From NCBI RefSeq assembly GCF_028737205.1, contig NZ_JAQZAL010000016.1, positions 1 through 64,000 on the forward strand: DNA of 64,000 bases, written 5' to 3'. Under the pieces are notes generated by a model that ran no database searches, was not told where the DNA came from, and saw nothing but the letters and a program-made list of their open reading frames with translations. A program made the position numbers and the translations under genes. Shown here in pieces: positions 1 to 64,000 of the stretch (positions are counted from its first letter, which is position 1; every line of letters begins with the position of its first letter). Source of the stretch: Actinomycetospora lutea (lineage in GTDB: Bacteria; Actinomycetota; Actinomycetes; Mycobacteriales; Pseudonocardiaceae).

Positions 1-106
1 GGATCGCCGCGATGCTCGCGCGGTCGAACGTCGCCGACTCGCGCAGGCCTCGTTCGACGGGGCTGTTCTGTCGGGTCGAGCTCCGCTCCGCTTCGTCTCC
101 CGGCAT
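1..106 (-). CDS. mgsC: N-methylglutamate synthase subunit C, glutamate-synthase-like (5' part only)
   Basis: Partial gene running off the left edge; 35 codons are visible. The ATG at 106-104 directly abuts the TAG stop of mgsB (107-109), so the two are translationally linked. The N-terminus ends in a segment reading RGLRESATFDRASIAAI, which is characteristic of FMN-binding glutamate-synthase-like proteins (GlxD/MgsC) just before the synthase domain. In the N-methylglutamate pathway this subunit carries the FMN and Fe-S synthase domain that forms N-methylglutamate from gamma-glutamylmethylamide and 2-oxoglutarate. The assignment depends on the short N-terminus plus the mgsA-mgsB context; the catalytic domain is outside the window. 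Confidence 0.75.
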   Translation of the reverse strand, partial: MPGDEAERSSTRQNSPVERGLRESATFDRASIAAI

Positions 107-823
107 CTAGTAGCTCCCCGAATGCTCGCTGGTGAAGTGGTACAGCGTCCGGCCCGACCCGTAGCGGCGGAACTCGTCGACGGAGTGCTCGAACCCGGCC
201 GCCGCGAGCAGTTCCGCCAGCTCGGCGCGGTGCTCGTCGCGCATCGGCTTCTCGACACAGTCCGCACCCAGGGTCCCGACACTGCCGCGCACGTAGATCC
301 GCGCCTCGTAGATCGAGTCGCCCAGCCCGTCGCCCACGTCGCCGCACACCACCAGGCGCCCGGCCTGCGCCATGAACGCGCCCATCGCGCCGATGTCGCC
401 GCCGACGACGATGTCGATCCCCTTCATCGAGATGCCGCAGCGCATCGACGCCCGGCCCTCGATCACCAGCAGGCCACCGCGCCCCGTGGCGCCGGCCGAC
501 TGCGACGCGTCGCCGCGGACGCGCACCGTCCCCGACATCATGTTCTCGGCGACCCCGTTGCCCGCCGAGCCGTCGACGACGATCCGGCCGCGCTGGTTCA
601 TCCCCGCGCAGAAGTAGCCCGCGTTGCCGCGGACGTGCACGTCGATCTCGTGGTTCACGCCCGCGGCGATCGAGTGCGCCCCCAGCGGGTTGAGCACCTC
701 GTAGGTCGCCGCGGTCGGCGCGTGCAGCTCGGCGTTGAGGGCCCGGACGCCCGTCTCGCGGAGGTCGACGGTGACGGGCTGCGGCACCCGCTCCTCGGCC
801 TCCGACCGGCTCAGCGCTGCCAT
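107..823 (-). CDS. mgsB: N-methylglutamate synthase subunit B, GXGXG beta-helix protein
   Basis: 238 residues, matching the stand-alone GXGXG domain found at the C-terminus of glutamate synthase large subunits. From about residue 50 to 190 it has the repeated short glycine-rich turns (GNAGYFCAGMNQRG, GGRGGLLVIEG, GDIGAMGAFMAQAG) of the right-handed beta-helix. Known role of the family: structural link between the amidotransferase and synthase parts. The gene overlaps mgsA by 13 nt and abuts mgsC, so the three encode a split glutamate-synthase-like enzyme. With gmaS and the sarcosine-oxidase-like genes across the divergent promoter, the best reading is N-methylglutamate synthase. A GlxC-type protein of unknown substrate is the alternative. 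Confidence 0.85.
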   Translation of the reverse strand: MAALSRSEAEERVPQPVTVDLRETGVRALNAELHAPTAATYEVLNPLGAHSIAAGVNHEIDVHVRGNAGYFCAGMNQRGRIVVDGSAGNGVAENMMSGTVRVRGDASQSAGATGRGGLLVIEGRASMRCGISMKGIDIVVGGDIGAMGAFMAQAGRLVVCGDVGDGLGDSIYEARIYVRGSVGTLGADCVEKPMRDEHRAELAELLAAAGFEHSVDEFRRYGSGRTLYHFTSEHSGSY

Positions 824-1704
824 GTGTAGACCTTGCCGGGGTCAGGCTCGGTGACGCGGGCCTCGCCGATGCCCGGGAGGTCGGCGAGCGCCCGGAACTC
901 CGAGGCCATCGCCACCCAGCGCGGGTGCTCGGCGATCACCGCGGGCTTGCAGGCGATCTCGTCGCGGACCACCGCGAAGCCCTCGTCGGTGGTGACGAGC
1001 AGCGTGTAGAAGCCGTCGAAGGTCTCCCCCAGCCGCAGGAGCGCCTTCTCGAGGTCGTCGCCCTCGGCCAGGCACGCCGCCACGAACCGGGCGCCGACCT
1101 CGGAGTCGTTCTCGGAGTCGAAGCTGACGCCCTGACGCATGAGGTCGCGGCGCACGGTGGCGTGGTTCGAGAACGAGCCGTTGTGCACCAGGCACTGGTT
1201 CGGGCCCACCGAGTAGGGGTGGCAGCCCTCGGGGATGATCGCCGACTCGGTGGCCATGCGCGTGTGCGCGAGCCCCTGCCAGCCGTGGACCTCGCGCAGG
1301 CCGTAGGTCACGGCGAGGTCCGACGGGTGCCCGACGCCCTTGTAGACGACGAGGTCGTCACCCCGCCCCACGACCAGGGACTCGGGGGCCGCCGCTGTGA
1401 TCGCGGCGGCCAGCGCCTCGGCGGCCACCGGCGCCGTGAGCACCGTGGTGTCGCCGACGCGGGTCGCGGTGACGGTCGGTCGCCCCGGCAGGAGGCCACC
1501 GACCGCGACGTCGAGGTCCCCCGGCGCGCGCAGCACCGACACCGCCGCGTGGCCGGGCGGGTTGCGTCGCTCGTCGCCGTAGACCGCGACCCCCACCGAG
1601 TCGGGCCCGCGCTCGGAGACACCGCAGAGCATGTCGTCGAGCAGCGCGCCGAGCATCGGGTGGAGCTCGGGATCGCGGAGGTGCAGACCGATGATGCCGC
1701 ACAT
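811..1704 (-). CDS. mgsA: N-methylglutamate synthase subunit A, class II glutamine amidotransferase-like
   Basis: 297 residues starting MCGIIG. Cys2 becomes the N-terminal nucleophile of class II (Ntn) amidotransferases after Met removal. Other family signatures are HTRMATES near residue 147, a CLVHNGSFSNH segment near 172 and an END motif (SENDSE) near 197. The domain would release methylamine or ammonia from a glutamyl amide and channel it to the synthase subunit. The start has AGGAAGG a few bases upstream. The gene lies 75 nt after the stop of the last permease-operon gene on the same strand, so read-through from the transporter genes is likely. Confidence 0.87.
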   Translation of the reverse strand: MCGIIGLHLRDPELHPMLGALLDDMLCGVSERGPDSVGVAVYGDERRNPPGHAAVSVLRAPGDLDVAVGGLLPGRPTVTATRVGDTTVLTAPVAAEALAAAITAAAPESLVVGRGDDLVVYKGVGHPSDLAVTYGLREVHGWQGLAHTRMATESAIIPEGCHPYSVGPNQCLVHNGSFSNHATVRRDLMRQGVSFDSENDSEVGARFVAACLAEGDDLEKALLRLGETFDGFYTLLVTTDEGFAVVRDEIACKPAVIAEHPRWVAMASEFRALADLPGIGEARVTEPDPGKVYTWQR

Positions 1705-1779
1705 GGGACTCAGCCTTCCTACGTCGGGAGAGGACCGGGTCGACCTACCGAGAGAGACCTTGAGCTGAAACTACGTTGC

Positions 1780-2049
1780 CTACGAGGAGACGTCGACCGG
1801 TGTCGCGTGCGCCCGGCGCACCGCCCACGTGTAGGCGTCGAACACGCTGACCGCGTACACGAACAGCCCGCCGGCCAGACGACCGACCAGCGAGATGTCC
1901 GGGCTTGTGAGGTTCCACGTGATCACGCCGAGCAGCAGCGTGTAGAACGCGAACATCAGCCCGCGCATCGGCAGGCGCAGCAGCACGTGCCCGCACCCCG
2001 GCAGCAGCACGGCGACGACCAGCACCGTCCACGGTCGGATCCGCATCAT
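1780..2049 (-). CDS. small membrane protein of the permease-mgs operon
   Basis: 89 residues beginning MMRIRPW, with about three hydrophobic segments (roughly residues 8-22, 29-46 and 56-75), so probably an integral membrane protein. I do not recognise a family. Its ATG overlaps the stop of the preceding gene in the ATGA style, which supports this start rather than a longer upstream reading. It is the last gene before mgsA. The position suggests a role with the APC permease, but this is inference from co-transcription only. Confidence 0.65.
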   Translation of the reverse strand: MMRIRPWTVLVVAVLLPGCGHVLLRLPMRGLMFAFYTLLLGVITWNLTSPDISLVGRLAGGLFVYAVSVFDAYTWAVRRAHATPVDVSS

Positions 2050-2729
2050 GACCTCGCCTCCACCACGACTCCCCCGGCCCGGTCGCCGACACGGCCGAGC
2101 ACCGCGACCGCCCCGGTGAGCGCCTCGGGGCGCAGGCGCGGGCGGTCGAACACCGCCCGCCGGGTCGACCGGTAGCTCGCCTGCTCGGCCTCGGCGACCC
2201 GCAGCACGACGCGCAGCCCGCCGCGGCCCACCGCGAGCTCCTTGGTCGCCGGATCGCCCAGCAGCTCGATCGCCGGCGCCAGGACCTCGGGCGACGGGGC
2301 CCGCCCCGGGCCCGCGCATGACACGCGGACCGGCCGGGGCACGCCCGCGGGCGGCGCCAGCTCGTGGGCGAAGCCGGAGTCGGGCGAGAAGAACTCGGTG
2401 CCCGTCGGCCGGAGCAGGACGTTGAGCGTGCCCGGGACGTCGAGCGCCCGGTGCACCACGACCTCGGCCCACAGCACCGGCAGCTTGCGCAGCGCGACCG
2501 CGTCGACGATCACCCGCAGGGTCACCGGCCACCCGTCGAGCCGCCCGGTGAGCACCGGGTAGCCGCCCCGCTCGCCGACCAGCCGGGCGTCGGCGAGCAG
2601 GGGCACGACGTCGGAGAACAGCGCCCACCGCTGGGCGGCGTCCGCGCGCCGCGCCCGCCGGTGCTGCACGGCGAGCGCGACGAGCCCGGCCGCGACGAGG
2701 ACGAGGACCCCGAGCGACGTCGGTGACAT
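2046..2729 (-). CDS. membrane-anchored protein of unknown function
   Basis: 227 residues. An N-terminal hydrophobic helix (about residues 5-20, SLGVLVLVAAGLVALAV) is followed by a soluble domain of about 190 residues with no motif I can name. The ATG overlaps the stop of the permease gene, and the 3' end overlaps the next small membrane gene by 4 nt, so it is embedded in the operon. The predicted layout is one membrane anchor plus a globular domain. The neighbours suggest that it accompanies the permease. Confidence 0.65.
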   Translation of the reverse strand: MSPTSLGVLVLVAAGLVALAVQHRRARRADAAQRWALFSDVVPLLADARLVGERGGYPVLTGRLDGWPVTLRVIVDAVALRKLPVLWAEVVVHRALDVPGTLNVLLRPTGTEFFSPDSGFAHELAPPAGVPRPVRVSCAGPGRAPSPEVLAPAIELLGDPATKELAVGRGGLRVVLRVAEAEQASYRSTRRAVFDRPRLRPEALTGAVAVLGRVGDRAGGVVVEARS

Positions 2730-4192
2730 CAGTACCCCTGCGGCCGCGGCAGGTCCGCGGTGAACTGCGCGCCCCGGCGGACGTACTTGTAGCGCCGCGC
2801 CACGAACCAGATCGAGGCCAGCAGGTAGAAGGCCAGGATCGAGAGCAGCGCGATGCCGTACCCGAGGAACGTCGCGAAGAAGACCACCGCCGAGAGCGCC
2901 AGCAGCGCGACCGCCGGGGCCGGGTGCAGCGGCAGCGTGTAGGCCCGCGCGATCGTGCCGAGGGGCCACAGCTTGCGGAACCGCATGAAGCTCGGCCCCA
3001 TGAAGCTGTACATCAGCAGGCCCGACAGGATCGAGAAGGTGATCACCGTCGAGAGCAGCGTCGGCTCGTCGAGCACCACCGGGAGCAGCGCGAACGCGAT
3101 CGCCACCGGCACGAGGAACACGATCGCCCGGAACGGCGTGTGGTACCGCGGGTGCACCGCGCCGAACCACTCCGGCAGGTAGCGGTCGCGGCCCATCGAG
3201 AACCACGCCCGCGAGGCGTCGTTGATGCAGCCGTTGGCCGACGCGAGCGTCGCGCACAGCGTGCCCAGCAGGAGCAGCACCACGAGGACGTCGTGCCCGG
3301 AGACGAGCGCGGCGTCGAACAGCGGGGTGATCGCCGTGCCGAGGTAGTGCCAGGGCAACGTCCCGGCGCAGACGTACCAGGTCAGCGACGCCGCGATGAT
3401 CAGTGTCATGATCCCGGCGAGGCTGCCCAGCGGGACCGACCGCGGCGCGGAGCGGCACTCCTCGGCGGCCTGCGCGGTGCCCTCGATGCCGAGGTAGAAC
3501 CACATGCCGAACTGGAAGGCGGCGATGACCCCGATCCAGCCGTAGGGCAGCGCGTTCGTCGCGTCGCCCGCGAGGCCCGCCAGGTCCATCTCGGCCGAGG
3601 GCGACCACGCCTGCAGGCCGACGAACAGCACCAGGATCGTCACGAAGGCGAACCCGGTGATCACGAGGTTGAGCGTCAGCGACGCGAACACCCCGCGGTA
3701 GTTGAGGAACGCCAGCGCGAGGATCGCGAGCACCGCGAACGGGTACGGCGAGAGCTCCTGCTCGCTGCCCAGCAACCCGGACAGGGCGGTGAGCAGCGAG
3801 CTCAGCACGTTGGCGTTCGCGGCCTCGAGCATCGTGTACGCGAGCGTCAGGTACAGGCCCACGTTGAACGCCATGAGCGGCCCGACCGTGTGCTTGGCCT
3901 GCGCGTACTGCCCGCCGGCCGCCGGGATCGCCGAGGTGACCTCGGAGTTGATCATGACGATGCACGTGTAGAGCAGGCCGACCACCCAGCAGGCGACGAG
4001 CGCGCCGTACATGCCGCCCTTCTCGACGGCGAAGTTCCAGCCCATGAACTCGCCGACGAGCACGATGCCGACGCCGAGGGCCCAGATGTGCATCGGGGCG
4101 AGCACCTTGCGCAGGGCGGGGCGCTCGGTCCCGGGTCCGTCGACGGTGCCCGCCGCCGCGGTCGGGGTGGGGGTGTCCTCGGTGGCGCTCAT
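2729..4192 (-). CDS. APC-superfamily amino acid/amine permease
   Basis: 487 residues with about twelve hydrophobic helices. The first helix region carries the APC-type glycine-rich break (GEFMGWNFAVEKGGMYGAL), most like ethanolamine and amino-acid/polyamine permeases, followed by INSEVTSAIPAAGGQYA in helix 2. It would import a small amine or amino acid by cation symport across the cytoplasmic membrane. The operon also contains mgsABC, so methylamine or a methylated amino acid is the natural substrate guess, although APC carriers are not the classic methylamine transporters. Both ends overlap neighbouring genes by 1-4 nt. The family call is firm; the substrate is inferred. Confidence 0.85.
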   Translation of the reverse strand: MSATEDTPTPTAAAGTVDGPGTERPALRKVLAPMHIWALGVGIVLVGEFMGWNFAVEKGGMYGALVACWVVGLLYTCIVMINSEVTSAIPAAGGQYAQAKHTVGPLMAFNVGLYLTLAYTMLEAANANVLSSLLTALSGLLGSEQELSPYPFAVLAILALAFLNYRGVFASLTLNLVITGFAFVTILVLFVGLQAWSPSAEMDLAGLAGDATNALPYGWIGVIAAFQFGMWFYLGIEGTAQAAEECRSAPRSVPLGSLAGIMTLIIAASLTWYVCAGTLPWHYLGTAITPLFDAALVSGHDVLVVLLLLGTLCATLASANGCINDASRAWFSMGRDRYLPEWFGAVHPRYHTPFRAIVFLVPVAIAFALLPVVLDEPTLLSTVITFSILSGLLMYSFMGPSFMRFRKLWPLGTIARAYTLPLHPAPAVALLALSAVVFFATFLGYGIALLSILAFYLLASIWFVARRYKYVRRGAQFTADLPRPQGY

Positions 4193-4371
4193 GCCGACCT
4201 CACCTCGGTGCCGTCATCGGCCGCCGGCGGGTCCTCGAGCGGATCCGGGGCGTTGACCAGCGACGACTCGTCGTGCTGCCGGCCGATCCGCAGCAGGTCG
4301 GTCACCAGCCAGATCGCGATGATGCCGCTGAGCACCCAGGCGATCAGTTCCACCACGGCCACGGCACTCAT
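4189..4371 (-). CDS. 60-residue single-helix membrane protein
   Basis: One N-terminal transmembrane helix (about residues 5-27, VVELIAWVLSGIIAIWLVTDLL) followed by a short acidic, Pro/Asp-rich tail. It overlaps both neighbours by 4 nt (ATGA), the spacing of tightly co-translated genes, which supports it being real despite its size. Small single-helix proteins next to permeases often act as assembly or regulatory subunits; here that is only inference. Confidence 0.6.
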   Translation of the reverse strand: MSAVAVVELIAWVLSGIIAIWLVTDLLRIGRQHDESSLVNAPDPLEDPPAADDGTEVRSA

Positions 4372-4820
4372 GGCTGCCTCCCCGGATCGGTGTCGTGCTC
4401 GGCGGGACCGAACCGCTCCTCGACGACCTCGCGGTACTCGCGGAACGAGACGCGGTAGACGAAGCCGAGGTAGAGCGCCAGCAGGACGACCGTGCCGAGC
4501 AGCGCCAGCACGTCGATCTCGTACTTGTCGTCGGCCGGCTGGTTGGCCTGCACGCCCGCGGAGATCGTGTCGAGGTCGGCGACCCCCGCGTCGATCATCT
4601 TCTGGTACTGGGTGCGCTCGCCGGGCGTCAGCGGCAGCTCGGCCAGGGGCCGGGTGTCGGCCGGCGCCTCGTCCTCGGCGCTGGTGATGTAGGTCGTGGC
4701 GAAGAGCGTCACGAAGATCAGGACCAGCACGACGACGGCGTCGAGGAGCTGGCCGCCCACCGACTGCTTCGGGGGCTCGTAGGGCGCCCGCGGCGGGGCG
4801 CCTCCCCGGTCCGCGGTCAC
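4368..4820 (-). CDS. two-helix membrane protein of the permease operon
   Basis: 150 residues. The first helix is at about 24-46 (LLDAVVVLVLIFVTLFATTYI) and the second at about 103-123 (VLALLGTVVLLALYLGFVY), separated by a polar loop of about 55 residues that includes TPGERTQYQKMIDAG. The loop contains no cysteine or histidine cluster. I chose the GTG at 4820 because it overlaps the upstream gene's TGA as GTGA; a much longer upstream reading in this frame is Arg-rich and looks spurious. No family is recognised. Confidence 0.6.
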   Translation of the reverse strand: MTADRGGAPPRAPYEPPKQSVGGQLLDAVVVLVLIFVTLFATTYITSAEDEAPADTRPLAELPLTPGERTQYQKMIDAGVADLDTISAGVQANQPADDKYEIDVLALLGTVVLLALYLGFVYRVSFREYREVVEERFGPAEHDTDPGRQP

Positions 4821-5128
4821 GACGTGCTCCGGGTGGCCTCGCGGGCGGCCCGCTGGGCGTCCAGGTTCTCGATGTCCGGGCGGTAGACCTGCTCGCGGGC
4901 CAGGCGGTAGCGGCGGATGAGGGCCGCCGCCGAGGCGGTGTTCAGGCCGCCGAGCAGGACGAGCGCGACGGCGAGCACCACGAACAGCCCCGTGCTCGGG
5001 ACGGTCGGGGCGGAGGCGATCAGCACGAAGACCAGCACCACCCACATCGCGACGGTCGCCCCGAGGGCGAGCAGACGGTCGCGGCGCAGGAGCACCGCGA
5101 TCCGGTCGTCGAGGCTCTTCATCGGCAT
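4817..5128 (-). CDS. two-helix membrane protein, first gene of the permease-mgs operon
   Basis: 103 residues beginning MPMKSLDDRIAVLL. Two hydrophobic helices lie at about 22-42 and 47-68, followed by a charged C-terminal tail. It is the first gene after the putative promoter at 5261-5291, so it heads the transcript that ends in mgsABC. Start at 5128, or at the second Met two codons in. No family recognised. Confidence 0.6.
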   Translation of the reverse strand: MPMKSLDDRIAVLLRRDRLLALGATVAMWVVLVFVLIASAPTVPSTGLFVVLAVALVLLGGLNTASAAALIRRYRLAREQVYRPDIENLDAQRAAREATRSTS

Positions 5129-5230
5129 GCCTCCTCATCCGGCGCACCGGCGTCACGAGCGGTCCGACGACGTCGTGCGTCGCACTCCGCGCTCCCAGGG
5201 TGGGCGCGGGTCGATGACGGTGTCCAGCTT

Positions 5231-5249
5231 TGGTCCGAAGTGAGGACCA
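5231..5249. promoter_or_regulatory. inverted repeat, candidate GntR operator
   Basis: Perfect 6-bp inverted repeat TGGTCC-gaagtga-GGACCA. TGGTC half-sites are typical of FadR-subfamily GntR operators. It lies just downstream of the candidate -10 box of the permease-mgs promoter, a position suited to repression. A related GGTCCnAAGT sequence lies at 6256-6265 before gmaS. Confidence 0.45.
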
Positions 5250-5260
5250 TGGACGAAGGG

Positions 5261-5291
5261 ACAATAGGAGACCCGCGCCACACCGTGTCAA
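5261..5291 (-). promoter_or_regulatory. candidate promoter of the permease-mgsABC operon
   Basis: On the minus strand TTGACA (5291-5286) is followed after 19 nt by TATTGT (5266-5261). The -35 hexamer is perfect and the -10 fits TAnnnT; the spacer is 1-2 nt longer than ideal. The sequence around the -35, GGGGTTGACAC, is repeated exactly before gmaS. Confidence 0.45.
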
Positions 5292-5322
5292 CCCCGTGTG
5301 AGACGGACAGGTCCCGAACGGG

Positions 5323-6135
5323 TCAGGCGGGCGACCACTCCGCGTCGACACCCGGGTCGACATCGGGGCCGCCCTCCGGGTCGGCGCCGGCGGCCCCGTC
5401 GGGGTCGTCGAGGTCGTCGGGGTCGTCGGGGTCGTCGGGGTCGCCGCCGCCGAACACGATCGCCCGCAGCTGGCGGCGGGCCCGCTCGAGGTGAGCCCGC
5501 ATGGCCTCGGCCGCCACGTCGGCGTCCCCGTCGCGGACCGCCTCGAAGATCGCCTGGTGGTCGCGCAGCGTCTCCTCGACCGGCTCGCGGAACGGCAGCA
5601 GGTCGCGCGGGCTGAACAGCTCGCCGCGGGCGGTCTCGACGGCGTCGGTGAGGCGCTCGTTGCCCGCGGCCCGCGCCAGCGCCACGTGGAACCGCGAGTC
5701 GGCCTGGCGGAACGCGGTGCGCCCGATGACGTCCCGCAGCGCCACGAGGGACTCCTGGATCGGGGCGAGCGTGGCCTCGGTCCGGCGCTGCGCGGCGAGC
5801 GCCGCGGTCTGCGTCTCCAGCGCGATCCGGAAGTCGACGATGTCGTCGATCTCGCCGGCCTGCTCGCGCATCCGGGCCCGCCACGCCTCGGCGGGCCGGC
5901 GCAGCTCGGTGACGTACGTGCCCCCGGTGGACCCCCGGCGGACCTCGACGTAGCCGTCCTCGCGCAGCTGCCGGATGGCCTCCCGGAGGCTGATCCGGGC
6001 GACGCCGAGCTGCTCGGCGAGCTCGCGTTCGGCGGGCAGGCGTTCCCCCGGGCTGACGTCGCCGCGGTGGATGCGCAGACGCAGGTGGTCGGCCACCGCC
6101 TGGGTCAGCGACGTGGAGGAGACCTGCCGGGCCAT
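5323..6135 (-). CDS. GntR-family transcriptional regulator, FadR subfamily
   Basis: 270 residues. N-terminal winged helix about residues 8-75 (PGERLPAERELAEQLGVARISLREAIRQL), then an all-helical FCD ligand domain with the usual metal-site pattern (FRIALE near 100, an FHVALARAAGN segment near 165, and DHQAIFEAV and AHLERAR further on). The last 50 residues are an acidic DPDD-repeat tail encoded by four 9-bp repeats. I start at MARQ (6135); a longer reading upstream has no support. It lies between the two arms of the N-methylglutamate cluster and probably controls both in response to a pathway intermediate, which is inference. Confidence 0.88.
   Translation of the reverse strand: MARQVSSTSLTQAVADHLRLRIHRGDVSPGERLPAERELAEQLGVARISLREAIRQLREDGYVEVRRGSTGGTYVTELRRPAEAWRARMREQAGEIDDIVDFRIALETQTAALAAQRRTEATLAPIQESLVALRDVIGRTAFRQADSRFHVALARAAGNERLTDAVETARGELFSPRDLLPFREPVEETLRDHQAIFEAVRDGDADVAAEAMRAHLERARRQLRAIVFGGGDPDDPDDPDDLDDPDGAAGADPEGGPDVDPGVDAEWSPA
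5404..5439. repeat. 9-bp tandem repeat in the GntR gene tail
   Basis: Four tandem copies of gtcgtcggg (one with a single change) encode a DPD/DDP run in the C-terminal tail of the GntR regulator. Such repeats readily change copy number in steps of three residues without breaking the frame. Confidence 0.8.
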
Positions 6136-6219
6136 GGCCCGACCGTACCGCGCCTGGTCACCCTGCGTGTCGGACCGAGATCGAGGGCCCGTGAGGAGCC
6201 CGGCGGCACTGTGACGGGG

Positions 6220-6265
6220 TTGACACCTTTCCCCGTTCCCGGTTGCCTCTCCAAAGGTCCTAAGT
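6220..6265 (+). promoter_or_regulatory. candidate promoter and operator of gmaS-mgdABCD
   Basis: TTGACA at 6220-6225 sits inside GGGGTTGACAC, identical to the element before the permease-mgs operon. No strong -10 is visible; TTGCCT at 6243-6248 has a 17-nt spacer. GGTCCTAAGT at 6256-6265 differs by one base from GGTCCGAAGT at 5232-5241. ACCTTT (6225-6230) and AAAGGT (6253-6258) form an additional spaced inverted repeat. Confidence 0.4.
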
Positions 6266-6308
6266 CCACACCTTGATCCGCCGTCGTCGCGGCAGAGGGA
6301 GGCCCGAC

Positions 6309-7670
6309 ATGGGCAGTACTGACACCGCACGCGACGAGCTGCGGGAACGTGCGCAGGCCGACGGCATCGAGTTCTTCCTGGCGATGTTCGTCGACCTGCA
6401 CGGCAAGCCGTGCGCGAAGGCGATCCCGTTCTCGTCGTTCGACCTGCTCATGGACGGCGGCGCCGGGTTCGCCGGCTACGCCGCGGGCGACCTCGGACAG
6501 TCGCCCGCCGACCCCGACGTCCTCGTCGTCCCCGACCCGCGCTCGTACACCCCGCTGCCGTGGAAGCCGGGGGTCGCGGTGCTGCACTGCGACCCGCACG
6601 TCGAGGGCAAGCCCTGGCCCTATGCGCCCCGCGTGATCCTGCAGCGCCAGCTCGCCGAGCTCGCGGACAAGCGCGGCTGGGTGTTCAAGACCGGCACCGA
6701 GCTGGAGTACAGCCTGCTGCGCCGCCGCGAGGACGGCACGCTCGATTTCGCCGACCCGCACGACACCGCGGCCAAGCCCTGCTACGAGGTCAAGGGCCTG
6801 ACGCGGATGTGGGACCATCTCTCCACCGTGTCGCGCCACCTCAACACGCTGGGCTGGGGCAACTACGCGAACGACCACGAGGACGGCACCGGCCAGTTCG
6901 AGAACAACTGGGAGTACTCGGACGCGCTCACCACCGCCGACCGCACGATCTTCTTCCGCTACATGGTGCACATGCTGGCGCACGACGCCGGCATGGTCGC
7001 CACGTTCATGCCCAAGCCGTTCAGCACCGTCACCGGCAACGGCCTGCACATCCACCAGAGCCTCTGGACGCAGGACGGCACGCCGCTGTTCGACGACGAC
7101 TCCGACGCCCTGGGCCTCTCGCCCACCGCGCGGCACTACCTGGGCGGGCTGATCGAGCACGGGCGCGCGGTCGCCGGGATCATCTGCCCGACGGTCAACT
7201 CCTACAAGCGCATCGGCGTCGGCGCCCCGACCTCGGGCTCGACCTGGGCGCCGGCCTACGTCGCCTACGGCGGCAACAACCGCACGGTGATGCTGCGCGT
7301 GCCCGAGGGCGGGCGCATCGAGCACCGCGGCGTCGACGGCTCGGCCAACCCCTACCTCGCCGCCACCGCGCTGCTCGCGGCGGGCCTCGACGGCATCGAC
7401 CGCGAGATCGACCCGGGTGCCTGCACCGACGACAACCTCTTCACCCTGCACACCGACGAGGTGCGCGCCCGGGGCATCAAGCACCTCCCGAAGACGCTCG
7501 ACCGCGCCGTCGAGGAGCTCGTCACCGACGACGTCCTGCGCGCCGCGCTCGGCAAGACCTCCGGCGGCGACTTCATCGACTACTACGCCGCGGTGAAGCA
7601 GCAGGAGTTCGACGAGTACCACGCGTCGGTGTCGGACTGGGAGGTCCGGCGCTACCTCACCCAGGCCTGA
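6309..7670 (+). CDS. gmaS: gamma-glutamylmethylamide synthetase (glutamine-synthetase-like, GlnT/GmaS type)
   Basis: 453 residues, the length of GlnT/GmaS-type synthetases. Glutamine-synthetase signatures are present: a substrate-site TGTELEY near 138, GNGLHIHQSLW near 250 (ATP-binding histidine), and NRTVMLRVPEGGRIEHRGVDGSANPY near 330 (the Arg cluster that binds glutamate). Expected reaction: glutamate + methylamine + ATP to gamma-glutamylmethylamide. An ordinary ammonia-using synthetase cannot be excluded from sequence, but the four sarcosine-oxidase-like genes 10 nt downstream and mgsABC across the promoter support the methylamine role. The ATG at 6309 follows an AGGGAGG ribosome-binding site. 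Confidence 0.85.
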   Translation: MGSTDTARDELRERAQADGIEFFLAMFVDLHGKPCAKAIPFSSFDLLMDGGAGFAGYAAGDLGQSPADPDVLVVPDPRSYTPLPWKPGVAVLHCDPHVEGKPWPYAPRVILQRQLAELADKRGWVFKTGTELEYSLLRRREDGTLDFADPHDTAAKPCYEVKGLTRMWDHLSTVSRHLNTLGWGNYANDHEDGTGQFENNWEYSDALTTADRTIFFRYMVHMLAHDAGMVATFMPKPFSTVTGNGLHIHQSLWTQDGTPLFDDDSDALGLSPTARHYLGGLIEHGRAVAGIICPTVNSYKRIGVGAPTSGSTWAPAYVAYGGNNRTVMLRVPEGGRIEHRGVDGSANPYLAATALLAAGLDGIDREIDPGACTDDNLFTLHTDEVRARGIKHLPKTLDRAVEELVTDDVLRAALGKTSGGDFIDYYAAVKQQEFDEYHASVSDWEVRRYLTQA

Positions 7671-7680
7671 GAGGACCTCG

Positions 7681-8967
7681 TTGACGAACAACGGCAGTTC
7701 CCGGACCAACGGCCATCGCCTGTCGGGGTACTCGGCGTGGAGCCTGCTGCGGCACGGTGCCGTGGGCGGCACGTGGCCGCGGGCGTGGCGTGAGCACGAT
7801 CTGGAGTCGTCCTACGACGCGGTGATCATCGGTGGTGGGGTGCACGGGCTGGCCACCGCCTACTACCTGGCGCGCGACCACGGCATGCGCAAGGTCGCCG
7901 TGCTGGACAAGGCCTACATCGGCTCGGGCGGCTCGGGGCGCAACACCGCGATCCTGCGCTCCAACTACCTCACCCCCGAGGGCGTGCGGTTCTACGACCG
8001 CTCGGTGAAGCTCTACGAGCACCTGGCCGCGGATCTGAACTACAACGTGATGTTCTCCCAGCGGGGACACCTCACGCTGGCGCACAACGACGCCTCGCTG
8101 CGCACGATGCACTGGCGCACCGAGGTCAACAAGCTGCAGGGCGTCGACTCCGAGGTGATCGGCCCGGACCGCATCAAGGACCTGGTGCCGTACCTGGACA
8201 CCTCGCCCGACACGCGCTATCCGATCCTGGGGGCGCTGTACCACCCGCCGGGCGGCATCGTGCGCCACGACGCGGTGGTGTGGGGGTACGCGCGGGGCGC
8301 GGACGCCCACGGTGTGCACATCCACCAGCAGACCGAGGTCACCGGCATCGACGTCTCGCACGGCCGCGTGACCGGGGTGCAGACCAGTCGCGGGCCCATC
8401 TCCACGCCGGTGGTCCTCAACGCCACGGCCGGCTGGGCGACGCTGATCTCGGACATGGCCGGGGTGTCCATGCCGGTGCAGACCTTCCCGTTGCAGGCCG
8501 CGGTGACCGAGCCGGTGCGCCCGTTCCTGGACACCGTCGTGGTCTCCGGGACGCTGCACGTCTACGTCAGCCAGACCGACCGCGGCGAGCTCGTGTTCGG
8601 CGCCTCGGTGGACCCGTTCGCGTCGTACTCGATGCGCGGGAGCCTGGAGTTCACCGAGGGGATCGCCGGGCACGTGCTGGAGCTGATGCCCGCGCTGCAC
8701 CGGATGAAGCTGCTGCGCCAGTGGGCCGGGCTCTGCGACATGACCCCGGACTACTCGCCGATCATGGGGCCGACCCCGGTCGAGGGCTTCTACGTCGACG
8801 TCGGGTGGGGGACCTACGGGTTCAAGGCCGGGCCGGTCTCCGGAGAGGCGATGGCCGCCACCCTCGCGACCGGCAAGCCGCCCGAAATCATCACGGCGTT
8901 CGGGCTCGACCGGTTCGCCGACGGGCGCCTGGTCGGGGAGAAGGGCGCGGCCGCCGTCGGCCACTAG
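7681..8967 (+). CDS. mgdA: N-methylglutamate dehydrogenase subunit A, SoxB-like FAD oxidoreductase
   Basis: 428 residues beginning at a TTG codon that follows GAGAGGA. The N-terminal dinucleotide fold reads YDAVIIGGGVHGLATAYYLA (about residue 43). GSGGSGRNTAILRSNYL near 82 matches the flavin region of heterotetrameric sarcosine oxidase beta subunits, and GTYGFKAGPVSGEAMA lies near the C-terminus. The subunit oxidises the N-methyl group of N-methylglutamate. The gene order B-D-A-G matches sarcosine oxidase operons, so the alternative is a true sarcosine or dimethylglycine oxidase; mgsABC and gmaS in the same locus favour N-methylglutamate. Confidence 0.85.
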   Translation: MTNNGSSRTNGHRLSGYSAWSLLRHGAVGGTWPRAWREHDLESSYDAVIIGGGVHGLATAYYLARDHGMRKVAVLDKAYIGSGGSGRNTAILRSNYLTPEGVRFYDRSVKLYEHLAADLNYNVMFSQRGHLTLAHNDASLRTMHWRTEVNKLQGVDSEVIGPDRIKDLVPYLDTSPDTRYPILGALYHPPGGIVRHDAVVWGYARGADAHGVHIHQQTEVTGIDVSHGRVTGVQTSRGPISTPVVLNATAGWATLISDMAGVSMPVQTFPLQAAVTEPVRPFLDTVVVSGTLHVYVSQTDRGELVFGASVDPFASYSMRGSLEFTEGIAGHVLELMPALHRMKLLRQWAGLCDMTPDYSPIMGPTPVEGFYVDVGWGTYGFKAGPVSGEAMAATLATGKPPEIITAFGLDRFADGRLVGEKGAAAVGH

Positions 8968-9012
8968 CGGTTCCTGTCGGTCTTCTTCCTCTGGTTGCTG
9001 GGGTGATCGTTG

Positions 9013-9303
9013 ATGATGTTGCTGCCGTGCCCGTGGTGCGGGCCGCGGAACTCGACGGAGTTCCGCTACGTCGGTGAGGCCGGACCCCGTCCCGACCCGG
9101 CCACGGTGACCCCGGAGCAGTGGCGCCGGTACCTCTACGTCCACGCCAACCCGTGCGGACCGGTGCGCGAGACCTGGTACCACCGGGCGGGCTGCCGGCG
9201 GTACCTGAGCGTGGAGCGCGACACGGCCACCAACGACGTCCGGTCCGCGGTCGACACGGCCTCGGCGGCTGCGGCGAGCTCGGCACCGGGGGACGCGCGA
9301 TGA
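9013..9303 (+). CDS. mgdB: N-methylglutamate dehydrogenase subunit B, SoxD-like small zinc subunit
   Basis: About 96 residues. LPCPWCGPRN at the N-terminus and NPCGPVRETWYHRAGCRRYL near residue 55 are the diagnostic pattern of sarcosine oxidase delta subunits, where the cysteines and histidine bind zinc. Start at one of the two tandem ATGs (9013 or 9016); a TTG at 9010 is also possible. It lies 45 nt after mgdA and its TGA overlaps the mgdC ATG. Confidence 0.85.
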   Translation: MMLLPCPWCGPRNSTEFRYVGEAGPRPDPATVTPEQWRRYLYVHANPCGPVRETWYHRAGCRRYLSVERDTATNDVRSAVDTASAAAASSAPGDAR

Positions 9304-12188
9304 GCCTGCTGCCCACCACCCGCGGTCCCCGCGAGGCCGCCGCGCCCTCGGCGCGGCTGGGCCCGCAGCCCGGCGAGGTGATCGACCGCCGCCGCAGCAT
9401 CCCGTTCACCTGGAACGGCGAGCCGCACACCGCGCACCCCGGCGACACCATCACCTCCGCGCTGGCCGCGGCGGGGGTGCGGGTGTTCGCCCGCAGCTAC
9501 AAGTACCACCGCCCGCGCGGGCTGCTGACCGCGGACTACCTCGATCCCGGGGCGTTCCTGCAGGTCGGCGACGAGCCCAACGTGCGCGGCGCGCACCGGC
9601 TGGTCGAGGCGGGGATGGCGGTGTCCTCGCAGAACACCTGGCCCTCGCTGCGCTACGACCTCAAGGCGGTCAACCAGCTCGCCGGCCGGTTCCTGGCCAC
9701 CGGGTTCTACTACAAGACCTTCATCAAGCCCGAACCGCTCTGGCCGCTGTACGAGAAGGTGCTGCGCCGCTTCGTGCACGCCGGGGCGATCACCCCCGAG
9801 CGCGGCGCCGCGGTCTACGACCACCGTCACGCCCACCCCGACGTCGTCGTCGCCGGCGGCGGCCCGGCGGGGATGGCCGCGGCGGTCGCCGCGGCGCGGG
9901 CGGGGGCGTCGGTGATGCTGGTCGAGGAGAACCACCAGCTCGGCGGGCACCTGCGCTGGGGCGACGCCGCCGACCTCACCGCGCTGGCCGAGCTGCGCGC
10001 CCGGGTCGCCGCCGAACCCGGCATCGAGGTGCTGCTCGACTCGGTGGTCACCGGCCGCTACGACGACAACTGGGTCGGCATCGCCCAGCGCGACCTGCCC
10101 GGCGTCACCGAGCGCCTGATCAAGGCCCGCGCCAAGACCCTCATCGTCGCGCCCGGGCTGATCGAACGCCCGTACGTGTTCGCCGGCAACGACCTGCCCG
10201 GGGTCATGCTCTCCACCGCGGTCCGCCGGCTGATCAACCTCTACGCGGTCCGGCCGGGTCGGCGGGCGGTGGTGATGAGCGCCAACCCCGAGGGCGACCT
10301 CGCCGTCGCCGACCTCGAGCGCGCCGGGGTGGAGGTGGCCGCGGTCCTCGACGCCCGCGACCGCAAGGGCGTGGTCCGCGCCCACGGGCGCGGCGGGCTG
10401 CGCGCGGTCGAGACCAACGAGGGCCGGCGCATCGAGGCCGACCTGCTGGTCACCGCCACCGGCTGGACCGCCCCGACCTCGCTGCTCAACCAGTCCGGCG
10501 ACCGCCCGATCTACGACCCGCGATCGGCGCGCTTCGTGCCCGACCCGGCGCGGATGCCCGAGAACGTGCTCGCCGCGGGCGAGGTCGTCGGCGACGCCGG
10601 CGTCGAGGCGATCGTCGAGCACGCCGAGGCCGTGGGCCGCGAGGCCGCCCGCCGCGCCGGCCGGATCGCCCGGGCGTGGCGCGCGGCCACCCCCGCGCCC
10701 GCCGACACCACCGACCCGAGCGACGACGACCCCGTGACGATCCCGTCGCTCGCCCCGCAGCCGCACCCCGAGCTGTTTGCGGCCGGGACCGGTGGGTTCG
10801 TGGACTTCTGCGAGGACGTGTCCGCCAAGGACATCACGACCGCGGTCGCCGAGGGCTACGACTCGGTGGAGCTGGTCAAGCGCTACACCACGGTCACCAT
10901 GGGCCCCACCCAGGGCAAGCTCGAGACCGTCAACGCCGTCGCCCTGGTCGCCGCCGCGACCGGCCGGAGCATCGCCGAGACCGGCACCACCACCTGGCGC
11001 CCGGTCTACTCCCCGGTGACGCTCGGGGCGCTGGCGGGCCGGCCGCACGAGCCGGTGCGGTACTCGCCGATGCAGAGCTGGCACGAACGCCACGGGGCGA
11101 CGCCCCTGGTCGCGGGCCAGTGGATCCGCCCGGAGCACTACGGCGACCCGGCCGCCGAGGTCCGCGCCGTCCGCACCGGGGTGGGGATCATCGACGTCAC
11201 CCCGATCGGCAAGCTCGACCTGCAGGGTCCCGACGTCCCGCAGCTGCTCAACCTGCTCTACGTGAACAAGTGGTCCAAGCTCGGGATCGGACGGGTCCGC
11301 TACGGGGTGATGTGCGCCGAGGACGGCGTGGTGATGGACGACGGGGTCACCGGCCGCCTCGGCGAGGACCACTACCTGATGTCGACCACCTCGTCCGGGG
11401 CGGCGACGGTGTGGGAGTGGGTCGAGAACTGGCTGCAGACCGCCCACCCGGACTGGCGGGTCCACGTCACCCCGGTGACGACCGCCTACGCCTCGATCAA
11501 CGTCGCGGGACCGCGATCCCGGGAGCTGCTCGCCCGGCTCACCGACGTCGACCTGTCCGCCGACGCGTTCGGCTACATGAACGTCCGCACCGGCGCCGTC
11601 GCCGGGGTGCCGGACTGCGTGTTGTGGCGGATCGGGTTCACCGGCGAGCTGTCCTACGAAATCCATGTGCCCGCGTCCTACGGGCTGCACGTGTGGGAAC
11701 GGCTCATGGCCCACGGCGCCGACCTCGGGGTGCAGCCGTTCGGGGTGGAGGCCCAGCGCATCCTGCGTCTGGAGAAGGGCCACTTCATCGTCGGGCAGGA
11801 CACCGACGGGCTGACCCAGGGCTTCACCGCCGGCATCGACGGGCTGATCAAGCTCGACAAGGCCGACTTCGTCGGCCTCCCCGAGCTCGCCTGGCAGCGC
11901 GAGCGCGACGAGCACCCGCACCTGGTCGGGCTACGCCCCGTCGACGGGTCGGTCGTCCCCCCGGAGGCCAGCCAGATCCTCGACCGCTCCGGCGGCATCG
12001 CCGGGCGCGTGACGTCCAGCCGGATGTCGCCGACGCTCGGCCGCGCGATCGGGCTGGCCCAGATCGACCGCGAGCTCGCCGCCGTCGGCACCCGCGTCAC
12101 GGTCCGCCTGCCGGACGGGCGCGACATCACCGCCGAGGTCACCGACACCGTCCACGTCGACCCCGAAGGAGAGCGCCAGCGTGTCTGA
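9300..12188 (+). CDS. mgdC: N-methylglutamate dehydrogenase subunit C, SoxA-like alpha subunit
   Basis: 962 residues. The start ATG overlaps the mgdB stop (ATGA); a longer in-frame upstream reading conflicts with mgdB. Layout: a sarcosine-oxidase-type N-terminal domain at about 30-110 (GDTITSALAAAGV, SYKYHRPRG), an NAD(P)/flavin dinucleotide domain from about 180 (VVVAGGGPAGMAAAVAAARA) to about 500, and a GcvT-like tetrahydrofolate domain from about 580 to the end. The folate domain captures the methyl carbon as methylene-tetrahydrofolate. It contains two Rossmann-type segments, as expected of this family. Confidence 0.87.
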   Translation: MSLLPTTRGPREAAAPSARLGPQPGEVIDRRRSIPFTWNGEPHTAHPGDTITSALAAAGVRVFARSYKYHRPRGLLTADYLDPGAFLQVGDEPNVRGAHRLVEAGMAVSSQNTWPSLRYDLKAVNQLAGRFLATGFYYKTFIKPEPLWPLYEKVLRRFVHAGAITPERGAAVYDHRHAHPDVVVAGGGPAGMAAAVAAARAGASVMLVEENHQLGGHLRWGDAADLTALAELRARVAAEPGIEVLLDSVVTGRYDDNWVGIAQRDLPGVTERLIKARAKTLIVAPGLIERPYVFAGNDLPGVMLSTAVRRLINLYAVRPGRRAVVMSANPEGDLAVADLERAGVEVAAVLDARDRKGVVRAHGRGGLRAVETNEGRRIEADLLVTATGWTAPTSLLNQSGDRPIYDPRSARFVPDPARMPENVLAAGEVVGDAGVEAIVEHAEAVGREAARRAGRIARAWRAATPAPADTTDPSDDDPVTIPSLAPQPHPELFAAGTGGFVDFCEDVSAKDITTAVAEGYDSVELVKRYTTVTMGPTQGKLETVNAVALVAAATGRSIAETGTTTWRPVYSPVTLGALAGRPHEPVRYSPMQSWHERHGATPLVAGQWIRPEHYGDPAAEVRAVRTGVGIIDVTPIGKLDLQGPDVPQLLNLLYVNKWSKLGIGRVRYGVMCAEDGVVMDDGVTGRLGEDHYLMSTTSSGAATVWEWVENWLQTAHPDWRVHVTPVTTAYASINVAGPRSRELLARLTDVDLSADAFGYMNVRTGAVAGVPDCVLWRIGFTGELSYEIHVPASYGLHVWERLMAHGADLGVQPFGVEAQRILRLEKGHFIVGQDTDGLTQGFTAGIDGLIKLDKADFVGLPELAWQRERDEHPHLVGLRPVDGSVVPPEASQILDRSGGIAGRVTSSRMSPTLGRAIGLAQIDRELAAVGTRVTVRLPDGRDITAEVTDTVHVDPEGERQRV

Positions 12189-12813
12189 CACCCCCATCGC
12201 CCGCGGTCCGGTCGCCGTCTCCCCCGCCACCGTGCGCGACGGCTGGGAGGTCGACGCCCGGGTCGCCACCGGGACGCTGACGCTCTCCGACGAGTCGCCG
12301 CTGGCCAAGGTGCACGTCCGCGCACCGTTCGACGGGGCGAGCCGCGCGGCGCTCGGGGTCGGCTTCGGCCGCACCGCGCGCGCCGACCTCGGCACCGGGG
12401 AGGTCCTGGTCGTCGGCTCCGGGCCCGGCGAGTGGCTGGTGCTCGGGGCGCCGAACACGGCGGGCGCGCTGCGGGCGGCGATCGAGGAGCGGCTCGCCGG
12501 CACCGGCGAGTTCACCACGGTCCTCGACCTCACCCACGGGCGCGGCCTGCTCCGGCTGACCGGACGCGAGGCGGCGACCGTCCTCGGGGGCGTCTGCGCG
12601 ATCGACTTCGGCGACGCCGTCACCCCGGACGGCACCGCCCTGCGCAGCTCGCTCGCCGCCGTCGTCACCGACATCGTCCGCGACGACCAGGGCGGGACCC
12701 CGTCCTACCTCCTGCACGTCGAGCGCTCCTCGGGCCAGTACCTCGCCGACGCCCTGCTCGACCCCGGCCGCCCGTCCGGACTCGAGGTCACCGGGTTCCG
12801 CGGCCTCGCCTGA
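12181..12813 (+). CDS. mgdD: N-methylglutamate dehydrogenase subunit D, SoxG-like gamma subunit
   Basis: 210 residues; GTG start overlapping mgdC by 8 nt. It resembles the sarcosine oxidase gamma subunit (GcvT-like fold): GEWLVLGAPN near residue 81, TVLDLTHGRGLLRLTG near 113 and a C-terminal SSGQYLADALLD. It completes the four-subunit dehydrogenase. The stop is immediately followed by the stop of the convergent cyclase gene. Confidence 0.85.
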   Translation: MSDTPIARGPVAVSPATVRDGWEVDARVATGTLTLSDESPLAKVHVRAPFDGASRAALGVGFGRTARADLGTGEVLVVGSGPGEWLVLGAPNTAGALRAAIEERLAGTGEFTTVLDLTHGRGLLRLTGREAATVLGGVCAIDFGDAVTPDGTALRSSLAAVVTDIVRDDQGGTPSYLLHVERSSGQYLADALLDPGRPSGLEVTGFRGLA

Positions 12814-13616
12814 TCAGTCGTCGACGAACGCCACCGCCCGCGCCGGGGCCGCGCTGGTGCCCGGCAGCTTGATCGGGAAGAAGCCGACCGTGAACCGGTC
12901 AGCGGCAGGGCGCCGAGGTTGGTCATCTGCTGGACGATGAACGCCTCCTTGTCGCGGATGGCGAAGTGCCCGTCCCAGATCTGTGCGGGGTCGCCGGTCT
13001 CCTCGAAGGCGCGTCGCATCACCGGGAAGGGCCGGTCCCACGCCATCGCGTCGGTGCCGAGGATCGTGGCGCCACGGGAGGTCAGCCAGCGGGTCGTCTC
13101 GCCGGTCATGCCCGGGTAGTCGAAGTACTCCGGGTCGGCGACCGTGTACCAGTCCTCCTGGCCGGTGCGCAGCAGCACGGCGTCGCCCTCGGCGATGTCG
13201 CGGCCGGTCGCCTTGACCGCGGCCTCGAGCCCCTCGATCGGGATGGCCGCACCCGGCGAGACCCAGTCGCGCAGGTCGAGCACCATGCCGGGGCGGAAGA
13301 GCTCGTCGAGGCCGATGTCGCTCAGCGTGCGCGCGGGCCTGCCCTCGATGCGGTTGCCGCTGTGCAGCGGGGCGTCGACGTGCGTGCCGCAGTGGGTGTT
13401 CATGTCGGTGAGCAGGTCCTCGCCCCAGCCCTCGCCGTCGGGGAGGTCGGAGGGCTCGCACCCGAAGATCGAGGTCATGCGCTCCAGCCCGCCCGCCTCG
13501 GGACGGAGGTACTCGATGCGCGGGGCGATCACGGTCTCGAGCGCGCGGAACGACTCGTGGACCTGCGCGCGGCGCTCCGGGTCCATGGTGCGGGTGAGGT
13601 CGATGAGCGTGGGCAT
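12814..13616 (-). pseudogene. cyclase-family metal-dependent hydrolase, frameshifted near the 3' end
   Basis: About 265 residues in total. The metal motif HCGTHVDAPLHS near residue 74 is the HxGTHxDxPxH signature of cyclase/kynurenine-formamidase and isatin-hydrolase proteins. The frame is intact to MTNLGALPL, after which the natural continuation (DRFTVGFFPIKLPGTS...AFVDD) is found only in another frame, so one base appears missing around 12,898-12,903. The catalytic part is upstream of the lesion. It is the last gene of an MFS-FAH-cyclase operon, 11 nt after the FAH stop. It could be an assembly error rather than a dead gene. Confidence 0.8.
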
Positions 13617-13627
13617 GCCAGGTCCTC

Positions 13628-14569
13628 TCAGAAGCCCGACCGCAGCCGGGTGACGGGCGGCGCGGCGAGCACGGTCTGGGACGTCTCCCCCAGCACGGGC
13701 GAGCGCAGGGACACGACGTCACCGGGCGCGAGCCACCCGCCGAAGTCGGCGATGTCGGGGGTGTCGACGTGCTCGAGCAGGCAGCCGCCGGGCACCGTCC
13801 CGGAGCCGACGACGTCACCGGGACGGAGCTCGGTGCCGCGCGAGACGTAGGCGAGGATCTCGCCGAAGGACCAGTCGGCGTCGGCGAGCGAGCCGCGGGC
13901 GACCTCGCGGCCGTTGACGGTCGCCGACACCTCGACCGGGAAGCGGCCGTCGGCCGCGGCGCCGAGCTCGTCGACGGTGACCAGGGCCGGGCCGAGCGTG
14001 ATCGCGCTGTCCTTCGCCTTGCCCATCCCGATGCCGTGGGCCATGTCGCGGATCTGCAGGTCGCGGGCCGACCAGTCGTTGAAGAACGTGAGCCCGACGA
14101 TGTGGCCCGCCGCCTCGTCGGGGTGCAGGTCGCGCCCGGCCCGGCCGATGACGGCGCCGATCTCCAGCTCGAAGTCGAACAGCTCGCACGCGGGCGAGAT
14201 GGCGACGTCGTCGTGGGGTCCGACGACCGCCGCGGGGTTGCCGAAGTAGAAGGCGGGCGTCTGCGACCACACCTCCGGGAGCTCCGGCGGGCGGCCCAGC
14301 GCGCGGTAGCAGCCGCGCAGGTGGTCGAGGAAGCAGAGCGCGTCGCGCACGGCGGGCGGGCGCGGGATCGGCGCGAGCAGCCGGACGGTGTCGAGCGGCC
14401 GCACCTCGGCGGGATCGTGCCGCGCGGTCTCCCCCGCCGCCGCGAGGCGCTCGCCGTCGTCGCCGAGCAGCGAGAGCAGGGTGGTGCCGGCGGCGAGGCC
14501 GTGCACCTCGTCGCCCTCGAGCAGGCCGGCGCGCTGCCCGTCACCCGCGCCGTAGGTCACCCACCTCAT
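13628..14569 (-). CDS. fumarylacetoacetate-hydrolase family protein
   Basis: 313 residues. The C-terminal FAH fold has the metal site in FDFELEIGAVIGR (about residue 131) and the conserved FNDWSARDLQIRD near 162. GPHDDV and GSGTVPGGCLLEH match the larger FAH subgroup (fumarylacetoacetase-like and acylpyruvate hydrolases). It would hydrolyse a C-C bond in a 2,4-dioxo acid. Its ATG overlaps the stop of the upstream MFS gene, and a cyclase follows 11 nt later, which suggests ring-opening followed by acyl cleavage in one pathway. Substrate unknown. Confidence 0.85.
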   Translation of the reverse strand: MRWVTYGAGDGQRAGLLEGDEVHGLAAGTTLLSLLGDDGERLAAAGETARHDPAEVRPLDTVRLLAPIPRPPAVRDALCFLDHLRGCYRALGRPPELPEVWSQTPAFYFGNPAAVVGPHDDVAISPACELFDFELEIGAVIGRAGRDLHPDEAAGHIVGLTFFNDWSARDLQIRDMAHGIGMGKAKDSAITLGPALVTVDELGAAADGRFPVEVSATVNGREVARGSLADADWSFGEILAYVSRGTELRPGDVVGSGTVPGGCLLEHVDTPDIADFGGWLAPGDVVSLRSPVLGETSQTVLAAPPVTRLRSGF

Positions 14570-15837
14570 GACGTCGCTCCTCCTGCGGTGGTGGTCGCGG
14601 GGACCGGGGCGTCCGCCGCGGGAGTGGTGCCCGGGAAGCGCGGCGCGGAGAACAGCAGCACCACGGCCACGGCGAGCAGGGCCACCGCGCCGAGCAGCGG
14701 CGCGGTGTAGCTGCCGGTCGCGCCGCGCACGGCGGCCATGAGCAGCGGGCTCGCGCCGACGCCGAGGGTGAACACCGCGTAGAACACGCCGAACATGCGG
14801 CTGTAGGCGGCCATGCCGTAGTAGCGCGCGACCAGGTAGCCGACGACGTCGACCTCGGCGCCCAGCGCCAGCCCGACGCCCACGGCCGCGGCGCCGGCGA
14901 AGGTCGGCCCGCCGACGACGAGCGCGACGTAGCCGAGCCCGGCGACGAGTAGCACGCCGACCATGACCCGCGGGGCGAAGAAGCGGTCGACGAGCAGACC
15001 GCTGATGACCCGCCCGACGATCACCGCGATGCCGACGAGCCCCGCGGTGGCCGCCGCCGAGGACGCGGCCACCCCGGCGTCGCGCAGCAGCGGGACGAGG
15101 TGGACGGTCAGGCCGCCGACGGCCAGGGAGATCGCGAGGAAGGCGACCGCGAGCCGGGCGAACAGCGGCGTGCGCAGCAGGGGCCCGACCCGGAACGCCG
15201 GGGCGGTCGTGTCCGCCGGCACCGCGGCCGGTCGGTGGCGGGGCATGAGCAGCAGCACGAGCAGGGCGCCGACGAGGATCGTCACGCCGAGGATGCGGTA
15301 GCCCCCGCGCCAGTCCTCGGCGATCTGGCCCCCGAGGATCTGCGGGACGGCGAAGGCGACGAGCCCGGCGCCGCCGAGCGCGATGCCGAGGGCGAGCCCC
15401 CGCGCGCGGTCGAAGCGTTCGTTGACCGTGCGGGTGAACGCCACGGCGGTCGAGGCCGCGGCGAGCACGTACATGCCGACCCACACCGCCAGGTAGCCGG
15501 CGAACGACGGGCCGCTCGCGGACAGGAGGACGTAGGCGCCGGAGAGCACGACCAGCGAGACCACGCCGGGCAGGCGCACGCCGAAGCGGTCGACGATCAC
15601 GCCCACGAATGGCGAGGTAAGGATCGTGATGACGGCACCGACCAGGGCCAGCGACGACAGCTGCGACCGGGACCATCCGAACTCGGCCTCGAGGCCCGGG
15701 ATGAACAGGCCGTTCGTGGAGAAGGGCATGACGGCGACGCCGGTGCCGATGCCGACGGTGGCCGCCGTCAGCGCGGCCCCGTGCCGGCGCAGCTCGCCGA
15801 GGGGGCCCGGCGACGACGCGGGCGGTGCGAGGGACAT
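14566..15837 (-). CDS. MFS transporter
   Basis: 423 residues, about twelve transmembrane helices. The loop between helices 2 and 3 carries the MFS motif GVIVDRFGVRLPG near residue 80, and VDRFFAPRVMVG is the equivalent in the second half. It looks like an oxalate/formate-antiporter-like or monocarboxylate-type carrier (FSTNGLFIPGLEAEFGWSRSQ). It is the first gene of an operon with the FAH and cyclase genes, so it probably imports the substrate of that pathway. A TetR regulator is divergent with 126 nt between. Confidence 0.83.
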   Translation of the reverse strand: MSLAPPASSPGPLGELRRHGAALTAATVGIGTGVAVMPFSTNGLFIPGLEAEFGWSRSQLSSLALVGAVITILTSPFVGVIVDRFGVRLPGVVSLVVLSGAYVLLSASGPSFAGYLAVWVGMYVLAAASTAVAFTRTVNERFDRARGLALGIALGGAGLVAFAVPQILGGQIAEDWRGGYRILGVTILVGALLVLLLMPRHRPAAVPADTTAPAFRVGPLLRTPLFARLAVAFLAISLAVGGLTVHLVPLLRDAGVAASSAAATAGLVGIAVIVGRVISGLLVDRFFAPRVMVGVLLVAGLGYVALVVGGPTFAGAAAVGVGLALGAEVDVVGYLVARYYGMAAYSRMFGVFYAVFTLGVGASPLLMAAVRGATGSYTAPLLGAVALLAVAVVLLFSAPRFPGTTPAADAPVPATTTAGGATS

Positions 15838-15867
15838 GAGAGCTCCGCGGTTCGTGAATCCGTACTT

Positions 15868-15937
15868 GAGTACAACTTCGACGGCAGCGGACGTTAGAAC
15901 GTTGACCTCTACGAAACAAGACCCGAGTACAACTTCG
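15868..15937. promoter_or_regulatory. paired direct repeats, candidate TetR operators
   Basis: GAGTACAACTTCG occurs twice, at 15868-15880 and 15925-15937, in the divergent promoter between the MFS operon and the TetR gene. The first copy is also part of GTACTtgAGTAC, a 5-bp inverted repeat (15862-15873). The region is AT-richer than its surroundings. Confidence 0.5.
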
Positions 15938-15963
15938 TGTGTGTTCGTGGTGTACTGGGGGCG

Positions 15964-16623
15964 ATGAACCTCGACACCGCGCCGACGATCCGTGAGCTGG
16001 TGGCGGACTCGGACGTCACCCCCGGACCGCCGCCGTCCCGTCGCACCCGCGGCCGCACCGAGCGGCGCGACCGCATGTTCGAGGCCGCGGTGGACCTCTT
16101 CGTCGAGAAGGGCTTCGACGAGACCTCGATGGACGACATCGCCGAGCGCGCGGGGCTGGCCCGGACGACGGTGTTCAACCACTTCCCCCGCAAGGTGGCG
16201 TTCCTCGAGGAGTGGACCCTGCGCCGGCGCCAGCGGGCCGCGCAGTCGTTCAAGGACTCCGACCGCACCAGCCAGCCGGCGCGCGTGCTGCTCGGCAGCT
16301 ACTTCCGCGCGCTCGCCGAGGTCAACCTCGAGACCCGGGTGGAGACGTCGGCGATCATGCCCCTCGGGGTCCGCCAGACCGACATCCTGCTCGACCACCC
16401 GCTCTCGCGGGACCTCGCCGAGCTGCTGTCGGACGCCGACACGGTGCTCGCGCCGTCCGCGACGCCGACACAGGTCGGCCGGCTCCTGGCGCTGGGCTAC
16501 TTCTCGGCGGTGACCCGCTGGGTGGCCGTCGAGCCGGAGCCGTTCGACCTCGCCGCGGAGCTGGCGTCGATCCTCGACACCGTCCTCGACGGGGCGCTGG
16601 CGGGCGAGGACCCGCCGGCCTGA
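15964..16623 (+). CDS. TetR-family transcriptional regulator
   Basis: 219 residues. The helix-turn-helix at about 45-80 (FVEKGFDETSMDDIAERAG, then LARTTVFNHFPRK) is a standard TetR domain, preceded by an unstructured N-terminus of about 30 residues. The C-terminal ligand domain is not assignable. It is divergent from the MFS-FAH-cyclase operon and probably represses it via the direct repeats between them. Confidence 0.88.
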   Translation: MNLDTAPTIRELVADSDVTPGPPPSRRTRGRTERRDRMFEAAVDLFVEKGFDETSMDDIAERAGLARTTVFNHFPRKVAFLEEWTLRRRQRAAQSFKDSDRTSQPARVLLGSYFRALAEVNLETRVETSAIMPLGVRQTDILLDHPLSRDLAELLSDADTVLAPSATPTQVGRLLALGYFSAVTRWVAVEPEPFDLAAELASILDTVLDGALAGEDPPA

Positions 16624-16630
16624 CCGGCCG

Positions 16631-17329
16631 CTACACCCGTCGACCGCCCCTGACCAGTCGCTTCGTCGAGCGCCGGAACGCCCACACGACGACGAGCGCC
16701 ATGACGGCGGTCAGCGGCATGCCCGTGACCACCTTCGCCACCGCGAGCCAGCCGGTCGCGTCGGCCAGGTAGAGGGTCTGGTTCACGGCGAACCGCCCGG
16801 CGAACACGACGGCCGCGAGCGTCGTGGCGAGGTCGTGGGCGCGCAGCACCGTGCGGTCCTCGCGCCAGGCGAACTGCTTGCCGTGGAACCAGCTCCAGGC
16901 CAGCCCGGTCAGGGGGCGGCGCGCCACGAGCGAGACCACGAGCGCGACCGTGGCGGCGAACGCGGCCCAAACGCCGACGAGGAAGAAGTCGCGCGGCGAG
17001 CCGGTCCAGACCGTCAGGGCGCCGGCGATCGCCACCCCGATGATGCCGCCCGACGCGGCCAGCACCTTCTCGCGGCGCACCGCCATCCGGTACACGGCCA
17101 GGGCCACCGCCGACGCGAGCGCGATCGCCGTGGTGACCAGGAGCGGGAACCACGCGTTGGCGATCGAGAAGACGATCGCGGGGATGTTCGTGCAGACGAA
17201 CCCCCACCAGCCGCCCATCTGCGCGAGGATCACCGCGCCCGGCGACGCGGGCGCCGCCGGCCCGGCCACCGGCACCGGTGCGGTGTCGGCGTCGGGATCC
17301 CCGGACACGGGGCGAGGCTCGGTGATCAT
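16631..17329 (-). CDS. DUF3159 membrane protein
   Basis: 232 residues with about six hydrophobic helices and the conserved DUF3159 features: MGGWWGFVCTNIPAIVFSIAN near residue 38, the RPLTGLAWSWFHG segment near 140, and a C-terminal half resembling the first. An actinobacterial family of unknown function. It is convergent with the TetR gene 7 nt away and stands alone. Confidence 0.85.
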   Translation of the reverse strand: MITEPRPVSGDPDADTAPVPVAGPAAPASPGAVILAQMGGWWGFVCTNIPAIVFSIANAWFPLLVTTAIALASAVALAVYRMAVRREKVLAASGGIIGVAIAGALTVWTGSPRDFFLVGVWAAFAATVALVVSLVARRPLTGLAWSWFHGKQFAWREDRTVLRAHDLATTLAAVVFAGRFAVNQTLYLADATGWLAVAKVVTGMPLTAVMALVVVWAFRRSTKRLVRGGRRV

Positions 17330-17412
17330 GTCGTCCCTCCCTGGTGCGCTGCCGTGTGCGCCACCAGGGCACGGTGTGCCGCTGCGGCACCCTCAAGCCG
17401 GTGTGGCCCGGG

Positions 17413-18159
17413 TCACCCGCCGCCCAGGGAACTCCGGTACGCGGCGAGCGCCGCGCGCGTGTCGGCGGCGGCGAACACGCCCGCGAACTCCTCGACGCTG
17501 CGCGCCGCGCCCTCGGCCAGCGGCGTGCTCTGCCAGGTCTCGAAGAGCCGCTTCTGGGCGGCGACGACGGTCCGGGTGTGGCCGGCGACCCGCCCGAGCA
17601 GCGCGGACACCGCCGCCTCGAGGTCGTCCGGGGCGACCGGGCGGGCGCACAGGGCGGCGAGCTGGGGCGCGTCGACGTCGTACACGTCGCCGGTCAGGAT
17701 CATCTCCTTCGCGTGGCCGAGGCCGACGAACTGCTGGAGCAGCGCGGCGTCGATCACCGAGGGGATGCCGAGCCGGACCTCGGGCAGCCCGAACCGGGCG
17801 CGGGTGGTGACCACCCGCAGGTCGGCGGCGAGCGCGAGCTCGAACGCCCCGCCCAGGCAGGGCCCGTCGACCGCGCAGATCGTCACCGCGGGGACCGTGC
17901 GGACGGCGGCGAGCAGGTCCCGCAGGGCGGTGATGAACGCGCGGGCGGCGTCGGGCCCGTCGAGGGCGAGGAACTCGTTGATGTCGACGCCCGCGCTGAA
18001 CGCCCGGTCGCCGGCGCCGCGGAAGACGACGGCCCGCAGCCCGCGGTCGTCGAGCAGGTCGGTGACCGCGTCGAGGTCCGCCCGGCGCAGCGCGTTGCGC
18101 TTCTCCGGCCGGTCGAAGGTGACGTGCAGGACGTCGTCCGTGCGCTCGGTGTGGACCAT
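17413..18159 (-). CDS. enoyl-CoA hydratase/isomerase family protein
   Basis: 248 residues, crotonase fold. FRGAGDRAFSAGVDINEF near residue 47 and AVDGPCLGGAFELALAADLRV near 95 form the oxyanion-hole regions; one catalytic glutamate of hydratases is seen in FGLPEVRLGIPS near 123. It acts on acyl-CoA thioesters, but the exact reaction cannot be set from sequence. It stands alone, with no other beta-oxidation gene adjacent. Confidence 0.85.
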   Translation of the reverse strand: MVHTERTDDVLHVTFDRPEKRNALRRADLDAVTDLLDDRGLRAVVFRGAGDRAFSAGVDINEFLALDGPDAARAFITALRDLLAAVRTVPAVTICAVDGPCLGGAFELALAADLRVVTTRARFGLPEVRLGIPSVIDAALLQQFVGLGHAKEMILTGDVYDVDAPQLAALCARPVAPDDLEAAVSALLGRVAGHTRTVVAAQKRLFETWQSTPLAEGAARSVEEFAGVFAAADTRAALAAYRSSLGGG

Positions 18160-18208
18160 TCCGCGCTCCCGGGGTTCTCGGCATCATGGACGGGAAGGGG
18201 GGGTTGCC

Positions 18209-18439
18209 GTGTCCGACGAGGAGCTGATCGTCGCGTTCGCGCTGACGCGGCTCGACCACCCGGGTCTGGACCTCGACGAGGTCGCCGCGCTGCTCGTGCG
18301 GCGCCTGGGCCCGGAGCAGATGGTCGGCTTCGCCGCGCAGAACCTCGCCGACCGCGGTGAGCTGCGCGGAGCGCTGTTCGACGCGGCCGTCGAGCGGGTC
18401 GTGCGCGTGGTGCTGGCGCTGCGGGACGCGGCCGACTGA
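18209..18439 (+). CDS. small hypothetical protein
   Basis: 76 residues from a GTG start preceded by GGGAAGGGGG. Acidic and helical (SDEELIVAFALTRLDHPGLDLDEVAALLVRR); no family recognised. It is divergent from the enoyl-CoA hydratase with 49 nt between. Its codon positions follow the local high-GC3 pattern, which supports coding, but it may also be spurious. Confidence 0.45.
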   Translation: MSDEELIVAFALTRLDHPGLDLDEVAALLVRRLGPEQMVGFAAQNLADRGELRGALFDAAVERVVRVVLALRDAAD

Positions 18440-18494
18440 GGCATCGGTCACAGCTCCTTGAGCGTGCCGTGACGGCACACCGTGGTGTGGCGGC

Positions 18495-20409
18495 ATGACA
18501 CAGACCGCCGACACCGCCGCCCGCCCACGCCTCCGCGACGTCGAGGAGTTCTTCGCCGACCCGGAGTTCGCCCACGCCACGATCTCGCCCGACGGGACCC
18601 GCCTCGCCTACCTCGCGCCGCGCCACGGCCGGACGCAGGTCTGGGTCCGCGGGCTCGACGAGGACCACGAGCAGGCGGTCTGCGTCACCCACGACGCCCG
18701 CCGCGGCATCAAGAACTACCACTGGACCGACGACGCGCGCTGGCTGCTCTACGAGCAGGACACCGACGGCAACGAGGACTGGCACCTCTTCCGCGTCGAC
18801 CTCGACGCCCCCGAGCAGGACGCGGTCGACCTGACCCCGCTGGCGCCCGGGTCGCGCGTGGTCGGGGTCCAGCCGCTGCCCTCGGCGCCCGGGCACGTCC
18901 TGGTGTGGATGAACCGGCGCCCGATGTTCTTCGACGCCTTCCGCCTCGAGGTCGCCACCGGCGCGACGACGCTGCACCACGAGCAGCCCGCGGTGGGGGC
19001 GAGCTACCTCGTCGACCGGGAGGGCCGGCCGGCGTTCCTCTCGCGGCTCGCCGAGGACGGGACGTACGAGTACTCCGCGGTCGACCCCGACACCCTCGAG
19101 ACTCGCCTCCTGCGCCGGATCGGCGGCCCGGAGCACCCGCTGGGCGTCCACCCGCAGATGTCGACCCCCGACGGGCGCGGGCTGCTGCTCGGGCTCTACC
19201 AGGACTCCGACGACCTGCGCCTCGTGCGCGTCGACCGCGACAGCGGCGAGGAGGCCGTCGTCGCCGCGGTCGAGGGGCAGAGCATCGACACCATGGGGAT
19301 GCTCTCGCCGCTCCTCCCGTCCACGGTCGTCGAGAGCGCCCGCACCGGCGAGGTGATCGCGGCGCGCTTCGTCGGCGACCGGCCGCGCATCGAGGTGGTC
19401 GACCCGGCCTACGCCGACGTCCTCGGCACGCTCGCGGCGCTCTCCGACGGCGTGCTGCACTCGGTGTCCTCGGACGAGGCGGAGCGGTACTGGGTGGCGA
19501 GCTTCGTCCCACGACCGCGAGCCCGGTGTCACCTGGCTCCACGACCGCGCGACCGGCGAGAGCCGCCTGCTGTTCCGCGCGTTCTCGCACCTCGACCCCG
19601 AGGAGCTGGCGCCCGTGACCCCGGTGCGGTTCACCGCGCGCGACGGGCTGCCGCTGCACGCCTTCCTGACCCTGCCCGTCGGGGTGCGCCGCGAGGGCCT
19701 GCCGCTCGTGCTGGTCGTGCACGGCGGGCCGTGGGCGCACGACACGTGGGGCTACGACCCGGAGGCGCAGTTCCTGGCCGACCGGGGGTACGCGGTGCTG
19801 CACGTCAACTTCCGCGGCTCGACCGGCTACGGGAAGCGGCACATCACCGCCGCGGTCGGCGAGCTCGCCGGCGCCATGCACGACGACCTGGTCGACGCGG
19901 TGCGGTGGGCCGTCGCCGAGGGCGTCGCGGACCCCGACCGCATCGGCATCTACGGCGGCTCCTACGGCGGCTACGCCGCGCTGGTCGGCGTCACGGTCAC
20001 GCCCGACCTCTTCGCCGCCGCGGTCGACTACGTGGGCATCTCGGACCTGGCGAACTTCATGCGCACGCTGCCCGAGTTCGCCCGCCCGCACCTGACGACC
20101 AACTGGTACCGCTACGTCGGCGACCCGGCGGACCCCGAGCAGGAGGCCGACATGCTGGCCCGCTCGCCCATCACCATGGTGGACCGCATCCGCACCCCGC
20201 TGCTCGTCGCGCAGGGAGCCAACGACGCCCGCGTCGTGCAGGCCGAGTCCGACAACATCGTCACGTCGCTGCGGCGGCGCGGCGTGCCGGTGGAGTACCT
20301 CGTCGCTCAGGACGAGGGCCACGGCTTCGCGAACCCGGAGAACCAGTTCCGTCTGTACCGGGCGATCGAGCACCACTTCGCGCAGCATCTCGGAGGAGAC
20401 CGTCTCTGA
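18495..20409 (+). pseudogene. S9-family prolyl oligopeptidase, frameshifted between propeller and catalytic domain
   Basis: About 637 residues if the frame is restored. The N-terminal beta-propeller (SPDGTRLAYLAPRHG, YHWTDDARWLLYEQDTDGNED) runs intact to YWVASFV near 19,508. The continuation HDREPGVTWLHDRATGESRLLFRAF is in the +1 frame, consistent with one extra C in the CCC at about 19,510-19,512. The catalytic domain is complete: GGSYGGYAALVG (nucleophile Ser), QGANDARV (Asp) and DEGHGF (His). As it stands only a propeller would be made, unless the GTG at 19615 gives a separate hydrolase domain. Probably a sequencing error or a recent mutation. Confidence 0.8.
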
Positions 20410-20440
20410 CCCCCGTCTCCGGGTCTCTCGAGGAGCCAGC

Positions 20441-20729
20441 GTGCAGGTCGCCATCCCGATCTTTCCTCGGTTCACCGCACTCGACGCGGTCGGGCCCTAC
20501 GAGGTCCTCCAGCGGCTGCCCGACGTCGAGCCGGTGTTCGTCGCCGAGCGGCGCGGGGATCGACATGGCGGTCCGTCTTGTCGCGCTCCTGGAGGACGAC
20601 ATCGCCGCGCAGGCGACCCCGGTGTTCATCGAGTACGACCCCGAACCGCCCTTCGACGCGGGCCACCCGAGCAAGGTCGGCGAGGAGGTCATGGCCCGGG
20701 TGCAGGAGTACCGGGGCGCGCGCCGCTGA
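20441..20729 (+). pseudogene. DJ-1/PfpI-family gene with internal deletion
   Basis: A GTG start with an AGGAGCC ribosome site encodes MQVAIPIFPRFTALDAVGPYE and on to VFVAE, the exact N-terminus of DJ-1/PfpI (ThiJ) proteins. After about 35 residues the sequence jumps, in a different frame, to AGIDMAVRLVALLEDD and EYDPEPPFDAGHP, the exact C-terminus of the same family. The middle of about 100 or more residues, including the nucleophile Cys elbow, is absent. The junction lies near 20,550-20,560 in a GC-rich stretch. This is a decayed gene, not a small functional protein. Confidence 0.75.
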
Positions 20730-20823
20730 CCTGCGGATCGTTGTCTTCTCGTGACCTGGTGTCGGAGCCCGTCAGGGCCTTTCCGGGGCGGCGTTGTCAG
20801 GGGTCGGGCCTAGCGTTCCGGGT

Positions 20824-22848
20824 GTGAGCATCGAGCACGATCTGGAGGCCGGACTGGCGGCCGTGCTCGATGATCGCGAGCCCGACGCCGACCTGGTCGG
20901 GGTGCTCGACGACATCGACCCGACGATGCTGACCGGGGAGGCGCTGGCCTCCTACGTGCGGGCCCGCTGGCGGGTACACAACCGCGCCGAGGCCCAGCTG
21001 CTGACCGGGCTGCGCGAGATGGGCACCGCGCAGGACGGACGCACCACCCGGCTCGGGTCGGCCGACGAGTTCTCCGGCGACGAGGTCGCCGCCGTGCTCG
21101 GCTGGTCGCGGGCAATGGCGTCGCGCCGCCTGGGCCTCGCCGACGACCTGTTCGCGCGCCTCCCCGCGCTCGGGGCGGCGCTGTGGCAGGGGTGGCTGGA
21201 CGAGCCCAAGGTCCGCGCGATCAGCGAGACGGTCGCCGACCTCTGTGACGACCACGCCCAGCACGCCACCCTCGAGGTGCTGCCCGAAGCGGCACAGCTC
21301 CCGGTCGGGGCGCTGCGCGACCGGGTCGAGGAGATCGCGATCGCCCTCGACCCCGACTGGGCCGACCGCCGCCGTCAGCGTGCCGAGGCGCGGGGGCGGG
21401 TGCTGCTCACCGCGAACCCGTCGGGGACGGCGACGTTGTCGTTCATCGACGCGCCCGGCCAGGAGGGCATCGACTCCGAGTCGCGCATCGAGACCCTCGC
21501 CGCGGCGGTCCGCCGGCTCGGGGTGCTCACCCCGATCGGGAAGCTGCGCATGCAGGTCGGGATGCGACTGCTCGACGGCTCCACCGAGGGCATGACCGAC
21601 CGCGACATCGCCGTCCTGCTCGCCACCGAGTACCACGCCGCCGACGACCCTGACGGCCCCGACGACGAGGGCCGCGGCGACGGGCCGGACGACGACGGAC
21701 CGGACGACGGCGGGCCGAACGACGACGGACCGGACGCCGGCGGGCCGGACCGCGGTCGAGGCGCTGCAGCAGACCGGGCCGCCGTCGGCAGCGACGCAGC
21801 GCCGACGCTGCCCGCGCCTCGCTCGCCTGCCGAGCAGGGCGCACTCGATCTGCCCGACCTCCCCGACCCCTCCGACCACGACGAGCCGGACGACACCGAG
21901 TCACGGGCACTCGAGACGTCCGAGCGACGCGCCGGAAGAGTGCGGCAGGGCACCGTCGAGGTGCGACTACGACTCACCACCGCGCTCGGACTCGACCAGC
22001 ATCCCGCCACCGTCCCCGGCTACGGCACCGTCACCGCGCCGTTGGCGCGTCACCTGGTGGCCCGCCGCCACCACGGCGAATGGCGCGTGGTGCTCACCAC
22101 CCCCGACGGCCACCTCCACCACGTCCTGCTCGCCCGGCGCCGACCACCCCGCCCCCGGACACGGGGGCGAGCACCGGGCGCGGCCCGGACCGGCGCGATC
22201 GTCGAACTCCAGGTTCCGACGACGATGCTGGCCGCGCTCGACCCCGACGATCACCCGGCCTGGGCGCCGCTGCTGCGCGAGCTCCAGCAGCGCCTCGCCG
22301 ACCTCGTCGCCACCGGGCAGCTCGGGCGCCCACCCGACGCCGACACGGGCCCCGACCGCTGGGCCCGTCGCCGCGCCGGCGCCGAGGCCGAACGCTGGGT
22401 CCGCGCCCGTGATCGGACCTGCGTCGCCCCCTGGTGCGGACGCCCCGCCCACCGCGCCGAGATCGACCACACCCACGACCACGCGCGCGGCGGCGCCACC
22501 CTGACCTGGAACCTCGGCGCCTGGTGCACCCACGACCACCGCGCCAAGCACCAGGCCGGCTGGACCGTCCGACAGCCCCGACCCGGCCACTTCGTCATCC
22601 GCACCCGCGCCGGCATCACGCACTCCACCGGGCCGAAACGGATCCTCCGCCTCCTCCCCCACCCGCGACCCGCCGCCGAACCCCGGCCCTTGCCCTACGA
22701 CGGCTGGCCCGACACCACATCCGAGGACGACGACGCCGACCGGCTCGCCGAGATCGGCCCCGAGCCCGCCGCCGGCCCGAGGACGACGACCGCGCCACCC
22801 CGGGAGCCGCCACCCGTCGACGACCTCGACGACCCGCCGCCCTTCTGA
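20824..22848 (+). CDS. DUF222 / HNH endonuclease domain protein (13E12 type)
   Basis: 674 residues. The N-terminal DUF222 region (about 1-270) includes ADEFSGDEVAAVLGWSRAMASRRLGLA. An acidic Asp/Gly/Pro repeat linker lies at about 275-320, and a C-terminal HNH nuclease at about 520-590: CVAPWCGRPAHRAEIDHTHD, then an Asn in TLTWNLGAWC and HDHRAKH. The HNH His-Asn-His residues and the zinc cysteines are present. GTG start at 20824. A common multi-copy actinobacterial family of unclear role, sometimes linked to mobile DNA. Confidence 0.88.
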   Translation: MSIEHDLEAGLAAVLDDREPDADLVGVLDDIDPTMLTGEALASYVRARWRVHNRAEAQLLTGLREMGTAQDGRTTRLGSADEFSGDEVAAVLGWSRAMASRRLGLADDLFARLPALGAALWQGWLDEPKVRAISETVADLCDDHAQHATLEVLPEAAQLPVGALRDRVEEIAIALDPDWADRRRQRAEARGRVLLTANPSGTATLSFIDAPGQEGIDSESRIETLAAAVRRLGVLTPIGKLRMQVGMRLLDGSTEGMTDRDIAVLLATEYHAADDPDGPDDEGRGDGPDDDGPDDGGPNDDGPDAGGPDRGRGAAADRAAVGSDAAPTLPAPRSPAEQGALDLPDLPDPSDHDEPDDTESRALETSERRAGRVRQGTVEVRLRLTTALGLDQHPATVPGYGTVTAPLARHLVARRHHGEWRVVLTTPDGHLHHVLLARRRPPRPRTRGRAPGAARTGAIVELQVPTTMLAALDPDDHPAWAPLLRELQQRLADLVATGQLGRPPDADTGPDRWARRRAGAEAERWVRARDRTCVAPWCGRPAHRAEIDHTHDHARGGATLTWNLGAWCTHDHRAKHQAGWTVRQPRPGHFVIRTRAGITHSTGPKRILRLLPHPRPAAEPRPLPYDGWPDTTSEDDDADRLAEIGPEPAAGPRTTTAPPREPPPVDDLDDPPPF

Positions 22849-22995
22849 GCGATCACGTGCCCGCTGGAGATCGCCGTCCGGACGGAGCGACCGTGAGCTG
22901 CGCCGACGGGCGCCGGTCTCGGTCGTCGTCGCCATGCCGGCGCGACACCGGCTGGTCCGGCGCAGCCCTCCGCAGCGCCCGCATCCGCGTCGCGC

Positions 22996-24942
22996 TCAGC
23001 AGTGGTCGCAGCAGCCGTCACCCTCTCCCGCGGCGACCGGGACGAGCGCAGGGGCAGGTACGGGCGGCATCTCCGGCAACCCCGCGATCCGGGCGGCACG
23101 CAGGGCGTTGCCGATGACGAGGACCTCGGCGAGCTCGTGCACGAACACGACCGTCGCCAGCCCGAGGACGCCCAGCGCGGCGAGGGGGATCAGCACCAGG
23201 ATGATCGCGAGCGACAGGCCGACGTTCTGGAGCATGATCCGCCTCGCCCGCCGGGCGTGGGTGAACGTCTGCGGCAGGTGACGCAGGTCGTCGCCCATCA
23301 ACGCCACGTCGGCGGTCTCGAGCGCGACGTCGGTGCCCATCGCGCCCATCGCGACGCCGACCCGCGCGGTCGCCAGGGCCGGGGCGTCGTTGATGCCGTC
23401 CCCGACCATGGCGACGGCACCCGCGGCCACGAGCGACGCCTTGTCCTCCGGCAGCAGGCCGGCGTGGACGTCGGCGATCCCGGCCCGCCCGGCGAGGGCG
23501 CGGGCGGTCCGCGCGTTGTCGCCGGTCAGCACCACGGTGCGCAGCCCCAGGGCCCGCAGGGACGCCGTCGCCGCGGGCGCCTCGGCGCGCAGGTCGTCGC
23601 GGACCGCCAGGGCACCGAGCACGACGCCGTCGCGGGCGAGGACGACGACCGTGGCGCCGGCGTCCTCGAGCGCGGCGACCCGCGCGGCCAGGTCGCCGGG
23701 CGCGACCCAGTCGGGGCGCCCGAGCCGAACCCGCGCGCCGGCGACCGTCCCGACGAGCCCGCGGCCCGCGACGGTCTCGACGTCGGCGGCCTCGAGCGGG
23801 TCGGACCCGGCGGCCGCCGCGACGATCGCCGGCGCCAGCGGGTGCTCGCTGCGCCGCTCGAGCGCCGCGGCGACGGCGAGGACGTCCTCGCGGGTCCCGG
23901 CGCCCGCCACGACCTCGACGACGCGCGGATCGTTGCGGGTCAGCGTCCCGGTCTTGTCGAGCGCGACGGTGTCGACCCGGCCGAGCTCCTCCAGCGCGGC
24001 GCCGCCCTTGATCAGCACGCCGTGCCGGCTCGCGGCGCCCACCGCCGCCACGACGGTCAGCGGGACCGCGATCGCGAGCGCGCACGGCGAGGCGGCCACG
24101 AGCACGACGAGGGCGCGCTCGATCCAGCGCAGCGGGTCGCCGAGCAGCAGTCCCAGCCCCGCCACCAGCACCGCGAGGACCAGGATCGCGGGCACGAGCG
24201 GGCGCGCGATCCGGTCGGCGAGACGCTGGCCGGTGCCGCGGTGCTCCTGGGCCTGCTCGACCATGTGCACGATCCGGGCGAGCGAGGAGTCCTCGGCGCG
24301 CGCGGTGACGGCCAGCTCCACCGCGCTGCCCGCGTTGATCGCGCCCGCGAGCACCCGATCGCCCGGGCCGACCTCGACGGGCACCGACTCCCCGGTGATC
24401 GCCGAGACGTCGAGGATCGTGGCGCCCTCACGGAGCGTCCCGTCGGTGGCCGCCCGCTCGCCGGGCCGCAGCAGCAGGCGGTCACCGACGACGAGCTCCT
24501 CGGGCGCGACCCGGTGCTCCCCGCCGTCGCGGAGAACCGACGCCGTGCGCGGCACGAGCGAGAGCAGCGCGCGCAGGCTCCGACGGGTGCGGTCGACCGC
24601 GTGGTGCTCGAGGCCCTCGGCGGTCGAGAACAGCACCCCGAGCAGCGCCGCCTCCTCGAACCGGCCCAGGGCCACGGCGCCCACCGCCGCGATCGTCATC
24701 AGCAGGCCGACGCCCAGGCGCCCGCGACGCAGCCCCCGCAGCGCCCCGGGCACGAAGCTCAGGGCCCCGACCACCGCGGCGAGCAGCTGGAGGCCGTCGC
24801 CGACCGGGTCGGGGAGCAGCCACCCCAGCCCCAGCAGCACCGCCGCGGCCGCTGCGAACTGCAGCTCGCGGACCCGCCACCACCCCCGGGCGGCCGGCGC
24901 CGGCGTCTCCTCGGGACCGCAGCACGCATCGGACACGGTCAC
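22996..24942 (-). CDS. heavy-metal P1B-type ATPase
   Basis: 648 residues. It lacks an N-terminal heavy-metal-associated domain; the N-terminus is short and Cys-rich (SDACCG). P-type signatures are present: TGES near 190, the phosphorylation site DKTGTLT near 327, GDGINDAPALA near 535. The transmembrane metal motif is SPC (near 284) instead of CPC, which is typical of the P1B-4 (cobalt/iron-type) group. The C-terminus ends GDGCCDHC, a possible metal-binding tail. GTG start overlaps the stop of the ArsR-type gene (GTGA), so the two form a metal-resistance operon. It exports a divalent metal from the cytoplasm. Confidence 0.87.
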   Translation of the reverse strand: MTVSDACCGPEETPAPAARGWWRVRELQFAAAAAVLLGLGWLLPDPVGDGLQLLAAVVGALSFVPGALRGLRRGRLGVGLLMTIAAVGAVALGRFEEAALLGVLFSTAEGLEHHAVDRTRRSLRALLSLVPRTASVLRDGGEHRVAPEELVVGDRLLLRPGERAATDGTLREGATILDVSAITGESVPVEVGPGDRVLAGAINAGSAVELAVTARAEDSSLARIVHMVEQAQEHRGTGQRLADRIARPLVPAILVLAVLVAGLGLLLGDPLRWIERALVVLVAASPCALAIAVPLTVVAAVGAASRHGVLIKGGAALEELGRVDTVALDKTGTLTRNDPRVVEVVAGAGTREDVLAVAAALERRSEHPLAPAIVAAAAGSDPLEAADVETVAGRGLVGTVAGARVRLGRPDWVAPGDLAARVAALEDAGATVVVLARDGVVLGALAVRDDLRAEAPAATASLRALGLRTVVLTGDNARTARALAGRAGIADVHAGLLPEDKASLVAAGAVAMVGDGINDAPALATARVGVAMGAMGTDVALETADVALMGDDLRHLPQTFTHARRARRIMLQNVGLSLAIILVLIPLAALGVLGLATVVFVHELAEVLVIGNALRAARIAGLPEMPPVPAPALVPVAAGEGDGCCDHC

Positions 24943-25298
24943 ACCTCCTCGACCACCGCCGGCCCCAGCACGGCGCGGACGAGCTCCCCGCCGACCGGCG
25001 TGAGCCGGTACATGACGAGCTTGCCGTCGCGCCGCGAGGTCACCAGCCCCGCCGAGCGCAGCGCCCGCAGGTGGTGCGACGCGAGGTTCTGCGCAGTGCC
25101 GACCACCCACGCCATGTCGCAGACGCACAGCTCGTCGCCGGCGAGGAGGGCGGCGGCCACGGCCAGGCGCGTCGGGTCGGCGAGCGCCCTCCCCAGCGCG
25201 GCCCGCGACGCCAGCGCCTCGAGGTCGGGCAGCGTCGTCCGGATGCGCTCGGCGTGCGGCAGGTCGAGGCACAGCAGGTCGCACCGGTCGTCGTTCAC
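24939..25298 (-). CDS. ArsR/SmtB-family metal sensor, CadC-like
   Basis: 119 residues. Winged helix with ELCVCDMAWVVG then ASHHLRALRSAGLV at about 57-85. Cys6, Cys10, Cys58 and Cys60 correspond in position to the Cys7, Cys11, Cys58 and Cys60 metal site of CadC, which senses Cd, Pb and Zn. It probably represses its own operon with the P-type ATPase downstream. GTG start at 25298; the AT-richer sequence just upstream (CTAACGAACGTTGG) is a plausible operator area. Confidence 0.87.
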   Translation of the reverse strand: MNDDRCDLLCLDLPHAERIRTTLPDLEALASRAALGRALADPTRLAVAAALLAGDELCVCDMAWVVGTAQNLASHHLRALRSAGLVTSRRDGKLVMYRLTPVGGELVRAVLGPAVVEEV

Positions 25299-25381
25299 GC
25301 CAACACGCTAACGAACGTTGGAGCGTCAGGACAGGGCCGGCGGCGGTACCGTGCGGGCACGGCCGACGGCGAGAGGACCAC

Positions 25382-25675
25382 GTGGACGAGCCCGACGGGA
25401 CAGCGACCCGAGCCGCGGCGCGACGCCGCGCTCTCGCCGCGGCGAGCGGACGCGCGGCCGGCGGGCGGGGCCTCGCCGATCGGGTCCGGCCCGACGAGCG
25501 CCGGCGCTACGTGTTCCAGGTCGCGACCACGTCGGCCTTCGCCGTCGCCTGGCTCGTGGTCTGGTTCCTGACCGGCTCCTGGATCTTCCTCGCGCTCGCC
25601 GGCGGCTTCCTGCTGCTCACGGCGCTCGCCGTGGTCGCGCTGCGCGTGCTGGGAAGACCGACGGACCGGACCTGA
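25382..25675 (+). CDS. hypothetical two-helix membrane protein
   Basis: 97 residues from a GTG start, with GAGAGGA upstream. The N-terminal 40 residues are basic and Ala/Arg-rich; two hydrophobic helices follow at about 45-63 and 67-89 (SAFAVAWLVVWFLTG and WIFLALAGGFLLLTALAVVALRVL). No family recognised. Divergent from the metal sensor. Confidence 0.6.
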   Translation: MDEPDGTATRAAARRRALAAASGRAAGGRGLADRVRPDERRRYVFQVATTSAFAVAWLVVWFLTGSWIFLALAGGFLLLTALAVVALRVLGRPTDRT

Positions 25676-25905
25676 GAGCCCTGAGGGTCTCTCTGCGCCC
25701 GATTGCGACATCCAGGGCATTCGCGACGTTGTTCGGCGCGGCCGGCGGTCCGGTGGGCGGTGCCGCGGTCCACGAGCTCTCAGCTACGCGGTCGCCGGAT
25801 CGGCCCGTCCCTAGCGTGATCGTCCGCAGGACACCCCTGCCCCGGCGCCGACCCGCGGACGAGCTCCCCCGTCCCCGGCGTCGCGGGCACCGTCAGGAGG
25901 TTCCC

Positions 25906-27525
25906 GTGCCCCGACGCGGACGACACCGCTCCAGCCTGCCGACGCGCCTCATCGCGGTCGTCGCGGCCCTGCTCGTCACCGCCGGCGTCGTCGTGGTGGC
26001 CGGCTCCGCCGCCGCCGAGGACTCCGGCGACAGCGGCGGGGGCGGCATCCTCAGCTCCCTGACCGGCGGCGACTCCTCGGACGGCGACTCCTCGGCCGGC
26101 GACTCGGACAGCTCGGGCGACGACAGCTCGGGCGACGACGGCTCGGGCGACGACGGCGGTTCCGACGACGGATCCGGTGACGAGAGCACCGGGAGCAGCG
26201 ACGAGGGCGCGGGCGAGAGCACCGAGGACGGCGCCGGCGGCGAGGACGAGCAGACCGGTCAGGACGACGGCGACGGCACCGGCGACGGCTCCGGCGACGG
26301 GTCCGCCGACGAGCGGGGCGAGGACCCGGGCGCCGGCCAGGAGCAGGGCGACGGCCAGGAGCAGGGCGACGGCCAGGAGCAGGGCGACGGCCAGGACAGC
26401 CGGAGCGCGCAGGACGGCGACCAGGACGCCCGGGCCGACGAGACCGGCGGCGAGACCGGCGACGAGACCGGCGGCGAGACCGGCGGCGAGACCCAGGACG
26501 CCGGCGCGGACGGCGACGCTGCGGACCGTCGCAGTGACCGCGTGGACCGCCGGCGGCCCGCCGAGGACGTCGGAGAGGTCGAGGGCACCGACGGCGCCGC
26601 CCAGGCCGCCGCCGACCCGTTCCCCGGTCGCGCCGACGCCGCGCCCGCCGGTCCCGAGGACTACGTCGACATCGCCGATGTCGAGCCCTCCGGCACCATC
26701 GGCGAGGGCGGCGTGTTCAGCCGCGGGTCGTACACCGTCGACTGCGGGGTCAGCGACCACAACAACTCCGACAACTACATGGCCGCGCCGGGCAAGCGGA
26801 ACGGCGCGCAGCACGTCCACGACTACGTCGGCAACCGCACCACCGACGCGGACTCCGACGAGCGCTCGCTGGAGCAGGGCGCCACGACCTGCGTGAACGG
26901 CGACCAGTCCACGTTCTTCTGGCCGGTCGTCCGCGATCTCGACGGGACCGGTCCCGACGTCGGCGAGGACGGCGGCAGCCTCGACGGCAACGTCGGCGCG
27001 ATCATGAAGCCGCGCTCGGCGCAGCTGAGCTTCCACGGGCACGGCGACCGCCCGGTGGAGGCCATGCCCGCCCACCTCATGATCATCATGGGCAACGCGA
27101 AGGCCGGCGCGCAGGACCAGAAGAACGTCAACGCGAAGTACACGTGCACCGGGCAGGAGGACCGGGTCACCGACCGGTACCCGATCTGCGGCCCGGGCTC
27201 GCAGCTGGTGCGGCTGCTCGACTACCCGAGCTGCTGGGACGGCGAGAACCTCGAGACCGAGGACCTCCGCTCGCACATGACGTTCCCGGACGCGCAGGGC
27301 AACTGCGAGAGCGACGAGGTGCCGGTGCCGGCGCTGCGGATCACGTTGACCTACGACCAGCCCGCGGGCCGCTCGTTCTCGATCGACAGCTTCCCGAACG
27401 AGCAGCACGACCCGCGCACCGACCACTCCGACTACGAGAACCTCGCCACCGTGGCCCAGTCGGAGCGCGGCGCGGAGTGCATCAACGCCGGCGAGCAGTG
27501 CGCGAACATCCCGCGCGAGGGCTGA
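25906..27525 (+). CDS. secreted DUF1996 protein with long acidic repeat linker
   Basis: 539 residues from a GTG preceded by AGGAGG. A Sec signal peptide (about 1-37, with an RLIAVVAALLVTAGVVVV core and an AAAE cleavage region) is followed by about 190 residues of Asp/Ser/Gly and Glu/Gly/Thr low complexity, including three exact EQGDGQ repeats and ETGG/ETGD repeats. The C-terminal DUF1996 domain (about 260-535) has conserved DHNNSDNYMAAPG, AQHVHDYVGN, HLMIIMGNA and PSCWDGENLE segments plus paired cysteines. DUF1996 is found in secreted actinobacterial and fungal proteins; its function is unknown. The linker may span the cell wall. Confidence 0.83.
   Translation: MPRRGRHRSSLPTRLIAVVAALLVTAGVVVVAGSAAAEDSGDSGGGGILSSLTGGDSSDGDSSAGDSDSSGDDSSGDDGSGDDGGSDDGSGDESTGSSDEGAGESTEDGAGGEDEQTGQDDGDGTGDGSGDGSADERGEDPGAGQEQGDGQEQGDGQEQGDGQDSRSAQDGDQDARADETGGETGDETGGETGGETQDAGADGDAADRRSDRVDRRRPAEDVGEVEGTDGAAQAAADPFPGRADAAPAGPEDYVDIADVEPSGTIGEGGVFSRGSYTVDCGVSDHNNSDNYMAAPGKRNGAQHVHDYVGNRTTDADSDERSLEQGATTCVNGDQSTFFWPVVRDLDGTGPDVGEDGGSLDGNVGAIMKPRSAQLSFHGHGDRPVEAMPAHLMIIMGNAKAGAQDQKNVNAKYTCTGQEDRVTDRYPICGPGSQLVRLLDYPSCWDGENLETEDLRSHMTFPDAQGNCESDEVPVPALRITLTYDQPAGRSFSIDSFPNEQHDPRTDHSDYENLATVAQSERGAECINAGEQCANIPREG
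26341..26394. repeat. three exact 18-bp tandem repeats
   Basis: Unit gagcagggcgacggccag, three identical copies in frame, encoding EQGDGQ in the acidic linker of the DUF1996 protein. A second, 12-bp-based run encoding ETGG/ETGD lies about 50 nt downstream. Confidence 0.9.
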
Positions 27526-27556
27526 GCACCTGACGCACCCGCCGGGCCGCCCGGGC

Positions 27557-28186
27557 TCACTCGGCCCGGCCCGGCGGGTGCGGCGCGTCGAGGCGGAAGC
27601 GCAGCCCCACCAGCCGGACGAGCAGGCACACCCCCGCGCCCGCGAGGGCGGGCAGCAAGGGGCCCGCCCCCACCCGGATCCCCAGGACGACCACCCCCGC
27701 CCCGAGCAGCGCCGGGATCGCGTAGAGCTCGCTCGACAGCACCGTGGGCACCCGGCGCACGAGCACGTCGCGGATCGTGCCCCCGCCCACCGCGGTGATC
27801 GCACCGAGCAGGATCGCCTGGCCCGCGCCCGCCCCCAAAGCCATCGCCTTCGCCGCGCCCGTCACCGCGAACAGGCTCAGCCCGAGGGCGTCGAAGATCT
27901 CGATCGGCGTCGCGAGCCGCTCGAGCTGGCGGCTCAGCCCGAAGGCGAGCAGGCCCCCGCCCGCGGCGACGGCCAGGTAGCGCCAGTCGTTGAAGGTCGC
28001 CGGCGGCAGCGCGCCCAGCAGGATGTCCCGCACGATGCCGCCGCCCAGCGCGGTGATCATCCCGAGGGTCACCACGCCGACGATGTCCAGCCGCGCCGTC
28101 CGCACCGCGGTGAGCGCGCCGTTGAGGGCGAAGGCGAACGTCCCGGCGAGGTCGAGGACCAGCGCCGTCACCGCGGCCGTCGTCAT
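27557..28186 (-). CDS. TRIC-family (UPF0126/YadS) cation channel-like membrane protein
   Basis: 209 residues, seven hydrophobic helices, with the two repeated GGG motifs of the family: ALGGGIVRDILLG near residue 46 and AVGGGTIRDVLVR near 131. Prokaryotic members form trimeric cation-permeable channels. Convergent with the DUF1996 gene and just downstream of the P450-ended operon on the same strand (gap 24 nt), though probably functionally separate. Confidence 0.88.
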   Translation of the reverse strand: MTTAAVTALVLDLAGTFAFALNGALTAVRTARLDIVGVVTLGMITALGGGIVRDILLGALPPATFNDWRYLAVAAGGGLLAFGLSRQLERLATPIEIFDALGLSLFAVTGAAKAMALGAGAGQAILLGAITAVGGGTIRDVLVRRVPTVLSSELYAIPALLGAGVVVLGIRVGAGPLLPALAGAGVCLLVRLVGLRFRLDAPHPPGRAE

Positions 28187-28210
28187 GCCGACATCCTCGC
28201 CGCCGGCGCG

Positions 28211-29381
28211 TCACCCCTCGAAACGCACCGGCAGCTCGGTCGGACCGAGGTGGTTGCCGCCCTGCAGCCCGCTCCAGCGCACCTCGCCGGCCGGGCGCAG
28301 CGGCGGGTGGGCGCACAGCGTGGTGAGCAGGATCGTCAGCTCGGCACGCGCCAGCGCGGCACCGGGGCACTGGTGGATGCCCCACCCGAAGCCCAGGTGG
28401 CCGCGGACGTCGCGGTCGGGGTCGAAGCGGTCGGGGTCGGGGAACCGCGCCGGGTCACGGTTGGCCGCCGCGAACGAGAGCAGGACCGCATCGCCCTCCT
28501 CGACGCGCTGCCCGGCGACGGTGACCGGGCAGGTGGCGCGGCGCGCGAAAGTTCTGCGCCGGGCTGCGGTGGCGCAGCATCTCCTCGACGAAGCGCGGCG
28601 CCAGCGAGGGGTCCGCCCGCAGCCGCTCCTGGCGTGCCGGGTCCTCGAGCAGCAGGTGCACCAGGGTGCTCGCCGCGTTCATCGTCGTCTCGTGGCCGGC
28701 CACCGCGAACGTGGCGAGGATGCTGATCCGCTCCTGCTCGTCGAGCTCGGCCGCGAGCAGCGTCGTGACGAAGTCGTCCGCGCCGTGCTCGCGGTGCGCG
28801 TCCAGCTCGGCCGCCATCAGCTCGGCGATCCGCCGGAACGCGCCGGCGAAGTCGACGGCCTCGCCGTCGGCGGTCAGCCCCGACCACATCTGCTCGGTGA
28901 CCTCGCGGAAGCGCTCGACCGTGCCCGGCGCGAACCCGACGAGCTCGGTGAGCACGGCCAGTGGGAGCGGCAGCGCCACCGCGCGGACGACGTCGCCGCC
29001 CCCCTCGGCGGCGAACCGCCCCACGAGGTCGGCGATGGTGCGCTCGAGGAACGGGCGCATCTCCCGCACGCGCGCGGTGGACAGCGGCGGGCCCATCAGC
29101 CGGCGGTAGGCCGTGTGCACCGGGGGGTCGAAGTCGATGGGGATGGACCGCTGGGTGCCGTCGGTGGGGATGCGGTGCCCGGAGGCCGACGAGAACGTCC
29201 GCGGGTCGCGCAGGGCCGCGCGGACGTCGTCGTGGCCGGTGAGCACCCAGAACCCGCCCCGGCGTGCGGAGCGCGCCACCGGCCCCGCCGCGCGCGCCGC
29301 CGTGTAGGCGTCCCAGACGGTGGGCTCGGTGAGCCCCGGGTCGTAGGGATCGAGATCGACCCCCACGTCGCGGCAGCTCAC
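28211..29381 (-). pseudogene. cytochrome P450, frameshifted
   Basis: About 390 residues if repaired. The I-helix oxygen motif (FAVAGHETTMNAA, near residue 225) and the ExxR-type FVEEMLRHRSPAQNF are in frame. Directly after that, TTT replaces TT (AAA at 28548-28550 on the plus strand), which shifts the frame. The other frame then supplies the rest, ending with the haem-binding FGWGIHQCPGAALAR and TELPVRFEG. Without the repair the protein would lack its haem cysteine. GTG start at 29381 overlaps the cupin gene stop. It is the last gene of the seven-gene operon. Confidence 0.82.
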
Positions 29382-30511
29382 TCCCCGGCCTCGCGCGGCC
29401 CGACGTACCCGGTCTGGCCCGCCTCGGAGCCCAGGGCCAGCACCGGCCCGCCCATCTTCTCCTGCCACACCAGCGACTCCATGCCGATGTGCAGGGGGTG
29501 GTCCTGGACGGTGTAGACCGCGAGGCCGTCGGGGCCCTCGTAGTGGGCGTGCTCGAGCCAGCCGGGCGCCGAGAGCAGCAGGTCGCCGGCCTCCCAGGCG
29601 ATGTCGACGCCGTCGACGGTGCTGACCCCGGAGCCGGCGACGTGGTAGTTGATCGCCACCGAGGAGTGCCGGTGACCGCGGCCCCGCGGGCGGGGCGGGC
29701 GGCCCGCGGGCATCGCCGAGGCGGTGACGAAGAAGTTGTGCGTGGCGCCCTGCCGCCGCTGGGTCGCCGGGTTGTAGTACGCCATGATCGTGCGCTTGCC
29801 GTCGCCCGCCTCGCGGGACAGGTGCGGCGCGACCTCGGCCCACGGCCAGTGCAGGGCGCGGGACTCGACGACCTCGATGTCGACGAGGAACTCGTAGCCC
29901 CGCAGCCGGGCGCCGTGGGTCCCGATGGCGACGTCGGGGGCGGTCGCGCGGGTGTAGGCGACCTTCTCGCTGTCCTCGGTCGCCGCGGCCGGGGCGTCGT
30001 CCGGGGAGGGGCGCCAGGTCAGCGGCAGGTCCTCCGCGTAGTGCACCCCGAGCTTCTCCAGCAGCGGGGCGTTCGAGTAGCTCAGCCGGGCCCAGACCTC
30101 GGCGGTGTCGTTGCGGAACCGGAACGGCTGCATCGACGGCAGGTTCGCGACGTCGAGGTGCGCGAGGTCGATCGCGGTGTCGGCGACCTCGATGCGGCCG
30201 CTGCCGCGGATGCCGATCTCCACCCGGTGAGCGTTCTCCCGCAGCGGCGCGGTCTCCTCCCCTGGGTTGAGCACCTCGATCGTCACGGCCACCCCCGGCG
30301 CGAGCCCGAGGCCCGGGGCGACCGCGGACGGGTGCACGATCCGGCTGCCGCGGCGCCCGTTGGCCGGACGCGGGGCGGCGGCGAGGCGCTCGATCTCGGC
30401 CTCGATCTCGGCGCGTGCGATCTTCAGCGGGGCCCAGGGCTGCGGCGTGGCGGCGGGCGCGCCGCTGACGTCGACCAGGGGCGTGGCGGTCTGGATGTCC
30501 GTGAGGCTCAT
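29378..30511 (-). CDS. cupin dioxygenase, gentisate 1,2-dioxygenase-like
   Basis: 377 residues with a double cupin. The C-terminal cupin has the iron-ligand pattern (RGHRHSSVAINYHVAGSG near 275, with an EHAHYEG histidine near 320). The N-terminal cupin (NPGEETAPLRENAHRVEIGIRGSG near 82) lacks the first His-x-His pair, so only the second half is likely to hold iron. Family role: oxygen-dependent ring cleavage of a hydroxylated aromatic acid. The operon neighbours (FAH hydrolase, aldolase, flavin oxygenase) fit an aromatic or heterocyclic catabolic route. Overlaps both the MFS gene and the P450 gene by 4 nt. Confidence 0.78.
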   Translation of the reverse strand: MSLTDIQTATPLVDVSGAPAATPQPWAPLKIARAEIEAEIERLAAAPRPANGRRGSRIVHPSAVAPGLGLAPGVAVTIEVLNPGEETAPLRENAHRVEIGIRGSGRIEVADTAIDLAHLDVANLPSMQPFRFRNDTAEVWARLSYSNAPLLEKLGVHYAEDLPLTWRPSPDDAPAAATEDSEKVAYTRATAPDVAIGTHGARLRGYEFLVDIEVVESRALHWPWAEVAPHLSREAGDGKRTIMAYYNPATQRRQGATHNFFVTASAMPAGRPPRPRGRGHRHSSVAINYHVAGSGVSTVDGVDIAWEAGDLLLSAPGWLEHAHYEGPDGLAVYTVQDHPLHIGMESLVWQEKMGGPVLALGSEAGQTGYVGPREAGE

Positions 30512-31818
30512 GCGGGCTTCCTCTCGAGGGGTGCGTCGGCCGGGACCGGCCGGTCCGGGTCAGAGGCGGGGTGGGGGCTGCGGAGGGCGAGGGTCGCGAC
30601 GAGGCTGACCAGCCCCAGGACGACCACGTAGCCGGAGATCGCCGTGCCGGTGCCGGTCGCGGCGAACAGGACGGTGGCGACGATCGGCGCCAGCGCGCCG
30701 CCGAGGACGCTGCCGAGCGCGTAGGCGACCGACGAGCCGCTGTAGCGCACGGCGGTCGGGAAGGCCTCGGCGAGGTAGGCGCCGTAGGGCCCGGAGGCCA
30801 CGGCGAAGCCCGCGCCGGCGACCACGCAGGCCACCAGCGTGCCGGGCACCGTGCCGGTGTCGATCAGCCAGAAGTACGGGAAGGCCCAGAGGGTCAGGGC
30901 GACGACGCCGACGAGCATCACCGGGCGCCGTCCGCGGCGTGCCGCCCACACCGCGGCCAGCGGGATCACCCCGGCCCAGACGAGGGCGGTGACGACGGTG
31001 ATCGCGAGCATGATCGGGGCGCCGACCAGCTGGCGCGCCGCGACGTAGCTCAGCGTGAAGACCAGCAGGACGTTGGCGAGCCCGGACACGAGCACGTTGA
31101 GCCCGGCCGCGGGCACGAGGACCCGCGGGGCCCGCAGGACGTCGGCGAGCGGTGCGCGCCGCACCTCGGCGCCGGCGCGGACCCGCTCGAACTCCGGGCT
31201 CTCGTCGAGCCGCAGCCGCAGGACCAGGCCGAACACCACGAGCACGGCGCTGAGCAGGAACGGCACCCGCCAGCCCCACGCCGCGAAGGCCGTCTCGTCG
31301 AGGGCGAGCCGCACGACGAGGAACACCAGGCTCGCGAGCACGACCCCCAGCGGCAGGCCGACCTGCGGCAACGAGCTGTAGAGCGTGCGCTTCGAGGGCG
31401 GCGCGTGCTCGAGGGCGAGCAGGGTCGCGCCGCCCCACTCCCCGCCGACGCCGATGCCCTGCACGAAGCGCAGGAGCACCAGCAGGACCGGCGCGGCGAC
31501 GCCGATGGCGGCGTAGGTCGGCAGGAGCCCGATGAGCAGGGTGCCCACGCCCATGATCAGCAGGGACGCGACGAGCATCCGGCGGCGCCCGATGCGGTCG
31601 CCGAAGTGGCCCATGACGGCGCCGCCGACGGGGCGGGCGACGAAGCCGATGGCGTAGGTCGACAGGGCCGCGAGGGTCCCCGCGACCGGCGACACCTGCG
31701 GGAAGAACTGCGGCGCGAACACCAGCGCGGCCGCGGTGCCGTAGATGAAGAAGTCGTACCACTCGATGGTCGTGCCGATGAGGCCCGCGAGGGCGACCCG
31801 GCGGGGGCGGTGGGGCAT
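30508..31818 (-). CDS. MFS transporter, metabolite:H+ symporter (MHS) family
   Basis: 436 residues, twelve helices. The N-terminus IGTTIEWYDFFIYGTAAALVF is the typical MHS start, followed by GHFGDRIGRRRMLV near 75 and GEWGGATLLALEH near 127. MHS carriers import organic acids and zwitterions such as shikimate, citrate, proline or betaine. Second half of the catabolic operon, 16 nt after the aldolase gene. Probably the uptake system for the operon's substrate. Confidence 0.87.
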   Translation of the reverse strand: MPHRPRRVALAGLIGTTIEWYDFFIYGTAAALVFAPQFFPQVSPVAGTLAALSTYAIGFVARPVGGAVMGHFGDRIGRRRMLVASLLIMGVGTLLIGLLPTYAAIGVAAPVLLVLLRFVQGIGVGGEWGGATLLALEHAPPSKRTLYSSLPQVGLPLGVVLASLVFLVVRLALDETAFAAWGWRVPFLLSAVLVVFGLVLRLRLDESPEFERVRAGAEVRRAPLADVLRAPRVLVPAAGLNVLVSGLANVLLVFTLSYVAARQLVGAPIMLAITVVTALVWAGVIPLAAVWAARRGRRPVMLVGVVALTLWAFPYFWLIDTGTVPGTLVACVVAGAGFAVASGPYGAYLAEAFPTAVRYSGSSVAYALGSVLGGALAPIVATVLFAATGTGTAISGYVVVLGLVSLVATLALRSPHPASDPDRPVPADAPLERKPA

Positions 31819-31834
31819 CGTCGTCTCTTCTCGG

Positions 31835-32755
31835 TCAGGTCTCGTCGAGCAGGGCCGCGCCCTGCGCGAGCAGCGCCTCGACCCGGGGGCGGGCCTGCGC
31901 GGTGAGGGGGATCAGGGGCGGGCGCACGTGGTCGGAGGCGATCCGGCCCTGCCGCGCCAGCACCCACTTCGCGGGCGCCGGGTTGGTCTCGACGAACAGC
32001 AGGTCGACCAGCGGGTGCAGCCCGTAGTGCAGCTCCCGGGCGGCCTCGTGGTCGCCCGCCTCCCACGCCTCGTACATGCGGGCGACGGCCCACGGGGCGA
32101 GGTTGCTGACCGCCGAGATGAACCCGGCGCCGCCGAGCGCGAGCAGGGGCAGGCCGAGCAGCTCGATGCCCGACCAGACCATCAGCTCGCGCCCGCAGAG
32201 GTGCAGCACGCGGGAGAAGTGCTCGAAGTCCTTGGTCGTCTCCTTGACCCCGACCACGTTGTCGAGGTCGCGGTGCAGGCGGGCCACGGTCTCCGGGGCC
32301 ACGTCGACCGCGGTCCGCGACGGCACGTTGTAGATCACGATCGGCAGGTCCGGGAACTCGCCCGCGACCGTGGCGAACCACCGGTACAGGGCCTCCTGGG
32401 TGGGCCGCGCGTAGTACGGCGTGATCACCAGCACGGCGTCGGCGCCCGCCTCGTGGGCGGCCGCGGTGATCTCCAGGGTCTCGTCGAGCTTCGCCGACCC
32501 GGTCCCGGGCAGGAACGGCACCGCGTCGTCGACCTCCGCGGCCACGGCCCGGATGGCGGCGATCCGCTCGGCGACCGACTGCGCGGACGGCTCCCCCGTC
32601 GACCCGCCGATGGAGACGCCGTGGGCCCCCGCCGCCAGCTGCCAACGGACCAGGCCGCGCAGGGACGCGAGGTCGAGCGCGCCCTCGGCGGTGAACGGGG
32701 TGATCACCGGCGCGATCGAGCCGCGGATCCGGGAGGGGTCGCTGCGGAACTTCAT
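31835..32755 (-). CDS. DapA-like (dihydrodipicolinate synthase / N-acetylneuraminate lyase family) aldolase
   Basis: 306 residues, TIM barrel of the class I aldolase DapA/NAL superfamily. GGSTGEPSAQSVAER near residue 49 is the substrate loop, YNVPSRTAVDV near 138 carries the conserved Tyr, and the Schiff-base Lys is in VVGVKETTKD near 165. The core biosynthetic dapA is normally elsewhere, and this copy sits in a catabolic operon, so it more likely splits or dehydrates a pyruvate adduct. Substrate unknown. Confidence 0.82.
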   Translation of the reverse strand: MKFRSDPSRIRGSIAPVITPFTAEGALDLASLRGLVRWQLAAGAHGVSIGGSTGEPSAQSVAERIAAIRAVAAEVDDAVPFLPGTGSAKLDETLEITAAAHEAGADAVLVITPYYARPTQEALYRWFATVAGEFPDLPIVIYNVPSRTAVDVAPETVARLHRDLDNVVGVKETTKDFEHFSRVLHLCGRELMVWSGIELLGLPLLALGGAGFISAVSNLAPWAVARMYEAWEAGDHEAARELHYGLHPLVDLLFVETNPAPAKWVLARQGRIASDHVRPPLIPLTAQARPRVEALLAQGAALLDET

Positions 32756-33666
32756 CGTCGCTCCCCCACCAGCAGCGCGGCGACCGCCAGGTCCGCCAGG
32801 CCCATGCCCATTCCCTTGAACACGGTCAGGCGCGGCGCGGCCGGACGGGTGACCGCGCCGGCGACGACCTCGGCGAGCGTGCGGACGCTCGCCCAGTCGT
32901 CCCGTTCGCGCAGCTCCCGCGACCCGCGACGGGCGTTCGGCTCGCTGTCGACGACCGTGAGCGCGGACGCCGCGAGCACGTCGCCGGCGAGCTCGGCGTG
33001 CGTCGGCAGGATCGCCCCGACGGCGTTGAGGTGGGCGCCGGCGGCGAGGTGCCGGGCCGCGAGGAAGGGCTCGTCGGCCCGGGTGATCGCGGTGACGACC
33101 GGGGCGTCGCGGGTCGCGTCCTCGACGCTCGCCGCGACCTCGGCGCGCAGGCCCAGATCGACGCGCACCCGCTCGGCGAGGGCCTCCGCGCCGGCCGGCG
33201 TGCGGTTCCACAGCCGGACCCGGCGCAGCGGGCGCACCGCGGCGACGGCCTCGACCTGGCGCAGCGCCTGGCGCCCGGCGCCGAGCACCGCGAGCTCGTC
33301 GGCCGCCGGGTCGGCGAGCCGGCGCGTCGCGACCCCGGAGACACCCGCGGTGCGCAGCGCCCCGGCGGCACCGGCCTCGGCCACGCCGAGGGTGGCGCCG
33401 TCGGCGGCGGCGAACAGCGTCATCAGCGCGCTCGCCCCGGCCGGCGTGTTCACCCAGGTCTTGAAGATCGTCAGGTCGGCGGCGAGGTCCACCGCGCCCA
33501 GCGCGTGGGCGCTGCCGCGCCCGGCGTCGGCCGGCCAGGTGCTCATCGTCTTGTCGACGTTCCACGCCGTGCCCTCGGCCTCGTGGGTCAGCACGCGCTC
33601 CAGGGCGTCGATCACGGTGGGCACCGACGGCCCGGAGCGCACGTCGTCCTCGGTCCAGAGCTTCAC
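32752..33666 (-). CDS. ornithine cyclodeaminase / mu-crystallin family protein
   Basis: 304 residues. A dimerisation domain with FKTWVNTPAG near 68 is followed by an NAD-binding Rossmann fold (ELAVLGAGRQALRQVEAVAA near 122, RVRLWNRTPAGAEAL near 147) and NAVGAILPTHAEL near 214. Members interconvert imines and amino acids (cyclodeaminase, ketimine reductase, alanine dehydrogenase). The presence here suggests that a nitrogen-containing intermediate occurs in the pathway. GTG start at 33666 overlaps the FAH stop, and the 3' end overlaps the aldolase gene. Confidence 0.82.
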   Translation of the reverse strand: MKLWTEDDVRSGPSVPTVIDALERVLTHEAEGTAWNVDKTMSTWPADAGRGSAHALGAVDLAADLTIFKTWVNTPAGASALMTLFAAADGATLGVAEAGAAGALRTAGVSGVATRRLADPAADELAVLGAGRQALRQVEAVAAVRPLRRVRLWNRTPAGAEALAERVRVDLGLRAEVAASVEDATRDAPVVTAITRADEPFLAARHLAAGAHLNAVGAILPTHAELAGDVLAASALTVVDSEPNARRGSRELRERDDWASVRTLAEVVAGAVTRPAAPRLTVFKGMGMGLADLAVAALLVGERR

Positions 33667-34520
33667 GCGCCCACCCCCGCCGGCGCTGCGACCTCGGCGA
33701 CCTCGTCCACGACTCCGTGGCGCAGCACGCCCACGCCGGAGACCTCGACCTCGAGCTCGTCGCCCGGACGCAGGAACCGGGGCGGCTCCCGCCGCAGCCC
33801 GATGCCCGCCGGGGTGCCCGTCGCGATGAGGTCGCCGGGGCGCAGCGGCGTGAACGTGCTGACGTAGGCGACGAGCTCGGCGAACGAGAAGGTCAGCCGG
33901 TCGGTCGTGTCGTCCTGGACCACCGCGCCGTTGAGCCGCGTGGTGACGCGCAGCGGGCCCTCGCCGACCTCGTCGGCCGTGGTCAGCCACGGCCCGACGG
34001 CGCCCGACCGGTGCCAGTTCTTGCCGGCGGTGGCCTGGGTGGAGTGGAGCTGCCAGTCGCGGACGCTGTTCTCCGCGACGCACGTGACGCCGGCGACGTG
34101 CGACCACGCCGCGGCGGCCGGGATGCGCCGTCCCGGACGGCCGACGACCAGGGCCGCCTCGCCCTCCCAGTCGAGCGAGTCCTCGGCGGCGGGGCGGACG
34201 ACCGGCGTCCCCGCCCCGACGAACGAGTCGCCGAAGCGGGCGAACAGGGTGGGACGCGCCTGCTCGGCGGGGCCGCGCGTCGACTCGGCGGCGTGCGCCG
34301 CGTAGTTGAACCCGACGCACACGACCTCCGGCTGGTCGCCGATCGGTGGCAGCCAGACGAGGTCGGCGACGGGCAGGCGGGGGTCGTCGGGCCGCGGGGT
34401 CACGGGCTCGGTGAGCAGGTCGGCGAAGGACGGGACACGGTGGTCGAGGCGGGCGACCTCGTCGCCGAGCACCACGCCGAAGCCCACCGAGTCCCCGGCG
34501 CGGAAGCGGGCGAGCCTCAT
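33663..34520 (-). CDS. fumarylacetoacetate-hydrolase family protein (2-hydroxyhepta-2,4-diene-1,7-dioate isomerase-like)
   Basis: 285 residues. CVGFNYAAHAAES near residue 70 is the shared YrbI/FAH-type motif; the metal site is WEGEAALVVGRPGR near 113, and a GDLIATGTPAGIG segment lies near 235. Probably hydrolyses an acylpyruvate or isomerises a dienoate after ring cleavage. Overlaps both the LLM oxygenase gene and the OCD-family gene by 4 nt, so translation is coupled. Confidence 0.86.
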   Translation of the reverse strand: MRLARFRAGDSVGFGVVLGDEVARLDHRVPSFADLLTEPVTPRPDDPRLPVADLVWLPPIGDQPEVVCVGFNYAAHAAESTRGPAEQARPTLFARFGDSFVGAGTPVVRPAAEDSLDWEGEAALVVGRPGRRIPAAAAWSHVAGVTCVAENSVRDWQLHSTQATAGKNWHRSGAVGPWLTTADEVGEGPLRVTTRLNGAVVQDDTTDRLTFSFAELVAYVSTFTPLRPGDLIATGTPAGIGLRREPPRFLRPGDELEVEVSGVGVLRHGVVDEVAEVAAPAGVGA

Positions 34521-35659
34521 CCCGCGGCCACCGGCTCACGGGTCGCGGCGGGCGTCCCGACCGGGGCCCGCAGCCCGGCCCGCTCGAGGCGGGGCAGCAC
34601 GTCGCGGGTGAAGTCGGCGAGCCCGGCGTCGTAGTCGACCCAGGTCAGCAGCGCGCCCTCGATGCCGGCGGCGCTGAGCATCTCGAGGCGCTCCGCGATG
34701 GTCGCGGCGGTGCCGACGAGCGGGAAGCCCCCGGCGCCGGCGGCGAACCGCTGCCGCATCGCGGCCATGACCTCGGGCGGCACGACCTGCGTGTTCGCGC
34801 CCTGCAGCCGCATCCAGGCATCGACGCTCTCGGCGTCCTCGTACTCGCCGGAGAACCGCCGCAGGTACGCCTCGGCGTCGGCGTCGGTGTCCCCCTGGAC
34901 GACGACGGTGTGGGTCCAGAGCCGGACCTCGCGGCCGAACTCCTCCCGCGCCATCCGCCGGTAGCCCTCGACCTGCGCGCGGATCGCGTCCTCCTGCTCG
35001 GACTGCACGATCACGAAGCACAGGTCGGCGTGCTCGGCGGCGAACCGCATGCCGCGCGGCGACCCGCCGGCGTTCATGATCGGGATGGTGGGTTGCACCG
35101 GCTTGGGCTGCGAGACGCCGCCGACGACGTCGAAGAAGCGCCCGTGGAAGTCGAACTCCTCGGTCTCGGCCCAGAGCTTCCGGATCACCCCGAGCCACTC
35201 GGCGAGGTGGTCGTAGCGCTCGTCGTGCTCGCGCATCGGGGCGCCGAACATCTCCAGCTCCGGCGGGTTCCAGCCGCCCACGACGTTGAGCGCGAAGCGT
35301 CCGCGCGAGATGTGGTCCACGGTGGCGGCCTGCTTGGCGGCGACGATCGGGTGCATCGTCGGCGCGTGCGACGTGGCGAACACGCCGATGTCCCGCGTGG
35401 CGGCGGCGATGCCGGCGGCCCAGGTGAACGGCTCCATGACCCGCCCGGACCGGTGCTCGGGCCGGCCCTCCGGATAGCCCTTCCAGCGCGCGAAGGGCAC
35501 GACGGCCTCGAGGCCCGCGCGGTCGGCCGCCCGGGCCGTGCGCAGCGACATGTCCCAGTCCATCTCGTGCGCCTCGGGCACCAGCGTCTGCGACGCCCCC
35601 GATCCGTTCGTGCAGAACAGCCCGAGCTTGAGCGTGTTGGCGCGCAGCAGCGGATGCAT
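34517..35659 (-). CDS. LLM-class flavin-dependent monooxygenase
   Basis: 380 residues of the luciferase-like fold. It shows GRFALNVVGGWNPPEL near 138, NAGGSPRGMRFAAEHADLCF near 210 and an N-terminal KLGLFCTNGSG. The layout resembles RutA-type pyrimidine oxygenases and alkanesulfonate monooxygenases, which use reduced FMN and oxygen. No flavin reductase is in the operon, so FMNH2 must come from elsewhere. First gene of the seven-gene operon, 100 nt from the divergent LysR gene, so probably the entry reaction. Confidence 0.84.
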   Translation of the reverse strand: MHPLLRANTLKLGLFCTNGSGASQTLVPEAHEMDWDMSLRTARAADRAGLEAVVPFARWKGYPEGRPEHRSGRVMEPFTWAAGIAAATRDIGVFATSHAPTMHPIVAAKQAATVDHISRGRFALNVVGGWNPPELEMFGAPMREHDERYDHLAEWLGVIRKLWAETEEFDFHGRFFDVVGGVSQPKPVQPTIPIMNAGGSPRGMRFAAEHADLCFVIVQSEQEDAIRAQVEGYRRMAREEFGREVRLWTHTVVVQGDTDADAEAYLRRFSGEYEDAESVDAWMRLQGANTQVVPPEVMAAMRQRFAAGAGGFPLVGTAATIAERLEMLSAAGIEGALLTWVDYDAGLADFTRDVLPRLERAGLRAPVGTPAATREPVAAG

Positions 35660-35737
35660 CGCAGACCTCCTCGTCGGTGGTGGTGTGCTGCTCGACGCTA
35701 GAGAGCTGGAACACATAGCACCATGACGAGTAACCCG

Positions 35738-35752
35738 AGCCTTCGATAGGCT
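35738..35752. promoter_or_regulatory. short inverted repeat at the divergent LysR promoter
   Basis: AGCCT-TCGAT-AGGCT, perfect 5-bp arms, ending 7 nt before the LysR start codon. A site at the regulator's own start fits autorepression; further half-sites toward the LLM gene are not obvious. Confidence 0.4.
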
Positions 35753-35759
35753 TTCTCGT

Positions 35760-36683
35760 ATGAGTCTCTCGGACCACCTGCGCCGCTACGAGATGTTCTG
35801 CGCGGTGGTCGACGAGGGCGGCGTGACGCGGGCGGCCGAGCGGTTCCAGGTCGCGCAGCCGTGGGTGTCGGCCCAGCTGCGGACGCTCGAGAAGGCGGTG
35901 CACGCCCCGCTGTTCGTCCGGGAGGGCCGCCGGATCGTGCTGACCGAGGCGGGCCGGCGCTTCTACGCGTGGGCCAAGGAGGTCCTGGCCAGCGGCGCCC
36001 AGGTGCAGCGCGACATCGAGGACCTCAACACCGGGGCGGCGGGCTCGCTCTCGGTCGCGACGAGCATGGCGATCGGCACCTACCTGATCCCGCCGCTGAT
36101 GACCGACCTGCGCCGCCGGCGCGAGGGCGCGGACATCACGATCTCGATCAGCGAGCCCGCGGTCGCCATGCGCCGGGTCGAGATCGGCGAGGTCGACTTC
36201 GCCGTCACCACCTGGTACGACGACGTGCCGCCACCCGGCGTGCAGGCCGAGAAGCTGTGGGACGAGGAGATCGTGCTCTGCGCGGCGCCCGGCGGGCCGC
36301 CCGCCGGCGACGAGATCGACCTCGCGGACGCCCTCGGGCTCCCGATCGTCGGGGTCCCCGCCGGCGTCGCGATCGAGCGGGTGCTCGACGACGGGCTGCG
36401 GGCCCGCGGTCTGCCGGCCCCGACCTACGTCATCCGGCTCGGCCACGCCGAGGCGCTCAAGCAGGCCGTGGCCGCCAACGACTGGGTCTGCTTCGCGCCG
36501 CGGTACTGCGTCGCCGACGACGTGGCGTCCGGGCGGCTGCGCGCGGTCCGCCTGCGCGACGCGGACCTCGCCGAGGGCATCGGCCTGTTCTCCCGCGACA
36601 GCAGCTGGTTCTCCCCGCTGCAGCGGGCGGCCGTCGCGTCCTTGCGCGACGTCGCGGAGCAGAAGCGGGTCGTCAGGCGCTGA
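35760..36683 (+). CDS. LysR-family transcriptional regulator
   Basis: 307 residues. Winged-helix at about 1-65 (GGVTRAAERFQVAQPWVSAQLRTLEKAV) and a periplasmic-binding-like effector domain from about 90 (SLSVATSMAIGTYLIPPLM). Divergent from the seven-gene operon and probably its activator. The 3' end overlaps the convergent P450 gene by 11 nt. Confidence 0.88.
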   Translation: MSLSDHLRRYEMFCAVVDEGGVTRAAERFQVAQPWVSAQLRTLEKAVHAPLFVREGRRIVLTEAGRRFYAWAKEVLASGAQVQRDIEDLNTGAAGSLSVATSMAIGTYLIPPLMTDLRRRREGADITISISEPAVAMRRVEIGEVDFAVTTWYDDVPPPGVQAEKLWDEEIVLCAAPGGPPAGDEIDLADALGLPIVGVPAGVAIERVLDDGLRARGLPAPTYVIRLGHAEALKQAVAANDWVCFAPRYCVADDVASGRLRAVRLRDADLAEGIGLFSRDSSWFSPLQRAAVASLRDVAEQKRVVRR

Positions 36684-37881
36684 CGCGCACCGGCAGGGTC
36701 GAGAGCGACGGGAACATCAGGGACGGGTGGCGCGCCGACGGGCCGTCCGGCTCGATGCGCCTGACCGCCCGGGCGAGCCCGGCGACGGTCTCCTGGAGCT
36801 GCACCCGCGCCAGCGGCGCGCCGAGGCAGTGGTGCAGCCCGCCGCCGAACGCCAGGTGCTTCGCGGCGTTCGTCCTGGTCAGGTCGACGCGCTCCGGCTC
36901 GTGGAAGACGCGCTCGTCGAGGTTCGCCGACCCGACGGCGCACAGCGTCGCCGCCCCCGCGGGCACCGTGGTGCCGTCCGAGGCCGTGTACTCCGCGCCC
37001 AGGACGCGGGGCACCACCTGCACGGGCGCCCGCAGCCGCAGCGTCTCCTCCACCATCGGCGTGACCCGTCCGGGGTCGGCCCGGACCCGCTCGAGCAGCC
37101 CGGGCACGGTCGCGAACAGCTCGACGGCGTTGGCGATCGACGTGCGGGTGGTCTCGAAGCCGGCGTCGAGCACCGTGTGCACGAGCGAGAGCACCTCGTC
37201 GCGGGAGAGCTCGCCGCGCTCCTCGGCGTCGAGCAGGCGCCGGACGAGGTCGGTCGGTGCGGCGGTCCGCCCGAGCAGGCCGTCGAAGTAGTCGAGGTAG
37301 AACTGCGCGACCTCGTCGAGGCGCGCCTGGTGCTCCTCGTCCAGGGGGAACGGCGAGAAGATCATGAGGAAGTCGGTCTGGGCCCGGAGCACGGGCTCCC
37401 AGTCCTCGTCGGGCATCCCGATCAACAGCCGCAGCACGCCGCGGGGCACCCGCGCCGCGAGCTGGGACACCGCGTCGAGGCTCCCGCCCGCCGCCGTCAG
37501 GGCGGTCAGCTCGTCGGCGACCTCCCTCGCCGCGGCCGCGCGGAGCTCCTCGACGCGGCGGGCGGTGAACAGCGGGGCGACGACGCCGCGCAACCGGGTG
37601 TGGATCGGGCGGTCGGTCTGCACCATGTTGGCCCGCAGCCGCCGCCGGGCCGGCCCCGGCGCCATCCACGGGGGCGCGTCCTGCCCCTCCGGCTGCATGC
37701 GCCCGGTGGTGTCGCGCAGGACCGCGTGGGCGTCCTCGTGGCGGGTGAACACGGACGTCGGGTGGTCGGGACCGCCGACGACGAGCACGGCGCCCCGGTC
37801 GCGCATCGCGCGGTACCCGGCGTGGCGGTCGCCGGTGAGGAAGGCGGGGTCGTCGAGGACGGACGGCGTCGTCGCGGTCAT
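36673..37881 (-). CDS. cytochrome P450
   Basis: 402 residues and intact. I-helix VLDAGFETTRTSIANA near 240 (Gly-Phe-Glu-Thr-Thr instead of the more usual Gly-x-Glu/Asp-Thr-Thr spacing), ETLRLRAP (ExxR) near 280, and haem-binding FGGGLHHCLGAPLAR near 345 with the thiolate Cys. No ferredoxin or reductase gene is adjacent. Its tail overlaps the tail of the LysR gene. Probably part of the same catabolic region, but on its own transcript. Confidence 0.87.
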   Translation of the reverse strand: MTATTPSVLDDPAFLTGDRHAGYRAMRDRGAVLVVGGPDHPTSVFTRHEDAHAVLRDTTGRMQPEGQDAPPWMAPGPARRRLRANMVQTDRPIHTRLRGVVAPLFTARRVEELRAAAAREVADELTALTAAGGSLDAVSQLAARVPRGVLRLLIGMPDEDWEPVLRAQTDFLMIFSPFPLDEEHQARLDEVAQFYLDYFDGLLGRTAAPTDLVRRLLDAEERGELSRDEVLSLVHTVLDAGFETTRTSIANAVELFATVPGLLERVRADPGRVTPMVEETLRLRAPVQVVPRVLGAEYTASDGTTVPAGAATLCAVGSANLDERVFHEPERVDLTRTNAAKHLAFGGGLHHCLGAPLARVQLQETVAGLARAVRRIEPDGPSARHPSLMFPSLSTLPVRVSA

Positions 37882-38017
37882 GGCGGCTCCTCGGTCGCGG
37901 AGGGACCCACGCTAGGAGCGGGCGATCCATCAGCACCAATACCGGAAAGGCGAGGAACCCATCAGGGAGTCGTGATGGCTTGCCCGGGTCGACGCACGCC
38001 TGCTCTGATCAACGATC

Positions 38018-38954
38018 GTGAGCGCCGGGGCCGAGCAGCGTCGTGCCCGCACCGCCCCCGGGCTCGCGATCGCGCTGCTCTCGGGCTTCTCCTTCGGCCT
38101 CGCCGGGCCGTTCGCGGCCGCCCTGCTGGCCACCGGCTGGTCGCCGCTGGCCGTGGTGCTCGGCCGACTCGGCGGGGGCGCGCTGCTGCTCGTGGTGCCG
38201 CTGGCGGTCATGGCCGCCCGGGGCCGCTACCTGCGACGACGCCACCTGCGCCCCGTCGTCGTCTACGGAGTCGTGCCCCTGGCCGGCGCGCAGATCTGCT
38301 ACTTCAGCGCGGTCGGCCACCTCTCGGTCGGCGTCGCGCTGCTCATCGAGTACACCGCCCCGGTCCTGCTGCTCGCCTGGACGTGGGCGCGCACCGCGGC
38401 CCGCCCCCGCCCGGCGACGCTGCTCGGCGCCGCCCTCGCGATCGCCGGCCTCGGGCTCGTGCTCGACGTCGGCCGGGGCGCGGACGTCGACGTCGTCGGC
38501 GTGCTGTGGGGGCTGGGCGCGGCGGTCTGCCTCGCGGCGTACTTCCGCCTCGGCCGACGCCGGCGGCGACGACGGCCCGCCCGCCCTGGTGCTGACCGCG
38601 GGCGGGGCGCTGGTGGGCAGCGTCGTGGTCGTGCTCGTCGGGCTCGTCGGCCTGCTGCCCCTCGAGGCCACCACCGCCCCGATCGACCTCGCCGGCGCGA
38701 CCGCGCCGTGGTGGGTCGGCGTCGTGCTGGTCGCCGCGCTGTCGACGGCGCTGGCCTACCTCACCGGCATCGCCGCGGTCGGGCGCCTCGGCGCGCGCCT
38801 GGCGTCGTTCGTCGGGCTGAGCGAGGTGCTCTTCGCCGTCCTCGGGGCCTGGTACCTCGTGGCCCAGGAGCCGACGGCCACCCAGGTCGCGGGCGGCGTG
38901 CTCGTCGTCGCGGCGATCGCGCTGATCCGGTGGGCCGAGCCGCCGGAGGCCTGA
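38018..38954 (+). pseudogene. EamA/DMT-family transporter, frameshifted
   Basis: About 310 residues with ten hydrophobic helices if repaired. The N-terminal half (GLAGPFAAALLATGWSPLAVVLGRL...AVCLAAYFRL) is in the frame of the GTG at 38018. The C-terminal half (DAGGDDGPPALVLTAGG...ALIRWAEPPEA) is in the +1 frame. The break is at about 38,548-38,553 (CGCCTCGGCC), consistent with the loss of one TC from CTCTCG or with one extra base. Family: drug/metabolite export. The stop abuts the stop of the next, convergent gene. Confidence 0.8.
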
Positions 38955-39740
38955 TCACAGGCCCGTCAGCACCGCCACCAGGCGCTCCGGCCACAGCTGG
39001 ATGCCGACGTGCGAGGTCGGCACGTCGACGACGGTGAACGGCAGGGCCAGCGCCGCGTCCGCCTCGGCGACGAAGCGGTCCTGCAGCTCCGGCAACAGAG
39101 CCCGGTCGGCGGAGAGCCGCACGTAGGTGTGCGGCAGCAGTCCCCAGGCCGCCGGGTCGACGCGCACGGCGTCCTCGTCGATGGCGAGGGTCTCGCGGAC
39201 GTCCATCGACGCGAGCACCGCGAGCAGCTCGGCGCGGGTCCCGTCGGCGAGCAGGGCGTCCTGGAGCGCGTCGAGGGACCTCCGGTCGGTGGTGTGGAGA
39301 TCGACCCGCAGCTCGCCGACCTCGGCGGGATCGGCGGTGACGAGGCCCGGGGCCAGCTCGTCGAGCGCGGAGGGGCCGGTCTCGGCCAGGTAGGTCGACG
39401 GCCCGGTGTCGACGCAGCACCACGCCGAGACGTAGACGACGTGGGTGAGCAGCTCGGGCACGGCGTTCGCCACCGCGGTGACGGTCATCCCGCCGCGGCT
39501 GTGGCCCACGAGCACCACCGGGCCGTGCTCGTGGGCCGCGCGCACGACGGCCACCACCGCGGCCACGTCGTCGGCGGTCGAGAGCCCGACCATCCCGGTC
39601 GGGCGGGCGTCGAGCCCGTGCCCGGGCAGGTCGACGGCGACGGCCCGGTGGCCGTGCAGCGCGAGCGCGCGGGACACCGGCCCCCAGTGCGCGGCGTTGG
39701 CGAAGGCGCCGTGGACGAGGACGTAGGTGGTCGGCGCCAT
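38955..39740 (-). CDS. alpha/beta-hydrolase
   Basis: 261 residues. LVHGAFANAAHW near residue 8 supplies the oxyanion hole, VLVGHSRGGMTVTAVA near 96 carries the nucleophile Ser, and the catalytic His is in DVPTSHVGIQLWPERL near the C-terminus. Resembles small esterases of the plant-type salicylate/jasmonate esterase class (YVLVHGAF). Substrate unknown. Confidence 0.82.
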   Translation of the reverse strand: MAPTTYVLVHGAFANAAHWGPVSRALALHGHRAVAVDLPGHGLDARPTGMVGLSTADDVAAVVAVVRAAHEHGPVVLVGHSRGGMTVTAVANAVPELLTHVVYVSAWCCVDTGPSTYLAETGPSALDELAPGLVTADPAEVGELRVDLHTTDRRSLDALQDALLADGTRAELLAVLASMDVRETLAIDEDAVRVDPAAWGLLPHTYVRLSADRALLPELQDRFVAEADAALALPFTVVDVPTSHVGIQLWPERLVAVLTGL

Positions 39741-39801
39741 CGGTCCTCCCCGTCAGACGACGAGCGCGGTGCACCGTGACCGGTGCACCGCGCTCGTGGT
39801 G

Positions 39802-39874
39802 TAGCCCCGAGGGGATTCGAACCCCCGCTACCGCCTTGAGAGGGCGGCGTCCTAGGCCGCTAGACGACGGGGCC
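39802..39874 (-). tRNA. tRNA-Glu (anticodon CTC)
   Basis: Full cloverleaf on the minus strand. Acceptor GGCCCCG pairs with CGGGGCT (one G-T), with discriminator A. The anticodon stem CCGCC/GGCGG encloses loop CTCTCAA, which gives anticodon CTC, and the T-loop is GTTCGAATC. No CCA encoded. 48 nt from the tRNA-Gln gene on the same strand, so the two are probably co-transcribed. Confidence 0.95.
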
Positions 39875-39922
39875 CTAGGAGAACGGCGCCGAGCCTAGAT
39901 CACGCTCCGCCACCGCTCACAG

Positions 39923-39994
39923 CTGGGGTACCAGGACTCGAACCTAGAACAACTGAACCAGAATCAGCCGTGTTGCCAATTACACCATACCCCA
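39923..39994 (-). tRNA. tRNA-Gln (anticodon CTG)
   Basis: Cloverleaf on the minus strand. Acceptor TGGGGTA pairs with TACCCCA, with discriminator G. Anticodon stem GCTGA/TCAGT encloses loop TTCTGGT, which gives anticodon CTG. T-arm contains GGTTCGAGTCC. Located upstream of tRNA-Glu on the same strand. Confidence 0.95.
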
Positions 39995-40170
39995 AGGCGG
40001 TCACCGAGCGTGACGAGAACGTCTGCCCGATGACGACGACCAGTCTAGGACATGCTCGCGCGCCGGTTCGACACCCCCCGCGGGGTCCCCGGACCCGCAG
40101 GTCAGGAACCCCACCCGCGGCCCGGTAACCTGGGTGAGTTCGGCTGCCGCACCACCAGGAAGATCGAGAC

Positions 40171-43100
40171 GTGAGCTCATCGCCGTCCCCCGGTCCCGCG
40201 GGCAAGCCCGCGTTCGCTCCCCTCCCCGCGAGCGTGGACCTGCCCGCGATCGAGCGCGAGGTCCTGGCCCGCTGGTCCGACCGCGACGTGTTCCGCCGCT
40301 CCCTCGAGCGCACCGCCGACGGCGAGCCGTGGATCTTCTACGAGGGCCCGCCGACGGCCAACGGCCAGCCGGGCACCCACCACGTCGAGGCCCGCGCGTT
40401 CAAGGACCTCTTCCCCCGGTTCAGGACGATGCGCGGCTACCACGTCCCGCGCCGCGCCGGCTGGGACTGCCACGGCCTGCCCGTCGAGCTCGCCGTCGAG
40501 AAGGAGCTCGGCTTCACCGGCAGGGCCGACATCGAGACCTACGGCATCGCCGAGTTCAACGCCGCCTGCCGGGAGTCGGCACTGCGCAACGTCTCGGCCT
40601 TCGCCGCGATGACCGAGCGGATGGGCTACTGGGTCGACCTCGACGAGGCCTACCTGACCATGGCCCCGCGCTACGTCGAGAGCGTCTGGTGGTCGCTCAA
40701 GAAGATCTTCGATGACGGCCTGCTCGTCGAGGACCACCGCGTGACGCCCTACTGCCCGCGCGACGAGACGCCGCTGTCGGACCACGAGGTCGCGCTCGGC
40801 TACGAGGACGACGTCGACCCCTCGGTCTACGTGCGCTTCCCGCTCACCGACGGGCCGTGGGCCGGCGCCGACCTGCTGATCTGGACCACCACGCCGTGGA
40901 CGCTGCCCTCGAACACCGCCGTGGCCGTGGCGCGCGACATCGCCTACGTCCGCGCGACCACCGCGGACGGTGACGACCTCGTGGTCGCCGAGGACCTGCT
41001 GTCGGTGCTGGGCGAGCGCGCGACCGTCACCGATCGCGCCACCGGCGCCGACCTGCTCGGCAGCCACTACCGCCGCCCGCTCGACCTCATCGACGGTGAG
41101 CGCTTCGGTGACGCGCACCGCGTCGTGCACGGCGACCACGTCACCACCGACGCCGGCACCGGCCTGGTGCACATGGCGCCGGCCTTCGGCGCCGAGGACC
41201 ACCTCGTGGCCAAGGCCGAGGGCCTCGAGATGGTCAACCCGATCGGGCCGGACGGGCACTTCCACGCCGACGTCCCCCTCATCGGCGGGATGTTCTTCAA
41301 GGGCGCCGACCCGACGCTGGTCGAGGAGCTGCGCGCCCGCGGCGTGCTGTGGCGCTCGGAGTCCTACGAGCACTCCTATCCGCACTGCTGGCGCTGCCAC
41401 ACCCCGCTGATCTACTACGCGCTGCCCTCGTGGTTCATCCGCACCACCGCGGTCCGCGACCGCCTGGTCGAGGAGAACGAGCGGACGAACTGGTACCCGC
41501 CGCACATCAAGCACGGCCGCTACGGCGGGTGGCTCGAGAACAACGTCGACTGGGCGCTCTCGCGCAACCGCTACTGGGGCACGCCGCTGCCGATCTGGCG
41601 CAACGACGCGGATCCCGCGGAGATGGTGTGCGTGGGGTCGCTGGCCGAGCTCTCGAGCTGGGCCGGCGAGGACCTGTCCGAGCTCGACCCCCACCGCCCC
41701 TTCGTCGACGACGTCACGTTCCCGGCCCCGAGCGGGACCGGCACGATGCGCCGCGTCACCGACGTCATCGACGTCTGGTACGACTCGGGCGCGATGCCGT
41801 TCGCCCAGTGGGGCGCGCCGCACCACCACGAGGCCGACTTCGAGGCGGCCTACCCCGCGCAGTACATCTGCGAGGCGATCGACCAGACCCGCGGCTGGTT
41901 CTACTCGCTGATGGCCGTGGGCACGCTGGTGTTCGACCGGTCGTCCTACGAGAACGTCGTGTGCCTGGGCCTGCTGCTCGACGAGCAGGGCCGCAAGATG
42001 TCGAAGCACCTGGGCAACGTGCTCGACCCGTTCGAGCTGTTCGACTCCCACGGCGCCGACGCCGTGCGCTGGCTGATGCTCGCCCAGGGCTCGCCCTGGG
42101 TCGACCGCCGCGTCGGGCACGAGGCGCTGCGCGAGATCGTCCGCAAGATCCTGCTGACCTACTGGAACACCGCGTCGTTCCTGGTCACGTACGCGAACGC
42201 GGCGAACTGGACCCCCGGCGAGCGGGTCGCGTCCGACCACCCGATGGACCGCTGGGTGCTCGGCGAGCTCGCCACGTGCGTCCGCGAGGTCACCCGCGCG
42301 CTCGACGACTTCGACTCCTCGAGCGCCGGGCGCGCGATCGCGGCGTTCGTCGACGAGCTGTCGAACTGGTACGTGCGCCGCTCGCGCCGCCGCTTCTGGG
42401 CGGGCGAGCCGGCGGCCCTGAGCACGCTGCACCGCTGCGTCGAGACGCTCTCGCGGCTCATGGCGCCGTTCACGCCGTTCGCCACCGACTACCTGTGGAC
42501 CCTGCTGCAGGGCGACGTGGTCGAGGGCGCGCCCGACTCGGTGCACCTCGCCGACTGGCCCGAGATCGACGAGTCCGCCATCGACCCGGGCCTGGCCGAG
42601 CGGATGGCGCTCGTGCAGCGGATCGTCGAGCTCGGCCGCTCGACGCGCGCGGCCAGCGGGGTGCGCACGCGCCAGCCGCTCGCGCGCGCCGTCGTCGCCG
42701 CCCCGGGCTTCGCGGCCCTGGACGACGAGCTGCTGGCCGAGATCGCCGAGGAGCTCAACGTCGGGCGGGTCGAGGCCGCCGGCTCGGACCTCGTCGAGGT
42801 CGCGGTGAAGCCCAACTTCCGCGCGCTCGGCAAGCGCTTCGCGAAGCGGACCCCGGTGGTCGCGGAGGCCGTCAAGGCGTCCACCGCGGCGCCGGTCGAC
42901 GGGGCGCTCACGGTGGTCGTGGAGGGCGAGGAGATCACGCTGTCCGGCGACGAGATCGTCGTGGAGGAGACGCCGCGCGAGGGCTGGGCCGTCCGCTCGG
43001 AGAGCGGCCTGTCGGTCGGGCTCGACACCGAGCTCACCGACGAGCTGCGCGCCGCCGGGCTCGCCCGCGACGTGGTGCGCGTCGTGCAGGAGGCCCGCAA

Positions 43101-43308
43101 GACCCGCGGCCTCGAGGTCTCGGACCGCATCGCGCTGACGTGGGCGGCCGAGCGCACCGACGTCGCCGACGCCGTGCGCGCCCACGCCGGCACGATCGCC
43201 GAGGAGGTCCTCGCGGTGTCGATGACCGAGGGGGCCGTCAACGGTGACGCGGCGGCCCGCTCCGACGACCTCGCGCTCGACGTCGCGATCACCCCGGCCG
43301 AGGTCTGA
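40171..43308 (+). CDS. ileS: isoleucyl-tRNA synthetase with GTHH signature
   Basis: 1045 residues, the length of type 2 (eukaryote-like) IleRS. The first class I motif, normally HIGH-type, reads GTHH (residues 68-71, in GQPGTHHVEARAFKDLF). The second is intact as KMSKH (609-613). DCHGLPVE near 112, WYDSGAMPFAQWG in the CP1-editing/synthetic region and the CxxC (HCWRCH near 410) fit IleRS. GTG start with AGGAAG upstream. Transcribed away from the tRNA pair; a TAACCT at 40126-40131 could be a -10. The altered motif matches a published group of IleRS2 enzymes linked with mupirocin hyper-resistance. Confidence 0.93.
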   Translation: MSSSPSPGPAGKPAFAPLPASVDLPAIEREVLARWSDRDVFRRSLERTADGEPWIFYEGPPTANGQPGTHHVEARAFKDLFPRFRTMRGYHVPRRAGWDCHGLPVELAVEKELGFTGRADIETYGIAEFNAACRESALRNVSAFAAMTERMGYWVDLDEAYLTMAPRYVESVWWSLKKIFDDGLLVEDHRVTPYCPRDETPLSDHEVALGYEDDVDPSVYVRFPLTDGPWAGADLLIWTTTPWTLPSNTAVAVARDIAYVRATTADGDDLVVAEDLLSVLGERATVTDRATGADLLGSHYRRPLDLIDGERFGDAHRVVHGDHVTTDAGTGLVHMAPAFGAEDHLVAKAEGLEMVNPIGPDGHFHADVPLIGGMFFKGADPTLVEELRARGVLWRSESYEHSYPHCWRCHTPLIYYALPSWFIRTTAVRDRLVEENERTNWYPPHIKHGRYGGWLENNVDWALSRNRYWGTPLPIWRNDADPAEMVCVGSLAELSSWAGEDLSELDPHRPFVDDVTFPAPSGTGTMRRVTDVIDVWYDSGAMPFAQWGAPHHHEADFEAAYPAQYICEAIDQTRGWFYSLMAVGTLVFDRSSYENVVCLGLLLDEQGRKMSKHLGNVLDPFELFDSHGADAVRWLMLAQGSPWVDRRVGHEALREIVRKILLTYWNTASFLVTYANAANWTPGERVASDHPMDRWVLGELATCVREVTRALDDFDSSSAGRAIAAFVDELSNWYVRRSRRRFWAGEPAALSTLHRCVETLSRLMAPFTPFATDYLWTLLQGDVVEGAPDSVHLADWPEIDESAIDPGLAERMALVQRIVELGRSTRAASGVRTRQPLARAVVAAPGFAALDDELLAEIAEELNVGRVEAAGSDLVEVAVKPNFRALGKRFAKRTPVVAEAVKASTAAPVDGALTVVVEGEEITLSGDEIVVEETPREGWAVRSESGLSVGLDTELTDELRAAGLARDVVRVVQEARKTRGLEVSDRIALTWAAERTDVADAVRAHAGTIAEEVLAVSMTEGAVNGDAAARSDDLALDVAITPAEV

Positions 43309-43349
43309 CGGCCCTTGGCACGGTCGGCGCCCGGGCCGACACTGCTGCC

Positions 43350-44144
43350 ATGGCCGTGACCACCCACGACTGGACCGTCGTCGACGAGGGCTGGGGCCGC
43401 CGGGCCGTCGACTTCGCGACGCTGTCCGAACCGAGCAACTGCCGCGAGTACGTCGCGATCCACCACCGGCTCGCCGTCGACGACGGCGACCGGGTGCTCG
43501 ACGTGGCCTGCGGCTCCGGGCTCGCGCTCGAGCTCGCCGCGTTGCGCGGCGCGACGTGCGCCGGCATCGACGCCTCGCCGCGGCTGGTCGCCGTCGCCCG
43601 CGACCGCAACCCCGACGCCGACGTGCGGACGGGCGACATGCACGCCCTGCCGTGGGACGACGGCAGCTTCGACGTCGTCACCAGCTTCCGCGGCATCTGG
43701 GGCACCACGCCCGAGGCCCTCGCCGAGGTCCACCGCGTGCTCGCGCCGGGCGGCCGCGTCGGCCTGACGGTGTGGGGCCACATCAAGGTCTCGGCAGGGG
43801 CGTGGGCGCTCGGACCGTTCCGCCTGGCCGAGGCGCCGGCCGTGGCCAACCAGGCGGCGATGGTCGCGCTCGGGCGACCCGGCGCCGGCGAGGAACTGCT
43901 CGCCTCCCACGGGTTCGCCGACGTCCGGCGCGTCTCGCCGCGGTTCGCCTGGGAGTTCCCCGACCCGCAGGCCTTCGCCCGCACGCTCGCCTCCACCGGC
44001 CCCGCCTGGGAGGCGATCCGCGACGCCGGCGAGGAGGCGTTCCACGACGCCGCGGTCCGCGCCGCCGAGCAGCACGTCCGCGACGGCCTGCCGCTGCGCG
44101 CCGAGATAGACCTGGTGGGCTACCTCGCCCGCAAGCCCGCGTGA
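43350..44144 (+). CDS. class I SAM-dependent methyltransferase
   Basis: 264 residues. The SAM-binding motif I is DRVLDVACGSGLALELA near residue 49, followed by CAGIDASPRLVAVA, the acidic GDMHALPWDDGSFDVV near 92 and VLAPGGRVGLTVWG near 130. Typical UbiE/Methyltransf_11-type fold; the acceptor is unknown. 41 nt after ileS on the same strand, so may be co-transcribed. Confidence 0.87.
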   Translation: MAVTTHDWTVVDEGWGRRAVDFATLSEPSNCREYVAIHHRLAVDDGDRVLDVACGSGLALELAALRGATCAGIDASPRLVAVARDRNPDADVRTGDMHALPWDDGSFDVVTSFRGIWGTTPEALAEVHRVLAPGGRVGLTVWGHIKVSAGAWALGPFRLAEAPAVANQAAMVALGRPGAGEELLASHGFADVRRVSPRFAWEFPDPQAFARTLASTGPAWEAIRDAGEEAFHDAAVRAAEQHVRDGLPLRAEIDLVGYLARKPA

Positions 44145-44145
44145 G

Positions 44146-44937
44146 TCACGCGAACTCCTTCTCGCTCACCGACTCGTGCCACGGGATGACCAGGCGCTTG
44201 GCCAGGTTGACCGCGAAGAACAGCACGGAGCCGACGGCGGCGAGCAGCACGATCACGGCGAAGAGCGCCGGGGCGTCGAGGGCGTTGAGGCTCGAGACCA
44301 CGAGGAACCCGAGGCCCTCGTTGCCGCCGAGGTACTCCCCCACGATCGCGCCGATCACCGAGAAGACGATCGCGACCTCCATGCCCGCGAACACGTAGGG
44401 CAGCGTGCTCGGCAGCTCCAGGTTGCGGAACGTCGACCACCGGCTCGCCCCCAGCCCGCGCATGACGTCGCGGTGCCCGCGGTCGACCGAGCGCACGCCG
44501 AGCAGGACGTTGAGCAGGATCGGGAAGAACGCCAGGATCGCCGCCATGATCACCTTCGAGGTGAGGCCGAACCCGAACCAGATGACGAAGATCGGGATGA
44601 GCGCGACCTTGGGCACCACCTGGAAGGCGACGAGCGCCGGGCGCATGGCCACCTCGAGCCACGCGATGCGCCCGAGCACCACCCCGCCGATCACCCCGAG
44701 CGCCAGCGCGATGGCGAAGCCGGAGAGCACCTCGGTGACGGTCACCTGCACGTGACCCCACGTCGCCGGGTCGACGAGCAGCTCGCCCAGCGACGCGGCG
44801 ACCGCGGACGGCGGCGGGAGCACGAACTCCGAGATCCCGAACACCGAGACGACCAGCGACCACACGACCACCAGCAGCACGAGCATGAGCGGCGCCGAGA
44901 CCCACGGCAGCCACTTCGCGACCCCACGCTGTTCCAT
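44146..44937 (-). CDS. ABC transporter permease, TauT/NitT/SsuC type
   Basis: 263 residues with about six helices and the EAA loop MRGLGASRWSTFRNLELPSTLPYVFAGM near 156. The family imports sulfonates, taurine, nitrate or aromatic acids. The ATG at 44937 overlaps the ATPase stop (ATGA); an in-frame ATG five codons upstream (44952) is possible. Last gene of the three-gene operon. Confidence 0.88.
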   Translation of the reverse strand: MEQRGVAKWLPWVSAPLMLVLLVVVWSLVVSVFGISEFVLPPPSAVAASLGELLVDPATWGHVQVTVTEVLSGFAIALALGVIGGVVLGRIAWLEVAMRPALVAFQVVPKVALIPIFVIWFGFGLTSKVIMAAILAFFPILLNVLLGVRSVDRGHRDVMRGLGASRWSTFRNLELPSTLPYVFAGMEVAIVFSVIGAIVGEYLGGNEGLGFLVVSSLNALDAPALFAVIVLLAAVGSVLFFAVNLAKRLVIPWHESVSEKEFA

Positions 44938-45800
44938 CAGGCCTCCTCCCATGGTCCAGCTCCGCTGCGCTTCGTGTCCTCCTCGTCCAGGCCGCCCCGC
45001 AGCGAGCGCACCGTCTCCCGGAACGCCGGCTCGACGTCGATCTCGAGCTCGCGGGGGCGGGCGAGGTCGACGTCGACGACCGAGTGGATGCGCCCGGGCC
45101 GCGGCGAGAGCAGCACGACCCGGTCGGCGAGGAAGACCGCCTCCGGGATCGAGTGCGTCACGAACACCACGGTGGCGCCGGTGGTCGACGCGATGCTCTG
45201 CAGCTCGAGGTTCATGCGGTCGCGGGTCAGCGCGTCGAGGGCGCCGAACGGCTCGTCCATGAGCAGCACGCTGGGGTCGCAGCTCAGGGCCCGGGCGATC
45301 GCGGCGCGCTGGCGCATGCCGCCCGAGAGCTCGCGCGGCAGCGACTTCTCGAACCCGCCGAGCCCGACCAGGTCGCACAGCTCGTGGGCCCGCGCCCGCC
45401 GTGCGTGCCGGTCGACCCCGCGCAGCTTCAGCGGCAGCGCGACGTTGTCCTCGATGGTGAACCAGGGGAAGAGGTTCGGCTCCTGGAAGACCAGCCCGAA
45501 GCGGCTCACGGTCTCCTCGTCGCGCCGCGCGCCGCGCCAGACCGGGCGACCGCCCGCGCGCACCTCGCCGCCGGTCGGCGGGAGCAGGCCCGCGAGGATC
45601 CGCAGCAGCGTCGTCTTCCCGCAGCCGGAGCGCCCGACCAGCGCGACGAACTCGCCCGCGGCCACCTGCAGGTCGATGCCGCGCAGCGCCTCGGTGGTCC
45701 CCCGCCGCGAGCTGTAGACCTTGTCCACGGCGGCGAGCTCGAGCTCCGGGGTCGTCGTGTCCGCGGCCGCGGGCGGCGTCGCCAGGAGGTGGTCGGTCAT
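44937..45800 (-). CDS. ABC transporter ATP-binding protein, TauB/SsuB type
   Basis: 287 residues. Walker A GRSGCGKTTLL near 56, Q-loop VFQEPNLFPW near 105, signature ELSGGMRQRAAIARAL near 158, Walker B VLLMDEPFGALD near 180, and a switch His in VFVTHSIPEA. Energises the importer with the permease and the binding protein on either side. Confidence 0.9.
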   Translation of the reverse strand: MTDHLLATPPAAADTTTPELELAAVDKVYSSRRGTTEALRGIDLQVAAGEFVALVGRSGCGKTTLLRILAGLLPPTGGEVRAGGRPVWRGARRDEETVSRFGLVFQEPNLFPWFTIEDNVALPLKLRGVDRHARRARAHELCDLVGLGGFEKSLPRELSGGMRQRAAIARALSCDPSVLLMDEPFGALDALTRDRMNLELQSIASTTGATVVFVTHSIPEAVFLADRVVLLSPRPGRIHSVVDVDLARPRELEIDVEPAFRETVRSLRGGLDEEDTKRSGAGPWEEA

Positions 45801-45805
45801 GCGGG

Positions 45806-46867
45806 TCAGCTCCCGAGCAGCTCGTTGGTGAACCAGGGGTCGGGCGCGAGACCCCCGGGCATGACCCCCGCGGTGCTCAGCTCGGCGTAGGTCGCCTGCC
45901 AGCGCGCCGGGTCGGTGCGCATGAGGTTCTGCGGCCCCGCCGCCTGCCAGTTGGCGCTGTAGGCCCGCAGGCTCGTCTTCGCCAGCTCGGTGTCCCGCAG
46001 GATCGGGAAGTCGAAGCGGCTGCGGATCGTCGCGAGCGTCTGGTCGCCGGTGGGGTCGGCGAGCACCGCGTTCACCGCCGACCGGATGCCGCGCAGGTAG
46101 CGGGTCATGAGGTCGCGGCCGCGCGGGTCGTCGAGCTGCGGGCGCGAGGTCGCGTAGAGCTGGGCGCCGCTGGCGATGACGTCGGCGGGGTTGAACACCA
46201 CCGCGTCGGGGCGCTGGATGCGCAGCTGCTCGGAGGTGTCGAGCGAGGCGACGTAGGCGGCGATGCGGCCCTGCGCCACGAGGTCGAACACGCCCGGCGC
46301 GAGGCCGACGACCTGGCGCTGCACGCTCGCGGGGTCGACGCCGCCGCGGGCGAGCACGAGGTCGAGCGTGGTCTCGCTGGTGCCGCCCTGCGAGGGCAGC
46401 CCGATCGTCTTGCCGGCGAAGTCGGCCGGCGTGCGGATCGGCGCGCTCGCCGCGGACACCATCCGCACGGTGACCTGCTGCAGCATGGTGCTGACGTTGA
46501 CCAGCGGCGCGTTGCGCTCGCCGACGGCGATCATCGTCTCGATGTCGCCGATGCGGGACACCAGCGCGCTGCCCGCGATGAGCGTCTGGATCGCCTGCGC
46601 CGAGCCGCGGGTGGTCTGGAACTGCACCTCGAGGCCCTCGCGGGCGAAGTGCCCGCCCGCGGAGGCGACGAGCTCGGGGGTGAACGACAGGGTCTCGAGC
46701 GGCAGGACGTTGAGGAACGTGACGCTGTCGCTCGACCCGCCCGGGCCCGACGAGCACGCCGGCACGACCACCGCGGTGGCGCCGACCGCGGCGGCCAGCC
46801 CGGCCCGGTGCAGGAAACGACGGCGCGAGAGCCCCGGCGTCGAACTGATCGGGAGCGACGTCGTCAC
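45806..46867 (-). CDS. ABC transporter substrate-binding lipoprotein (NMT1/SsuA type)
   Basis: 353 residues from a GTG. The N-terminus has a twin-arginine motif (SRRRFLHRAG near 14) and a lipobox with Cys (VVPACSS near 38), so a Tat-exported lipoprotein. The mature part is NMT1/TauA-like (VASAGGHFAREGLEVQFQTTRG and KTIGLPSQGGTSE). First gene of the importer operon. The ligand is not predictable; sulfonates and aromatic carboxylates are typical for the family. Confidence 0.86.
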   Translation of the reverse strand: MTTSLPISSTPGLSRRRFLHRAGLAAAVGATAVVVPACSSGPGGSSDSVTFLNVLPLETLSFTPELVASAGGHFAREGLEVQFQTTRGSAQAIQTLIAGSALVSRIGDIETMIAVGERNAPLVNVSTMLQQVTVRMVSAASAPIRTPADFAGKTIGLPSQGGTSETTLDLVLARGGVDPASVQRQVVGLAPGVFDLVAQGRIAAYVASLDTSEQLRIQRPDAVVFNPADVIASGAQLYATSRPQLDDPRGRDLMTRYLRGIRSAVNAVLADPTGDQTLATIRSRFDFPILRDTELAKTSLRAYSANWQAAGPQNLMRTDPARWQATYAELSTAGVMPGGLAPDPWFTNELLGS

Positions 46868-46903
46868 CCGAGCCTCCTCGTCAATTCACCGCACTTCGGC
46901 GGC

Positions 46904-46936
46904 GCGCGGAAAATCACACTACGAACGATTCCGCGC
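46904..46936. promoter_or_regulatory. inverted repeat upstream of the ABC operon
   Basis: GCGCGGAA and TTCCGCGC, perfect 8-bp arms separated by 17 nt of AT-richer sequence, in the 101-nt gap between the LysR stop and the importer start. Candidate operator for the LysR regulator, or part of a promoter. Confidence 0.4.
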
Positions 46937-46968
46937 CGGCGGCCAATCAGTAGTTCGAATTCACGTCA

Positions 46969-47961
46969 TCACCCCGGTGTATGGCTCGGCGCCGTGATCA
47001 CTCCGTGATCGGGCGTCGGGATCTCGGGAGCGTTCCGCGCCGCCTGCCGGATGACGCCGCGCAGCCACCGGTGCGCCGGGTCGTCGTCGAGGCGCTGGTG
47101 CCACCACAGGCACTCCACGATCTCGGGCGGGTCGCCCGGGCACGGCACGATGCGCAGGTCCGCGCGGTCGGCGAAGGTGACGGCGAGACGCCGCTGCATC
47201 ACCGCGACGCGGTCGGTGCCGGCCACGAAGTAGGGCGTCGCCCGGTAGCTGTCGACGCGGACGGCGACGTGCGGGCGCCGCGACAGGCGCGCGAGCAGCG
47301 GGGTCAGCGGGTAGCTCGCGGGATAGCCGCCGTCGGGGTGGTGCGGCACCACCCAGGGCAGCTCCTCGAGGTCGCGCAGCCCAAGCCCGTCGGCGGCGGG
47401 GTTGTCGCGGTCGAGCACGCACACCCACCGGTCGCGGAAGAGCTCGAGGTCGCGGATGCCCGCCGTGCGCAGCGCCTGCGTCGGGGCGGACAGGATCCCG
47501 TCGATCACGCGCAGGGTGTCCAGCGGGTCGGCCGGCAGCGCCTCGTTGACCAGCTTGACGTGCAGCCGCGTGCCCGGCGCGGCCGCGTGCATCGTGCGCG
47601 ACAGCGTCTCGCCGAGGGCGCACACCACGTAGTCGGGCATGAGGAGCGTGAACTCCCGCCGCGAGTCGTCGGCGCGGAAGTCGCCGGTGGTCACGAACAG
47701 GGCCTCGAGGCCCTCGCAGACCGGCTCGACCTGCCCCGCGAGCTGCTCGGCCAGCGGCGAGAGCACGAACTGCGCGCCGTTGCGCACCAGCAGCTCGTCG
47801 GAGAAGTGGCGGCGCAGGCGCAGCAGCGCGGCGCTGGCGGCGGGCTGGGTGACCCCGATCCGCTCGGCGGCACGGGTGACGTTGCGTTCGCGGAGCAGCT
47901 CCCGCAGGAAGACCACGAGGTTGAGGTCGAGGTTGGCCAGCGACGCGCGGGGGCGGCTCAT
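46969..47961 (-). CDS. LysR-family transcriptional regulator
   Basis: 330 residues. Helix-turn-helix at about 20-65 (NVTRAAERIGVTQPAASAALLRLRRHF) and an effector domain from about 100. Resembles the NodD/NahR subgroup, whose members respond to aromatic ligands (LDLNLVVFLRELLRERNVTRAAERI). It sits on the same strand between the dehalogenase and the importer operon and probably controls the cluster. Confidence 0.87.
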   Translation of the reverse strand: MSRPRASLANLDLNLVVFLRELLRERNVTRAAERIGVTQPAASAALLRLRRHFSDELLVRNGAQFVLSPLAEQLAGQVEPVCEGLEALFVTTGDFRADDSRREFTLLMPDYVVCALGETLSRTMHAAAPGTRLHVKLVNEALPADPLDTLRVIDGILSAPTQALRTAGIRDLELFRDRWVCVLDRDNPAADGLGLRDLEELPWVVPHHPDGGYPASYPLTPLLARLSRRPHVAVRVDSYRATPYFVAGTDRVAVMQRRLAVTFADRADLRIVPCPGDPPEIVECLWWHQRLDDDPAHRWLRGVIRQAARNAPEIPTPDHGVITAPSHTPG

Positions 47962-47993
47962 GCCCGATTCTGCTGGGGGGAGGCGCGGCCCCG

Positions 47994-48854
47994 TCAACGG
48001 TCGTTCTCGGTGGGCGAGAAGCTTCGCCCCAGGAGTCGACGCAGCTCGGCCAGCGTCTCCGCGGGGCGTTCCTCGGCCGGGTGGTGGCCGCAGGCGAGGG
48101 CCCGGCCGGTCGCCGCGGGGGCCCAGCGCCGCCAGGTCCCGACCACGTCGGGCGCGCGGCCGAGGGGTCCCGCGGCGCCCCAGAGCACCAGGGTGGGGCA
48201 CCCGATCCGGCGACGCCCGCGGTCGGCGTCGTCGTCGGCGGCGTCGACGGTCGCGCCGGCGCGGTAGTCGGCGCACATGGCCGCGACGACCTCGGGACGC
48301 CGCCACGCCTCCCGGTGCGGCGCGGGGTCGGGCACGTAACGGGCGAAGAAGGCGTCGGGGTCGGCCAGGATCATCCGCTCCGGGACGCCGCCGGGCTGGG
48401 CGAGGAAGAACCAGTGCCACGCCGAGAGCGCGAACGCCGCGTCGACGCCCGCGACCACGTCGCCGGTCGGCAGGACGTCGAGCACGGCGAGCCCGGTGAC
48501 GGCGTCGGGGTGGTCGAGGGCGAGGCGGTAGGCGCAGCGCGCGCCGCGGTCGTGGCCGACGACGGCGAAGCGCTCGTGGCCCAGGGCGGCCATCACCGCG
48601 AGCTGGTCGCGGGCCATCGCGCGCTTGTCGAACCGCGCGCCGGACGGGGCGGTGCTCGCCCCGTAGCCGCGCAGGTCGGCGGCCACGACGGTGTGGTCGC
48701 GGGCCAGGTCGGGCGCGATCGCGTGCCACATCGCCGAGGTCTGCGGCCAGCCGTGCAGGAGCAGCACCGGCGGCCCCGAGCCCGCGACGTGGGCCCGGAT
48801 GCGCACGCCCGGCTCGGTCTCGACGTCCTGCTGCGCGAAGCCCGGCAGGGTCAC
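47994..48854 (-). CDS. haloacetate-dehalogenase-like alpha/beta-hydrolase
   Basis: 286 residues from a GTG that overlaps the amidohydrolase stop. HGWPQTSAMWH near 34 gives the oxyanion hole and VVGHDRGARCAYRLALDHP near 98 has the Asp nucleophile (the family's GHDRG). A second Asp is in LAVLDVLPT near 125, and the His is in ALACGHHPAEERP. WHWFFLAQPGGVPERMI near 145 and DYRAGATVD near 205 match halide/substrate-pocket segments of haloacetate (fluoroacetate) dehalogenases. Expected reaction: hydrolysis of a haloacetate to glycolate and halide; an epoxide hydrolase is the alternative. Confidence 0.82.
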   Translation of the reverse strand: MTLPGFAQQDVETEPGVRIRAHVAGSGPPVLLLHGWPQTSAMWHAIAPDLARDHTVVAADLRGYGASTAPSGARFDKRAMARDQLAVMAALGHERFAVVGHDRGARCAYRLALDHPDAVTGLAVLDVLPTGDVVAGVDAAFALSAWHWFFLAQPGGVPERMILADPDAFFARYVPDPAPHREAWRRPEVVAAMCADYRAGATVDAADDDADRGRRRIGCPTLVLWGAAGPLGRAPDVVGTWRRWAPAATGRALACGHHPAEERPAETLAELRRLLGRSFSPTENDR

Positions 48855-49918
48855 AGCCCGTACCACGCGACGGCGTTGTCGCGGGTCACCGCCGTCCGCT
48901 CGTCGTCGGTGAGCGCGTCGAGCAGCCACTGCCCGCCGGGCCCGTGGTCGTGGGGGTGGTCGCTGGCCCACAGCAGCGCGTCGGTGCCGCCGAGGAGCTC
49001 GAGCACCTCCCGGATGCGCGCCGGGTCCTGCGGGAGCGCGGCCGGCGCGGTGGTGAACCGCACGTGCTCGCGCACGATCTCCGACGGCCGGCCCGCCACC
49101 CACGGCACCTCGCGCCAGACGCCCTTCCAGTCCTTGTCGAAGCGCCACAGCAGCGCCGGGAGCCAGGAGAAGCCGCACTCCAGGAACGTCACCCGCAGCT
49201 CCGGTACCGCGGCGAACGCGCCCTCGGCGACGAGGCTGGTCAGCTGGGCCTGGGCGGCCACCTGGGAGTTGGTCAGGTAGTCCTCGATGTAGGTGTGGGT
49301 CAGCCCCGACGGGGTGCCCGCGTGCCCGACGCGCCCCCAGGCGTGCAGGCCGACGACCAGCCCGTGCGCCGCCGCGGCCTCGAGCACGGGACGGTGGCGC
49401 ACGTTGCCCCACGGCGCGTCGGTGCGCACCGGGAGCAGGACCTGCACGACGCCCGGGTGCGACCCCACCCGCTCGATCTCCGCCACGGCCGCCCGGGTGT
49501 CCAGGGTCGGCACGACGATGCTCGCGCGCAGCCGGGGCTCGGCGGCGAGCCAGTGCCCGAGCAGCCAGTCGTTGACCGCCCGGGTCAGGGCCGCCTCGTA
49601 GTAGGGGTTGCGGTTGACCGGGAACGCGCTGGTGCAGCTCAGCACGGCCGTGGCGAGGCCGGCCGGGTCGAGCAGCGCCTCGCGCAGCGCGTCGACCGTG
49701 CCCGCGGCCGGCAGCAGGCCCGCGGCGCGCGCCTGCGGCGTCGCGCTCGTCGGTGCGGCCGGCGGGTACGCGCCGGCCTGGGTCGGCGAGAGCGCGAGGC
49801 CCGCGTCGACGACGTAGCCGCGCCAGTAGTCGTCGAAGGAGCCGGCGAGCACGTCGAGGTGCGCCGGCGCGACGTGGACGTCGGTGTCGACCCAGCCGGT
49901 CAGGGCCGGCGCGCTCAC
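48851..49918 (-). CDS. amidohydrolase-2 family protein (paralogue 1)
   Basis: 355 residues from a GTG. DTDVHVAP near residue 11 is the metal-binding DxH of the amidohydrolase_2/ACMSD-like group, GLHAWG near 192 supplies a His, and the last Asp is in LLWASDHPHDHG near 315. The family includes decarboxylases and hydrolases of aromatic-ring products. It shares its layout with the next gene and overlaps it by 4 nt. Confidence 0.84.
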   Translation of the reverse strand: MSAPALTGWVDTDVHVAPAHLDVLAGSFDDYWRGYVVDAGLALSPTQAGAYPPAAPTSATPQARAAGLLPAAGTVDALREALLDPAGLATAVLSCTSAFPVNRNPYYEAALTRAVNDWLLGHWLAAEPRLRASIVVPTLDTRAAVAEIERVGSHPGVVQVLLPVRTDAPWGNVRHRPVLEAAAAHGLVVGLHAWGRVGHAGTPSGLTHTYIEDYLTNSQVAAQAQLTSLVAEGAFAAVPELRVTFLECGFSWLPALLWRFDKDWKGVWREVPWVAGRPSEIVREHVRFTTAPAALPQDPARIREVLELLGGTDALLWASDHPHDHGPGGQWLLDALTDDERTAVTRDNAVAWYGL

Positions 49919-51027
49919 GCGCTCCCCCGCACCGGCAGGCCGTAGAGGCGGCAGGCGTTCGCCCCCATGACGGTGTCGCGGATCGCCGCCGGGAAGGCCC
50001 GGGGCGCGTGGCGCGGCGAGTCGAAGTCCCAGTGCGGGTAGTCCGAGGCGAACAGGATGCGGTCGTCCATGTCGAGGTGGCGCAGCGCGATCTCGAGGTG
50101 CCCCGGGTCGTCGGGCTCCTCGATCGGCTGCGTGGTGAACCAGACGTGCTCGCGCACGATCTCCGACGGCGGCCGGGTCAAGTGCGGGACGTCCTCGCGC
50201 AGCGTCGACCACGCCTGGTCGAGCGCCCAGAGCAGCGGCCCGGCCCACGCGATCCCGCCCTCGACGAGCACGAGCTGCAGGGACGGGAACTCCTGGAAGA
50301 CGCCCTCGAGCAGGAAGCTCGTCAGCAGCGACGCCATGGTGTTGCCGTTCCAGACGTGCTCCTCGAGGTAGAACGACGGCCAGCCCGCGGAGCGGTGCTG
50401 CGCGAGCCCGCCGGTGTGCGCGGCGAGCGGGAGGCCGGCCTCCGCGGCCGCGGCGTAGATCGGCCAGTAGTTGCGGCGCCCGAGGGAGAGCTCCGTCCCG
50501 GTCGAGAGCAGCACCTGGACGAACCCGGGGTCGTCGGCGTGGCGCCGGATCTCGTCCGCGGCCAGGTCCGGGGCCTCGTGCGGGATGGCGATCGAGCTGC
50601 GCAGCCGCGGCTCGGGGTCGAGCCACTCCTCGCGCAGCCAGGTGTTGAGCGCCCCGCACAGCGCGGCCGCGTACTCGGGCGCCTCGACGCCCCAGCTGTG
50701 GCCCTGCAGCGGGATGAGGACGCCGTGGTCGACGTCGAACTCGTCGAGCAGCTGGCGGCGCACCATCCCGAGGTCGCTGCCGGGGAACCCGCCGGGCGGC
50801 CAGGCGTCGATGCGGAACCCGGCGTTGCGCACCCGCGGGTAGATCTCCGGCGGCGCGAGCACGCGGCTGCCGAACATCTCCCAGCGCCGCCGGTGCGCCG
50901 GCGCGAGCCGCGCCGCGATGTGCGGGGCGAGCGCGTGCGGGTGGATGTCGGCGTCGACCAGGGTCCGGGACGTGCGCGCCCGCGCGGGCCGGTCGGTGGG
51001 CTGGGCTGTCGTGTCCGTGACGGTCAT
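49915..51027 (-). CDS. amidohydrolase-2 family protein (paralogue 2)
   Basis: 370 residues. DADIHPHA near 25 is the DxH metal motif, AAHTGGLA near 200 gives a His, and ILFASDYPHWDFDSP near 330 the last Asp. SEIVREHVWFTTQP is nearly the same as SEIVREHVRFTTAP in paralogue 1, so the two arose by duplication. Overlaps the Rieske gene upstream and paralogue 1 downstream, so probably one functional unit. Confidence 0.85.
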   Translation of the reverse strand: MTVTDTTAQPTDRPARARTSRTLVDADIHPHALAPHIAARLAPAHRRRWEMFGSRVLAPPEIYPRVRNAGFRIDAWPPGGFPGSDLGMVRRQLLDEFDVDHGVLIPLQGHSWGVEAPEYAAALCGALNTWLREEWLDPEPRLRSSIAIPHEAPDLAADEIRRHADDPGFVQVLLSTGTELSLGRRNYWPIYAAAAEAGLPLAAHTGGLAQHRSAGWPSFYLEEHVWNGNTMASLLTSFLLEGVFQEFPSLQLVLVEGGIAWAGPLLWALDQAWSTLREDVPHLTRPPSEIVREHVWFTTQPIEEPDDPGHLEIALRHLDMDDRILFASDYPHWDFDSPRHAPRAFPAAIRDTVMGANACRLYGLPVRGSA

Positions 51028-51461
51028 GCGGATTCCTCCCCGCGGGTCGCGGTGTCCACCACGACCCAGGCGTCCTCGACGTGCACCGGGTACGTCTCGA
51101 CCACGTACGGGCCCGGCTCCCGGCCGGCCTCCCTGGCCCCCACCGAGACCCCGTAGGTGCGGACCGGCGGCTCGCCCGGGCCCAGGAACGACTGCCCGGT
51201 CGCGAGGTCGTACTCCCATCCGTGCCAGGGGCACGCCACCAGCGCGTGGTCGCCGTCGACGCGGTAGTCGCCGGGCGCGGTGGACCGCACCCACGGCGCG
51301 GTGCGTCCGAGGCAGAGCGGCCCGCCCTGGTGGGGGCAGTGGTTGTTCAGCGCGTAGAAGCGGTCACCGACGCGGAACACGCCGATCGACTTCCGACCCG
51401 CCTCGACGATGCGGCGTTCCCCCGGGGGGAACTCGTCGAGCCGTGACACCGGGATCCGCAC
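51024..51461 (-). CDS. Rieske [2Fe-2S] ferredoxin-like protein
   Basis: 145 residues. The Rieske ligands are Cys42 and His44 (CPHQGGPLC) and Cys77 and His80 (CPWHGWEYD), both sets complete. The protein has no oxygenase catalytic domain, so it is a stand-alone electron carrier or an auxiliary subunit. First gene of the Rieske-amidohydrolase-amidohydrolase-dehalogenase series, all joined by 4-nt overlaps. Confidence 0.88.
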   Translation of the reverse strand: MRIPVSRLDEFPPGERRIVEAGRKSIGVFRVGDRFYALNNHCPHQGGPLCLGRTAPWVRSTAPGDYRVDGDHALVACPWHGWEYDLATGQSFLGPGEPPVRTYGVSVGAREAGREPGPYVVETYPVHVEDAWVVVDTATRGEESA

Positions 51462-51521
51462 GGGATCGATCGTAGGAATGGCGTCACCGGGCGGAGAAAC
51501 TGCGATCGAGAATGATCGACA

Positions 51522-52835
51522 TCAATTCGGCTGATGCCGTGTCCCCCCGGTGGCGACCTCCTGCGTGCGCGCCGAGCCCTCCCGCAGACCGAACACCGCG
51601 AGCAGGGTCAGCAGCGAGAGGGCCGCGACGTAGAGGGCGATCGGGGTCGACGAGCCGGTGGCGCCGAACAGCGCGGTGGCGACGATCGGGGTCACGGCGC
51701 CGCCGACCATGCCGCCGATCTGGTAGGCGATGGAGATCCCGCTGTAGCGCACGCGCACCGGGAAGATCTCGCTGAACAGCCCGCCCTGCGCGCCGGCCAT
51801 GATGCCCTGCACGACGGCGGCCACGGCGAACGCGAGCCCGGCGAGGGCCGCCGAGCCCGTGTTGACCAGCGCGAACATCGGCAGCGGCCAGAGCACCGCG
51901 GTGATGGCGCCGGCGACGTACACCGGCCGCGAGCCGATCCGGTCGGAGAGCACCGCCGCCCCGACGATCGTCGCGACCCACACCACGGTCGAGAGCATGA
52001 TCAGCGTGAGCAGGGTGGTGCGCTCGTAGTCGAGGACCGTGGTGCCGTAGCTCAGCATGTAGACGATCACCGTGTAGCCGATCGCAGGCGGCGCGATCGA
52101 GGCCAGGCTCGCCAGCACGAGCGTCCGCGGGTGCCGGCGGACGAGCTCGGCGACGGGCACCGTGCTCGTCTCCCGGTTGCGCTTCACCGCCTCGAACTCC
52201 GGCGCGTCCTGCAGGCGGCTGCGCACGACGAAGCCGACCACCACGAGCACCACCGAGAGCAGGAACGGGACGCGCCAGCCCCACGACCGGAACGCCTCGT
52301 CGGGCAGCCCGGCGACGGCGAGGAAGGCGAGGTTGGAGGTCAGGACGCCGATCGGCACGCCGAACTGCGCGAAGCTGCCGTAGACCGCGCGCCGGCGGCT
52401 GGTCGCGTGCTCGGTGGCGATGAGCACCGCCCCGCCCCACTCGCCGCCGACCCCGAAGCCCTGCAGGAGGCGCAGCAGCACGAGCAGCAGCGGGGCGCCG
52501 ATGCCGATGGCCGCGTAGGTCGGCAGCAGGCCGATCAGCGCGGTCGCGCCGCCGGTGAGCAGCAGGGTCAGCACGAGCATGGCCTTGCGGCCGAGGCGGT
52601 CGCCGTAGTGCCCGATGACCGCGGCGCCCAGCGGGCGGGCGATGAAGCCGACCGCGAACGTGGCGAACGCGGCGAGCGTGCCCGCCACCGAGGAGAACTG
52701 CGGGAAGAAGAGGCTCCCGAACACCAGCGCCGCGGCGGTGCCGAAGATGTAGTAGTCGTACCACTCGATCGACGTGCCGACGAAGCTCGCCGTGAAGATG
52801 CTCCTGCGCGACGGTGCTGCTGTCCGGTCGGCCAT
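51522..52835 (-). CDS. MFS transporter, metabolite:H+ symporter (MHS) family
   Basis: 437 residues with twelve helices. The N-terminus FVGTSIEWYDYYIFGTAAALVF and GHYGDRLGRKAML near 75 identify the MHS family, and GEWGGAVLIATEH matches the MHS carrier at 30508-31818. The two carriers serve different operons in this window. Gap of 60 nt to the Rieske gene. Confidence 0.87.
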   Translation of the reverse strand: MADRTAAPSRRSIFTASFVGTSIEWYDYYIFGTAAALVFGSLFFPQFSSVAGTLAAFATFAVGFIARPLGAAVIGHYGDRLGRKAMLVLTLLLTGGATALIGLLPTYAAIGIGAPLLLVLLRLLQGFGVGGEWGGAVLIATEHATSRRRAVYGSFAQFGVPIGVLTSNLAFLAVAGLPDEAFRSWGWRVPFLLSVVLVVVGFVVRSRLQDAPEFEAVKRNRETSTVPVAELVRRHPRTLVLASLASIAPPAIGYTVIVYMLSYGTTVLDYERTTLLTLIMLSTVVWVATIVGAAVLSDRIGSRPVYVAGAITAVLWPLPMFALVNTGSAALAGLAFAVAAVVQGIMAGAQGGLFSEIFPVRVRYSGISIAYQIGGMVGGAVTPIVATALFGATGSSTPIALYVAALSLLTLLAVFGLREGSARTQEVATGGTRHQPN

Positions 52836-52882
52836 GGGGTGCGAGGGAAGCGCACCCGACCCGCGAGGACAACCGGGAGTCG

Positions 52883-54067
52883 TCAGTTCTTCCGGAACTC
52901 GGAAAGGACGGCGTCGGTGTGCTCGCCGACGTCGGGGACCGGGCCCATGCGCAGCGGGCGCCCGGTGCCCCCGCGGCCGAGCCCGATCGGCGGCACGAGC
53001 GCGGGGACCTCGCCCGCCGGCGAGCCGACGGTGCGCCAGCGGTCGCGGGCGAGGTGCTGGGGGTGGGTGAGCACGCCGTCGTCGCCGACGAGGTCGCGCC
53101 GGCGGGCGTGGGCGATGTCGGCACGCACGAGCCGGGCGACGACCTCCTCGCCGTCGAGCCCGCCGAGCACCGCGTCGATCACCGTGTGCAGCGCGGGGCG
53201 GTGCTCGACGCGGGCGGACCCGGTGGCGAAGCGCTCGTCGGTCGCGATCCCCTCGTCGCCGAGGACCGCGGCGCAGAACCGCACCCACTCGCGCTCGTTC
53301 TGGATCGCGAGCACGACCTCGGTGCCGTCGCCCGCGGTGAACGAGCCGTACGGGGCGATCGCGGGGTGGGACGTGCCCGCGCGCTGCGGCGCGCGCCCGG
53401 CGCCCGCGGCGTAGGTGAGCGGGAAGCCCATCCACTCGCTCAGCGCGTCGAACAGGCTGACCTCGAGCGCCGTCCCCTCGCCCGTGCGCTCCCGCTCGTA
53501 GAGCGCGGCCAGGATCCCGGAGAACGCGTACATCCCGGCGCCGATGTCGGCGGCGGGGATGCCCGCCTTGGCCGGGTGCTCGGGCGTGCCGGTCATCGTC
53601 ACGAGCCCGGTCTCGGCCTGGATCAGCAGGTCGTAGGCCTTGGCGTCGCGGTACGGGCCCGCCGACCCGTAGCCCGAGATGCTGCAGTGCACGAGCCGCG
53701 GGTGCTCCCGGCGCAGGTCCTCGGCGCCGAGCCCGAGGCGCTCGGCCGCGCCGGGCGCGAAGTTCTGCACGAAGACGTCGGCGCGCGCGAGGATCCGGTG
53801 CAGGTCGGCGATCGCGTCCGGGTCCTTGAGGTCGAGCGTCACGCTCTCCTTGCCGCGGTTGAGCCAGACGAAGTGGCTGGAGAGCCCGCCGACGACCGTG
53901 TCGTAGTCGCGGGCGAAGTCCCCGCGCCCCGGTCGTTCGACCTTGATGACGCGGGCGCCGAGGTCGGCGAGGTGGCGGGTCGCGAGCGGGGCCGCCACGG
54001 CCTGCTCGCAGGCCACGACGAGGACGCCGTCGAGGGGCAGGGCGGGGTCGCCGGCGGGGTCGGGCAT
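52883..54067 (-). CDS. CaiB/BaiF-family (class III) CoA transferase
   Basis: 394 residues. ADLGARVIKVERPGRGDFARDYD near 33 and LNRGKESVTLDLKDPDA near 68 are family hallmarks. The nucleophilic Asp is expected in KAYDLLIQAETGLVTMTG near 142. It moves CoA from succinyl-CoA or similar to a carboxylic acid, activating an aliphatic or aromatic acid. Upstream gene of this cluster on the minus strand; gap of 47 nt to the MHS gene. Confidence 0.87.
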   Translation of the reverse strand: MPDPAGDPALPLDGVLVVACEQAVAAPLATRHLADLGARVIKVERPGRGDFARDYDTVVGGLSSHFVWLNRGKESVTLDLKDPDAIADLHRILARADVFVQNFAPGAAERLGLGAEDLRREHPRLVHCSISGYGSAGPYRDAKAYDLLIQAETGLVTMTGTPEHPAKAGIPAADIGAGMYAFSGILAALYERERTGEGTALEVSLFDALSEWMGFPLTYAAGAGRAPQRAGTSHPAIAPYGSFTAGDGTEVVLAIQNEREWVRFCAAVLGDEGIATDERFATGSARVEHRPALHTVIDAVLGGLDGEEVVARLVRADIAHARRRDLVGDDGVLTHPQHLARDRWRTVGSPAGEVPALVPPIGLGRGGTGRPLRMGPVPDVGEHTDAVLSEFRKN

Positions 54068-54187
54068 GGCGGTGATCGTGCCGTGCGGTCCGCGTCCGCG
54101 CGCGCCACCGCCCGTCGTGGCGCACGTCGTCGCTCGTCCGTCGACGAGGCCGTCGTCTTCGCGGCGCGGCACTGACACACTCCCGGC

Positions 54188-54937
54188 GTGCGCAGCAACC
54201 TCTTCGCCCCGGAGAACCAGGAGCAGGAGTCGGCCCAGCCGGGCCTGCGCCTGCAGAACTCGAAGATGCTCAAGGTCGAGCTGGCGGGCGAGTTCCTCGC
54301 CCGGCAGGGGTCGATGGTCGCCTTCCAGGGCGACGTGCGGTTCGAGGCCCTGGGCTCGGGCGGGATCGGCGGCTTCCTCAAGAAGCAGCTCACCGGGGAG
54401 GGCGTGCCGCTGATGAAGGTCAGCGGGCGCGGCGACGTGTTCCTGGCCGACGCGGCCCAGGACGTCCACCTCATCGACCTCGAGGGCCCGCACGACGCGC
54501 TGTCGATCAACGGGAAGAACGTGCTGGCCTTCGAGCCGGCGCTCTCCTACGACATCCAGATGGTCTCCGGTGCCGGGTCGATGTCGGGCGCGGGCCTGTT
54601 CAACTGCGTCTTCTCCGGCCGCGGGCGCCTCGCCATCACGTGCAAGGGCACGCCGGTCGTGCTCAACGTCGACCAGCCGACCTACGCCGACCCGCAGGCC
54701 GCCGTCGCGTGGTCGGCGGGCCTGCAGGTCGGGGTGCACCGCGCCGACCAGGTCGGGCTCGGCACGCTGCTCGGACGCACCACGGGCGAGGCGTTCACGA
54801 TGACCTTCGGCGGCCACGGCTTCGTGATCGTCCAGCCGTCCGAGGAGGTGCCGGTCGGCGGCGTCGGCGGTCAGGGCGGCGGCGAGCAGGCCGGCCACGG
54901 CGGCGTGGGCGGCGTGCTCGGCGGCTTCCTGCGGTAG
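54188..54937 (+). CDS. AIM24-family protein
   Basis: 249 residues from a GTG. AIM24/TIGR00266-type beta-rich fold with ELAGEFLARQGSMVAFQGDV near 30, a conserved GGIGGFLKKQLTGEGVPLMKVSG near 58 and GLFNCVFSGRGRLAIT near 140. C-terminus is Gly-rich (GGQGGGEQAGHGGVGGVLGGFLR). Function unknown in bacteria. Confidence 0.85.
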   Translation: MRSNLFAPENQEQESAQPGLRLQNSKMLKVELAGEFLARQGSMVAFQGDVRFEALGSGGIGGFLKKQLTGEGVPLMKVSGRGDVFLADAAQDVHLIDLEGPHDALSINGKNVLAFEPALSYDIQMVSGAGSMSGAGLFNCVFSGRGRLAITCKGTPVVLNVDQPTYADPQAAVAWSAGLQVGVHRADQVGLGTLLGRTTGEAFTMTFGGHGFVIVQPSEEVPVGGVGGQGGGEQAGHGGVGGVLGGFLR

Positions 54938-54986
54938 CGAGCGCGCCCCGGGACCGGGGTCCCTCGGGGTGCGGGGTACCTCGGGG

Positions 54987-55037
54987 AGCGAGGGACTCCC
55001 TCGCTGCGTGGCAGGCAGCGAGGGACTCCCTCGCTGC
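54987..55037. terminator. two tandem palindromes between convergent genes
   Basis: AGCGAGGGACTCCCTCGCT occurs at 54987-55005 and again at 55017-55035. Each folds as a hairpin with 8-bp arms (10 bp in the second copy, 55015-55037) and a 3-nt loop. They lie between the AIM24 gene (plus) and the lysS gene (minus), so a bidirectional, U-tract-free terminator is likely. Confidence 0.6.
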
Positions 55038-55054
55038 GCCGACGCGCGCGCGGC

Positions 55055-56695
55055 TCAGCCCCCGAGCAGGGTCCGGACGCGGTCGGGGCCCGCGGCGAGC
55101 AGCAGCGTGGGCAGGCGCGGGCCGGTGTCGGCGCCGACGAGCAGCTGGTAGACGACGACGAAGAAGCGGCGCTGGGCGGCCTTGAGCTCGTCGGTCGGCT
55201 TGACGTCCAGCGGCAGCCCGGCCTGCTTCTTGGGCACGCCGTAGACCAGGGTCGTCAGGCCGTCGAGCGACCAGTCGTCGGTGAGGTGGTCGCGCAGCAT
55301 CGCGACGGCCTCGCGGTCCTGGTCGTCGAGCGAGGCGAGCAGCGCGGTGTCGGGCTCGTCGCGCAGGCGCGTGTGGGCCTCGTCGGGCATGTAGTTCTCG
55401 ACCCACCGGATGGCGCGGTCGAGGCGCGGGCGGGCGCCCTCCGGCGTGGCGCCGAGGCCGGCGAGGATGCGCTCGAGCTGGGCCGGGTCGCCGGCCGTGA
55501 CGTCCACGACCGAGGCCAGCGTCCGGTACGCCACCGGCTCCGGGGTGCGGGGCAGCTCGCGCTCGGCGGTGGTCACGGCGCGGACGTGGCCGGTGGTCTC
55601 GATCCCGCCCGCGGTCCCCGCGGCGACCTTGCGCTCGAGGGCGTCCCACTCGTCGTAGAGGCGGTGGATCTCCTGGTCGAACGCGACCTTGATGGCCTGG
55701 TTGGGCCGGCGGCGCGCGAACTGCCAGCGCAGCACCGGCACCTCGAGGATCTCCAGGGCGTCGCCGGGTGTCGGCACCGAGCCGCGCGAGCTGGACATCT
55801 TCGCCTGGCCGGTGATCCCGACGAACGCGTACATCGGCCCGATCGGCGCCTCGCCGCCGAAGACCTCGTCCACGATCAGCCCGCCGACCTGGTACGACGA
55901 CCCGGGCGAGGAGTGGTCGACCCCGGAGGGCTCGAAATGGACGCCCTCGTACGCCCAGCGCATCGGCCAGTCGACCTTCCACACCAGCTTGCCGCGGGTG
56001 AACTCGCGCAGCAGCACCGTCTCGGAGAACCCGCACGCGCACGTGTAGGTCATCTCGGTGGTGTCGTCGTCGTAGGCGGTGATCGTCGTGTCGTCGCGCC
56101 CGCAGGCCCCGCAGTAGGGCTTGAACGGGAAGTACTCGGCGCTCGTCACGACGTCCTCGTCGTCCTCCGGGACGTCCTTCTTCTTCGTGCGGAACCGGCC
56201 GAGGATGCCGTCGATGCGTGCCCGCTCGCGCATGGCCAGCAGGACCTGGTCGCGGTACGCGCCCGAGGTGTACATCGCGGTCTGGCTGATGCCGCGCCAC
56301 GGCACGCCGAGGTCGGTCAGCGCGGCGATCATCGGGGCCTTGAAGTGCTCGGCCCAGTTCGCGAACGGGCTGCCGAGCGGGGCCGGGACCTCGGACAGCG
56401 GCTTGCCGATGTGCTCCTCCCACGCCGGGTCGATGCCGGCGGGCACGCGGCGGTAGCGGTCGTAGTCGTCCCACGAGACGAGGTGCTCGCAGTCGTACCC
56501 GCGGCGGCGGATCTCGTCGGCGACGAGGTGCGGCGTCATGACCTCGCGCAGGTTGCCCAGGTGGATCGGGCCCGACGGGGACAGCCCCGAGGCGCAGACG
56601 ATCTTCTGGCCAGGCCCGGCCCGCTCGACGACCTCGTCGGCCATCGTCGACACCCAGTCCGGCTCCGGTGTCCCGGCCGTCTCCACCACCTGCAC
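55055..56695 (-). CDS. lysS: lysyl-tRNA synthetase, class I (LysK/archaeal type)
   Basis: 546 residues with the class I Rossmann signatures: SPSGPIHLGN near 40 (HIGH motif) and AKMSSSRG near 300 (KMSKS motif), unlike the usual class II LysRS. A zinc-like cysteine set CGACGRDD and CACGFSE lies near 195-222. Known to be used by some actinobacteria, sometimes together with a class II enzyme. The stop is near the tandem palindromes. The neighbouring FAH gene lies 43 nt upstream. Confidence 0.93.
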   Translation of the reverse strand: MQVVETAGTPEPDWVSTMADEVVERAGPGQKIVCASGLSPSGPIHLGNLREVMTPHLVADEIRRRGYDCEHLVSWDDYDRYRRVPAGIDPAWEEHIGKPLSEVPAPLGSPFANWAEHFKAPMIAALTDLGVPWRGISQTAMYTSGAYRDQVLLAMRERARIDGILGRFRTKKKDVPEDDEDVVTSAEYFPFKPYCGACGRDDTTITAYDDDTTEMTYTCACGFSETVLLREFTRGKLVWKVDWPMRWAYEGVHFEPSGVDHSSPGSSYQVGGLIVDEVFGGEAPIGPMYAFVGITGQAKMSSSRGSVPTPGDALEILEVPVLRWQFARRRPNQAIKVAFDQEIHRLYDEWDALERKVAAGTAGGIETTGHVRAVTTAERELPRTPEPVAYRTLASVVDVTAGDPAQLERILAGLGATPEGARPRLDRAIRWVENYMPDEAHTRLRDEPDTALLASLDDQDREAVAMLRDHLTDDWSLDGLTTLVYGVPKKQAGLPLDVKPTDELKAAQRRFFVVVYQLLVGADTGPRLPTLLLAAGPDRVRTLLGG

Positions 56696-56737
56696 GTGCT
56701 CCTTCGGACGTTCGATCCCGGCCAGGGTACGAGGCCG

Positions 56738-57529
56738 CTATCGCGCCTGGACGGGGTTGGTCAGGGTGCCGATGCCCTCGACGGTGACGCTGACCTGCTG
56801 GCCCGCGGTCATCGGCCCGACGCCGGCCGGGGTGCCGGTGAGGATCACGTCGCCGGGCAGCAGCGTCATCACCCGCGAGATGTAGGCGATGAGCTCGTCG
56901 ATCGGGTGCAGCAGCAGATGGGTGCGCGAGTCCTGGCGGACCTCGCCGTCCAGCTCGGTGCGGATCGCGAGGTCGTCGGGGTCGACCGTCGTCTCGATCC
57001 ACGGCCCGAGGGGGCAGAACGAGTCGTAGCCCTTGGCGCGCGTCCACTGGCCGTCGGCCTGCTGGAGGTCGCGCGCCGTGACGTCGTTGGCGACGGTGTA
57101 GCCGAGCACGACGTCGCGGGCGCGGGCCTCGGGCACGTCGCGGCACGGCATGCCGATGACGACGGCGAGCTCGCCCTCGAAGTCGACGCGCTGCGAGTCC
57201 GGCGGCAGCAGGATCGGCAGGCCGGGCCCGATGACGCTGGTCGAGGGCTTCATGAAGATCAGCGGGGCCGGCGGGGCCTCGCCGCCCATCTCGTCGACGT
57301 GCGCGGCGTAGTTCTTACCGATGCAGACGACCTTGGTGGGCAGGATCGGCGCGAGCACCCGCACGTCGGCGAGCGGCCACGTCCGGCCCGTGAAGGTCGG
57401 GTCGCCGAAGGGATGCTCGGCGATCTCGGCGCACACGTCCCCGCCACCGGGCTCACCGCCGGCCGTGGTCGGCGACTGCAGCGCGGCGAACGAGACTCCG
57501 TCGGCGTGGGCGATCCGGGCGAGGCGCAC
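56738..57529 (-). CDS. fumarylacetoacetate-hydrolase family protein
   Basis: 263 residues. VCIGKNYAAHVDEMGGEAPPAP near 55, metal site DFEGELAVVIGMPCRD near 118, and GDVILTGTPAGVGPMTAG near 215. In mycobacteria an equivalent gene follows leuB, so this looks like the conserved member of the ilv-ser-leu neighbourhood rather than a dedicated catabolic enzyme. 23 nt after leuB. Confidence 0.86.
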   Translation of the reverse strand: MRLARIAHADGVSFAALQSPTTAGGEPGGGDVCAEIAEHPFGDPTFTGRTWPLADVRVLAPILPTKVVCIGKNYAAHVDEMGGEAPPAPLIFMKPSTSVIGPGLPILLPPDSQRVDFEGELAVVIGMPCRDVPEARARDVVLGYTVANDVTARDLQQADGQWTRAKGYDSFCPLGPWIETTVDPDDLAIRTELDGEVRQDSRTHLLLHPIDELIAYISRVMTLLPGDVILTGTPAGVGPMTAGQQVSVTVEGIGTLTNPVQAR

Positions 57530-57552
57530 GACCGCCGACCCTATCCGGCTGA

Positions 57553-58599
57553 CTAGGCCGGGGTGCGGGTGCCCGCGGCGGAGGAGACGAGGGCCGCGAG
57601 GCGGTCGCCGACGGCGTGGGTGCCGCCCGGGTTCCCGTGGTCGCGGGTCGCGAGGTCGAAGGCCACCGCCGCCTCGACGCGCCGGGCGAGCTCGGGCTCA
57701 CCCAGGTGGTCGAGCAGCAGGGCCACCGACAGGATCGCGGCGGTCGGGTCGGCGATGCCCTTGCCGGCGATGTCGGGCGCGGAGCCGTGCACCGGCTCGA
57801 ACATGCTCGGGTTGGCGCGCGAGACGTCGAGGTTGCCCGACGCCGCCAGCCCGATGCCCCCGGTGACCGCCGCGGCGAGGTCGGTGAGGATGTCGCCGAA
57901 CAGGTTGTCGGTGACGATCACGTCGTAGCGCGACGGGTCGGTGATCAGGTGGATCGTCGTCGAGTCGACGTGCTGGTAGTCGACCGAGACCTCGGGGTGC
58001 TCGAGCGAGACCTCCTCGACCACGCGCGACCAGAGCGACCCGGCGTGGGTCAGCACGTTGGTCTTGTGCACCAGCGTCAGCTTGCGCCGCGGACGCGCCG
58101 CCGCCCGGGTGAACGCGTCGCGCACGACCCGCTCGACACCGAACGCCGTGTTGACGCTGACCTCGGTGGCGATCTCCTGCGGCGTGTCCTTGCGCAGCAG
58201 GCCGCCGGTGCCGGCGTACGGCCCCTCGGTGCCCTCGCGGACGACGACCAGGTCGATCTCGGCGTTGCCGGCCAGCGGCCCGCGCACGCCCGGGTAGAGC
58301 CGGGCGGGCCGCAGGTTGACGTGGTGGTCGAGCTCGAAGCGCAGGCGCAGCAGCAGCCCGCGCTCGAGGATCCCGCTGGGCACCGACGGGTCGCCGACCG
58401 CGCCGAGCAGGATCGCGTCGTGCTCGCGCAGCTCGGAGAGCACCGACTCGGGCAACAGCTCCCCCGTCGAGTGCCAGCGCGCGGCTCCGAGGTCGTACTG
58501 GGTGGTCTCCACCGAAGGAGCGACCTCGTCCAGCACCTTGAGGGCTTCACCGACGACCTCGGGACCGATGCCGTCGCCGGGCACCACCGCGAGTCGCAT
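57553..58599 (-). CDS. leuB: 3-isopropylmalate dehydrogenase
   Basis: 348 residues. GDGIGPEV near 7, catalytic [14 protein letters not shown] near 118 (substrate Arg), [14 protein letters not shown] near 176 (catalytic Lys), and [16 protein letters not shown] near 274 (NAD site). Converts 3-isopropylmalate to 2-oxoisocaproate in leucine synthesis. The ATG at 58599 is chosen; a TTG three codons upstream is possible. Confidence 0.94.
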
Positions 58600-58732
58600 C
58601 CGCACCAACCTCCACGAGCGGGCCGCCCCGCGACGGGGTGACCGGGGCCGACCCGGGGAGACTACTAGGCGTGTCGGTCGATCACGGAACCGGATCGCCG
58701 GATCGTGGGAACGCGGTGTGCGACGGGGTTGC

Positions 58733-58779
58733 TGCGTCCGGCGGGGTTTGACATTCGGACCACTCCCCCGCCGGACGCA
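58733..58779. terminator. 14-bp inverted repeat between serA and leuB
   Basis: TGCGTCCGGCGGGG and CCCCGCCGGACGCA, perfect 14-bp arms with a 19-nt loop that contains TTGACA on the plus strand. It lies 67 nt after the serA stop and 134 nt before leuB, both on the minus strand. Likely a serA terminator or a leuB leader structure. Confidence 0.5.
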
Positions 58780-58845
58780 ACGAAGATCGGCGACTCGGCC
58801 GCGGCCGATCAGCGGATCAGCCGAACCACTGTCTCGTCGGACGGA

Positions 58846-60441
58846 TCAGCCGAAACTGATCAGCCTCGTCGTCCGCGCGTCGAGCGCCGTCCCGATCGGC
58901 TCGAGCAGCTCGGGGGCGACCGCCCGGTCGACGCGCAGGAGCATGATCGACGAGCTGCGGTCGCGCAGCTGCGAGAGCTGCGCGGCCTCGATGTTCACGT
59001 TCGACTCGCCGAGCAGCGTGCCGACGGTGCCCATGGCGCCCGGACGGTCGGAGTACTCGAAGAGCAGCACGTGGCCCTCGGCGCGCAGGTCGAAGCTGCG
59101 GCCGTTGATCTCGACCAGCTTCTCGACCTCGTCGGCACCGGTCAGCGTGCCGGAGACGGTGACCGCCTCGCCGTCGTCGCGCACGGCCCGCAGCGTGACC
59201 ATGCTGCGGTGGTTCGGGCTCTCGGTCGCCGTCTCGACGGTGGCGGTGACCCCGCGCTCGGCGGCCAGGGCCGGGGCGTTGACGAAGGTGACCGGCTCGT
59301 CGACGACCTCGCCGAACACCCCGCGCAGCGCGGCCAGCGAGAGCACCGAGACGTCCTCGTGGGCCAGCTCGCCGCGCACCTGGACCTGCAGCTCGCTCGG
59401 GGCGCCGACCAGGTCGGAGAGCAGGGTGCCCAGCTTCTGGGTGATGCCCAGCCAGGGCCGGACCTCCTCGCCGACCGCGCCGCCGGAGACGTTGACCGCG
59501 TCGGGGACGAAGTCGCCGCGCAGGCCGGCGAGCACGGAGTGCGCGACGTCGGTGCCCGCGCGGTCCTGCGCCTCGGCGGTGGACGCACCGAGGTGCGGCG
59601 TCACCGTCACCTGCGGGAGCTCGAAGAGCGGGCTGGAGGTGGTCGGCTCGGTGACGTAGACGTCGATGCCGGCGCCGGCGACGTGCCCCGAGCGCACGGC
59701 CTCGGCCAGCGCGTCCTCGTCGACGAGCCCGCCGCGCGCGGCGTTGATGATGATGACGCCCGGCTTGGTCTTGGCCAGCGCCTCCTTGCCGATGAGGCCC
59801 TGGGTCTCCGGGGTCTTCGGCAGGTGGATGGTCATCATGTCGGCGCGGGCGAGCAGCTCGTCGAGCTCCACGAGCTCGATGCCCAGCTGCGTCGCGCGCG
59901 CCTGCGGCAGGTAGGGGTCATAGGCGATGACGTGCGTGCCGAACGCGGCGATGCGCGCCGCGAACAGCTGGCCGATCTTGCCCAGACCGATGACGCCGAC
60001 CGTCTTGCCCTGGATCTCGACGCCGGAGAGCTTGCTGCGCTCCCACTTGCCGCCCCGCAGGCTCGCATCCGCCTGCGGGATGTGACGGGCGGTGGCCAGC
60101 AGCAGTGCGAGGGCGTGCTCCGCGGCGGAGACGATGTTCGAGGTCGGCGCGTTGACCACCATGACGCCCTGGGCCGTGGCCGCGGGGACCTCGACGTTGT
60201 CGAGCCCGACGCCCGCGCGGCCCACGATCTTCAGCCGCTTGGCGGCGGCGAAGACCTCGGCGTCGACCTGCGTCGCGGACCGGACGAGCAGCGCGTCGGC
60301 GTCGACGACGGCCTCGAGCAGCGCGGGCCGGTCGGTGCCGTCGACGGTCCGGATCTCGACCTCGTCGCCGAACACCTCCAGCGTCGACGGCGCGAGCTTC
60401 TCGGCCATCAGGACGACGGGCAAGCTGGCGGCGGTGGTCAC
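58846..60441 (-). CDS. serA: D-3-phosphoglycerate dehydrogenase
   Basis: 531 residues, the long three-domain type. [16 protein letters not shown] near 72, NAD site [18 protein letters not shown] near 146, [14 protein letters not shown] near 225 and an ACT domain at the C-terminus ([19 protein letters not shown] near 460). First committed step of serine synthesis; the ACT domain allows serine feedback. GTG start at 60441. The gap to the ilvC stop holds a long hairpin. Confidence 0.94.
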
Positions 60442-60598
60442 GTGTGATCGCTCCCGGGGGTCGGCGGTCGGTCCACGCCGACGAGCCCTGCACGGGTACC
60501 GATGTCTCACACGCCGACGTGCTCGCGGGGCATCGTCCCGCACTCGCGGCGAGCGTACCGACCCGTCGTGAACCGATTCACAGGGTCGCCCACCGACG

Positions 60599-60647
60599 AA
60601 CGAACGGCGCTCTCGCTGCATCGGAAGCAGCGAGAGCGCCGTTCGTT
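60599..60647. terminator. 21-bp perfect hairpin downstream of ilvC
   Basis: Perfect inverted repeat with 21-bp arms and a 7-nt loop (ATCGGAA); the arms begin AACGAACGGCGC. It starts 26 nt after the ilvC stop (minus strand) and ends 158 nt before the serA start. No U-run follows, as is common for actinobacterial terminators. Confidence 0.65.
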
Positions 60648-60672
60648 GGTTCCCGGCGCTCCCCCGGACGGC

Positions 60673-61719
<1,047 letters not shown>

Positions 61720-61771
61720 CTACTTCCTTCCGGATACGACTGACAGATATCTCGTAGCTGGGAGAACGAAC

Positions 61772-62278
61772 CTAGCGGTGGTGCGCGGCGATGGAGCGCG
61801 GCCCACGGGCCAGCGCGACCATCCCCGACTGCACGATCTCGCGGAGCCCGTAGGGCTCGAGCATGCGGCGCAGCGCGTTGAGCTTGTCCTCGGTGCCCGT
61901 GGCCTCGACGGTGACCGCCTCGGGCGAGACGTCGACGACCTTGGCGCGGAACATCTGCGTCACCTCGAGCACCTGCGAGCGCACGCTCGCGTCGGCCCGG
62001 ATCTTCATCATCACGAGCTCGCGCTGCACCGACGTCGCCGGCTCCAGCTCCACGATCTTGATGACGTGGACGAGCTTGTTGAGCTGCTTGGTGACCTGCT
62101 CGAGGGGGAAGTCGTCGACCGTCACGCAGATCGTCATGCGCGAGATCCCCTCCTCCTCGGTGGGCCCCACGGCGAGCGACTGGATGTTGTAACCGCGCCG
62201 GGAGAACAGCCCCGAGATGCGGGCGAGCACGCCGGGCTTGTCCTCGACGAGGACCGAGAGGGTGTGCGTGGTGGTCAT
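61772..62278 (-). CDS. ilvN: acetolactate synthase small (regulatory) subunit
   Basis: 168 residues. The N-terminal ACT domain ([21 protein letters not shown]) is followed by the IlvN C-terminal domain ([20 protein letters not shown]). Confers valine feedback on IlvB. Its ATG overlaps the ilvB stop (ATGA). Confidence 0.95.
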
Positions 62279-64000
62279 GCGGGCACCTCGTCGGATCCGC
62301 CCGCTTCGGGGTCGTCGAACAGGGGACGGATGTCGCGGGCGGCCATGATCTGGTCGTTGCCCGTGCCGGCGGCGACCATCGGCCAGACCTGCGCGTCGGC
62401 GCCGACGGTGAAGTCGATGACGACCGGGCGGTCGTCGATCGCCATGGCCTGCGCGATGACGCGGTCGACGTCGTCCTTCGACTCGCAGCGCAGCCCCTCG
62501 CAGCCGAGCGCCTGGGCGAGCAGCACGAAGTCGGGCACGCGGTGCTTGTGCGTGCCGAGCTCGGTGTTCGAGTAGCGCTCGTCGTAGAACAGGGTCTGCC
62601 ATTGGCGGACCATGCCGAGGTTGCCGTTGTTGATGACCGCGACCTTGATCGGGATGCCCTCGATCGCGCAGGTCGCGAGCTCCTGGTTGGTCATCTGGAA
62701 GCAGCCGTCGCCGTCGATGCACCACACCGTGGTGTCCGGGCAGCCGACCTTGGCCCCCATCGCGGCGGGCACGCCGTAGCCCATGGTCCCGGCGCCGCCG
62801 GAGTTGAGCCACGTGCGCGGCTTCTCGTAGCGGATGAACTGCGCGGCCCACATCTGGTGCTGGCCCACGCCGGCCGAGTAGATCGCGTCCGGGCCCGCGA
62901 TGGCCCCGATCCGCTCGATGACGTACTCGGGCGAGAGCGTGCCGTCGGCCGGGTCGTCGTACCCGAGCGGGAACGTCTGGCGCCAGCGCTCGAGCTGGTC
63001 CCACCAGGGCAGGAGCCGCTCGGCGCGGGCCTCGCGGCCGCCGTCGTCGGCGGTGCGCAGCGCCGCCGTCAGCTCGGTGATGACCTCGCGGGCGTCGCCC
63101 ACGATCGGCACGTCCGCGACGCGGTTCTTGCCGATCTCGGCGGGATCGACGTCGGCGTGGACGACCTTCGCCTCGGGGGCGAACGTCGACAGGTCACCGG
63201 TGACGCGGTCGTCGAACCGCGTCCCGAGGGCGATCAGCAGATCCGCCTTCTGCATCGCGGCGACGGCGGCGACCGTCCCGTGCATGCCCGGCATCCCCAG
63301 GTTCTGGCGGTGGCCGTCGGGGAAGGCGCCGCGGGCCATGAGGGTGGTGACCACGGGCGCGCCGGTCTCGTCGGCGAGGTCCGCGAGCTCGGTGGAGGCC
63401 TCGGCCTTGATCACACCGCCGCCGACGTAGAGGACGGGACGACGCGCCTCGCCGATCAGGCGGGCGGCCTCCCGGATCTGCTTGCTGTGCGGCCGGGTGG
63501 TCGGCCGGTAGCCGGGCAGCCGGGTCTCGACCGGCCAGCTGAAGGTGGTCTGGGCCTGCAGGACGTCCTTGGGCAGGTCGACCAGGACCGGACCCGGACG
63601 CCCGCTCGCCGCGATGTGGAACGCCTCGGCGATCGCGCGCGGGATGTCCGCCGGGTCGGTGACCAGCATGTTGTGCTTGGTGATCGGCATCGTGATGCCG
63701 CAGATGTCGGCTTCCTGGAACGCGTCGGTCCCGATGAGCTTGCGGCCCACCTGCCCGGTGATCGCGACGACGGGCACCGAGTCGAGCATCGCGTCCGCGA
63801 GCGGGGTGACGAGGTTCGTCGCCCCGGGCCCGGACGTCGCGATGCACACCCCGACCCGCCCCGTGGCCTGGGCGTAGCCGGTGGCCGCGTGGCCGGCGCC
63901 CTGCTCGTGGCGCACGAGGACGTGGCGCACGAGCCGGGAGTCGAAGAGGGGGTCGTACGCGGGGAGGATCGCGCCGCCCGGGATGCCGAAGACGACGTCG
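62275..64000 (-). CDS. ilvB: acetolactate synthase large subunit (5' end beyond the window)
   Basis: 575 residues visible; the reading frame continues through the right edge ([20 protein letters not shown] at the visible N-terminal end), so the ATG near 63930 is internal. FAD/TPP signatures: [21 protein letters not shown] near the start of the visible part and the TPP motif [15 protein letters not shown] near 63%. Catalyses the first common step of valine, leucine and isoleucine synthesis. Confidence 0.95.

Follow-up and report, generated by a model that had tools for sequence, protein, structure and literature searches.

Class I synthetases are taught to have a nearly invariant HIGH signature motif. 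The locus described here raises the question of how an isoleucyl-tRNA synthetase (IleRS) with GTHH at this site came to serve a bacterium, and what it may mean for sensitivity to mupirocin. The window, i.e. the whole stretch of 64,000 nucleotides that was analysed, belongs to the soil actinobacterium Actinomycetospora (Pseudonocardiaceae) and contains an ileS gene at 40171..43308 on the plus strand, which is also the strand of all protein features given below. The open reading frame is full-length, starts with GTG and encodes 1045 amino acids. On reading the sequence, AGGAAG, which resembles a ribosome-binding site (40157..40162, plus strand), was seen 8 bases 5' of the start. The GC3 value of 0.988 is similar to that of the neighbouring genes.

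ORF, profile and homologue searches identified the product as an IleRS of type 2 and of the GxHH class. The score against the TIGR00392 (ileS) profile was 880.9 bits for a cut-off of 621.4, and the Pfam domains were tRNA-synt_1, Anticodon_1 (PF08264, residues 693-837, 42247..42681) and a C-terminal DUF5915 (PF19302, residues 858-1040, 42742..43290). Alignment with 1ILE showed that the segment TTTPWTLPSN (residues 239-248, 40885..40914), which we take to be the threonine-rich stretch of the editing domain, is retained, as is HMAPAFGAED (residues 334-343, 41170..41199), presumably the second editing-domain stretch. In phmmer comparisons with solved structures the protein was closer to IleRS2 (1ILE from Thermus, 870.7 bits; Priestia chains, 854-866 bits) than to 8c9e, 8c9f and 1ffy, which yielded far lower scores of 360-368 bits and are taken as IleRS1 from the description in PMC10485003. 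The site of the HYPFE motif of IleRS2, typical of eukaryote-like IleRS (PMC4861432), reads GAPHH in the window protein; the motif is retained in the HYGH class and degenerate in the listed GxHH rows. For this feature, judging from the aligned residues, the window IleRS is a divergent branch together with the other actinobacterial GxHH genes.

The GTHH motif comprises residues 68-71 and is encoded by GGC ACC CAC CAC (40372..40383). It aligned without gaps (phmmer) to HVGH of 1ILE and to the same site in four Priestia IleRS2 chains. Of these four, 8c8w scored best (865.5 bits) and reads GVHH, and 8c8v, which came next at 856.8 bits, has HVGH; this score gap is only suggestive because the chains differ elsewhere too. 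The first-pass annotation had proposed that G68-T69-H70-H71 replaces HxGH. This is borne out by the gapless alignment to HVGH of a solved IleRS2 and by the position of GTHH opposite GVHH of 8c8w, and the pattern H-x-G-H, which might have placed a normal motif elsewhere, is absent from all 1045 residues. The suggested fit to a 1,3-swapped GxHH IleRS2 likewise holds as far as sequence, domains and motif position can indicate. GTHH was found together with KMSKH in all 15 distinct Actinomycetospora genes that were read, which excludes a sequencing error. The valyl-tRNA synthetase (ValRS) of the window genome keeps a normal HVGH, an internal contrast to GTHH.

Two further sites were examined in the alignment. 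KMSKH replaces KMSKS at residues 609-613 (41995..42009), and Leu601 (41971..41973) aligns to His582 of PmIleRS2, a residue compared in mupirocin-bound structures (PMC10485003). The latter position is variable, with Leu in 95 and His in 66 of 161 GxHH rows. The published G/AXHH pattern has Gly or Ala at the first place and His at the third and fourth, as here, and the Fig. 1 legend of PMC10485003 gives Ile, Val, Leu, Met or Tyr for X, whereas the window protein has Thr.

We surveyed the motif in 198 aligned rows, consisting of the window and 197 loci and representing 168 distinct genes; the set was collected mainly with the window protein and leans to its class. With this bias, 134 of the 168 genes were GxHH. 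GTHH was read in 58 (56 with KMSKH, one with RMSKH and one with KMSKR), GVHH in 50 (49 with KMSKH and one with KMSKS), GAHH in 26 and GIHH in one, while 32 genes had HYGH (30 with KMSKS and two with KMSKT) and one was cut off at the motif. Thr and Ala at X are thus common in actinobacterial relatives, yet left out of the founding paper's list, and we take the legend to contain a gap with regard to Thr, as these sequences suggest, and not to set a defining limit. KMSKH as a strict partner of GxHH was refuted by two genes, one with GVHH and KMSKS (L141/L200) and one with GTHH and KMSKR (L103/L210). It otherwise tracks one clade and therefore says little on mechanism.

Published enzymes provide the basis for predicting the effect of the motif. 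Millimolar Ki values for mupirocin have been reported for G/AXHH IleRS2 (PMC10485003), among them DrIleRS2 of Deinococcus radiodurans (ALHH) with a Ki of 6.6 mM that became 823-fold lower upon reversion to HVGH, and exchange of the motif altered the Ki by 10^2 to 10^3 (PMC10485003). The IleRS of Streptomyces griseus, for which a Ki of about 10 mM was given (PMC4861432), is stated to have the same swapped motif (PMC10485003). GTHH does not appear among the assayed variants in the available part of PMC10485003. From these relatives we infer that His70, at the third place, would do the transition-state work of the usual first His, the place of which would be taken by Gly68, and that the bulk of His70 beside the adenosine pocket would shut mupirocin out. 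If so, the organism should be highly resistant to mupirocin. Our searches of the open literature, with subscription papers outside their scope, found nothing on Actinomycetospora and mupirocin, and GXHH by that name in a single paper.

Is this the IleRS on which the organism depends? To the first-pass annotation it appeared to be the organism's IleRS, with the presence of a second ileS left to be checked. The window genome, a draft of 106 contigs that is 96.3% complete, contained one TIGR00392 match over the cut-off, and a single IleRS was also found in a one-contig Actinomycetospora genome (G042). A search of 18 Actinomycetospora genomes with an HYGH protein of the family recovered no gene of the HYGH class. 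Seventeen of them contained an IleRS at 44-46% identity to this query, along with ValRS and other synthetases (in G205 the IleRS match was a fragment with a stop), and the remaining one (G202, 59% complete) yielded other synthetases only; this count rests on match level, and the motif was read in the 15 distinct genes mentioned above. The gene is thus the sole IleRS as far as found, and a whole genus with no other IleRS than one with a swapped motif stands against the near-invariance that is taught. Solitary occurrence is also the usual state of both IleRS1 and IleRS2 (PMC10485003).

These counts bear on the idea that the GTHH gene is an accessory copy with a role in self-resistance or natural-product formation, next to a normal IleRS that does the housekeeping. 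Such an arrangement is suggested by G019, a genome of genus g20, in which a GTHH ileS lies among AMP-binding, Asn-synthase, MFS and methyltransferase genes in a stretch that also has an IleRS-like gene with a degraded KMSKS, and this resembles the part that SbzA plays in the cluster for SB-203208 (PMC6331615). For Actinomycetospora we consider it very improbable, since another IleRS was found neither in the window genome nor in the one-contig genome, and the neighbours in the window do not form an evident cluster of the G019 kind. They are LysR, P450, EamA transporter, hydrolase, methyltransferase and ABC-transporter genes.

To place the gene among its relatives, we scanned the GTDB genomes with peptide patterns that excluded the motif. 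This confirmed 553 loci, and the best 80 included 7 Actinomycetospora loci, at 78-95% identity. Within the family, GxHH carriers made up 38 of 200 genomes, namely 10 Actinomycetospora and 28 others. The motif was read in all of the latter: 19 had both kinds of gene, their HYGH-class copy matching the HYGH query at 70-81%, and GxHH only was seen in 9 (G028, G037, G046, G071, G079, G136, G138, G180 and G190). Of these nine, G079 and G190 consist of one contig each, and completeness is 86-87% for G028, G138 and G180. In the remaining 162 genomes the best match was as strong as those of HYGH-class genes, that of G148 alone being weaker. All 39 other-class genes that were read had HYGH (from 26 of the 162 genomes and 13 of the 19 double carriers). 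The family thus shows every intermediate, HYGH alone, both, and GxHH alone, and the window IleRS is not of the class that is usual in it. GxHH alone occurs in other lineages as well; Actinomycetospora is the lineage in which the whole sampled genus has it alone.

The chromosomal place of the gene is also new. It adjoins a tRNA pair, as the first-pass annotation had stated, consisting of tRNA-Gln(ctg) (39922..39994) next to ileS and its partner tRNA-Glu(ctc) (39801..39874), both found by a tRNA scan on the minus strand. The same arrangement was found in 7 of 7 named Actinomycetospora loci and in the one-contig genome and in none of 21 other loci scanned, while the pair itself was present in 13 of 13 genomes searched outside the genus (10 of the same family), in all cases away from ileS. 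A T-box 5' of ileS was considered and rejected: neither the window nor any of seven context loci contained one at gathering score, and in 39700-40400 the matches up to E 5 included no T-box.

Elsewhere in the family, the HYGH ileS lies between DivIVA and a group of Na/H exchanger, lspA and rluD genes, on the same strand, in 3 of 4 contexts (L192, L194 and L195). In the fourth (L193) there was no slot gene near it, so the HYGH gene can also move. The window genome retains this slot (L191), with FtsZ..DivIVA (6075-7007), an ORF without Pfam domains, the Na/H exchanger (8574-10121), lspA and rluD, and it is empty: tblastn with both IleRS classes found no ileS there (best E 0.77). Outside the genus, at least one of the slot genes FtsZ, DivIVA, lspA and rluD flanked 66 of the 73 GxHH loci with a name, and three of the 7 exceptions were contigs of about 4 kb. 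Among the GxHH copies of the family seen in context, that of G071 (g38) sits in the slot, and slot genes were absent around L196-L199, L200, L202, L204-L206, L210 and the shorter L201.

We also compared the gene tree with a host tree, using quick IQ-TREE searches with SH-aLRT support only. In a tree of 81 IleRS rows, Actinomycetospora formed one clade (100) that was joined by the second copies of g20 (99) and adjoined Frankia/f19 (97), where f19 includes a genome with an IleRS that the tree shows as identical to the one of Frankia sp. CIT1. Most other GxHH genes of the family fell in a distant clade with a sequence labelled Nocardia sp. NRRL S-836 (99), and L071, a MAG labelled Frankiaceae, was placed outside the group of Actinomycetospora, g20 and Frankia/f19. 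A tree of 58 GxHH rows gave a support of 100 for Actinomycetospora with the g20 second copies and 99.9 for these with Frankia/f19. After addition of three HYGH outgroup rows (61 rows), the long-branched HYGH rows attached beside Actinomycetospora and g20, which we take to be a long-branch effect; constraining Actinomycetospora, g20 and Frankia/f19 to group together on this set was slightly better (p 0.64). A tree joining Actinomycetospora to the remaining GxHH genes of the Pseudonocardiaceae was rejected (AU p 0.0002), as was a single clade of all GxHH genes of the family (p 0.003).

The rpoB tree (30 rows) conflicts with this grouping: the genus lies within a clade of f1 and f2 (100) and f19 in a separate one (99), with a support of only 80 for the family f1 including the genus. 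We used rpoB instead of ValRS, which failed as a vertical control because Actinomycetospora also has a ValRS of a different class. All four genomes of the genus that were tested have this alternative-class ValRS in place of the one usual in the family, and a ValRS tree of 17 rows gave no clear origin for it, with forks at 73.

It could be argued that the gene was retained vertically, i.e. that the ancestor of the family had GxHH, most lineages changed to HYGH, and in Actinomycetospora the original gene stayed and only changed its place. In a survey of 81 genomes sampled from the order, about 42 had an HYGH-class gene, which read HYGH at 31 and HIGH at one of the 32 loci with the motif read. 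The other-class genes outside Pseudonocardiaceae (f1) had GxHH with KMSKH in 15 of 15 read, from f47, f48, f52-f55, f58 and f59, and one divergent gene of the order reads AVHT. The ancestral state of the order may therefore well be GxHH, and the commonness of GxHH genes in the DivIVA-lspA slot across the class, together with the slot copy of g38 (L203), which is antiparallel to DivIVA as in Frankia, agrees with retention. We nevertheless regard it as unlikely, since both topologies that would unite the GxHH genes of the family were rejected and the grouping of the gene with Frankiaceae, supported at 99.9, is contrary to rpoB.

The empty slot, the site at the tRNA pair and the grouping with Frankiaceae against rpoB are instead read as a sign that a horizontally acquired enzyme replaced the housekeeping synthetase. 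We infer that the Actinomycetospora lineage gained a GTHH ileS from a Frankiaceae-like donor, that the gene was set beside the conserved tRNA-Gln/tRNA-Glu pair, and that the canonical HYGH IleRS, still present in most of the family, was lost; the direction of transfer and the order of gain and loss are part of this reconstruction. A point against it is that no integrase or other gene of a mobile element was detected in the nine neighbouring ORFs tested. To the joint reading, by which the gene encodes a sole, housekeeping and mupirocin-resistant GTHH IleRS2 that was horizontally gained in this way with loss of the HYGH enzyme, we assign a probability of about 0.83. For the published G/AXHH motif, two or more origins and a single reversion have been described (PMC10485003), and resistance-driven horizontal transfer of ileS2 has been proposed (PMC4861432).

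Any selective reason for the replacement would be a separate matter. It is nearly an even question whether mupirocin has anything to do with it, since GxHH may be an old trait of the class with resistance as a by-product, and the replacement may have been neutral or driven by another inhibitor. The wide occurrence of GxHH in the class (in our biased set), the actinomycete origin of the natural IleRS inhibitor SB-203207 (PMC9113183) and the lack of any pointer to mupirocin in the window are in line with this, whereas the 10^2- to 10^3-fold shifts in Ki upon motif exchange speak for mupirocin, which the authors of PMC10485003 and PMC4861432 prefer as the pressure. It should serve as a warning that mupirocin resistance in soil actinobacteria may be an intrinsic trait encoded on the chromosome.

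More tentatively, and with odds somewhat against it, the Pseudonocardiaceae may be a swapping ground in which HYGH and GxHH enzymes were repeatedly gained, kept together and lost under the influence of inhibitors. The drivers could be natural IleRS inhibitors from neighbours or from the carriers themselves, for which the cluster-like stretch in G019, with its GTHH ileS and an SbzA-like IleRS homologue, may be an example, and Actinomycetospora would be at least one genus left with the drug-proof enzyme alone. Valine charging may have been swapped along, because the four tested Actinomycetospora genomes have a ValRS of the alternative class. The enzyme kind is already known and the replacement history is the new part, unreported as far as searched; a side-by-side occurrence of HYGH and GxHH IleRS2 in Pseudonocardiaceae, or a replacement, was not found in the accessible portions of the open literature. 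The natural strains allow synthetase replacement to be tested against exposure to IleRS inhibitors, as well as its cost.

Compared with known systems, the window protein is not a member of MupA/MupB, the plasmid-borne mupirocin-resistant IleRS, which are distant homologues only (732.7 and 724.7 bits against profiles with cut-offs of 1900 bits, far above these scores). The HYGH IleRS of Pseudonocardiaceae (P0001, L121-L140 and L149-L160) has the same activity by TIGR00392 (855.8 bits) and is that of the host's own family, but shares 45% identity, has HYGH with KMSKS and is usually located elsewhere in the chromosome. Nearest outside the family are the Frankia/Parafrankia IleRS (L018-L026, L041 and L077; f19), with 63-69% identity and GxHH with KMSKH, although theirs is mostly GAHH (also GTHH and GVHH) and lies in the DivIVA-lspA neighbourhood, whereas the window gene lies by the tRNA pair. 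The G/AXHH IleRS2 of D. radiodurans and S. griseus provide the functional parallel, sharing the 1,3-swapped HxGH, the status of sole IleRS and, as a soil actinobacterium, the kind of host, with a Ki that would be expected in the millimolar range. The window enzyme differs from them in having Thr at X and KMSKH for KMSKS, and in that its gene is read as having replaced the canonical HYGH IleRS of its family.

The valyl-tRNA synthetase (ValRS) of Actinomycetospora, located at L211-L214 in the genomes G000, G118, G042 and G166 and at C8:15332-17926 in the genome of the window (G000), belongs to an alternative class of the enzyme (NF000540 alt_ValS, profile score 1488.8 bits). It is 64-72% identical to sequences from f19 (the group with the Frankia-like IleRS), f18 and other groups, as against only about 31-34% to the usual ValRS of the host family. 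When the four Actinomycetospora genomes were searched for the family's usual ValRS, there was no match of that level among the matches listed. Valine charging may thus have been swapped in Actinomycetospora in addition to isoleucine charging.

Some genomes carry more than one IleRS gene, or an unusual one. In G068, an IleRS with the canonical HYGH motif is present alongside a second one (L141/L200), which combines GVHH with a normal KMSKS motif and is placed in the tree on a long branch, separate from the other GxHH genes. HYGH and GTHH enzymes also occur together in other families of the order (L333 in G522, f56; L334 in G544, f57). A divergent IleRS in G506 of family f51 (L336, 142-3360) reads AVHT at the HIGH position and GREMHGSWGN in the KMSKS region, and scores 612.3 bits against TIGR00392, slightly below the cut-off of 621.4 bits; no other IleRS was found in this genome, which is 86% complete.

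Two side observations concern single loci. In G105, the surroundings of the HYGH ileS include a SAM-IV riboswitch (L195, 5854-5968, minus strand). The IleRS of L083 clusters with Pseudonocardiaceae genes in the tree although its record bears the name Nocardia sp. NRRL S-836, which may be wrong.

In G019, of the Pseudonocardiaceae genus g20, a GTHH ileS and an IleRS-like gene are located close together (L321, 6206-9349 and 10764-13790), the latter retaining HYGH and reading SMSRA where KMSKS is expected. Besides this gene, the neighbours of the GTHH ileS include genes for an MFS transporter and for methyltransferase, FAD-enzyme, AMP-binding and Asn-synthase proteins, and an additional HYGH ileS is located elsewhere in the genome. 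The stretch is possibly a natural-product cluster similar to that of SbzA, carrying its own resistant IleRS.
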